Assembly: GCA_903929755.1 (NCBI GenBank)
Contig: CAIYVZ010000077.1
Location: forward strand, 1-34,602
Origin: an uncultured Acidobacteriia bacterium
GTDB lineage: Bacteria; Acidobacteriota; Terriglobia; Bryobacterales; Bryobacteraceae
Length of the DNA stretch: 34,602 nucleotides
Direction: 5' to 3'
The position numbers were made by a program, and so were the translations under genes. Positions 1 through 34,602 of this stretch are shown in pieces (position 1 is the first letter of the stretch; every line of letters begins with the position of its first letter). Under the pieces are notes generated by a model. That model was not told the DNA's origin, searched no databases, and was given only the letters and a program-made list of their open reading frames with translations.

Positions 1-105
1 ATCCACTGGTACAACAACACCAGAATGCACTCCACCCTGAATTACCTCAGTCCGGCTCAGTTCGAAGAAAACTGGTACAGGGCCGAAGCAGCGGCAAGAC
101 TATAA
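1..105 (+). CDS. IS3-family transposase OrfB, C-terminal fragment
   Basis: Frame 1 from the first base reads IHWYNNTRMHSTLNYLSPAQ and continues through FEENWYRAEAAARL to a TAA stop. The W-Y-N-x-x-R-x-H-S-x-L-x-Y-x-S-P-x-x-F pattern is the classic end of the rve integrase core in IS3-family transposases, which move the element by DDE chemistry. Only the C-terminal 34 residues lie in the window, so the DDE residues are not visible and intactness upstream cannot be judged. Confidence 0.85.
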   Translation: MHWYNNTRMHSTLNYLSPAQFEENWYRAEAAARL

Positions 106-140
106 CGAATTAAGGGATACGGATTCTGAGGGCAAGGTCA
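1..140 (+). mobile_element. 3' end of an IS3-family insertion sequence
   Basis: The first 105 bases encode the last 34 residues of an IS3-family OrfB transposase and its stop. After the stop, the sequence around 129-140 reads GAGGGCAAGGTCA-like and ends in CA. Its reverse complement starts TGACCTTGCC, which fits the TG...CA termini of IS3-type elements. I therefore place the right end of the element near 140. The left end lies outside the window, so the matching inverted repeat and the short target duplication cannot be checked. Bases 141-245 hold no recognisable feature. Confidence 0.55.
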
Positions 141-245
141 CTCTGCGCCCTGCTAGCGGATACAGGTGGTGCATCCCAGCATGCGGGGGGCTTCGGCGGG
201 ACCTGAGCGTGGCGCGGCTTCCCTTTGTCCCCAGCCCTGAGACCG

Positions 246-1124
246 CTACTTCCGGGCGGGGGACATCCCTACGTCCGCCATCCATTCCTTCAGGCGGACA
301 GCCCACGTGGAATAGATGATGTTGGGGCGGGTGTCGGTCGGCTGGAGACCGAAGCCGTGGCCTCCGCTGTTATAGACGTGGAGTTCAGCCGGAACGCCCG
401 CCTTCTTCAGGGCGAGGTAGAGGGACGGGATAGCCGTGGAAGGGCCTCGATCATTATCGGCAGCCAGCAGGAACGCGGGAGGGGTTTCCTTCGTCACCGT
501 ATAATTCTCCGCGCGGATTCCGGGATAAATGAGGATTTGAAAGTCCGGCTTTGAACTCTGCCGTTCGATGGGATCGGCGCTGTCCGCTTTCCCCGAGTCA
601 AACCTGGTGGCCGCGAGAACCGCCAGTTCCCCGCCTGCCGAGAAACCCATGATGCCCACTTTGGCGGTATTCACGCCCCAGTCGGCGGCGCGGGCGCGCA
701 CCAACCGGATGGCCCGTTGCGCGTCGCCAAACGCGTCGGTCTCAATCTTGTAGGTTGACCCCTGTTCCCGGGCAAGACGGTACTTCAGAACGAACGCGGC
801 TACGCCCTGGCTGGCCAGGTACTCCGCAACGTTGGTGCCTTCGGTATCGATGGAAAGAAACCGATGCCCGCCGCCGGGAGCCACAATCATGGCGGCCCCG
901 GTGGCCTTGTCCTTTGCCGGCAAATAGACCAGCAGGGAAGGATTGTGGATGGACGAAACCTTCACCGAATCCCCCTGCTTAGCGGGTGTGGTGACTACTT
1001 CCGGCGTCCCCGCCGAGGCTTCCGAGCCCGGCGCTCCGTTGCTCCACAAAGGAACCACGGCCCCGTTCGACGCTCCGAAAGCGGATGAGGCAAAGAGCAG
1101 AATGAGCAACGATTTTGTGAGCAT
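246..1124 (-). CDS. Secreted alpha/beta hydrolase (acetyl-xylan-esterase-like)
   Basis: This is a 292-residue protein with a clear signal peptide (about residues 1-18), so it is probably periplasmic or secreted. It has the alpha/beta-hydrolase pattern: an oxyanion-hole GGGH at 84-87, the nucleophile elbow GFSAGG with Ser162, an acidic residue at about D223 or D225, and His256 in GGHGFG. This set resembles the small carbohydrate esterases (BD-FAE/Axe-like) that deacetylate plant polysaccharides; the true substrate is unknown. Its start is well placed: AAAGGAG sits 5-6 bases before the ATG and overlaps the stop codon of the DUF1552 gene upstream, so it is almost certainly the last gene of that operon. 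Confidence 0.8.
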   Translation of the reverse strand: MLTKSLLILLFASSAFGASNGAVVPLWSNGAPGSEASAGTPEVVTTPAKQGDSVKVSSIHNPSLLVYLPAKDKATGAAMIVAPGGGHRFLSIDTEGTNVAEYLASQGVAAFVLKYRLAREQGSTYKIETDAFGDAQRAIRLVRARAADWGVNTAKVGIMGFSAGGELAVLAATRFDSGKADSADPIERQSSKPDFQILIYPGIRAENYTVTKETPPAFLLAADNDRGPSTAIPSLYLALKKAGVPAELHVYNSGGHGFGLQPTDTRPNIIYSTWAVRLKEWMADVGMSPARK

Positions 1125-1133
1125 GAATCTCCT

Positions 1134-2486
1134 TTAGAGGCCTGTGAGATGTTCCAGCCGACCCGTGCTGTCGCCGATGCTTTCGGGATGCACGTCCATA
1201 CGGTCGAGCAGGGTAAGCCACAGGTTGGTGGTGGGCGTACCTTTCGGGTACGTGAGGTAACGGCCCGGCCGGATGGCTCCGTTGCCGCGGCCCGCCACAA
1301 TCATGGGCAGGTTCTCGTGGCTGTGCTGATTGCCGTCCGCGATGCCACTGCCGTAGACCACCATGGAGTGATCGAGCAGGGAGCCGTCGCCTTCGGCTGT
1401 CGTCTTGAGTTTATCCAGAAAATACGCAAACTGTTTGGCGTGAAACTGATTGATCTGAGTTATCTTCTCAATGTTCTCGGCATTATTCCGGTGGTGGGTG
1501 AGGGGATGATGGGGCTCGGGGATGCCGATTTCCTCATAGGTCCGCTGGCTGCCTTCGCGTCCGATCATGAAGGTCGCCACGCGGGTCAGATCGGCCTGGA
1601 CCGCCAGAAACTGGATATCGAACATCAGTTTCAAATAGTCGGCGAAGAGCACCGGAACACCGGCTGGCTTTTCGAGAGAGGGCCTGAACTCCTTCCGGTC
1701 TTTTTCGGCGCCTTCAATTCGCTTTTCGATGTCGCGGACGGCGTAAAGGTACTCGTCGAGCTTACGCCTGTCGGCAGCACCGAGATCGACGGCCAGGCGT
1801 TTGGAATCTTCGTTGACGTAGTCGAGGATACTCTTGCGGGCCTGGAGACGGCGAGCCCGGACATCGGCTGGGGCTGATAGGTCGTCGGTTCCAAACAGCC
1901 GCTCGAAAACGGTTCGGGGATTCGTTTCGGGCGGCATGGGGGAGGACGGCGCACGCCATGAAACGCTGTTCTGGTATGCACAACTATAGCCGGAGTCGCA
2001 GGCGCCGACGGTCCGGGTATCGTCGCAGCCAAGCTCGATGGAACCGAAACGCGTCTCCGATTTCCAGCGCTCGGCTGCGATCTGATCGGCCGACACACCG
2101 GCCTGAATATCGGCCCCGGCGGTCTTTTTCGGATGAACGCCGGTGAGGTAACAGGCTCCGGCGCGGGCATGGTCGCCGCCGCCATCGCCGAGAGCGTAGC
2201 CGTTGTGGTGGTCGAGGCCGCCGAGGACGCAGAGATCGTCCTTAAAAGGCGTGAGGGGCTTCAGGATGCGTTTGAACTGAAAGTCGCGCTCGCCGCCGGT
2301 GGGGAACCACTCCTCCATTACGGCGCCGATGGGAATGTAGGTAAAGAGAAGACGGTTCGGAACCTTTGCCGCGGTGGCCGCGGTGGCAAGAGCCGGAGTC
2401 ATCGAATCCAGCAGAGGAAGGCCCACGGCGAGCCCAAGGCCCCTCAGAAATGTACGGCGGTGAAGGTGTTTACCGGTGATCAGCAT
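1134..2486 (-). CDS. DUF1552 (HXXSHH-type) Tat-exported protein
   Basis: This 450-residue protein begins with a twin-arginine signal (HLHRRTFLRGLGLAVGLPLL, RR at residues 10-11), so it is probably exported folded. The body matches the DUF1552 family known from Planctomycetes and Acidobacteria, for example GGLDHHNGYALGDGGGDHAR early on and a PHHPLTHH stretch near residue 330. Its biochemical role is unknown. In these phyla the family is regularly encoded beside DUF1587/1592/1588/1585 haem proteins, as here. Its ATG lies 17 bases inside the end of that upstream gene, which suggests translational coupling. It probably works with that cytochrome-like partner in the periplasm; this is inference from neighbourhood. 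Confidence 0.85.
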   Translation of the reverse strand: MLITGKHLHRRTFLRGLGLAVGLPLLDSMTPALATAATAAKVPNRLLFTYIPIGAVMEEWFPTGGERDFQFKRILKPLTPFKDDLCVLGGLDHHNGYALGDGGGDHARAGACYLTGVHPKKTAGADIQAGVSADQIAAERWKSETRFGSIELGCDDTRTVGACDSGYSCAYQNSVSWRAPSSPMPPETNPRTVFERLFGTDDLSAPADVRARRLQARKSILDYVNEDSKRLAVDLGAADRRKLDEYLYAVRDIEKRIEGAEKDRKEFRPSLEKPAGVPVLFADYLKLMFDIQFLAVQADLTRVATFMIGREGSQRTYEEIGIPEPHHPLTHHRNNAENIEKITQINQFHAKQFAYFLDKLKTTAEGDGSLLDHSMVVYGSGIADGNQHSHENLPMIVAGRGNGAIRPGRYLTYPKGTPTTNLWLTLLDRMDVHPESIGDSTGRLEHLTGL

Positions 2487-5037
2487 GGGTGGTATTCGGG
2501 GCTGCGCTCAGCGCGAGAACCCGGTCTCCTTTTCTATTCTGGAACGGCAGGCTCTTCACGATCTCCAGGACCATGGTGGAGAACCTAAAGTCCGTTTCGG
2601 CGAGGCGCCGCGCAACGGTATTTACGGTGGGACGGTCGTAAGTTTCCAGACCGCGTCCCAGCGCGTAGGTCAGCATTTTCTCGGTCATGGCGCGGGCGAA
2701 TGCGTCTTTTTTCTGGCTCAACACAGCGATGAGCTCAGCCGGGCCGTTGAAAGTCTGGCCATCGGGCAGGACTCCCGAGGAGTCAATGGGAAACTTGCCG
2801 TCTTCGGTTCGCCACTGGCCAATGGCATCGAAGTTTTCAAGACCAAAGCCGAGAGGATCCATGCGCGAGTGGCAGGAAGCGCAGACCGCGTTGGTCCGGT
2901 GCTTCTCCATTTGTTGGCGCAACGACATGGACGTTCCCACGGTTGATTCATCGAGGGCCGGAACGTCAGGGGGCGGCGGGGGAACCGGAGCATTCAGCAG
3001 GTTCTCCAGAACCCATTTGCCGCGCAGCACAACAGAGGTTCGGGTGGAATACGAGGAGACGGTCAGCACGCTGCCGTGGGTTAGCACCCCGCCGCGCGGC
3101 GTTCCGGTCAGGTCCACCTTACGAAACTCAGGGCCGGAGACGCCCTGAAGACCGTAAAACTGGGCCAGGGCTTGGTTCAGAAAGGTGTATTTGCCATTGA
3201 GCAGATCGGTAACGGGGCGGTCTTCCTGAATCAGGTTTTCGAAGAAGAGTTCGGTTTCCCGCCGCATCGACATCCGGATGTAATCGTCGAACCGGCCGAA
3301 GCGGTTGATGTCGGGACGCGCCGATTCCAACCCGCGGAACTGAAGCCACTGGCCCCCGAAGTCTTCCACGAGCCTCTTCGATTTCGGATCGCGCAGCATG
3401 CGGCGGACCTGGGTCTCCAGAACTTCGGGCTTGCGGAGGGAATGGGAATCGGCGGCGCGCAGCAGGTCTTCGTCGGGGGTGCTGCTCCAGAGAAAGTACG
3501 ACATCCGGGAGGCCAGGTCATAGTCACTGAGCGGGTGTTCCGCATCCGCGCCGGCCGGTTTCGGATCGCGCTCCACGCGAAACAGGAATTGCGGCGAGAC
3601 CAGAATTGCTTCGAGGCCGGTACCGATGGCCTCCTCCATGGAACTTCCGCGTTTGCGGTCCTGCTCGGCGAGGGCCACAAGCCGGTTGAGTTCCTGGGCG
3701 GTGATCGGCCTGCGCCACGCCCGCCGCGCCATGGTGCCAAGGACCTTGCGGGGACAGGACGCGTTATGCTGACTCGGGTCGGTGTGGTCGCAGCTGAAGA
3801 TCCGGCGGCGCGACTCGGAGGAGGCCCGGGTATCGGGGTCGAAGGGCCCGGTGATTTCCACAAAATTGACGCGGAAACTGATGTCGGTAATATCTGGAGC
3901 CTTAGCGGCGCGCGCACGCTGACGCGCCGTGAACGTCTTGCGGCGCTCTTCCAGGTCTTTCAGCTCCTCGGGCGTGGCGTTGGGTTTCGGCTGGAGAAAA
4001 GGCGCCGGGTCCTGCGCCGGTGGAGGCGGCTGTTTGGTCGGATTCAGCGCGCCGTAGCTGGCAGGAAGGCCCTCATAGAGGCGCAGGGCGGAAACGGCCA
4101 CCCAGTGCTCGCCAGCTTCCACGTGCAGTTTGATGGTGCGATCTTCACCTTCGAGAGATGTTGCGGCCGCGGTTGCTTCGTAAAGCACCGTTCCGATTTG
4201 CTTCCCATCGATCCAAACCGCCACCTGAAACGAGTCGGAAGGGCGGGGCCGGTTGCCCTCCGGGTCGATCCGGAACACATAGTCGCCGGCGGCAGGGAAG
4301 CGGTGCGTGGTATGAAGCGCGCTGGGCAGCGCGAGTCCGGTTACGTCATAATTCGTCAGGGTAAAGGGCAGGGCTTTGGAAAACCTGCTGTTGTCACCGC
4401 CATCGGTGCCGACTCTGTAGGGAGGCTGGTGCCGGACCACGGTCGGCTTCACGGCACCGGGGCCGAACATGGACGTGTGGACCACTTTTTCGGCTGCGGA
4501 GAGATATTTTTCCATCAGGACCGGGGAGAGCGAGAGGGCATCACCGATCACGTCGAAGCCATACCCGGAATCGTCCTGCGGAAAATCGTCGGCGGGCCGG
4601 AAGTCAACGCCGAACAGGTCGCGAACGGTGTTGTTGTACTCGGAACGGTTGAGGCGGCGCGCCGTCACGCGCCCCGCTTCGGGTTTGACCGCCGTCTTCG
4701 TGCGGTCCAGTTCCATGCGGATCCAGTCGGTGGCTGCCTTCAAGTCAGCAGCTTCGGGCCGGGTCGCGCCACTGGGAGGCATTTCTCCGGCCACCAGACG
4801 CCGCTGGATGGTTTCCCACTTGTCCCGATTTTCCCCAACAGCGGGAGAAGAGGCGAGAGCCTGCAGGTTCAGGTCTCCGGACTTCATGGTGTCGTTGTGA
4901 CAGGCAAAGCAGTTCTTCACGAGCAGTGGCTGCACGGACTTCTGATACATGGCGGCACTCTGCGGCAACGCCGAGGTAGCCAGGGCTATTCCGAAGAGAG
5001 CAGCCAGAGGAAGGGGCGAGATACGCGAGCGAGTCAT
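2470..5037 (-). CDS. Planctomycete-type haem protein with DUF1587/1592/1588/1585 domains
   Basis: This is a protein of about 855 residues with a signal peptide. Just after it comes CFACH (about residues 43-47), a c-type haem motif in a PSCyt-like N-terminal domain. The middle contains the characteristic ARRLNRSEYNNTVRDLFGVD segment (DUF1587), followed by DUF1595/1592. A second CxxCH (CASCHSRMDPLGFGLENFD, about 719-723) marks DUF1588, and DUF1585 ends the protein. The family is presumed to act in periplasmic electron transfer or oxidation, but no reaction is established. I chose the ATG at 5037, because the further-upstream GTG at 5070 lies within the 15-bp hairpin stem at 5062-5076. The 3' end overlaps the DUF1552 start by 17 bases. 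Confidence 0.85.
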   Translation of the reverse strand: MTRSRISPLPLAALFGIALATSALPQSAAMYQKSVQPLLVKNCFACHNDTMKSGDLNLQALASSPAVGENRDKWETIQRRLVAGEMPPSGATRPEAADLKAATDWIRMELDRTKTAVKPEAGRVTARRLNRSEYNNTVRDLFGVDFRPADDFPQDDSGYGFDVIGDALSLSPVLMEKYLSAAEKVVHTSMFGPGAVKPTVVRHQPPYRVGTDGGDNSRFSKALPFTLTNYDVTGLALPSALHTTHRFPAAGDYVFRIDPEGNRPRPSDSFQVAVWIDGKQIGTVLYEATAAATSLEGEDRTIKLHVEAGEHWVAVSALRLYEGLPASYGALNPTKQPPPPAQDPAPFLQPKPNATPEELKDLEERRKTFTARQRARAAKAPDITDISFRVNFVEITGPFDPDTRASSESRRRIFSCDHTDPSQHNASCPRKVLGTMARRAWRRPITAQELNRLVALAEQDRKRGSSMEEAIGTGLEAILVSPQFLFRVERDPKPAGADAEHPLSDYDLASRMSYFLWSSTPDEDLLRAADSHSLRKPEVLETQVRRMLRDPKSKRLVEDFGGQWLQFRGLESARPDINRFGRFDDYIRMSMRRETELFFENLIQEDRPVTDLLNGKYTFLNQALAQFYGLQGVSGPEFRKVDLTGTPRGGVLTHGSVLTVSSYSTRTSVVLRGKWVLENLLNAPVPPPPPDVPALDESTVGTSMSLRQQMEKHRTNAVCASCHSRMDPLGFGLENFDAIGQWRTEDGKFPIDSSGVLPDGQTFNGPAELIAVLSQKKDAFARAMTEKMLTYALGRGLETYDRPTVNTVARRLAETDFRFSTMVLEIVKSLPFQNRKGDRVLALSAAPNTTHADHR

Positions 5038-5061
5038 GACAGATATAAGGTAGCGGATGGG

Positions 5062-5103
5062 CGACGACACGGGACCAGCACTTCAGCCGGTCCCGTGTCG
5101 TCG
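5062..5103. terminator. Perfect 15-bp hairpin after the TonB-receptor gene
   Basis: The arms are 5062-5076 (CGACGACACGGGACC) and 5089-5103, perfectly complementary, around a 12-base loop. The hairpin starts 4 bases after the receptor stop codon and ends 24 bases before the ATG of the DUF1592 gene. No U-run follows on the minus strand, so it is either a weak terminator, an attenuator that lowers readthrough into the next gene, or a 3'-end stabilising structure. Confidence 0.6.
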
Positions 5104-5107
5104 GAGC

Positions 5108-8100
5108 TCAGAACTGGAACCTCGCTACGAGCTGGCCGTTTCGGGGTGCGAATGCAAGACCCGTGGAGTTGATGTAGCCGAAGCCGGCGGTTGGCACGCC
5201 CGCCGAGTTACTCACCTGCGTCTGCAGAGCATTCGTGGAAGTGGGGGCATTCATTTCGGTGCGGTTGAAGGCGTTAAAGAATTCGGCCCGGAGCTGGAAC
5301 GTCATACCTTCCCGAATCTGGAAGGTGCGGCCAAGGCTGAACTGTTCGGCCGGACGCCGCTGCTGGCGGAAATCGTTATAGTACGCAGCGGAAGTTCCCC
5401 AGGTCCCGGGCGCGGGATCGGTCCAGGCGGCGGGATTCAGGACGAAGTCCTTATTTGGATCGATGCAGTGGCAATCGAGGCCTTTCCGGAACAACGGCTG
5501 GCCCGGAACTCTGTTGGCAAATGATTGCCCGTTGGCACGGAACAGGACGCTGTTCAGATTATTCTGGGCAAGCGGAGACTGGATCGGCAGACCGCTGGAG
5601 TAGCGCAGAACGCCGCCGAAGCCCCAGCCCCGCGAAAACATCCGAATCAGCCTGTTCGAAGTGACGGCGGGTGTTTGATAGTTGAACGCGATGGCCAGGA
5701 TCATCGGCTGCGACGACGAGGAGATGTACTTGTTCTGGGCCCGGTTGAAAATATCGTTGTTCGCATCGAGACCAAGAGAGGCCTCATGTTGCCAGCTGAA
5801 AGAACCGCTGGCGTCGAAACCGTGGGAGAAGCGCTTGGTAACCTTGGCCTGCAGCGCGTCGTACCAGCTGTTGCCGAGAGCGGTCCACAACGAAGTGATG
5901 TTGCCGAACTGCGGATAAGGCCGAAGTGACTGAGCCACCGTCAAACCGGAGGGATAGCCCGTATAGGGAGCCGTAATCCCCCTCGCGACGGCCGCGGCGG
6001 AATTCCATGGAGACGTGAGAAGGGTCCGGTCCGCAGCGCTGGTGATATCGAAGCCTTTGGCTTTCAACGTGTCGGCCGTGAGGCCGTTCCAGTCCTGCAT
6101 ACGATCACCCTGGAGCCAGGCCCCGCGGTTTCCGACATAAGCAACTTCCATGGCCAGATCCCTGAAGATCTCACGCTGAACCGCAATGTTCCACTGCATG
6201 ACACGGGAAGGCCGGCCGGATGAGGGATCGATATAGTAAGGCGGCGAATTTATCTGTCCGGCAGAGGGACGGATGCCCGCCGAAAAGGAAGCGGCGCTCA
6301 GATCGGCGGGATTGTATTGCAGGCCCTTCTGGAGAACTGCGCCCGGCTGGCCGAAGGAGTTCGTGAAGGTCAAAGTGTTGTAGCCGACGCCCACAATCGC
6401 CGTGTTGGTGATGTAGCGCGCGTCCGACGTTCGGCCGTAAACCACACCGAAGCCGCCCCGCACCACGGTCTTCGAATTCACCTGGTAGGCGATTCCGAGC
6501 CTGGGGCCGAAAGCCAGAGGGTAGGTCTTACCGAAACTACAGTTGCAGTGCGAACCGGGGCCATCGCCCTCATAGAGGACGCCGCCGAGCCTTCCGCCAG
6601 CGGAAGGATTCACAACCGAAGGTCCAAAGATGCTGGTGCGGTTATGCAATTCGCGCCATGCGGTTTCGTAATCCCACCGCACGCCGTAATCGAGAGTGAG
6701 CCGCCGCGTGACTTTCCAGGTATCCTGCAGGTACAAGCCGAGCGCGGTCTTGTGGATCTGCGGATCCTGCTTGTTCGAGGTGCTGGCGTCATTGGCCATA
6801 CCCAGCAGGAAACTGGCGTAGGGGAACCCGATGCTGCCGCCGCCGACGTTGGTGGACTGCAGGTAAGGCAGCGCCGTCTGGCCGGCCCCGAAGTTGTAGA
6901 CGCCCTGGGAACCGCGGGTGTTAATGTCCTCCCAAATATCCTTCCTCCACTCCGCACCGGCTTTGTAGGTGTGATTGCCGCGGATGAGCGTACCGCTCAG
7001 GACGGCCGTTGGCTTGTCGTTGTAGTAGTTATTGGCGTTAACGGGCCCGATGGTGGAGGTAACTCCGCCCTGATTGGCGGAAAGTCCGGTGAGGCGGGGG
7101 AAACCAGCGGGCGTGACGCCGGCGCCGACGAGGCCCAGCAGTTTCGGAGCATCGTAGCTGAGGACGCTGTCCGGGGAGGAATCGATGTGATCATAGCGGA
7201 CTTCGCCGATGCCGAAGTGGACGAGGAAGGTCGGGGTAACCGTCTGATCGTAGCTGAAGCGGAAGGTGGGGGTGCGGTCAACGAAATTGCGCCCCGGAGA
7301 CAGAGGATAGGGCAGGCCGTCGGCGCCGCTTTTGGGGACATTCTGCCAGAAAGCGGCCAAATATACAGAGATCTTGATGTTGTCACTCAGTGCGTGATCC
7401 AGTTTGAGACTTGGAATATAAGTTTGGCGCTCCAGGGCGTCGCCGACGGTCAGGTTGTTGGTCAGGCCGGCATTGGTTGGCGTCGGGAAGAGGGCCTGAA
7501 TTTTGGCCGCTACGGGATCGATCCTGCTGGCGGGAATGATGTTGCCGGTGAACTGATCGCGGATAACCTGGCCGTTGGAGGTTCGCTCGGTGGCGGGGTC
7601 GAAGACGGCACCTTCAGGAATTTGTCGACCGGAGGGGTCAGTCAGGATTCGGCCCGTGAGCACTTTGCTGAAATCGCCGCCCCGGTAGGCGGAGGTGGCC
7701 ACGGTGGTGAAGCCGGAGCCAGCGGAGGTGGTCCGATACTCCTCTATGTTCCAGAAGAAGAATGTTCTGTTATGACCGTCGTAGAGTTTCGGGATGCTGA
7801 GCGGGCCACCGATGGTGAACCCGAAATCGTTGTTTCGCGAGCGGGGGCGCAGCAGGGTGCCGTTCTTTCCTGTGTTGGTGTAGGGGCGTCCGGCATTGAG
7901 AGCTTCATTGGTGAAGTACTCGTAGCCGCTGCCGTGATACTTATTGGTGCCGGATCTCGATGTGATGTTAATCAGACCACCTGCCACCTGCCCGAATTCG
8001 GCGGCGAAGTTACTGCTTTGCAGCGTCACCTCCTGCAGGGCGTCGGCGGAAGGCTGGAGCTCACTGAGGTGCGTCGGATCACTGCCGCTGGTTGTGATGT

Positions 8101-8671
8101 CCTGGCCGTCCATGAGCGTCTTGTAAGTGTTGTTGATACCGCCATTAACGCGAATGGTAAAGCTACCCGGGTTTGGCGAGTAAACTCCGGGGGCCAACAG
8201 CACGCCGGAGACGGGATTCCGAACACCACCGGCCGAAGAAGTCAGAGGCAGGGCGTTGATTTGATCGCCATTAATGGTCTGGCTTTGCTCGGCGCTCTCT
8301 GTCTTTAGGAGCGGCGCGTCCGCCATAACCGTGACCGAATCTGAGGTGGAACCGACTTTCATCACCACATCAATGCGGGCGGTCTGGGCGACCTGAACGC
8401 CGATACCTGTCTGCACGTAGCGATTGAAGCCGGGGCTTTCCACCGTAAGGTCGTAGTTTCCCGACGGCAGCGAGGGCAGGGTGAAATTGCCTGTACTGGT
8501 AGTGACGCTTTCATAGGATGCGGCGGTATCGGTGTGTTTGACCGTTACTTTGGCTCCCTGGATAACTGCGTTACCTGGATCTGAAACGGTTCCGGTAATG
8601 GTTCCACGGTCACTTTGACCGAACAAAGACAGACTCGACAGGAGACAGAAGACAACAAGACTAATGCGCAT
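5108..8671 (-). CDS. Oar-like TonB-dependent outer-membrane receptor
   Basis: This 1187-residue protein has a signal peptide (about 1-19), followed by a carboxypeptidase-regulatory-like Ig domain (GTITGTVSDPGNAVIQGAKV, about 23-105). A plug domain follows at about 130-250 (NGGINNTYKTLMDGQDITTS, then FAAEFGQVAGGLINITSRSG). The long remainder is rich in aromatic and Asn residues, as expected for a 22-strand barrel, and the protein ends in ...VARFQF with the terminal Phe typical of outer-membrane proteins. Such receptors are greatly expanded in Solibacteres and are thought to import oligosaccharides or other large nutrients using TonB energy; the ligand here is unknown. GAGGG lies 5 bases before the ATG. 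It is upstream of, and may be loosely co-transcribed with, the DUF1592/DUF1552/hydrolase genes. Confidence 0.9.
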   Translation of the reverse strand: MRISLVVFCLLSSLSLFGQSDRGTITGTVSDPGNAVIQGAKVTVKHTDTAASYESVTTSTGNFTLPSLPSGNYDLTVESPGFNRYVQTGIGVQVAQTARIDVVMKVGSTSDSVTVMADAPLLKTESAEQSQTINGDQINALPLTSSAGGVRNPVSGVLLAPGVYSPNPGSFTIRVNGGINNTYKTLMDGQDITTSGSDPTHLSELQPSADALQEVTLQSSNFAAEFGQVAGGLINITSRSGTNKYHGSGYEYFTNEALNAGRPYTNTGKNGTLLRPRSRNNDFGFTIGGPLSIPKLYDGHNRTFFFWNIEEYRTTSAGSGFTTVATSAYRGGDFSKVLTGRILTDPSGRQIPEGAVFDPATERTSNGQVIRDQFTGNIIPASRIDPVAAKIQALFPTPTNAGLTNNLTVGDALERQTYIPSLKLDHALSDNIKISVYLAAFWQNVPKSGADGLPYPLSPGRNFVDRTPTFRFSYDQTVTPTFLVHFGIGEVRYDHIDSSPDSVLSYDAPKLLGLVGAGVTPAGFPRLTGLSANQGGVTSTIGPVNANNYYNDKPTAVLSGTLIRGNHTYKAGAEWRKDIWEDINTRGSQGVYNFGAGQTALPYLQSTNVGGGSIGFPYASFLLGMANDASTSNKQDPQIHKTALGLYLQDTWKVTRRLTLDYGVRWDYETAWRELHNRTSIFGPSVVNPSAGGRLGGVLYEGDGPGSHCNCSFGKTYPLAFGPRLGIAYQVNSKTVVRGGFGVVYGRTSDARYITNTAIVGVGYNTLTFTNSFGQPGAVLQKGLQYNPADLSAASFSAGIRPSAGQINSPPYYIDPSSGRPSRVMQWNIAVQREIFRDLAMEVAYVGNRGAWLQGDRMQDWNGLTADTLKAKGFDITSAADRTLLTSPWNSAAAVARGITAPYTGYPSGLTVAQSLRPYPQFGNITSLWTALGNSWYDALQAKVTKRFSHGFDASGSFSWQHEASLGLDANNDIFNRAQNKYISSSSQPMILAIAFNYQTPAVTSNRLIRMFSRGWGFGGVLRYSSGLPIQSPLAQNNLNSVLFRANGQSFANRVPGQPLFRKGLDCHCIDPNKDFVLNPAAWTDPAPGTWGTSAAYYNDFRQQRRPAEQFSLGRTFQIREGMTFQLRAEFFNAFNRTEMNAPTSTNALQTQVSNSAGVPTAGFGYINSTGLAFAPRNGQLVARFQF

Positions 8672-8828
8672 ACGACCCTCACGACCGGAAATTTGGACCC
8701 CGATGCTGCTGAAGGAGTCTATAACGCCGCACTCCCGGATGCAAGCCCTGCCGACACACAGTTAGAATTTGGAGCCGCAGAAAGCGGCGGCTGGAGCCTT
8801 ACGGCGCTTACTGTCAGAAACATGAGTG

Positions 8829-9743
8829 TCAGACGAAAGTGACGCCGACCTCGGCTCCCTGCTTGCGGATGTAGTTCGCACCTTCCTGGAATTCGTCGTC
8901 GTCGGCGAAGTGTTCCAGCATGAGGGGGGCTTCGCGGGGGATCTGTGACAGGTTGCGGAGGTAGGACTTGTAGTCCACGATGCCGCGACCGGGGACGACT
9001 TCGATAAAGGTCAGGCTTCGGCCTCCGGGGATGATCAGATCTTTGGCGTGGCAGGACATGACCCAGGGGCCTAGCTTCCGGAAGAGCTCGTCGATATATT
9101 TGCCACTGTTGTAGTACTTATCGGGGGAGCTGAGGACGTTGCAGACGTCCATGTGGACGCCGAACTCCTTACGGTCGACGGCCTTGATGAGTTCGAGGTA
9201 GGAATCGGGGCCGTCGGGGAGGTTGGCGAACATCATTTCGATGGTGAATTTGCTGCGTTTTGGCTTGGCGGCGTCAATGATCTTGCGGCAGTTCTCCACG
9301 GTGGCGTCGAAGTATTCTTTGGTGACGTTGCGGGGGTCGGCACTACTTTTGAGGTTGAAAGAACCTGCCGTATCGACGCAGCAGCGGGCATCAACTTCAT
9401 CGGCGATGCGCATGCGGTCGATGGCGTAGTCGAGGTTCTTTTTGCGGGTGGCGGGGTCGGGGTGGAGGATGTTGACCCAGGCACCGACTTCGGCGATGAC
9501 GACATTTTGGGCGGCGTAGGCTTTGCGGGTGGCGGCGATGAGGTTGGCGTCGGGGGTGGTGAAGGGTGGGAACTGGGCGGCGGTGTAGTGGAGGCGGCGG
9601 TGCTCGCGGGCGAGGACTTCGGGGTCGTCGTTTTTCAGGAAGATGGGCGCGCCGATGCGGATGGAGCGTTTGCTTTGCGCGAAGGTGGCGGTGGCTCCCG
9701 CAATTGCTGCGGTAGCTGTCAAGGAAAATTTCCGGCGGGTCAT
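8829..9743 (-). CDS. Tat-exported sugar phosphate isomerase/epimerase-like TIM barrel
   Basis: This protein of about 304 residues begins MTRRKFSLTATAAIAGATAT, a twin-arginine signal. The body fits the AP-endonuclease-2 / xylose-isomerase-like TIM-barrel family (IolE/KguE type). It has acidic metal-ligand candidates in strands such as KFTIEMMFANLP and EFGHMDVCN-like GVHMDVCNVLSSP, a histidine in VMSCHAKDL, and a glutamate in the closing GRGIVDYKSYLR region. These proteins usually isomerise or epimerise sugars; exported Tat forms are common in Acidobacteria and Planctomycetes and mostly uncharacterised. I used the ATG at 9743 in place of an in-frame TTG three codons upstream. It is transcribed away from the pectate-lyase-like gene, with only 45 bases between them. 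Confidence 0.8.
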   Translation of the reverse strand: MTRRKFSLTATAAIAGATATFAQSKRSIRIGAPIFLKNDDPEVLAREHRRLHYTAAQFPPFTTPDANLIAATRKAYAAQNVVIAEVGAWVNILHPDPATRKKNLDYAIDRMRIADEVDARCCVDTAGSFNLKSSADPRNVTKEYFDATVENCRKIIDAAKPKRSKFTIEMMFANLPDGPDSYLELIKAVDRKEFGVHMDVCNVLSSPDKYYNSGKYIDELFRKLGPWVMSCHAKDLIIPGGRSLTFIEVVPGRGIVDYKSYLRNLSQIPREAPLMLEHFADDDEFQEGANYIRKQGAEVGVTFV

Positions 9744-9788
9744 GTTGGGCAAAGCTTATCAGGTTTTTCGGGAGATAATGGAACCCGC

Positions 9789-11030
9789 ATGCGTACTTTT
9801 GTCCCGATTGTGGTCTTCCCCGCCCTGCTTGCCTTTGTGGCGAGCGCCCAGCAGGCTCCTCCGAAAGAATGGATTGATCCGGATACAGGCCACAGGGTTG
9901 TGCGGCTGACAGACGAACCGGGGAGCGCGAGTCTGTATTTCAACCAGAATTCTTATACGCCGGACGGAAAGAGCATGATTTTCACGACTCCGAAGGGGAT
10001 TTCGGTGCTGGATCTGGCGACAAGGCAGACGAAGGAAGTGGTGGCGGGGCGGGTTCGGGTGATTGTGACGGGGCACAAGACGCGGAGCGTTTTCTACATC
10101 CAGGACAATGCGGTTTATGCGGCGGATCTGGATACTTTGGTGACTCGGCGGATTGCTGAGCTGCCGGCGAAGGGGTCGATTTCGACGGTGAATGCGGATG
10201 AGACGCTGCTGGCGGGGACTTACGAGGAGGGGCCGGGGGTGCGTCCAGCGGCGCAGAACAGGAATGCGGACCAGCAGATTCATCCTTTGGATCAGCCTTT
10301 GAATAAGGGGGAGATGATGGAGCAGCGGCTGGCGGCACGGATCCCGCTGGCACTGTTTACGGTGGATACGCGAACCGGGGAGACGAAGGTGATCCACCGG
10401 GCGACGGACTGGCTGAATCATTTGGAATTTTCGCCCACCGACCCTGGCCTGCTGATGCTTTGCCATGAAGGGCCGTGGCACAAGATCGACCGGATCTGGA
10501 CGATTCGCACGGACGGGACGGAATTGACCAAGATCCACTCGCGGACGATGGAGATGGAGATCTGGGGGCATGAGTTTTGGAGCCACGACGGGGCGACGAT
10601 CTGGTTTGACCTGCAAACGCCACGCGGGGAGGATTTCTGGCTGGCCGGGTTCAATGTGAAGACGAAGGAACGAACCCAATATCATCTGGAGCGGAATGAA
10701 TGGTCGATTCACTTCAATGTGACGCAGGACGGGACGCTGTTTTGTGGGGATGGCGGCGATCCGGGGCAGGTGGCGAAGGCTCCGGACGGGCAGTGGCTGT
10801 ACCTGTTCCGGCCGGAGATGCGGAAGAACGAAGGGCTGACGGACGCGACATTTGTGAAGACGGGCGTGTTGCGGGCGGAGAAGCTGGTGAATATGGGGAA
10901 GCATAACTATCGGCTGGAGCCGAATGTCAGCTTTACCCCGGACCAGAAGTGGGTGGTTTTCCGGTCGAACATGTTCGGGGACACGTATACTTTCGCGGTG
11001 GAAGTGGCGAAAGCCGCGGCGCGCAACTGA
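9789..11030 (+). CDS. Secreted oligogalacturonate lyase-like protein (PL22 family)
   Basis: This 413-residue protein has a signal peptide (about 1-20, ending ASAQQ) and is built of repeated beta-propeller-like blades (SLYFNQNSYTPDGKSMIF, NHLEFSPTDPGLLMLCHEGPW, GHEFWSHDGATIWFD, SFTPDQKWVVFRSN). The CHEGPW segment and the WSIHFN segment resemble the metal-binding histidine regions of PL22 oligogalacturonate lyases, which split unsaturated digalacturonate by beta-elimination in pectin breakdown. The open frame runs much further upstream, but that part lies over the opposing TIM-barrel gene. The start at 9789 gives a proper signal peptide. The exact substrate is not proven, since WD40-like exported propellers of this type vary. 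Confidence 0.75.
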   Translation: MRTFVPIVVFPALLAFVASAQQAPPKEWIDPDTGHRVVRLTDEPGSASLYFNQNSYTPDGKSMIFTTPKGISVLDLATRQTKEVVAGRVRVIVTGHKTRSVFYIQDNAVYAADLDTLVTRRIAELPAKGSISTVNADETLLAGTYEEGPGVRPAAQNRNADQQIHPLDQPLNKGEMMEQRLAARIPLALFTVDTRTGETKVIHRATDWLNHLEFSPTDPGLLMLCHEGPWHKIDRIWTIRTDGTELTKIHSRTMEMEIWGHEFWSHDGATIWFDLQTPRGEDFWLAGFNVKTKERTQYHLERNEWSIHFNVTQDGTLFCGDGGDPGQVAKAPDGQWLYLFRPEMRKNEGLTDATFVKTGVLRAEKLVNMGKHNYRLEPNVSFTPDQKWVVFRSNMFGDTYTFAVEVAKAAARN

Positions 11031-11060
11031 TATTGTCCGCGTTTGATATGATGGGCCGAT

Positions 11061-12431
11061 TTGTCCACTCAGAACGCAAGTGCAATTGACGTTGGGGCGC
11101 TCCTCGACTTAAACGAATGGAGTGCGAGACAGAGGGCAATTTTGGCCCTTACGGCGCTTGCGATCACGTTTGATGGCTTCGATAACCAGTTGGTGGGGTT
11201 TGCGCTGCCGTCGCTTATAAAAGCGTGGGGGGTGACGCGGGCGGCGTTCGGCCCTGTTTTGGCGATGGGACTGGTGGGCATGTCGGTGGGGACGATCTTT
11301 GGCGGGCACGTCGGAGACCGGTTGGGACGACGGGTGGCTCTGACGGCGAGCATTATTTTATTCGGCGTGGCGACGGGGCTGACCTTTTTTGCGACGAATC
11401 TGACGATGTTTGCGGTGCTGCGGATTCTGGCAGGAGCCGGGATTGGGGCAGCGCTGCCGAACGCGAGCGCGCTGAGCGCGGAGTTTACACCGATCCGGCG
11501 GCGGGCGATGGCGGTTTCGCTGACGATTGTTTGCGTCCCGCTGGGGGGAATGCTGGCGGGGTTGGTGGCGGCCAGGGTGTTGCCGGTGGCGGGGTGGCAG
11601 ACTTTGTTCGCGATTGGCGGAATTGCACCCCTGCTGTTCGCGGGCGTTTTGTGGGTTTTGCTGCCGGAGTCACCTCGCTTCCTGAGCAGGCATAAAGAGC
11701 GCTGGAATGAGTTGAGGACGCTGCTGGGGAAGATGTACAAGGAACCGGTGGGGGACGGGGATTTCGTGGATCCCACAGAACAGCAAGCCGAGACTGTTTC
11801 GCGAGTGCAGGCGCTGTTTGGCCCGGCGATTTGGCGGGATACGCTGAGTCTTTCCGCGGCGTACTTTTTCTCGCTGCTGGCGGTTTACCTGGTTTTCAAC
11901 TGGTTCCCGAGTTTGTTGACGTCGGAAGGTTTGGGGCTGGCGGCGGCAAGTAATGGCCTGGCGGCGTATAACTTTGGGGGCGTGGTGGGGGTGGTGTTGT
12001 CGGCCATTCTAATCGGGCGGGTGGGGTCGCGGAGACCGCTGCTGGTGATTTCCCTTTGTGGTGCGGCGAGTGCGATCGCGATGAATTTTGTCCCGATCTC
12101 GAGCCATGGCGACCAGAGCTGGTTACTGGGGGTGACGGCGGCACATGGCTTCTTTGTGAACGCGCTGCAGACGTCTTTATTTGCGGTGGCCGCGCATGTT
12201 TATCCGACGAAAGTGCGGGCGATGGGGGTGGCGTTTTCCTTGGGTTTGGGGCGGTTGGGGGCTATTCTGAGCGCGTTTGTGGGGGCTGCGGTGGTGCAGG
12301 CCGGGCGACTGGTCTACCTGGAGGCTATCGCGGGGGCGCTGGTGGTTGCGTTCGTGGCGCTGGCGACGCTGCGGAACCATATCCCGGGCGGCTTGAACCA
12401 AGTTAGATTAAACAAGGTTCGAAGAGCCTAG
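11061..12431 (+). CDS. MFS transporter, aromatic acid:H+ symporter type
   Basis: This is a 456-residue inner-membrane protein with about 12 hydrophobic segments. The opening ALTALAITFDGFDNQLVGFA, with its DGxD in TM1, and the GDRLGRR loop between TM2 and TM3 are typical of the AAHS group (PcaK/BenK-like importers of aromatic acids); a related organic-acid substrate is equally possible. The start must be the TTG at 11061: an in-frame stop lies 12 bases upstream, and the next ATG would remove TM1. GATGGG sits a few bases before the TTG. It opens a plus-strand run with the Rieske, amidohydrolase and cytochrome genes, so it probably supplies their substrate (inference). Confidence 0.85.
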   Translation: MSTQNASAIDVGALLDLNEWSARQRAILALTALAITFDGFDNQLVGFALPSLIKAWGVTRAAFGPVLAMGLVGMSVGTIFGGHVGDRLGRRVALTASIILFGVATGLTFFATNLTMFAVLRILAGAGIGAALPNASALSAEFTPIRRRAMAVSLTIVCVPLGGMLAGLVAARVLPVAGWQTLFAIGGIAPLLFAGVLWVLLPESPRFLSRHKERWNELRTLLGKMYKEPVGDGDFVDPTEQQAETVSRVQALFGPAIWRDTLSLSAAYFFSLLAVYLVFNWFPSLLTSEGLGLAAASNGLAAYNFGGVVGVVLSAILIGRVGSRRPLLVISLCGAASAIAMNFVPISSHGDQSWLLGVTAAHGFFVNALQTSLFAVAAHVYPTKVRAMGVAFSLGLGRLGAILSAFVGAAVVQAGRLVYLEAIAGALVVAFVALATLRNHIPGGLNQVRLNKVRRA

Positions 12432-12483
12432 CCAGGATGTACACGGCCAGTTCGGCTTTTATCAGGCGACGGGAGTGGCTTAG

Positions 12484-12642
12484 GCGTTGATTGTCCCTGT
12501 GGAGTGCGGGACGCAGTCCCTGGGCGGAGCGGTGCATAACGAGGCGAAGGGGCGGATTCCGATAATGATTTTTGCGGGGGCGTCGCCAGTACGAGAAGAA
12601 AGCAGGGCGGCGGTTTTGGACGTCTGGGTGGCCAAACTATGA
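12484..12642 (+). pseudogene. Remnant of a thiamine-diphosphate (acetolactate-synthase-like) enzyme
   Basis: Between the MFS stop and the Rieske start, one frame reads ALIVPVECGTQSLGGAVHNE followed by AKGRIPIMIFAGASPVREES. This closely matches the N-terminal pyrimidine-binding domain of TPP-requiring enzymes, where VDVGTQNLGGAVHNAARGR-PVLIFAG is the usual form. It is preceded by an in-frame stop (12481-12483) and runs into TGA at 12640-12642, so only about 52 residues of a protein normally near 550 survive. The TGA overlaps the ATG of the Rieske gene. It is probably the scar of an internal deletion in a once larger operon. Confidence 0.65.
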
Positions 12643-13001
12643 GATATTGCGTTGGAAAGTCGGCAGATATTGCGGAAGGGGGCCGGGTGGTGAAGGACCT
12701 GGCCTCGACGACCGTAGGCGTGTTCCGGGTGGAGGGGAAGCTCTATGCGTATGAAAATACGTGTCCGCACCAGGGTGGGCCGGTCTGCCAGGGGTTGTTG
12801 ATTCCGCGGGTAGAGGAAAAGCTGAATGCCTCGCAGGGGGCTGAGGGTTTCCGGTTCGATGAGAGCGACCCTCGGCTGGTGTGCCCGTGGCATGGGTTCG
12901 AATTCAGTGTCAAGACGGGGTGCCATCCGGGTAAGGCGGAGATTCGGCTAACGCAGTTTGAGGTGGAGGAAGAGGGAGAACTGGTTTATGTCCGAGTTTG
13001 A
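12639..13001 (+). CDS. Rieske [2Fe-2S] protein, small ferredoxin type
   Basis: This 120-residue soluble protein has the two Rieske cluster motifs C42-P-H44 and C82-P-W-H85, which bind a 2Fe-2S cluster through two Cys and two His. The stretch between the motifs is 37 residues, roughly twice that of ordinary Rieske ferredoxins. It includes an insert with a charged LIPRVEEKLNASQ segment. No signal peptide is seen, so the protein is cytoplasmic. GGGTGG about 8 bases before the ATG can serve as a ribosome site. It overlaps the amidohydrolase start by 14 bases, which implies coupled translation and perhaps a shared complex. It is likely an electron carrier for an oxygenase or for the cluster's cytochrome; the partner is not known. 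Confidence 0.85.
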   Translation: MRYCVGKSADIAEGGRVVKDLASTTVGVFRVEGKLYAYENTCPHQGGPVCQGLLIPRVEEKLNASQGAEGFRFDESDPRLVCPWHGFEFSVKTGCHPGKAEIRLTQFEVEEEGELVYVRV

Positions 13002-14190
13002 GTATCGCGAACCACAGATCACCATTCACTCGGACACAAGGGAGATTCTGGCGAATGCGCGACGCGACATTGACCGGTACAACCTGCGCGACTACTTCAT
13101 TGTGGATGTGGATTCGCACCACGTGGAGCTGGATTCCTGGGCCGAAATTCTGGAGTACGTGCAGGACCCGGTGGTGCGGCAGGTGGGGAAGGCGATGGCG
13201 GCGAACTGGCCGAATGCGAGGAATCTGGCGCTGAGTAACCATCCTCCGGGGCTGACGATGCAGGATGTGGGAGGGCGGATTCCGCACCAGGCGCAGTTGG
13301 CGGAGAGGGTGGACGCGGTTGACGGGGAGCATCCGGGTTCCGAACATCGGGACCTGACGCTGGTGCGGCGGGCGATGGACTCGATGGGGATTGCGATGCA
13401 GATCGTATTCCCGCAGCCGATGCTGGAAGTTGGGCTGCACCCGAACCCGGATATTGAAAATCAGCTGATCTGGGCGTACAACCGGTGGTTCACGGAGCGC
13501 ATTTTGGCGCAGGAACCCAGGGTTAAGTCCATGCTGGCGCTGCCGTTCAACAGTCCGGAGGGCTGCCTGAAGACGATTCGGGAGTTTGGGGAGAAGCCGG
13601 GCGTGGTGGGATTTCTGATCACCAGCCAGCGGCAGGCTCCGCTGTTCAAGAACGAGTACATGCCGGTTTACCGGGAGCTGGAGGAGCGCGGGCTGCCGTT
13701 TGGCTTCCATGCAGGGCCGGATTACTCGGTGGGCAAGCAGATGAACCGGTTTATCTCGGTGCATGCAATGTCGTTTGTGACGTGCAATATGGTGCATCTG
13801 ACGAACTGGATTATCAATGGTCTGCCGGAGCGGTTTCCGAAACTGAAGACGGTCTGGATTGAAAGCGGGCTGGCGTGGCTGCCCTTTATGATGCAGAGGC
13901 TGGACCATGAGTACCTGATGCGGCAATCGGAAGCGCCACTGTTAAAACGCCTGCCGAGCGAGTATATGCAGGAGATGTTTTACACGTCGCAGCCGATGGA
14001 GGCGACAAATCTGAAGCTGCTGGAAGCGACAATGGACGCGATTCATGCTGAGACGCAGCTGATGTATGCGTCGGACTGGCCGCACTGGGATTTTGATGTG
14101 CCGGGGCGGATTGCGGGGCTGCCTTTTTTGAGCGAAACGGCGAAGCGGAATATTTTGGGGGAGACGGCGCGGAAGGTTTTCCGGCTGTAG
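12988..14190 (+). CDS. Amidohydrolase family protein (amidohydrolase_2 type)
   Basis: This 400-residue protein is a metal-dependent TIM barrel of the ACMSD / amidohydrolase_2 kind. DYFIVDVDSHHVELDSW near residue 35 holds the beta1 metal ligands. FGFHAGPDYS gives a mid-barrel His, and LMYASDWPHWDFD near residue 360 supplies the conserved catalytic Asp. Relatives decarboxylate or hydrolyse aromatic-ring fission products and related acids. The ATG at 12988 follows AGAGGGAGAA with good spacing. The upstream reading frame is just the end of the Rieske gene, which it overlaps by 14 bases. With the aromatic-acid-type transporter upstream and the cytochrome downstream, a catabolic role is plausible; the substrate cannot be read from the sequence. 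Confidence 0.85.
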   Translation: MSEFEYREPQITIHSDTREILANARRDIDRYNLRDYFIVDVDSHHVELDSWAEILEYVQDPVVRQVGKAMAANWPNARNLALSNHPPGLTMQDVGGRIPHQAQLAERVDAVDGEHPGSEHRDLTLVRRAMDSMGIAMQIVFPQPMLEVGLHPNPDIENQLIWAYNRWFTERILAQEPRVKSMLALPFNSPEGCLKTIREFGEKPGVVGFLITSQRQAPLFKNEYMPVYRELEERGLPFGFHAGPDYSVGKQMNRFISVHAMSFVTCNMVHLTNWIINGLPERFPKLKTVWIESGLAWLPFMMQRLDHEYLMRQSEAPLLKRLPSEYMQEMFYTSQPMEATNLKLLEATMDAIHAETQLMYASDWPHWDFDVPGRIAGLPFLSETAKRNILGETARKVFRL

Positions 14191-14225
14191 GTCGGTCGCG
14201 GCACTCCACGTGCAGGAAAGAAAGC

Positions 14226-14612
14226 ATGAAATCCGCGATAGCTGCTTCGTTGTTCTTCGTGGCCGCGGCAAACGCCGCGCAGCCACCGATGACCCGGGAG
14301 GGACCGGCACTTTACCGACTGTACTGCGCGTCGTGCCATGGGATGGAGGGTAAGGGCGATGGCCCGATCGCCAGCGCCCTGAAGACGGCGCCCCCCGACC
14401 TGACCCGCATATCGGCCCGCAATGACGGAAAGTTTCCGATGGAGCGGGTCGTCAAAATCATAAAGGGCGACGAAGGCGGGGCAACGGCTCACGGTGTCCG
14501 CGACATGCCGGTGTGGGGGCCGATTTTCTCTCACGTGGAGAACGATCAAGACGCCGGCCCGGTGCGGATTGACAACGTGGCGCGTTATCTGCGGAAGATT
14601 CAGAAGCGGTAA
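14226..14612 (+). CDS. Small periplasmic c-type cytochrome
   Basis: This 128-residue protein has a signal peptide (about 1-18), one haem-binding CASCH motif (C34-H38) and a likely distal ligand Met94 in RDMPVWGP, the pattern of a mono-haem cytochrome c of class I. AGGAAAG lies 7-8 bases before the ATG. It follows the amidohydrolase gene by 35 bases and is probably the last gene of the MFS/Rieske/amidohydrolase run. It would carry electrons in the periplasm, whereas the Rieske and amidohydrolase proteins lack signal peptides. A direct redox chain between them would therefore need a membrane step that is not encoded here. Confidence 0.9.
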   Translation: MKSAIAASLFFVAAANAAQPPMTREGPALYRLYCASCHGMEGKGDGPIASALKTAPPDLTRISARNDGKFPMERVVKIIKGDEGGATAHGVRDMPVWGPIFSHVENDQDAGPVRIDNVARYLRKIQKR

Positions 14613-14751
14613 TGGGCTAGAATACACGCCCACGACGCCTTCATTACGGAACAGGATTCCGCATGGAAAGCAGAAGTGCGATGGCCCAACACTTCAGGAC
14701 TGAGTAAAAACGAACCCGCGAACATTTCTGACGAAGGAAATGAAAGCCTTT

Positions 14752-14793
14752 GGCAAGAAGCTGTGAGCGGTGGACCGCTTACAGCTTCTTGCC
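14752..14793. terminator. 20-bp near-perfect hairpin between convergent genes
   Basis: Arm 14752-14771 pairs with 14774-14793 over all 20 positions (one G.U wobble at 14765/14780) around a 2-base centre. It starts 10 bases after the stop of the FAH-family gene on the minus strand and lies about 140 bases past the cytochrome stop on the plus strand. No strong U-run follows on either side. It most likely ends or protects transcripts from both sides. The rest of 14613-14751 shows nothing recognisable. Confidence 0.75.
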
Positions 14794-14802
14794 TGTAAGT
14801 GG

Positions 14803-15660
14803 CTAAACGATAGCGCAGGGGTTGGAGAGTTCGCCGATTTCGGGGACCGTAATTTTGACCACGTCGCCGGGGGCGAGGGCTTCTTTCTCGGTGACGATGA
14901 TGCCGGTTCCGGTGCAGAGGACGGAGCCTGCGGGGACCGGGTTCGAGCGGATGAGGAATTCCACGATCTGCTCGATTTTGCGGTGCAGTTTGCCCGTTGA
15001 GGTGGTGCCCGAGAAGCGGACTTCCGTGCCACGAAGGATTTCGCAGGTAATCTGCAGGTTGTAGGGGTCAGTGATCTCATCGACCGTCACCATGACGGGG
15101 CCGAGCGAGCAGCAGGCAGTGTAGACCTTCGACTGGGGGAGGTAGAGCGCGTTTTCACGCTCGATGTCCCAGGCCGAAACGTCGTTAGCGAGCGTATAGC
15201 CGACGATTTTCCCCTTTTTACCGAGAACGACAGCGAGTTCCGGTTCCGGCGCGGTGAACTTCGAATCGGAACGGATGCCGATGTTCTGACCGGGTCCGAC
15301 GCAGACGCGCGCAGTGCCCTTGAAGAAGATTTCGGGGCGTTCTTCACGGTAGACGTAGGCATACATGCCTTCGCGGGTGGTGTTGTCGAGCGCTACGGTC
15401 TCGCCGTCGCGGAAGGCGGCGGAGGTTTCATAGGTACAGCCCGAGGCCCAGACTTCCACGGGGTGGATGGGAATGATAGGGGCGGCGGCGATGGCCTGGC
15501 GGCTGGCCAGACGGGAAGCCAGCTCGGGGAGGGGAATGCCTTCAGCATCGGAGCGACCGATGAGGTCGCACATGGTGTGCGCGGGGATGGGACGAACGCC
15601 TGAGGCGTCGAAAATGGCGGCTATTACGGCGCCGTCCTGCCGGATCTGTCCAAGTCGCAT
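14803..15660 (-). CDS. FAH-family 2-keto-3-deoxy-pentonate dehydratase-like protein
   Basis: This 285-residue protein has the fumarylacetoacetate-hydrolase fold. The metal ligands are visible as APEPELAVV (Glu139, Glu141) and NDVSAWDIE (Asp160). The spacing E-x-E-x18-D matches the Sulfolobus 2-keto-3-deoxy-D-arabinonate dehydratase. Other hallmarks of that KdaD/XylX subgroup are the ASGCTYETS segment at 72-80, REERPEIFFKGTARVCVGPG and ENALYLPQSKVY. That enzyme removes water from a 2-keto-3-deoxy-pentonate to give 2-oxoglutarate semialdehyde, exactly the substrate expected for the aldehyde dehydrogenase encoded 30 bases upstream. Hydroxy-heptadienedioate isomerase is an alternative, but less likely given the motifs and neighbour. 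It is the last gene of a six-gene run. Confidence 0.75.
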   Translation of the reverse strand: MRLGQIRQDGAVIAAIFDASGVRPIPAHTMCDLIGRSDAEGIPLPELASRLASRQAIAAAPIIPIHPVEVWASGCTYETSAAFRDGETVALDNTTREGMYAYVYREERPEIFFKGTARVCVGPGQNIGIRSDSKFTAPEPELAVVLGKKGKIVGYTLANDVSAWDIERENALYLPQSKVYTACCSLGPVMVTVDEITDPYNLQITCEILRGTEVRFSGTTSTGKLHRKIEQIVEFLIRSNPVPAGSVLCTGTGIIVTEKEALAPGDVVKITVPEIGELSNPCAIV

Positions 15661-15690
15661 GTTAGTGTAAGTGGCTTCGGTTTTCTGGGA

Positions 15691-17154
15691 CTAGTACTTC
15701 ATGTAGATGGTCTTGAAATCGCTGTAGAAATCGAGAGCAGCGGGGCCCTGTTCTTTGGGGCCGAAGCTCGAATCCTTGGTGCCACCGAAGGGAAGCTGAT
15801 ACTCCACACCGGCGGATGGCAGGTTGATGGTGAGCAGGCCGGCTTCGGCCTTGTAGATGTAGTCCATGGCACGAGAGAGATTCGTGGTCTGGATGGAGGA
15901 TGAGAGGCCGAAGGGAATGTCGTTGGCGATGCGCATGGCGTCGTCAAAATCCTTCGCGCGGATGACGGCGAGCACCGGGCCAAAGATTTCTTCCTGGGCG
16001 ATGCGGTGGTTCGGCTGGACGTCACCGAAGATGGTGGGTTCCACGAAGTAGCCCTTGTCGTAATCGCCGCCGGTGAGATGGTTGCCACCACAGAGGGGCG
16101 CGCCGGACTCTTCGGTGCCGATTTTGATGTACTTGAGAACGGTGTTGAGCTGGCCCTGATCGACGCAGGGTCCGATATCGATGCCGGCCTTCATGCCGTC
16201 GCCGATGGTGAGTTTTTTGGTGCGTTCAATGAGCGCGGCCATGAACTGATCGTAAATCCCCTCTTCCACGATGGCGCGGGAGGTGGCGGTGCATTTCTGG
16301 CCGGTGGAGAAGAACGCGGCGTTGACGACGTTTTCGACGGCGGACTTCAGGTCGGCATCGGCGAGAACGATGGTAGGATTTTTGCCGCCCATCTCGAGCT
16401 GGATGCGGATGCGGCGCTTGCTGGCCTGCTCGTGGAGGGAATTACCCACGTCATTGGAGCCGGTGAAGGAGATGGCCTTGACCTGGGGGGCGTTGACGAG
16501 TGCATTGCCGATTTCGCCGCCAGAGCCGGCGACGAAGTTGACGACACCCTTGGGGATGCCGGCTTCATGCAGGGCTTCCACGATGCGCCAGGCGCAGAGG
16601 GGGGAAACGGAGGCGGGCTTCACGATGATGGTGTTGCCGCAGATAAGTGCGGGGGCAATCTTCCAGGCCGGGATGGCGATGGGGAAGTTCCAGGGGGTGA
16701 CGAGACCGATGACGCCGATGGGCTTGCGGATGGCGAAAACGTGGACGCGTTCGCGCTCGGAGGGCACCATGATGCCGTCGAGGCGGGAACCTTCGCCGCC
16801 GAAGTAGCGGAAGATGTTGATGGCGCGGCGAACTTCACCCTTGGCTTCGGGGAGGGTCTTGCCTTCTTCGCGGGTCATTTCCGCGCTGATCATGTCGAAT
16901 TTCTTTTCGAGAATCTCAGCGGTCTTGTAGAGAATATTGCCGCGGGCGGGGGCTGGCATGCCGGCCCAGCCGGGCAGCGCGGCTTCAGCGGCCTTTGCGG
17001 CAGCTTCCACATCGGCGGCGGAGCCTTTGGCGAAATAGCCAACGATTTCGTCTGTGTTGGCGGGATTGCGATTTTCAAACGTTCTGGTAACGGCTACCCA
17101 TTCGCCGTTGATGTAGTTCGCAAATGTGGGAATCGTGTTCTCGGGTGTGCTCAT
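15691..17154 (-). CDS. Aldehyde dehydrogenase, 2-oxoglutarate-semialdehyde (2,5-dioxovalerate) type
   Basis: This 487-residue NAD(P)-dependent aldehyde dehydrogenase is complete. Visible catalytic residues are Asn156 (TPWNFP), Lys179, Glu254 (LEMGGKNP) and the nucleophile Cys288 in FFSTGQKCTATSRAI. The last motif is characteristic of the type III ketoglutarate-semialdehyde dehydrogenases, which oxidise 2-oxoglutarate semialdehyde to 2-oxoglutarate. It lies 22 bases after lemA and 30 before the FAH-family dehydratase-like gene. The pair could form the last two steps of oxidative (Weimberg) L-arabinose or D-xylose breakdown. The dehydrogenase and first dehydratase of that pathway are not in this window. 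Other semialdehyde substrates remain possible. Confidence 0.85.
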   Translation of the reverse strand: MSTPENTIPTFANYINGEWVAVTRTFENRNPANTDEIVGYFAKGSAADVEAAAKAAEAALPGWAGMPAPARGNILYKTAEILEKKFDMISAEMTREEGKTLPEAKGEVRRAINIFRYFGGEGSRLDGIMVPSERERVHVFAIRKPIGVIGLVTPWNFPIAIPAWKIAPALICGNTIIVKPASVSPLCAWRIVEALHEAGIPKGVVNFVAGSGGEIGNALVNAPQVKAISFTGSNDVGNSLHEQASKRRIRIQLEMGGKNPTIVLADADLKSAVENVVNAAFFSTGQKCTATSRAIVEEGIYDQFMAALIERTKKLTIGDGMKAGIDIGPCVDQGQLNTVLKYIKIGTEESGAPLCGGNHLTGGDYDKGYFVEPTIFGDVQPNHRIAQEEIFGPVLAVIRAKDFDDAMRIANDIPFGLSSSIQTTNLSRAMDYIYKAEAGLLTINLPSAGVEYQLPFGGTKDSSFGPKEQGPAALDFYSDFKTIYMKY

Positions 17155-17176
17155 GAAGTTTTGGAGTTAAGCCTGT

Positions 17177-17743
17177 CTAAAATTGGACCTTGGGGGCGTT
17201 TCTGGCGCCGGGGTCGGTCTTAAAATATGCGTCTTCGCGCTGGAAGCCCGAAAGCGAGCCTACCAGACTGGCCGGGAACATGGCCAGTTGCGTGTTGTAG
17301 TTCTGCACCGCTTCGTTATAGCGACGGCGGGCCTGCAGGATGCGATTTTCGGTGCCTTCGAGGGAAAACTGCAACTGGCGGAAATTCTCGTTGGCCTTGA
17401 GGGTTGGATAGTTCTCGACGACTACCATGAGGCGGCTCAAAGCGCTGGAAATCTGGGAGTTGGCTTCGATCTTATCGGCGGGAGTGCGGGCACCAGCCAT
17501 GGCGGCGCGGGCCTGCGCGAGGGTTTCGAAAACCTGGGTTTCTTCTTTGGCGTAACCCTTGACGGTTTCGACCAGGTTGGGAATCAGATCAGCACGGCGC
17601 TGGAGATCAGCATCGACCTGGCCCCACTCGGCCGCGATAGCCTCTTTGGAGACCGCGATTTGGTTCCGCGTGGACACGAACTGGCAACCTGCCAGGACGA
17701 GCGCTAAACCTGCGGCGATGGCAACAATTAAGCCTGTTTTCAT
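17177..17743 (-). CDS. lemA: LemA family membrane-anchored protein
   Basis: This 188-residue protein starts with a hydrophobic segment ending in a lipobox, LVLAGC (Cys20), so it may be a lipoprotein anchored facing the periplasm. The coiled-coil core carries the LemA hallmark ADLQRRADLIPNLVETVKGY (about 49-68), followed by NYPTLKANENFRQLQ and RRRYNEAVQNYN. Its function is poorly known. LemA genes very often sit with TPM-domain genes, as here, with one gene between them. Its ATG overlaps the TGA of the upstream nucleotidyltransferase-like gene (ATGA at 17740-17743), so the two are translationally coupled. Confidence 0.9.
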   Translation of the reverse strand: MKTGLIVAIAAGLALVLAGCQFVSTRNQIAVSKEAIAAEWGQVDADLQRRADLIPNLVETVKGYAKEETQVFETLAQARAAMAGARTPADKIEANSQISSALSRLMVVVENYPTLKANENFRQLQFSLEGTENRILQARRRYNEAVQNYNTQLAMFPASLVGSLSGFQREDAYFKTDPGARNAPKVQF

Positions 17744-18543
17744 AAGCTGGCCTCCTTCTGGACTTCTCTGACACTCAAGGCGCTGGCGCCGAGGCTGTCG
17801 ATAACCGCGATCACCTTTTCAATTTCCAGCATATACACGGCGAGCAAGGCGACAGGGTCAATCGACTTCCCCGTTACCCGAGCATCCCGCAAATCCAGCA
17901 GTGTGAGGAAGGGGGCTGGGTCTATTCCGAGAACCCTGCCGGCGCATTCGACGACTTCACGCTTCTTCACCGGGGCCAGTCCGACGGGGGCCAGTTCGCC
18001 CTTCAGAATCAAGGCGTGCCGGACGAGGACGCAGAAGGTTGCCACGGAATCGACCAGCAAACGGCGCAACAGATCCGCATCCGAAAGTATACCGGAGGCC
18101 TTCTGGCGCAGACGGAGCAGTTTGGAGCGCAAGTCGTGTTCGACCTGGGCGCGATAGAAACCGGTAGAAATCTCCATGCCGACAGTAACGTCTTCGCCGA
18201 ACAGGACGCGGTGGTGCTCGCGGATGTCGTGGAATTCGATGGGGAAGGAATCAGTGGAGTTTTGGATTTCTTCGGAAGTGAGGAGCAGCGGAGAAGGATT
18301 GCCGCGTTCGCGCCACCAGCGCATCAGGGGTTCAGATGCAGCCAGTTGCCGCGGAGTGATGAGGCGGAGGACGCAGAGGACGTTGAGGTCAGAGAAATTT
18401 GGGTTGTGATCCCCGGCGGCGGCAGAACCGTAGAGGAGGACCGAAATCAGGTCGGGACCGAAGGCCGAATTTAGCTTTTGGACCAGTTCAGTAAGCGACT
18501 TGTCGGAATGTGCCACGGCACTGCCCATTCTATCGCTTACCAT
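17740..18543 (-). CDS. Nucleotidyltransferase-like protein with altered DxD
   Basis: This 267-residue protein starts at the ATG at 18543, 8 bases after the TPM gene stops. A longer open frame exists, but its extra residues lie over the TPM gene's glycine-rich 3' part. It has a pol-beta-like nucleotidyltransferase motif, LLYGSAAAGDHNPNFSDLN (G39-S40 and D52-x-N54), where the usual second Asp is Asn. The rest is largely helical with conserved-looking segments (FHDIREHHRVLFGED, DLRSKLLRLRQKASG). The catalytic change suggests either an inactive NTase fold or altered metal use. From memory this SDLN form recurs in acidobacterial homologues, but that needs a search. Its place between TPM and lemA implies a shared role. 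Confidence 0.7.
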   Translation of the reverse strand: MVSDRMGSAVAHSDKSLTELVQKLNSAFGPDLISVLLYGSAAAGDHNPNFSDLNVLCVLRLITPRQLAASEPLMRWWRERGNPSPLLLTSEEIQNSTDSFPIEFHDIREHHRVLFGEDVTVGMEISTGFYRAQVEHDLRSKLLRLRQKASGILSDADLLRRLLVDSVATFCVLVRHALILKGELAPVGLAPVKKREVVECAGRVLGIDPAPFLTLLDLRDARVTGKSIDPVALLAVYMLEIEKVIAVIDSLGASALSVREVQKEASL

Positions 18544-18550
18544 TGGGCGC

Positions 18551-19363
18551 TTACCAATCAGAGGAAGAGCCTCCGCCTCCGGAGTCGCCCCCACCGAAGC
18601 CGCCGAAACCACCATCGGAGCCCCCCGAGTCGTACCCGCCGAAGCCACCGCCGCCGCCGTAAGATCCGCCACCACGACGCCCGGAACCGCTGAGCAACTC
18701 GCCGAGGAGGAGGCCTGCCCAGAAACCACCGCCCCCGCCTCCGCCTCTGTAACCACCACCGCCGCTACCGCGCCGGAGGAACATGATGAGCAGAAATATA
18801 CCCAGAAATATAAGAGGCCAGGGGATACTGTCGCGGGTGGAACGTTCTACGCGCCGGCGGTAGGTGGGAGGCGGGATTTCCACGCCTTTAGCCTTCGCGA
18901 TAGTGGAACCGAGGCGTTCAGCGGCGGTGAGCATGGCGACACCGTAGTCCCCTGCCCGGAGCGCGGGGCGCATGTCGTCGAGAAGGAGCCCGGCCATACT
19001 GTCGGGGACGGCTTCGCCTAATCCGCCGCCAACTTCGAGACGGGAGTGGCGTTCGGCGACGGCGAGAAGGACCAGGGCGCCGTCATCTTCCTTTTTGCGC
19101 CCGACGCCGAAGGACCTGAAGATGTCGTTGGCAACGTCTTCGATCGCCTGACCTTCGAGGGTGGGGACGGTGACGAAGGCCAGTTGCGCACCGGTGGCCT
19201 GTTCCACGCTGGCGGCGTAGGCTTCGATAGCAGCGCGGCTGCGGGGATCGATGACACCGGCGAAGTCACTGACGTAGCCCTGAGGCTTCAGCGATTTCCA
19301 GTCCGCCGCCAGGGCCGGAACCGTGGCGGCAGAAAGGAGAGCGCAGATAGCGAGAAACTTCAT
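18551..19363 (-). CDS. TPM-domain (YgcG-like) membrane protein with Gly-rich tail
   Basis: This 270-residue protein has a signal peptide (about 1-19). A TPM domain follows at about 28-165 (GYVSDFAGVIDPRSRAAIEA, then ARALVLLAVAERHSR-type strand ALVLLAVAERHSRLEVGGGL), and then one membrane helix (about 186-202, IPWPLIFLGIFLLIMFL). The tail is very Gly/Ser-rich and ends GGGGSSSDW. This is the YgcG layout: a periplasmic TPM domain anchored by a C-terminal helix. TPM proteins have been linked to phosphatase activity and photosystem repair in plants; the bacterial role is unclear. The start is 6 bases after hom, and the stop is 8 bases before the nucleotidyltransferase-like gene. Confidence 0.85.
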   Translation of the reverse strand: MKFLAICALLSAATVPALAADWKSLKPQGYVSDFAGVIDPRSRAAIEAYAASVEQATGAQLAFVTVPTLEGQAIEDVANDIFRSFGVGRKKEDDGALVLLAVAERHSRLEVGGGLGEAVPDSMAGLLLDDMRPALRAGDYGVAMLTAAERLGSTIAKAKGVEIPPPTYRRRVERSTRDSIPWPLIFLGIFLLIMFLRRGSGGGGYRGGGGGGGFWAGLLLGELLSGSGRRGGGSYGGGGGFGGYDSGGSDGGFGGFGGGDSGGGGSSSDW

Positions 19364-19369
19364 GAAGAC

Positions 19370-20674
19370 TTAAAAGGGTGGCTCCATGGGCAACGCCAGC
19401 GGGGGTTCGCGCAGGAAATCGAGGCGGCTCATTTGGGCGACTGCGTCGCGGACGGCCTCTTCACTGGACGATTCCACGGTAATGACGAAGGGGAGATTGT
19501 CCTTGGTATCGCTGGGCAGCTGGAGGACTGCTTCGAGGCCAATGTGTTTGGAGGCCAGGATTCCGGCCAGTTCCGCGATGATGCCGGGGCGATCTTCCAC
19601 CCGGAACCGGAGATAGTAGGGCCGATTCTGGAGATTAATGGAGACCGGCTGGTACTCGCCGAGGCGTTCGTGGGCGAACGGGGAGACGCGTTCCGGACTG
19701 CCGTTGCGAATTTCGCGGGCTACGCGCATCAGGTCACTGACGACGGCGACGCCGGTGGGATTGGGCCCGGCGCCACGACCGTAGTAGAACGTATCCTGGC
19801 CGAATTGGCCTTTTACCCAGACAGCGTTGTAAGCGCCGCGAACCCCGGCGAGAATGGCCGATTGCGGGATGAGAGCGGGTCGGACGGAGAGGAGCAGACC
19901 TCTGGGGGTCTGTTCCGCCGAGCAAACGAGGCGGATGGTGTGGCCGAGCTGGTGGGCGTAGTCGAAGTCCAGGCTGGTGATGCGGCGAATGCCTTCCACG
20001 TAGATGTCACTGGGGGTGATGCGTTCCCCGAAGGCGAGGGCGGAGAGGAGGGCCAGCTTGGAGCGTGCGTCGTAGCCATCCACGTCAGCCGAGGGATCGG
20101 CTTCGGCATAACCGAGAGCCTGGGCTTCGGCGAGAATTTTATCGAAAGACTCGCCGCGGCGCTCCATTTCGGTGAGGATGTAGTTGCTGGTGCCGTTCAG
20201 GATGCCGGCCAGAGCGACGACGCGGTCGCCGGAAATACCTTCGCGAAGAACGGCGTGGATGGGGATTCCGCCGGCGACGCTGGCTTCCATGGCCAGATTG
20301 ATGCGGGCTTTGATGGCACGGTCCCAGATCTCGGCGCCTTCAAGCGCCATGAGTTCTTTATTGGCGGTGACGATGGATTTTCCGGCGGCAATGGCGGCCT
20401 CAATAATTTCACGCGCCACGGTGGTGCCACCGACGAGTTCGCAGATCACATCCACTTTGGGGTGCGAGACGACCTCGCGCCAGTCTGTGGTTCGCAGGGC
20501 GTCGCCTGGAACACCATCCGGTTCGTTGGTGGCCACGCTGCGGCTGCAGACTGCGGCGACGCGCAGGTTGAAGCCGAGCTTCAGGGAGATCTGCTCCGCG
20601 TTTTTGTTGAGAATGGTCAGGGCACCGGAGCCAACATTGCCGAGCCCGATGATGCCCACATAGACGTCTTTCAT
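19370..20674 (-). CDS. hom: Homoserine dehydrogenase
   Basis: This 434-residue enzyme reduces aspartate semialdehyde to homoserine with NAD(P)H, in the shared threonine/methionine pathway. It has an N-terminal Rossmann domain (VGIIGLGNVGSG, residues 6-17), the conserved TANKELMA loop (Lys near 106), and a catalytic domain with LNGTSNYILTEM and EAQALGYAEADPSADVDGYD. A C-terminal ACT domain (YYLRFRVEDRPGIIAELAGI, about 350-425) is usually the threonine feedback site. Length and domains are as in ordinary bacterial Hom. It is the first gene of a six-gene run in which the downstream genes have no evident amino-acid role. It diverges from a small exported-protein gene with only 19 bases between starts. 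Confidence 0.95.
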   Translation of the reverse strand: MKDVYVGIIGLGNVGSGALTILNKNAEQISLKLGFNLRVAAVCSRSVATNEPDGVPGDALRTTDWREVVSHPKVDVICELVGGTTVAREIIEAAIAAGKSIVTANKELMALEGAEIWDRAIKARINLAMEASVAGGIPIHAVLREGISGDRVVALAGILNGTSNYILTEMERRGESFDKILAEAQALGYAEADPSADVDGYDARSKLALLSALAFGERITPSDIYVEGIRRITSLDFDYAHQLGHTIRLVCSAEQTPRGLLLSVRPALIPQSAILAGVRGAYNAVWVKGQFGQDTFYYGRGAGPNPTGVAVVSDLMRVAREIRNGSPERVSPFAHERLGEYQPVSINLQNRPYYLRFRVEDRPGIIAELAGILASKHIGLEAVLQLPSDTKDNLPFVITVESSSEEAVRDAVAQMSRLDFLREPPLALPMEPPF

Positions 20675-20676
20675 CT

Positions 20677-20693
20677 AACGTTATGATAGCGTT
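20677..20693. promoter_or_regulatory. 17-bp near-palindrome filling the hom / small-protein divergent gap
   Basis: The sequence AACGTTATGATAGCGTT occupies all but two bases of the gap between the hom ATG and the plus-strand GTG. Apart from the central base, 6 of the 8 base pairs are symmetric and the other 2 would be G.T pairs. TATGAT on the plus strand and TATCAT on the minus strand look like -10 boxes. Because both starts lie so close, one or both transcripts could be leaderless. No convincing -35 at ideal spacing was found. Confidence 0.35.
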
Positions 20694-21056
20694 GTGAGCC
20701 GATTTTCAAGGCGTTCCGGTGTTTTCCGTGCCCTGGCAGTAATAACTCCAGCGATTCTGTGCCTGGAGCAGGGTGCCGCGCAGCCCCCGTCACAAGCAGA
20801 GGCACCGGACGCGGCGTTTCCGCGCCAGGTGCCTGCAGAGATACGCCTGCCGAACGGCAAACTGCAGCGCGACGAGATATTGAAAGCGGACTACGAGCAA
20901 AATGTGCGGGACTCAGCGGGCCTGACGCGCCTGGCTACGGAATTCCAGTTGGAACTGGAAAAGAGCGACCGGTTCGTGCTGTCGCTGGGCCTGTTAAAAA
21001 AGCTCGACGACATCGAGAAACTGACGAAACGCATCCGGGGCCGAATCAGGCATTAG
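20694..21056 (+). CDS. Small exported protein of unknown function
   Basis: This 120-residue protein starts at GTG. It has a positively charged N-terminus followed by a hydrophobic signal segment (about 11-29). A Pro/Ala-rich stretch follows, and then a charged helical C-terminal half (KLQRDEILKADYEQNVRDSA, LEKSDRFVLSLGLLKKLDDI). It ends in a basic tail, KRIRGRIRH. I do not know a characterised relative. Similar short proteins with this helical KLPNGK...EKLTKRIRGR pattern seem common in Acidobacteria, but I cannot confirm that here. The helical part could be a coiled coil. It is transcribed divergently from hom and ends about 100 bases before the AbiE-like pair. Confidence 0.6.
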   Translation: MSRFSRRSGVFRALAVITPAILCLEQGAAQPPSQAEAPDAAFPRQVPAEIRLPNGKLQRDEILKADYEQNVRDSAGLTRLATEFQLELEKSDRFVLSLGLLKKLDDIEKLTKRIRGRIRH

Positions 21057-21117
21057 GTCTGTGACCTCGTGGTTTCGTTGCTGCGCCGATAAGACCTGGC
21101 TGTCCTGCAAATTACAG

Positions 21118-21153
21118 TGTCCATTAGTAATGGACATGATATCTTTATGGACA
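21118..21153. promoter_or_regulatory. Palindromic operator candidate of the AbiE-like pair
   Basis: TGTCCATTA-G-TAATGGACA (21118-21136) is a perfect 9-bp inverted repeat with a single central base. A degenerate third half-site, TTATGGACA, lies at 21145-21153, ending one base before the start codon. AbiEi antitoxins are known to repress their own operons by binding inverted repeats near the promoter, so this is the natural candidate operator. Confidence 0.65.
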
Positions 21154-21154
21154 G

Positions 21155-22207
21155 ATGGCTATTGACCCGACAAACATTGAACCCCAGTTCGATCAGATTC
21201 GGGCTGTGCCCTTCGTGCGGAATCTCCGTCTCGTTCCTGCGAAGTCGGGCGATCGGAACGCCGGCGGCGTTCTGGAAATCACGACTCCGCGGGGCAAGCA
21301 CCGCCTTCCCCTGATCGTGAAGAGATCCTACCTCGACCGCAGCATGGTGAATGCTGTGATCGGCCAGATTCACGCTGAAAGGAAGGCCGCAAGGAGCGGT
21401 GGCCATACAGTGACGAATGGCGCAACACTCTTGCTGGCTCCGTACCTGGCCACGCCGACGGCGAAGAGCTTCATTGACGCGGGCATTTCGTTCGCAGACG
21501 AGGTCGGCAACATCCACCTGACCCTGGGCGATGAATATAACTGGACTGTGATCGGCGAGCGCAAGCCGCCGAAACCACCGCAGTCAGAGCGCATGACCCC
21601 GGCGGCGGTTCAACTCTTGTTTCAATTTGCCACTCACCCGGAATCAGCGACCTGGACTGTCCGCGACCTTGCAGCGGCCGTTGGACTCAGCAAGAGCAAG
21701 GTCGCCGAACTTCGCCTCCAGTTTGCTCGCGAAGGAGTCTTGGCGGCGCAGGGAGCTGCGCGATCTCCCGACGCCACCCGCGAACTCAGAGACCGTCTTG
21801 TCTCAGGCTACAACCAGATTCTGCGGCCAAAGCTGGTGCTTGGACGGTTCCGGTACCCGGAGCCATCCTCGGAGCAGTTCGTGGCAAGACTGAAGCACGA
21901 CGCGGCAGCGCAGAAGATACCCTATGCTCTTACCGGTGGTCCCGCCGCGGATGCGATGCAACACTTCTATCGCAGTTCCGAGATCCCCGTTTTTCTGAAT
22001 GCAGAACACCACCGCACCCTGCGACTGCTTCCTGATCGGACTGGCCCGGTAGTGCTGCTCAAACCTATTGGTGACCTGGTCTACTGGCGTGAATTCGAAG
22101 GCAAAATGGTCGCTCCTCCGTGGCTGGTCTATGCGGAGTTGTTGAATGGCAGCGATCCCCGGGCGCGAGAGGCGGCGGAGGCCTTCCGCCTGGAATTCCT
22201 GAAATGA
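21155..22207 (+). CDS. AbiEi-like antitoxin / transcriptional regulator (type IV TA)
   Basis: This 350-residue protein has an N-terminal domain (about 1-130) with LLLAPYLATPTAKSFIDAGI and FADEVGNIHL, the pattern I associate with the long AbiEi_2 (former DUF2186) group. A winged helix-turn-helix follows (about 148-197: WTVRDLAAAVGLSKSKVAEL), and then a C-terminal domain (FRYPEPSSEQFVARLK, YALTGGPAADAMQHFYRSSE). It is longer than the classical AbiEi of about 200 residues because of the N-terminal part. It should bind the palindrome just upstream and repress the operon, and counteract the nucleotidyltransferase toxin without direct contact, as known for type IV systems. Its TGA overlaps the toxin ATG (ATGA, 22204-22207). 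Confidence 0.8.
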   Translation: MAIDPTNIEPQFDQIRAVPFVRNLRLVPAKSGDRNAGGVLEITTPRGKHRLPLIVKRSYLDRSMVNAVIGQIHAERKAARSGGHTVTNGATLLLAPYLATPTAKSFIDAGISFADEVGNIHLTLGDEYNWTVIGERKPPKPPQSERMTPAAVQLLFQFATHPESATWTVRDLAAAVGLSKSKVAELRLQFAREGVLAAQGAARSPDATRELRDRLVSGYNQILRPKLVLGRFRYPEPSSEQFVARLKHDAAAQKIPYALTGGPAADAMQHFYRSSEIPVFLNAEHHRTLRLLPDRTGPVVLLKPIGDLVYWREFEGKMVAPPWLVYAELLNGSDPRAREAAEAFRLEFLK

Positions 22208-22983
22208 ATGACGCACTCGCGCCTGACCAAATCGCAGATTTAGCGGGGATCATCCAAATCTGCGAAGAACTGGGAGCCGACCTGGTCGTGATCGGTGCCA
22301 CATCTCTGTTGCTTCTGATGGGCGATCTGGGGCGATTTACGCGGGATGTCGATCTCACCGTTGCGCTCGACTTCGATGAGTTCGAACGTTTAACAGTGCG
22401 GCTGGCAGCCATCGGATGGACACCGGAGCCGAAGCTGGAGCACCGCTGGATCGCCCCGCGCCGGACGATCATAGACCTCTTGCCGGCCGGTGCTGAACTT
22501 CGTCGCAGCGGCTCCATCACATGGCCCGCGAGTCAGTTCAGGATGAGCCTGGCCGGTTTCGATCACGTGTTCACCCGTGCGGTGGAAGTTAATCTGCCCG
22601 GAGGAGTGACGATCCGCGTCGCGCCGCCGATCATCACCGCCCTTCTGAAGATTATTGCGTGGGTAGATGACCCGTACCGGCGCGCCAAGGATCTCCAGGA
22701 TATTCGAATCGTTCTGGGCCGCTACGAACAGGAGAGTGATCGCCTGTTCTCCGACGCCGTCTTCGATGCGGAACTCCAGGATTTCGAATTCGCAAACGCA
22801 TTTCTCTTCGGCCTTGATATGCGCTCGCTGGCGACCGGCCAAGACGCCCGATTCGTGGAGCAATTTCTCGGACGCCTTCTGGCGCAGGAGGAAGAGGGCC
22901 AGTTCGAGGGGGAATCAGAGTTTGGCATGAAGAGCTTTCGCGGCCAGCTCCATGCTTTCAGGAGAGGCTTTACCGGACTATGA
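22204..22983 (+). CDS. AbiEii/AbiGii-like nucleotidyltransferase toxin
   Basis: This 259-residue protein has the AbiEii nucleotidyltransferase signature. Motif I-like VVIGATSLLLL (31-38) comes first, followed by the R-x-T-x-D-x-D motif RFTRDVDLTV with Asp48 and Asp50. A third acidic residue is Asp91 in TIIDLLPAG. ALLKIIAWVDDPYRRAKDLQDI carries the conserved Lys149 and the R..KD..D helix. All catalytic positions are kept, so it should be active. Relatives such as MenT add nucleotides to tRNA acceptor ends, while AbiEii uses GTP. It acts as a growth-arresting toxin and sometimes blocks phage. I used the ATG overlapping the antitoxin stop; the open frame upstream is just the antitoxin gene in another frame. 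Confidence 0.85.
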   Translation: MNDALAPDQIADLAGIIQICEELGADLVVIGATSLLLLMGDLGRFTRDVDLTVALDFDEFERLTVRLAAIGWTPEPKLEHRWIAPRRTIIDLLPAGAELRRSGSITWPASQFRMSLAGFDHVFTRAVEVNLPGGVTIRVAPPIITALLKIIAWVDDPYRRAKDLQDIRIVLGRYEQESDRLFSDAVFDAELQDFEFANAFLFGLDMRSLATGQDARFVEQFLGRLLAQEEEGQFEGESEFGMKSFRGQLHAFRRGFTGL

Positions 22984-23263
22984 TGTTTTCGGAGCCTTCG
23001 TTTGCCCTTCCCGAACGATCACCGATAGCCCGCCCACAGCGGAGAGCCGCGTACTGCATATCCGTTCCGGTAAGCCTGCCACGACATGGCTACTACTTTT
23101 GTCGATATTCCCTGAACGCCCAATTGCGGGTTTTGAGCGACTGCGGCGGGCTATCTCCGACGGACTCCTGACTCCGGGCACGAGGCCCCGAAGGCGCAGC
23201 CCTTTCGTGACGGTTACATTCCCGCACAGCACGTGTGGCACAATAAAAGTCGAAATCCTCCAT
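22984..23263 (+). other. 280-base leader region before the S1 gene
   Basis: No gene could be supported here. It should contain the promoter and 5' leader of the S1-protein gene. A loose -35/-10 pair (TTACAT at 23214, CACAAT at 23239, 19-base spacer) is the best I can offer. The start codon region lacks a clear Shine-Dalgarno; the sequence before the ATG is pyrimidine-rich (AATCCTCCAT). Weak ribosome sites with autoregulated leaders are usual for S1 genes. Confidence 0.3.
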
Positions 23264-25030
23264 ATGTCCACTCCTATCACGCCCCTTCACGAGGAAGATC
23301 CTCGCGAACAGGAAGAGCTCGAAGCCTCCGCAACAGAGAGCTCTTTTGGCGACATCCTCAACGAGTTCGAACAGAGCCACGCGCAAGAACTTCAGGCCAG
23401 TAAGTCGCAAGACCACAAGACCCACGACGGCAAGACGATTGCCGCGACCGTAGTCACGGTATCGGACGGTCGTGTTTTCTTCGATGTCGGGCAGAAGACC
23501 GAAGGCGTCCTGGACGCAACTCTGTTACGCGACGAACAAGGCATCATCGAAGTGAAGGCGGGCGATACGGTCCGCGTGCAGATGAACGGCCGGGATGAGG
23601 AAGGCTATATCAAGCTTTCGGTCATCCAGGTGGAGCGTCCGAAGGACTGGTCCGGTCTGCAGAAGGCTTTCGATGAAAAGCTGACGATCTCCGGCGTGGT
23701 GACGGGAGTAGTGAAGGGTGGCCTCTCGGTCGACGTCGGGATGCGCGCATTTATGCCCGCATCGCGCTCCGGTGCCCGCGATGTTCCTGAGATGGGAACG
23801 CTGGTGGGCCAGGAAATTGCCTGCCGCGTCATCAAGCTGGATACCGAAAAAGAAGACATTGTTGTTGACCGCCGCGCGGTGCTGGAAGAAGAGCGTGCCA
23901 AGGCCCGTGAGGGACGCTTCACGGCTCTGGAAGCCGGTGCCGTGGTGGAAGGTACTGTTCGCAGCCTGCTGGATTACGGCGCGTTCGTGGATATTGGTGG
24001 CATTGACGGCATGCTTCACGTGGCCGACATTTCCTGGGGCCGTGTAAATAAGCCCGCCGACGTGCTGACCGTTGGCCAGAAGCTGAACGTTCTGCTGCTG
24101 AAGGTGGACGTGGCGAAGAAGCGCGTTTCGCTTGGGCTGAAGCAGTTGCAGCCCGACCCGTGGTCCACCGCCGAAGAAAAGTACTCCGTGGGCCAGCGCG
24201 TGAGCGGGACGGTGGCACGCACCACCGATTTCGGCGCATTTGTGGAACTGGAACCGGGCCTGGACGGGCTGATCCACCTTTCGGAAATGTCCTGGTCGAA
24301 GAAGGTTCGCAAGCCCTCCGACATGGTGAAGCCGGGCGAGCTGGTGGAAGTGGTTGTGTTGGGTGTGAGCGTTGCGGACAAGCGCATTTCGCTGGGCCTG
24401 AAGCAGACCATGGGCGATCCGTGGGATGAAGTGGCGCAGCAGTACCCGGTGGGCTCGGTGGTAGAAGGTCCCATTACGCAACTGAAGCAATTCGGCGCGT
24501 TTGTGCAGGTAACTCCGGATGTGGAAGGCATGATTCACGTGGGCGATATTGTCCACGAGAAGCGCATCAACCACCCCAAGGATGAACTGCAGGTTGGCCA
24601 GGTGGTAAAGGCTCAGGTTCTGGAGTGTGACCGCGAGAAGCGGCGTCTGCGCCTCGGCATGAAGCAGTTGCTGCCAACCGCCATGGACGAATACATTGAA
24701 GCCCACAAGGAAGGCGATGTGGTAACTGGCCGCATTTCCGACGTGAAGGGGAACCGTGTAAACATTGACCTGGGCGACGGTGTGCATGCCCACTTCAGCA
24801 TTGCGGAACAGGAAACGAAGAAGGAAGTCAACGCCACCCCGGTGGCCGATATTGCTTCCATCTCGAATCTTCTGGCGGCACGCTGGAAGGGTATGGGTTC
24901 GGGTGGTGGCGGAGCGGCTTCGGATGCTCCGGCACGCCGTGAAGTCCCGCGCACGGGTCAGGTGCGGACGTTTAAGATTACGAAGCTGGACGCGGAGAAG
25001 AAGCGTCTGGAAGTGGAACTGGCTGGTTAA
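23264..25030 (+). CDS. rpsA: Ribosomal protein S1 (six S1 RNA-binding domains)
   Basis: This is a 588-residue protein with an acidic N-terminal tail (about 1-50) followed by six S1 OB-fold repeats, starting near residues 55, 138, 225, 310, 397 and 483. Repeats 3-5 show the best RNA-binding consensus (DYGAFVDIGGIDGMLHVADI, DFGAFVELEPGLDGLIHLSE, QFGAFVQVTPDVEGMIHVGD). The tail has a Gly-rich linker and a short basic end. Length and domain count match S1, which brings mRNA to the 30S subunit. I take the ATG at 23264; the open frame extends far upstream but has no S1-like content there. It is followed at once by a strong terminator and so is probably monocistronic. Confidence 0.9.
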   Translation: MSTPITPLHEEDPREQEELEASATESSFGDILNEFEQSHAQELQASKSQDHKTHDGKTIAATVVTVSDGRVFFDVGQKTEGVLDATLLRDEQGIIEVKAGDTVRVQMNGRDEEGYIKLSVIQVERPKDWSGLQKAFDEKLTISGVVTGVVKGGLSVDVGMRAFMPASRSGARDVPEMGTLVGQEIACRVIKLDTEKEDIVVDRRAVLEEERAKAREGRFTALEAGAVVEGTVRSLLDYGAFVDIGGIDGMLHVADISWGRVNKPADVLTVGQKLNVLLLKVDVAKKRVSLGLKQLQPDPWSTAEEKYSVGQRVSGTVARTTDFGAFVELEPGLDGLIHLSEMSWSKKVRKPSDMVKPGELVEVVVLGVSVADKRISLGLKQTMGDPWDEVAQQYPVGSVVEGPITQLKQFGAFVQVTPDVEGMIHVGDIVHEKRINHPKDELQVGQVVKAQVLECDREKRRLRLGMKQLLPTAMDEYIEAHKEGDVVTGRISDVKGNRVNIDLGDGVHAHFSIAEQETKKEVNATPVADIASISNLLAARWKGMGSGGGGAASDAPARREVPRTGQVRTFKITKLDAEKKRLEVELAG

Positions 25031-25048
25031 CAGCTTAGAACGACAGAG

Positions 25049-25097
25049 AAAAGGGCGGCCTGCGCATTACGCGTTGGCCGCCCTTTTTGTTTTTTTG
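25049..25097. terminator. Bidirectional intrinsic terminator between rpsA and the MFS-PlsC gene
   Basis: The stem AAAAGGGCGGCC (25049-25060) pairs with GGCCGCCCTTTT (25076-25087). A small inner GCG/CGC pairing sits inside the loop, and on the plus strand a T-run continues to 25097 (TTTTTGTTTTTTT). On the minus strand the same hairpin is followed by TTTTCTCT. It can therefore serve both convergent genes, whose stops lie 19 bases (rpsA) and 14 bases (MFS-PlsC) outside it. Confidence 0.95.
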
Positions 25098-25110
25098 AGG
25101 GGTTACCTGG

Positions 25111-26952
25111 TTAGTTCGCCAGGCGCTCGACGGCTTCGCGGAGTTCTTCCGGGGTGGCGGAACCATCGAGCGGAGGCCCGACTTTCACGCGTACCGTGGG
25201 GCGCCAGACTCTGTCCCAACTCTTGAGCAACGCGCCGCCCTTGCAACTGAGGGGGTGGCCCCACAGGCCCTCAATGTGAATGGGGAAGATGGGCGTGCCG
25301 GGCACGGCCATCCGCTCAAAGCCACGTTCGAACTTCTGTAAATCGCCGGTGCGGGTGATTTGGCCTTCCGGGAACATGGCGACTAACTGGCCGGCTTCGA
25401 TTTCCGATTTGGCGAGGCGCAGGGCGCGAATTGTGGGTTTTGGCGAAGAAGCGTCGATGGGGATGGCCAGCAGCCAGTCGAAGATCTGTTTGGCGACCGG
25501 GATATCATAGATGGGCTTCCAGATGATGAAGCGAACGACGCGGGGCGTGCACATACCGACAAAGATGGAGTCGGCGTAGGAGATGTGATTCGCGGTGAGC
25601 AGACCGCCACCGGTGGGCGGGATATGCTGCTGACCTTCGATCTGCACGTCAAAAAAGATCCAGGCGAGGCTGCGCAGCACAAAGCGAATGGTGGCAAGAG
25701 GAATTTCCCGCGCGACGAGGACGGAACTGCCCGCCATGACGACGCCGGTACCGGCGATGATCCAGGCGGCTTTCAGGCCCAGCAGATCATGCAGCAGCCA
25801 GAGGAAGCCGGACGCCAGGATGACGCCGACCATGTTGGCGAAGTTGTTGGTGGCAAGGATGCGGCCGCGTTCCGTTGCCGGCGCCTTTTCCTGTAGCCAG
25901 GCATTGAGCGGGACTACGAACAGGCCACCTGTGAAGCCGACGAGCAAGAGCCAGACGAGTGCGCTGTTGTAGGTCCCGGAAAGGCCAAGACCGAACGTTG
26001 CGAGGCCCATCAGGAGGGCGCCTGCCGGGGCGAGACCGAGTTCCAGATGGTCTCCTGAGACGGTACCGGCGGCCAGGCTACCGGCACCAATACCCAGCGC
26101 GAGCGCGGTTACGAGGAAGCCGATCTGGTTATCAGTAGCGAGCAGGCCTTCTTTGCCCAGCAGCAGAATCGCCATTTGGAGCAGGGCCCCGATGAACCAG
26201 AACCAGGAGATGCCGATTACCGTAAGCGCCTGGATCCGATCTTTCGCCAATTCGCGGGTGCCTTCCACAATTTCGTGAAAGGGGTTCAGGTGAAACGGTT
26301 CGCGGGAGCCGGAAGCGGGGACTTTCTGGATGAAAAGACTGGCCAGGGTCCCGACGATGGCGATGCCGAGCAGCGTGCTGCCCATCAGCACCGGGGCGTC
26401 TTTCCAGGTTGAGTAGAGAAAAGTTCCGAAGCTGGTGCCGATGACAATGGCGATGAAGGTGGTGAGTTCCAGCAGGCCGTTGGCGCGTGAGATACCGCGT
26501 TCGGTGATGGTTTCGGGGAGGAAGCCGTACTTCGCAGGGCTGAAGAAGTTGGCCTGTGTGGCGAGCAGGAAGAGGACGACGAGCAGGAACTCGATCCTGC
26601 CGCTGACCAAGGCTCCGATACCGACCAGCATGGTAATGATTTCGAGGCTTTTGGTGACCTGCAGGACGCGGGATTTCGAATAACGGTCGGCCAGTTGCCC
26701 GGCGTAGCCCGCGAACAGGAGGAAGGGCAGGACAAAGACCGCGCCGGCGAGCGCAAGATAACTGCCGCCGCCAGCCTGACTGGCAGCGCGGACGGCGACC
26801 AGCGACACGATCATCTTGTAGAGATTGTCGTTGAACGCGCCGAGAAATTGCGTCCAGAGAAAGGCCTCAAAGCGGCCATTTGCCAAAAGCGAAAAATAGT
26901 TACCGCTGCGAAGGGAAACTTTGGGCACCGGGGAGAGAGGATCCTGGGACAA
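25111..26952 (-). CDS. Fused MFS lysophospholipid transporter-acyltransferase
   Basis: This is a 613-residue inner-membrane protein. Residues 20-415 are an MFS transporter of the LplT type (FLWTQFLGAFNDNLYKM, with the AGQLADRYSKSR loop). Residues 425-613 are a PlsC-like acyltransferase with the H-x4-D motif NHISYAD (His456, Asp461) and FPEGQITR (527-530). The pair suggests flipping of lysophospholipids into the inner leaflet and re-acylation, as LplT plus Aas do in enterobacteria. Here they form one chain and lack the acyl-ACP synthetase domain of Aas. The start is uncertain: TTG at 26952 is used, a GTG lies 8 codons inside, and no ATG is near. It follows the metalloprotease gene by 18 bases. 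Confidence 0.85.
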   Translation of the reverse strand: MSQDPLSPVPKVSLRSGNYFSLLANGRFEAFLWTQFLGAFNDNLYKMIVSLVAVRAASQAGGGSYLALAGAVFVLPFLLFAGYAGQLADRYSKSRVLQVTKSLEIITMLVGIGALVSGRIEFLLVVLFLLATQANFFSPAKYGFLPETITERGISRANGLLELTTFIAIVIGTSFGTFLYSTWKDAPVLMGSTLLGIAIVGTLASLFIQKVPASGSREPFHLNPFHEIVEGTRELAKDRIQALTVIGISWFWFIGALLQMAILLLGKEGLLATDNQIGFLVTALALGIGAGSLAAGTVSGDHLELGLAPAGALLMGLATFGLGLSGTYNSALVWLLLVGFTGGLFVVPLNAWLQEKAPATERGRILATNNFANMVGVILASGFLWLLHDLLGLKAAWIIAGTGVVMAGSSVLVAREIPLATIRFVLRSLAWIFFDVQIEGQQHIPPTGGGLLTANHISYADSIFVGMCTPRVVRFIIWKPIYDIPVAKQIFDWLLAIPIDASSPKPTIRALRLAKSEIEAGQLVAMFPEGQITRTGDLQKFERGFERMAVPGTPIFPIHIEGLWGHPLSCKGGALLKSWDRVWRPTVRVKVGPPLDGSATPEELREAVERLAN

Positions 26953-26970
26953 AACACCAGTATAAAGGCG

Positions 26971-29538
26971 CTAGTGCGGGGGCGCAGCCAGCCAGTCGCT
27001 AACGCTCTCCCCGATGGGGGCTCCGGGAGGTGCGTCCGGGGGGGCGATGACCTTCATCATCTCGGCGGGGCGCTCCAGGAAACGCCTGATATCGGCGGCC
27101 AGCAGCATGTGCTGCGCCTGCTCGGCTTCGCCGGTTACGGCTTCTGATTTCATGCGCGCAGCCAGCTTCGAGAGTTTTAGCGTGGCGATGGCGCGGACCT
27201 GTGCGTTTGGGGAGCCGGTGGCGAGCCACATGACGCGGTCCACCAGGACTCGCTCTTCCGAACGGCGGACTTCCGCTTCGTAGGGGTTCGAGACGGGAGC
27301 GTCGAAAGTGGCTTTCGTCAGGCGGTCGATGACTTCTTCGAGACCGGGCAGGGTGGGATCGACGGCGTGCTGGGCGACTACCCTGGCGGCGCGAGGGAGT
27401 TCGAGGACGAAGCCAATGGTGACGTCAGAAGCGACGGTGGCGGGGCTAAGGGGATCGAAGCCGTCGCCCGTGGTGCGGGGGAACAATTCACGGTGCCGCC
27501 CGTAGCCGGGGGGACGAGGCGGAATCGACTCCAGAATCTGCTTCGGCACGGTAAGTTCCGAGGGTTTCAGGGTGGCAGACAGGGCGTCGAGGGCCTTGCG
27601 CTGATTGGCGGCTGTTTCCCATTTCACGGGCGTGCGTTTGTCGCCGCGCAAGGCGTAGATGTAGTCGATGCCCCCGACCATGGACGCGGCCGATTCCACG
27701 GTGTAGCGGTGGTACATGTAGATGGGCACCAGGGGTTCTTCGATGGTCGCCATGGGGGCTCCATTGCGGATGGTGTGTTCGCCCAGGCGGTTCAGCGCGG
27801 CGCGGCGAAGCTTCATCAGGCGGTTCAGTTCGTCGGCCTGATTGACTCCGTTTGACCATTGATCGACACGGGGATTGGCGTCGAGGTCCTGATTGGTTTG
27901 ATAGCGGAGGTCTTTCTCCCAGGCTTCATCGAGAATGCGCTGCAGGGCCGGGGTTTCATCGCCCTTTGGCAGCGCGCGATAGCCGTAGTTGATGGCGACT
28001 TTGTCCCAATCGCCGATCTTTGCGGGATAGGCGTGGGTGAGGTCGATGGTGCCGTCTTCGAGAAGTTTTTCCTGGGGGTGGGGATAGTCCATGACGGAGA
28101 TCCAGCCCGCGGTGGAATCGTAGTAGTTGTGGCCGAGGCCGAGGGTGTGGCCTACTTCGTGCGCTGCCAGCTGGCGGATGCGGGCGAGGGCGGTTTCATA
28201 GAGGATGGCTGGCTTTTCATTGCCCAGCGTGTAGGGCGAGAGGAGGCCTTCAAAGATGAGGTAGTCCTGGCGGTCCCGGAGGGAGCCCAGGGTGACGGTG
28301 GCTTTGATGATTTCGCCGGTGCGGGGATCGGTTACGGTGGCGCCGGTGCTCCAGCCTCGAGTAGACCGGTGGACCCAGTTGATCATGTTGTAGCGGATGT
28401 CCATGGGGTCAGCGCCTTCGGGCAGAACCGCAACCTTGAAGGCATTGCGGAAGCCGGCGGCTTCGAAGGCCTGACTCCACCAGCCGGCTCCCGCGAGCAG
28501 TGCCTGGCGGACGTCTTCGGGGGCGCCGGGATCGACCCAGTATTCGATGGGCTTCACGGGGTCGCTGATGGCGGCGATGGGATCCTTCTTTTCGAGACGA
28601 TGGCGGCGGATCAGATGCTTCACCAGGGGCTCTCCGATGGGCACGCTGTAATCGACGTATTCGAGGCCGGTGTAGCCTCCGCGCGGGTCGTCTTCACGCG
28701 TGATGAATTTGTCGTCGGGGAGTTCCACGAAGGAAAAGTGCTCGCGCAGGGTGACAGCGTCGGGCGAGGGCGTCACGGAAGCGACGGTACCGGCGAACAG
28801 ACCACCGCGACCTCCACCTCCGCCCACGACACCGATCTGAGGCGGGCCCTGCGCGGGACCTCCGCCGCCACGACCGCCTCCACCGGCTTCATTGGTGAAA
28901 GTGAGCGTGACCTCAATCTCGCTGTTCTTTGGAAAGGCCTTTGTGCGGGCCATGTAGAAGGCGCTGCGGGTCCGGTCTACGCGGTAGGCGCCAGGACGCA
29001 GGGAATTCCCTGCCCCCAGGTTGTCGCGGAGGAAGAAATCGGTGGCGTCGACCAGGAGTTGGCCACTACTCTCGGCACCCACGCTAAAGCCCCAGAGAAT
29101 CGACTTGGCGAAGGAGTCTTCGACGGACTTGCGTTCGGCTGGATTGGCGCTGGAAGACCGGAAACTGTTGTTGCCCTGCACCAGCATGACGCGGGGACCG
29201 ACGCGCTCGAAATGGACAATTCGGCCGCCGCCTTCCTGACCGCGGTCGAGTCCGATGTCATTTGAACCGAGCCCGGAGGCGAGACCGCCGGCGTAGAGGA
29301 AATCCACGCTGACGCGCGGGATGGCGAGCCAGAGGCTGCCGGTGCGGTCATCCCAATATAGGGGGAAATAGCCGTCGAGTTTCTGCATTCCCGCAGTGCG
29401 GTCTTCCACTGTGGGAACGCGACCCGCCGCGGCTGGCGCAGCGGCGTTCGTCGAGTTCGGGCCGCGTCCGCCCTGTTGTGCATTTAGGGCGAGAACGCCA
29501 GTCAAGAGAATTGCGATTCGGGAAGATACTCGTAACAT
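26971..29538 (-). CDS. Secreted zinc metalloprotease (DUF5117/DUF5118 family)
   Basis: This 855-residue protein has a signal peptide (about 1-20). A DUF5118-like start follows (KLDGYFPLYWDDRTGSLWLA), then a DUF5117 domain (about 80-300), then the catalytic part with the metzincin motif HEVGHTLGLGHN (His460, Glu461, His464, His470). The Met-turn is SVMDYPHP (Met483). It should be an exported Zn endopeptidase; the substrates are unknown. The family is typical of Acidobacteria and Bacteroidetes. A Gly-rich low-complexity insert (about 218-246, GGGGRGGGGPAQG...) interrupts the DUF5117 region and is probably a disordered loop or a slippage-prone repeat. It is probably transcribed together with the MFS-PlsC gene 18 bases downstream. 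Confidence 0.9.
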   Translation of the reverse strand: MLRVSSRIAILLTGVLALNAQQGGRGPNSTNAAAPAAAGRVPTVEDRTAGMQKLDGYFPLYWDDRTGSLWLAIPRVSVDFLYAGGLASGLGSNDIGLDRGQEGGGRIVHFERVGPRVMLVQGNNSFRSSSANPAERKSVEDSFAKSILWGFSVGAESSGQLLVDATDFFLRDNLGAGNSLRPGAYRVDRTRSAFYMARTKAFPKNSEIEVTLTFTNEAGGGGRGGGGPAQGPPQIGVVGGGGGRGGLFAGTVASVTPSPDAVTLREHFSFVELPDDKFITREDDPRGGYTGLEYVDYSVPIGEPLVKHLIRRHRLEKKDPIAAISDPVKPIEYWVDPGAPEDVRQALLAGAGWWSQAFEAAGFRNAFKVAVLPEGADPMDIRYNMINWVHRSTRGWSTGATVTDPRTGEIIKATVTLGSLRDRQDYLIFEGLLSPYTLGNEKPAILYETALARIRQLAAHEVGHTLGLGHNYYDSTAGWISVMDYPHPQEKLLEDGTIDLTHAYPAKIGDWDKVAINYGYRALPKGDETPALQRILDEAWEKDLRYQTNQDLDANPRVDQWSNGVNQADELNRLMKLRRAALNRLGEHTIRNGAPMATIEEPLVPIYMYHRYTVESAASMVGGIDYIYALRGDKRTPVKWETAANQRKALDALSATLKPSELTVPKQILESIPPRPPGYGRHRELFPRTTGDGFDPLSPATVASDVTIGFVLELPRAARVVAQHAVDPTLPGLEEVIDRLTKATFDAPVSNPYEAEVRRSEERVLVDRVMWLATGSPNAQVRAIATLKLSKLAARMKSEAVTGEAEQAQHMLLAADIRRFLERPAEMMKVIAPPDAPPGAPIGESVSDWLAAPPH

Positions 29539-29724
29539 GCAATGCCGCCTTTCACAGGGAACCTTTCTGCGAATTGTAGCGCCTGGCTTCGGCAGCCGCG
29601 CGCGACAAATTCATTTGATATACGACATTCTTCCTAGTAACGTCTTCGTAGCTGCCTCCCAGACCGACCGACGCTGAACTGGAACTGCTTACTATCCGGT
29701 GGAGGCGGGGGGCTTCTAAATTGA

Positions 29725-29895
29725 CAGGAATCGACGCAGCGGCAGCTGGCGGGCGACCTTCTGGAACGGGCTTTTCAGGGGTCGGCGGCGCGGCTGATGC
29801 AGGGCGCGCTATCGGCGCGGCACGCATCGATAGCTGACCTGGCCGAGATCCGGCGGATGCTGACGGAATACGAGAAGGGGAAAGTGTCCCAATGA
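29725..29895 (+). pseudogene. C-terminal remnant of a BlaI/MecI-type repressor
   Basis: Starting after an in-frame TGA at 29722, the frame reads QESTQRQLAGDLLERAFQGS, then AARLMQGALSARHASIADLA, then EIRRMLTEYEKGKVSQ and stop. This matches the C-terminal dimerisation helices of BlaI-family repressors (GDLLDRVFxGSAxxLVxxALxxRxxSxxELxEIRxLL). The DNA-binding winged-helix half is gone. The stop overlaps an ATG (ATGA, 29892-29895) that opens the BlaR1 remnant, preserving the usual blaI-blaR1 arrangement. Confidence 0.7.
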
Positions 29896-30306
29896 CCGCA
29901 CTGCAAAGCTTCGTTGCAAGTTCATTCCCTGTGGCAAGGCCTTGGGATCGGACTGGTGCTCTCGGCCGCACTTGCCTCCCGCGCCCGTTACGCGGCGGCT
30001 TGCGCGAGCGTGCTGGCGGTTGTAGCGGCGTTCGCTGCGACGCTGGCCAGGCCTGACGCAGATGGAGATCGACGGAGCTGTTGCGGGGGCGCTTGCCCTG
30101 CCTGCACGACCTCTGGACACTGCGGGGACACGGCGTCTGCCATGTGTCGGCCATGTGGAGTTCGCGACTGACGGAACTGGGGACGATGGTCGGGATCACG
30201 GGCGCTGTGGCTCGCCGAGGTGATGCTCTTTTATCACCCGGCGGTCTGGTGGATCTCGTCCGTCATCCGTACGGAACGGGAAAACTGCTGCGACGAACTG
30301 GAGTCG
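29892..30306 (+). pseudogene. Frameshifted and deleted BlaR1/M56 sensor protease
   Basis: The ATG opens MTALQSFVASSF and soon shifts frame. From 29914 the next frame reads LQVHSLWQGLGIGLVLSAAL and ARYAAACASVLAVVAAFAATLA, the first membrane helices of M56/BlaR1 sensors. After a stretch with no sensible frame (about 30060-30195), ALWLAEVMLFYHPAVWWISS followed by VIRTERENCCDE appears, the conserved segment just after the HExxH zinc motif of BlaR1. The HExxH itself is missing, so at least one deletion removed the active site. It is not functional. Confidence 0.75.
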
Positions 30307-30456
30307 CACCCGGTTGCCGCGGGTAAGCCCGCCTTCGACGCGTGGCGCTATAAGTACATCGCGGGTGTGGGAACGAACGTGATTGTGGAGTTCGTGGACA
30401 CGACCGGGTCAGGCGACTACCGGATGTCGATGGACCCGAACCCTTCGAAAAAATAG
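30307..30456 (+). pseudogene. Tail fragment resembling acidobacterial GWxTD-domain proteins
   Basis: Directly in frame after the BlaR1 piece, the sequence changes to KPAFDAWRYKYIAGVGTNVI and VEFVDTTGSGDYRMSMDP before a TAG. This resembles the C-terminal W-x-Y-x-x-I-x-G-[IV]-G-x-N-V-x-[IV]-E-F-V-D-P-T-x-[ST]-G-E-Y segment found in GWxTD-domain proteins of this phylum, proteins often encoded near blaI/blaR1 pairs. Only about 45 residues remain. The junction is probably a deletion that fused two neighbouring genes. The family call rests on recall of the motif only. Confidence 0.5.
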
Positions 30457-30459
30457 TTA

Positions 30460-30500
30460 TTGACAGGCCCCGGCCTAAACATGCATTCTGAATGCATATT
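30460..30500 (+). promoter_or_regulatory. Promoter with NsrR-like operator for the globin-reductase-nsrR operon
   Basis: TTGACA at 30460-30465 is a perfect -35 box. The -10 would fall at about 30483-30489. Over that same place lies an 11-1-11 palindrome, 30478-30500, with the core ATGCATT-CTG-AATGCAT and A/T-rich ends. It matches the NsrR consensus (AAGATGCATTT-N-AAATGCATCTT) at 19 of 22 positions, so bound regulator should block polymerase. The operator abuts the globin ATG at 30501 and no Shine-Dalgarno is visible. The transcript may therefore be leaderless or nearly so. Confidence 0.75.
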
Positions 30501-30878
30501 ATGTCTTCCGAGACCACACCTCTTTTTGAACAACTGGGCGGCCAGGCAGCCGTCGAAGCAGCAGTAGATAACTTCTACCGCAAAGTCCTTGTGGACGAAC
30601 GTGTCGCACACTTCTTTGATGATGTGGACATGGAACGCCAGAGGGGCAAGCAGAAGGCCTTTCTGACGATGGCCTTTGGCGGCCCGCATAACTACACTGG
30701 CAAAGATATGCGGACCGGCCATGCGCGACTGGTGGCGATGGGCCTGAACGATTCCCACTTTGACGCCATTGTGGAACTGCTGGGTGCAACGCTGAAGGAT
30801 ATGGGCGTGGCCGATAACCTGATTGGCCAGGTGGCCGCGATTGCGGAATCGACGCGCGCGGACGTTCTGGGGCGCTAA
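30501..30878 (+). CDS. Group I truncated haemoglobin (TrHbN type)
   Basis: This 125-residue protein is a 2-on-2 globin. It has LFEQLGGQAAVEAAVDNFYR with the B9/B10 pair Phe25-Tyr26, FLTMAFGGPHNYTGKDM, and the proximal haem ligand His74 in RTGHARL, followed by HFDAIVELLGATLKDMGV. TrHbN proteins bind O2 and turn nitric oxide into nitrate when supplied with electrons. An ATG three codons upstream lies inside the NsrR-like palindrome, so I use 30501. The stop overlaps the reductase start by one base (TAATG), which suggests the two products are made in fixed ratio. The NO-detoxification role is inferred from the operator, the reductase and nsrR. Confidence 0.88.
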   Translation: MSSETTPLFEQLGGQAAVEAAVDNFYRKVLVDERVAHFFDDVDMERQRGKQKAFLTMAFGGPHNYTGKDMRTGHARLVAMGLNDSHFDAIVELLGATLKDMGVADNLIGQVAAIAESTRADVLGR

Positions 30879-31840
30879 TGTCATCCGTTGCTTATGCAGG
30901 CCGTTCGCTGGAACTGTCCCTGGGGGAGAGCGTCCTCGACGGCCTGCTGCGCAGCGGGATTCCGGTGGCTCACGCGTGTAAGGCCGGGAGTTGCGGCTCC
31001 TGCATGCTGCGCGCGGTGGGCGGTTGTGTGCCCCCCCGGGCACAGGTCGGCCTGAAGGATTCCTGGAAGGCACAAGGCTATTTCCTCTCGTGCGTGTGCG
31101 TTCCCGAGGCTGATATGGAAGTGAGTGAAGCGGGGGCGGATACGCGGGTGACCGCGCGAATTATGGCTGTTGACCACCTGAGCCACGACGTGCTGCGGGT
31201 GCGGCTGCAGCCGGAGAGAAACTTCGATTATCGCGCCGGCCAATACCTGACGCTCATCCGCGACACAGGCCTGGCGCGCAGCTATTCCATTGCCAGCCTG
31301 CCGCATGAGAGCGAGTTGGAACTACATGTCCGACTTATTCCCGGAGGCCGTATGAGTACCTGGCTCTGTGAGCCCGCTAGTGTTGGAGCGCAGGTTCAGT
31401 TGCAGGGGCCAACGGGAGAATGTTTTTACGTGCCGGACCGCGAGGACCAACCGCTGCTGCTGGCGGGCACGGGGACGGGCCTGGCGCCTCTTTGGGGCAT
31501 CATCCAGGATGCCCTTCGGCGGAACCACCGCGGGCCGATCCATTTGTTCCATGGCGCGCTTCGCATGGAGGGTTTATACCTCAGGGAAGCGCTGCGAGCC
31601 CTGGCTGCACGGTATGCCAATTTCACCTATACGGCGGCGGTGCTGGAAGGCACGGAGGAACCGGGTATTTTCATCGCGCCGATTGACGCCGTGATCGCCT
31701 CCAGCCACCCCAAACTGAACGGCTGGCGGGGGTTTATCTGCGGCGACCCAACCCTGGTGCGATCTTTAAAGAGGAAGCTGTTTTTGGCGGGCATTGCGAT
31801 GGGAGATATTTACTCGGACGCGTTCCTGCCATCGGCTTAA
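30878..31840 (+). CDS. 2Fe-2S/FAD/NAD(P) reductase, likely electron donor to the globin
   Basis: This 320-residue soluble protein has three domains. A plant-type ferredoxin comes first (Cys34, Cys39, Cys42 in ACKAGSCGSC, and Cys72). Next is an FAD domain with RSYSIAS (134-140), then an NAD(P) domain with GTGTGLAP (197-204) and a C-terminal CGDP. This is the layout of oxygenase reductases such as phenol hydroxylase or methane monooxygenase component C. No oxygenase is nearby; the gene starts on the last base of the globin gene. It therefore most simply replaces the reductase half of flavohaemoglobin, reducing the globin haem iron after each NO turnover. Flavohaemoglobin itself lacks the 2Fe-2S domain, so this is a different solution. 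Confidence 0.88.
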   Translation: MSSVAYAGRSLELSLGESVLDGLLRSGIPVAHACKAGSCGSCMLRAVGGCVPPRAQVGLKDSWKAQGYFLSCVCVPEADMEVSEAGADTRVTARIMAVDHLSHDVLRVRLQPERNFDYRAGQYLTLIRDTGLARSYSIASLPHESELELHVRLIPGGRMSTWLCEPASVGAQVQLQGPTGECFYVPDREDQPLLLAGTGTGLAPLWGIIQDALRRNHRGPIHLFHGALRMEGLYLREALRALAARYANFTYTAAVLEGTEEPGIFIAPIDAVIASSHPKLNGWRGFICGDPTLVRSLKRKLFLAGIAMGDIYSDAFLPSA

Positions 31841-31859
31841 ATTCCCCGGGACCAGACCG

Positions 31860-32321
31860 ATGCAACTCAGCCTTCACGCCGATTACGCCCTGCGCGTTCT
31901 TCTTTACGCAGGGTCACATCCGGCGGCAACCGTAACGACACGACAGATCAGCGAAGCCTATGGCATCTCGCGCAACCATCTGGTACGGGTGGTGCATACG
32001 CTGAGCGAACAAGGCTACGTAAAGGTGACGCCGGGGCGCTCCGGTGGTCTGAGTCTGGCGAAAGATCCCGGCCAAATCCGGCTCGGGCAGGTGGTCCGGT
32101 ATGCGGAACCAAATCTTCGTCTGGTGGAATGCTTTGACCGGAAGACCAATACGTGTCCCATCATTGACGCTTGCGGCCTGAAAGCGCCGTTACGGAAGGC
32201 CCTGGACGCATTTCTGAATGAGCTGGATCAGTACACGCTTGGCGACTTGCTGAGCGGCGCGCGGGGCGAAGCGATGGCAAGCGCTCTGGTACAACTTAGT
32301 CACACCACGCCTGTACACTAA
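31860..32321 (+). CDS. nsrR: Rrf2-family NO-sensing repressor (NsrR type)
   Basis: This 153-residue protein starts MQLSLHADYALRVLLYAGSH, the classic Rrf2 opening. A winged helix-turn-helix follows (TTRQISEAYGISRNHLVRVV, GRSGGLSLA). The cluster cysteines are Cys91, Cys99 and Cys105 in ECFDRKTNTCPIIDACGLK. Three Cys in this region bind an Fe-S cluster that NO destroys in NsrR, releasing DNA; IscR has a different spacing. The predicted target is the palindrome at 30478-30500, so the regulator would repress its own operon until NO appears. It starts 19 bases after the reductase stop, with GGGA upstream, and ends 4 bases before the M28 peptidase start. Confidence 0.88.
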   Translation: MQLSLHADYALRVLLYAGSHPAATVTTRQISEAYGISRNHLVRVVHTLSEQGYVKVTPGRSGGLSLAKDPGQIRLGQVVRYAEPNLRLVECFDRKTNTCPIIDACGLKAPLRKALDAFLNELDQYTLGDLLSGARGEAMASALVQLSHTTPVH

Positions 32322-32325
32322 CTTC

Positions 32326-33903
32326 ATGCGCCGAACGCTGACGTTTTTCCTGCTGTTTGTTTTCGTATTGGGGGCTGCCGAACCCGCCTGGGTGGCGGCG
32401 GGCAAAGCCTGGTGGGCCCATATTGAGTATCTGGCAGATGACAAGCTGGAAGGTCGAAATGTCGGGTCAAAAGGTTATGACGTGGCGGCGAACTACGTGG
32501 TTAGTCAGTTTGAAAAGGCGGGGCTCGCGCCTGGCGTGGGCTCGTCATACTCGCAGCCGGTGGAATTCGCGAAACTGACGCTCAATGAACAGGCGTCTTC
32601 GCTGGCTCTGATTTACGATAAGTCGGCCACGCCGGTGAAGCTGGGGGATGAGGCTCTGCTCGGGTCGCCGCATGACACGACAGACACCGAAGCGCCGCTG
32701 GTTTTTGCGGGTTACGGTTTGGCTATTCCGGACGCTGGTTACAACGACCTGAAAGACCCGGCGCTCAAGGGCGCAATCGCGGTATACCTGATGGGCGGCC
32801 CGGCGCAGATTGATGGGAATTTGCGGTCACATTCTTCGTCGGCCGACGAGCGGGGGAAAGCGATGAAGGCTGCGGGTGCGATCGGCACTATTGCCATCCC
32901 GAACCCGAAGTCGATGGATATTCCGTGGGCCCGCCAGAGCGCCAACCGGCTGCAGGCCCGAATGGGTCTGGCGGATCCGGCCCTGGCGACACAAGCCGGA
33001 CAGTTCTCGGCGACTTGGAATCCTTCGAAAACGGAGGCTTTGTTTGCAGGGTCCGGCCATACGATGGAAGAGATTTTCGCTGCCGCCAATGCCAACCAGC
33101 CTTTGCCGCACTTCGTTATGAAGACCAGCATTCGGGCACACGTAGTGACGTCGCGTGAGAAGGTGGACTCGCGTAATCTGGTGGCTGTGCGCCCGGGATC
33201 TGATGCGCGGCTGAAGAACGAGTTCGTGGTGATCTCGGCGCACCTGGATCATCTGGGCGTGGGGGCTCCGGTGAATGGCGACGCGATATTCAACGGGGCG
33301 ATGGACGATGCGTCCGGGATTGCCTCGCTGATTGAGATCGCACGGGCGCTAAAGGCAGCCAAGGTAAAGACGAAGCGGTCCATTGTCTTCGCAGCAGTGA
33401 CGGGTGAAGAGAAGGGCTTGCAGGGCTCGCGCTACTACAGTGAACGCCCCACCGTGAAGGGTAAGATTGTGGCCGATATCAACATGGACATGTTCCTGCC
33501 GCTGTTCCCGCTGAGGTATCTGGAAATTCAGGGTCTGAATGAGTCGACGCTGGGCGATGATATCCGCGCGGTTGCAGGCGCGGTGAAGGTTGAGATACAG
33601 GCCGATAAAGATCCCAACGCCAACCGTTTTATCCGCAGTGACCAGTACAGTTTTATCAAGAAGGGTGTACCAGCCCTGGCGTTTAAGTTCGGCTGGGTTC
33701 CAGGTTCCAACGAAGAGAAGATTTATAAGGCGTGGTATACGAATCGCTATCACGCTGTTTCGGACGACCTGAGTCAGCCTGTGGATAAAGAGGCCGCTGC
33801 ACAGTTCAACGCGATTCTGGTGAGCTTGTTGCGGCGGGTGGCCGATGCGGAAAAAGCGCCTTCGTGGAAGGCGGACAGCTTCTTTCGCCGGTTCGCTCAT
33901 TAG
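32326..33903 (+). CDS. Secreted M28-family zinc aminopeptidase
   Basis: This 525-residue protein has a signal peptide (about 1-18). A PA-type insert lies between about residues 95 and 265 (PLVFAGYGL...LKGAIAVYL). The M28 di-zinc catalytic domain follows, with ligands and catalytic residues His306 (SAHLDHLG), Asp327/328 (NGAMDDASG), Glu361/362 (TGEEKGLQGS), Asp388 (INMDMF) and His476 (NRYHAVSDD). It should remove N-terminal residues from peptides outside the cytoplasm. It begins 4 bases after nsrR and could be co-transcribed, though its link to nitric oxide stress is unclear. The stop overlaps that of the convergent metallo-beta-lactamase remnant. Confidence 0.9.
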   Translation: MRRTLTFFLLFVFVLGAAEPAWVAAGKAWWAHIEYLADDKLEGRNVGSKGYDVAANYVVSQFEKAGLAPGVGSSYSQPVEFAKLTLNEQASSLALIYDKSATPVKLGDEALLGSPHDTTDTEAPLVFAGYGLAIPDAGYNDLKDPALKGAIAVYLMGGPAQIDGNLRSHSSSADERGKAMKAAGAIGTIAIPNPKSMDIPWARQSANRLQARMGLADPALATQAGQFSATWNPSKTEALFAGSGHTMEEIFAAANANQPLPHFVMKTSIRAHVVTSREKVDSRNLVAVRPGSDARLKNEFVVISAHLDHLGVGAPVNGDAIFNGAMDDASGIASLIEIARALKAAKVKTKRSIVFAAVTGEEKGLQGSRYYSERPTVKGKIVADINMDMFLPLFPLRYLEIQGLNESTLGDDIRAVAGAVKVEIQADKDPNANRFIRSDQYSFIKKGVPALAFKFGWVPGSNEEKIYKAWYTNRYHAVSDDLSQPVDKEAAAQFNAILVSLLRRVADAEKAPSWKADSFFRRFAH

Positions 33904-34464
33904 CGAGCGGGGCGGGCGGGCCGGACGACGATGGTGAAGTCCGGCAGGGCTGTGGTTTGCGGCGTGGCGCCCATGGCGTTACAGGCCTCGCTTAGCTCCA
34001 GAACATGGGCTCTGGTTAAGGCCAGGGCATGTTCATCGGGCTGATAAACGGTGCCGGTCGGGTAGTCCACATAGGGCGTCGCCGCCTGCTCGATATGCGT
34101 CCCCAGCACGTGCGCAATCTGGTGAGTCTTCACAAACGCGGCCAACTTTGCGGCACTGGCTGTGAAGGAGGGCATATCGGCAATCGGAACGTACAGACGC
34201 CCGGGATAGAGCGAGTCGCCGGTGAGCAGACTTCCCGTCTTGCGGTCGTACAGCGCGATGCTGGCGACGTTGTGGCCGGGGATCGTCAGAACATCAAGAA
34301 CCCTGCCACCAAGATCGAGCTCCGGGCCAATTTCAGCGATTGCGGCGGGAGTTGCGGCGATGAACTTCACGTTCGGGAGTGCCTGGAATTGCTTGTCACC
34401 CGCCGTGTGATCGCCATGCCCATGGGAATGGATGACAATCAGAGGAACCGGGGCGCGTTTCTTC
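33900..34464 (-). pseudogene. Metallo-beta-lactamase-fold hydrolase, 5' end lost to IS66 insertion
   Basis: Reading from the junction at 34464, the frame gives KKRAPVPLIVIHSHGHGDHT, the zinc motif H-x-H-x-D-H. GGRVLDVLTIPGHNVASIAL then supplies the next His, LLTGDSLYPGRLY the bridging Asp, and VLGTHIEQ the last His. The catalytic core and C-terminus are intact to TAA at 33900-33902. The first strands and any signal peptide are missing. They should lie upstream of the HxHxDH motif, where the sequence now turns into an IS66 end with an in-frame TGA. A GTG at 34370 is open but would omit the zinc motif, so a functional product is unlikely. Confidence 0.8.
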
Positions 34465-34602
34465 GTAACAGTTCAGGTAGGGCGGGAATTCTTGAGTAGG
34501 GACGTGGGCGGTTGTGCCAGGCGGTGTGAGCGGATGGCGCTGTTGAGGTAGTCGAGAGGGTGACGGTTCTGCATGCGGCAGGTTTGCGTGACGGTCAGCA
34601 GG
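34465..34602 (-). mobile_element. IS66-family element, right end with transposase C-terminus
   Basis: On the minus strand 34601-34473 encodes LLTVTQTCRMQNRHPLDYLN then SAIRSHRLAQPPTSLL and TGA, the C-terminal domain of an IS66 TnpC transposase. The terminus read from outside is GTAACAGTTCAGGTAGG at 34465-34481; IS66 elements characteristically begin with GTAA. The element therefore ends at 34465. Its usual 8-base target duplication would be 34457-34464 (GTTTCTTC), but the other copy lies beyond the window. Confidence 0.8.

Follow-up and report, generated by a model that had tools for sequence, protein, structure and literature searches.

A putative operon pairing a truncated haemoglobin with a 2Fe-2S reductase under NsrR-type control in Acidobacteriota, a candidate unit for nitric oxide detoxification

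Could a truncated haemoglobin and a separate reductase, encoded side by side and followed by a regulator gene, do the job of flavohaemoglobin (Hmp), the aerobic removal of nitric oxide (NO)? The question is raised by a locus of an uncultured Acidobacteriia bacterium with a genome of 6.86 Mb in 212 contigs, and the window analysed in this study, 34.6 kb (34,602 nucleotides), is one entire contig of this genome. Three genes follow each other on its forward strand, encoding a group-1 truncated haemoglobin (TrHbN; 30501..30878, or from 30492 with an alternative start), a ferredoxin(2Fe-2S)-FAD-NAD(P)H reductase of 320 aa (30878..31840) and an NsrR-like Rrf2 regulator of 153 aa (31860..32321). The one-base overlap of globin and reductase (TAATG) was read directly, and the gene positions bear out a preliminary description of the locus as three overlapping or closely spaced genes. 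We consider it quite probable that the operon is a self-contained NO-detoxification unit under NsrR-type control, in which the reductase would re-reduce the globin, a reading built on gene content, domains, ligand residues, linkage, the operator, its co-occurrence with the regulator gene and the operators at hmp and hcp genes.

The globin, 125 aa from ATG 30501 and 128 aa from ATG 30492, scored 68.8 bits against Pfam Bac_globin, and its closest solved relatives are the cyanoglobins 2hz2/1s69. It carries Tyr26, Lys50 and His74 (numbering from ATG 30501), which correspond to positions B10, E10 and F8. The Bac_globin domain, TyrB10, the proximal HisF8 and the closeness to group-1 members place it among the group-1 truncated haemoglobins, as had been proposed. 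The reductase contains Pfam Fer2 (residues 9-76), FAD_binding_6 and NAD_binding_1 domains, again as described before, and its Cys34, 39, 42 and 72, by sequence the ligands of the 2Fe-2S cluster, are each kept in 34 or 35 of 35 aligned reductases. The best named families were PRK05713, BenC and MmoC, all with scores under their cut-offs, the closest solved chain was 5ogx, a P450 reductase, and other reductase matches in the source genome were partial (28% and 36% identity). Against the flavohaemoglobin model NF009805 the reductase reached 67.3 bits, for a cut-off of 432. Since the globin is a group-1 truncated one nearest to cyanoglobins, and the reductase bears an added 2Fe-2S domain and stands nearest to PRK05713 and oxygenase reductases, neither protein looks like a piece of Hmp, and the earlier phrase "split flavohaemoglobin", taken literally, had to be given up: two open reading frames are present, one with a Fer2 domain, and both proteins come from subfamilies other than Hmp's. 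No globin-reductase fusion protein was found; the long globin frames of loci L035-L041 showed no match to the operon reductase, and five of these seven loci are DUF4394-globin fusions (Pfam-confirmed in one of the five), the long frames of L040, L081 and L082 being left outside the fusion assignment.

The spread of the unit was examined in 150 genomes of the order, 66 of which contain some truncated globin (E <= 0.001) and 35 of which, the source genome included, contain a globin at least 63% identical to that of the operon. The reductase gene adjoins this globin in 31 of the 35, and the regulator gene is present too in 27 of those 31, so that the trio picked out in the preliminary description proved to be linked in relatives as well. 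A close globin without an adjacent reductase was found in G105, G094 and G058, which belong to one genus, and in G131, and the more distant globins of the order at L064-L067 had neither partner by tblastn within their 9-10 kb context. Outside the order, a search of 396 genomes of the phylum recovered the globin-reductase pair in G200, G212, G347 and G493, together with the regulator in G200 and G493, and a globin of 58% identity without a linked pair in G321. The pair is also carried on plasmids of at least three Methylocystis records (among the best 30 of 38 plasmid globin records, of which H1, H2 and H4 were read), and the two Methylocystis plasmid stretches read hold the pair without the regulator; in all, eight linked pairs lack an adjacent regulator gene. 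Because the Methylocystis globins fall inside the acidobacterial group of the globin tree, a transfer of the pair between phyla is suggested. A reductase scan of genome contigs gave two loci; L032, apparently the same contig as that of G101 by its length and identities, repeats L008 and was not counted among the linked loci, which number 38 (31 of the order, L033, four of the phylum and two of Methylocystis). Pairwise distances of globin and reductase correlate over 35 loci with r = 0.75, a value in which shared ancestry is left in and for which L015, L062 and L063 were left out.

Several of the relatives are fragmented metagenome-assembled genomes (MAGs) with apparent frame breaks: the globin gene of G065 has an in-frame TAG, the G100 regulator is in two pieces, as is the G148 reductase, globin and reductase of G074 are in pieces, and the globin of G107 is without its 5' end. 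Two relatives that carry the pair are themselves "uncultured Acidobacteriia" MAGs. The TAATG overlap is kept in some relatives only; elsewhere the two genes are separated by anything from a few nt to about 265 nt. The proposal that the overlap fixes the ratio of the two proteins is not supported.

Downstream of the operon, an M28 peptidase gene (32326..33903, forward strand; open reading frame and Pfam) begins 4 nt after the regulator stop and may be co-transcribed by read-through. Neither this gene nor the upstream gene of 855 aa was found beside the operon in any of the 38 loci searched, several of which offer little flank; the M28 peptidase was thus dropped as a candidate fourth conserved gene, and it seems to be the trio that is kept, not its neighbourhood. 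A partial M28 match lies about 4 kb from the operon in L074. These data bear on whether the reductase instead serves an unlinked oxygenase or another acceptor, the globin gene being a mere neighbour. The nearest solved and named relatives of the reductase, which are oxygenase or P450 reductases, would fit such a role, as would the four genomes with a globin that lacks an adjacent reductase; on the other hand, the three-gene unit contains no oxygenase gene, and the pair persists without the flanking genes of the window and on Methylocystis plasmids, and we therefore regard a service to some other acceptor as most improbable and retain the globin as the putative partner.

Upstream of the globin gene lies the NsrR-type operator palindrome AACATGCATTCTGAATGCATATT (30478..30500, no strand assigned), 23 bp with 11-nt arms around 1 nt and 91% complementary, which abuts ATG 30501 and agrees with the published NsrR consensus ATGyAT-N5-ATrCAT at 12 of 12 core positions. 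Scored against an E. coli-type consensus, it reached 18 of 20 (E. coli hmp 16, ytfE 19), and when the upstream region was shuffled 200 times with its dinucleotides preserved, no shuffle scored as high. With up to 3 mismatches allowed, a pattern partly modelled on the palindrome itself matched the 6.86-Mb genome here and nowhere else, a search that would miss weaker sites, and a reversed control pattern gave no match in the same genome. A candidate -35 element, TTGACA (30460..30465, forward strand; read directly), stands 12 nt upstream of the palindrome, and a weak presumed -10, CATTCT (30484..30489, forward strand), 18 nt from the -35 and matching TATAAT at three of six positions, lies within it; a repressor bound there would thus cover the -10 and the start site. 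The preliminary description had placed a 23-bp palindrome on the presumed -10 region: the palindrome stands, while the -10 is weak, and a strict promoter scan of 30300-34602 called no promoter, the TTGACA/CATTCT pair included. TTGAC[AGT] occurs at similar spacing from the operator in 14 other loci chosen for comparison, and some relatives show CATTAT, CATCAT or TACTAT as -10 counterparts, with a spacing of 17 nt.

The globin frame offers in-frame ATGs at 30492 and 30501, and since the palindrome ends directly before the latter, the globin probably starts at ATG 30501, and the operon mRNA is, as we infer, probably nearly leaderless. In many close relatives, too, the end of the operator coincides with the globin start codon or is a few bases away from it, and in L017, L018, L020, L022, L028, L029, L075 and L078 the operator precedes the globin by 18-50 nt; from this difference in distance, near-leaderless and leadered forms of the operon both seem to exist.

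The operator accompanies the regulator gene across operons. In scans of 150 nt upstream (less at contig ends; L012, L031 and L015 offered 105, 82 and 38 upstream bases) plus the first 45 nt of the globin gene, with a positive defined as a score of at least 13/20 reached by at most 6/200 shuffles, a threshold chosen after the scores were seen, 26 of the 29 operons whose regulator gene is adjacent had an operator, as did one of the eight that lack such a gene (Fisher p 8.5e-5, which overstates the evidence since the loci are related). L033, whose contig ends before the regulator, was left out of this comparison. Among the three misses, L020 and L063 show by eye a diverged TGTTG...CAACA palindrome, and L059 has lost the 5' end of its globin gene beside an integrase-like reading frame; G022 has two operators ahead of its globin-reductase pair. 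None of ten unlinked globins scanned had an operator.

Pfam assigns the putative repressor to the Rrf2 family with 115.6 bits. It shares 45% identity with E. coli NsrR over 132 columns, the two proteins have closely similar helix-turn-helix regions, and among solved structures the NsrR entry 5n07 is nearest to it. Of 26 aligned regulators, 25 share Asp8, Cys91, Cys99 and Cys105 and the remaining one is gapped; the Rrf2 fold, three cluster cysteines and Asp8 together mark an NsrR-type protein. The score against the NCBIfam NsrR equivalog NF008240, 120.6 bits, is under the 182-bit cut-off, and for this reason we name the protein NsrR-like; the regulator linked to hmp in G031 falls under the same cut-off with 123.1 bits. 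A RirA-like iron-responsive repressor, with an operon that would answer iron or cluster status instead of NO, comes into view through the RirA model, which gives 114.0 bits, close to the NsrR score, and outscores NsrR in the regulators of two distant relatives (137 vs 124 and 132 vs 121). Such a repressor seems very unlikely in view of the operator, which fits the published NsrR consensus core, of the similar sites at hmp and hcp within the order, and of the conserved Asp8 and three cysteines, the solved chain 5n07 and the E. coli NsrR-like helix-turn-helix. The sequences support the NsrR-type regulator and operator of the preliminary description.

Beyond anything in that description, the three hmp genes over the curated cut-off in the 150 genomes of the order each proved to have an operator of similar type and an Rrf2 gene close by. 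They belong to G013, G031 and G084. An operator-like site precedes each hmp gene by 20-22 nt (16, 16 and 15 of 20, respectively), and each 4.2-kb locus also includes an Rrf2 gene. This gene is divergent in G013 and G031; in G084 it lies downstream, and its product is 40% identical to the operon regulator. A separate pattern search also matched the hmp sites of G013 and G031, not that of G084; over the 150 genomes it gave 38 distinct sites in 34 genomes vs five control matches. Fourteen of these sites are ahead of the globin-reductase pair and two ahead of hmp, and others precede hcp in G128 (NF003658, 614.8 bits), stand where a group III truncated globin gene begins in G084 (PDB 2ig3, E 3.4e-23; a weaker case in G097, E 0.0033), lie between an Rrf2 gene and a multicopper oxidase in G075, or precede a gene for a CxxCH-motif protein and then an Rrf2 gene in G041, G093 and G051. 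The remaining 15 sites, nine of them read, have no such association so far. A single NsrR target, as in the source genome at up to 3 mismatches, is not general, G128 having a second site before hcp. We regard this regulon-like company of the operator as the strongest indirect evidence that the operon may answer NO. The pair and Hmp share no genome (31 vs 3 of 150 genomes); as an anticorrelation this was set aside, for the overlap is none, yet Hmp (3/150) is too rare for significance. Judging from hmp genes that carry a similar operator and an Rrf2 gene and share no genome with the pair, the operon most likely takes the part of Hmp and removes NO under aerobic conditions.

The chemistry of the globin may bear on this assignment through a lysine at the heme-pocket position E10, present in all 38 reductase-linked globins examined. 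Among the 16 unlinked truncated globins of the tree three have lysine and the others His, Met, Arg or Gln at E10, and L093, L097, L098 and L102, unlinked and outside the tree, have lysine there in gapped alignments. The tree omits L035-L039, L041, L084, L086-L094 and L096-L102 as too distant, L042-L045 duplicate rows already in it, and L062 and L063 were dropped. Since the linked globins lie in one supported group of 43 rows, shared with seven unlinked globins, the E10 lysine may go back to a single ancestral event; with one tree group and lysine in 3 of 16 unlinked globins, it was rejected as an ancestry-independent correlate of linkage. The lysine suggests a hexacoordinate heme. Chlamydomonas THB1 is likewise a truncated globin, and in it a distal lysine ligates the heme, yet it shows NO dioxygenase activity in vitro; it is an algal protein, and the passages on it describe no linked reductase operon (PMC4304232). 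The lysine of THB1 is likewise at E10, and heme ligation at this position reportedly eases electron transfer (PMC11904497).

A hexacoordinate heme, suggested by the lysine in 38 of 38 linked globins, would also suit another chemistry, in which the same operon stays under NO control and the globin, its heme ligated by lysine, works with the reductase to reduce NO, nitrite or hydroxylamine at low oxygen, or only buffers NO. In line with it, the pair of G212 (L122) adjoins two NarK-like transporters, an iron-sulfur protein and a NasC-like nitrate reductase (all nitrate-gene matches under curated cut-offs, and the NasC-like gene cut by the edge of the stretch). The main reaction of Hmp is dioxygenation, and the regulatory position common to Hmp and the pair speaks against a different one. 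The G212 locus recalls the narK-bjgb-flp-nasC unit of Bradyrhizobium japonicum, and Bjgb is described as mattering for anaerobic, not aerobic, nitrate growth, which again favours chemistry at low oxygen (PMC4724949). Against it also counts the NO dioxygenase activity that THB1 retains in vitro with its distal lysine (PMC4304232). We judge chemistry other than dioxygenation unlikely, and keep NO dioxygenation as the preferred reading. More tentatively, and with more doubt than belief, the pair could represent a distinct, obligately two-component NO dioxygenase lineage, in which a lysine(E10)-ligated truncated globin is co-inherited with a dedicated 2Fe-2S reductase, the lysine being part of the electron-transfer design, and which would move between phyla on plasmids as a mobile module taking Hmp's promoter slot.

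We propose the following course of events, in which the sensing of NO, the repression, the direct transfer of electrons, the NO dioxygenase activity and the leaderless start are all predictions from sequence. Without NO, the Rrf2 regulator with its iron-sulfur cluster intact would sit on the palindrome and block transcription; NO would damage the cluster, the repressor would leave the palindrome, and transcription would yield an mRNA with almost no leader that encodes all three proteins. The oxygenated globin would then convert NO and O2 to nitrate, leaving its heme ferric, and the reductase would pass NAD(P)H electrons via FAD and the 2Fe-2S domain to re-reduce this heme, the regulator produced along with both proteins presumably resetting the switch.

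The idea of an NsrR-governed glbN-reductase operon is already published. For Legionella pneumophila, Rodionov et al. 2005 found a single NsrR target, an operon of glbN and a ferredoxin reductase gene, which they predicted to be under NsrR control and to oxidise NO in the manner of Hmp (PMC1274295), a proposal repeated by Gardner 2012 (PMC3820574). In both cases adjacent, co-directional globin and reductase genes lie behind an NsrR-type site, and Legionella glbN-lpg2536 likewise places a cyanoglobin-type globin and a hypothetical ferredoxin reductase in one NsrR-governed operon; it is a two-gene operon, whereas here the regulator is the third gene, and the likeness is one of gene content as described there (PMC1274295). 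The novelty implied in the preliminary description is lowered accordingly, and the new phylum and the spread of the unit stand. By titles and abstract openings, and with most subscription papers outside this scope, we found no published account of the operon in Acidobacteriota. This study carries a prediction made in 2005 for one species over to Acidobacteriota, another phylum, and adds that the regulator gene is part of the operon, how widely the unit occurs, its resemblance to hmp in regulatory setting, and the lead given by the lysine. In Bradyrhizobium japonicum narK-bjgb-flp-nasC the globin and flavoprotein genes are separate as well, and the linked pair Bjgb/Flp has genetic support, both mutants being NO-sensitive; Bjgb differs in being a single-domain Hmp-like globin, not a truncated one, under NasS-NasT control (PMC4724949). 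Cyanobacterial GlbN (2hz2, 1s69), the nearest solved relative of the operon globin, has by alignment a histidine where the latter has lysine. Smagghe et al. 2008 concluded that NO scavenging is likely within reach of any haemoglobin whose heme is re-reduced and that the identification of cognate reductases would help most; the operon offers a ready candidate globin-reductase pair in 31 genomes of the order, four more of the phylum and plasmids of another phylum. Hmp itself (NF009805) is one polypeptide without a 2Fe-2S domain, whereas the operon encodes two proteins of other subfamilies; the two systems have in common a globin with an FAD/NAD reductase and, in this order, a nearby Rrf2 gene, and the candidate pair sits under an operator like that found at hmp in sister genomes.

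In the window, a gene for an M28 peptidase (32326-33903) starts 4 nt past the gene for the NsrR-like regulator, and may be co-transcribed with the operon of truncated globin, 2Fe-2S reductase and regulator. An adjoining M28 peptidase gene was not found among the 38 loci searched. An apparently damaged copy of the operon was identified at locus L059 in the genome of a relative (G107), where the globin gene lacks its 5' end and adjoins a reading frame that by eye resembles an integrase, and where matches to the reductase and the regulator lie behind the globin gene.

Globin domains joined to other domains were also observed among the relatives. Proteins of about 400 aa combining DUF4394 with a C-terminal truncated globin were found at L035 (G128), L036 (G083), L037 (G097), L038 (G098) and L039 (G042), each with an N-terminus that looks signal-like by eye; this domain make-up was confirmed with Pfam for L035, and assigned by eye and BLAST only for L036, L037, L038 and L039. 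At L041 (G104), a single reading frame comprises a truncated-globin-like domain and ankyrin-like repeats, the latter recognized by eye. The curated flavohaemoglobin (Hmp) model NF009805 matched open frames of 588-626 aa (L109-L113 and further matches) over the reductase half only, at model positions of about 146-398, leaving its globin half unmatched in these frames.

Near-perfect operator-like palindromes adjoin genes that by eye resemble AAA ATPases at L134 (G065) and L149 (G066), and G065 carries two copies, separated by 4.8 kb; these palindromes are perhaps something other than NsrR sites. Predicted NsrR-type operators were also identified at other genes. At L152 (G041), L153 (G093) and L154 (G051), the operator is followed by a gene for a CxxCH-motif protein of about 420-440 aa and then by an Rrf2 gene; the CxxCH proteins of L152 and L154 had no match in Pfam or NCBIfam, and a PDB search with that of L152 was likewise without match. 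At L148 (G075), the operator is flanked by an Rrf2 gene and the gene for a 365-aa multicopper oxidase, whose match to nitrite reductase was weak and under the cut-off, and a cytochrome-like gene (by eye) follows the oxidase gene. Lastly, the genes at L138 (G084) and L147 (G097), which resemble those of group III truncated globins, each have a predicted operator at their start; they matched PDB entry 2ig3, a group III truncated globin, with E values of 3.4e-23 and 0.0033, respectively.
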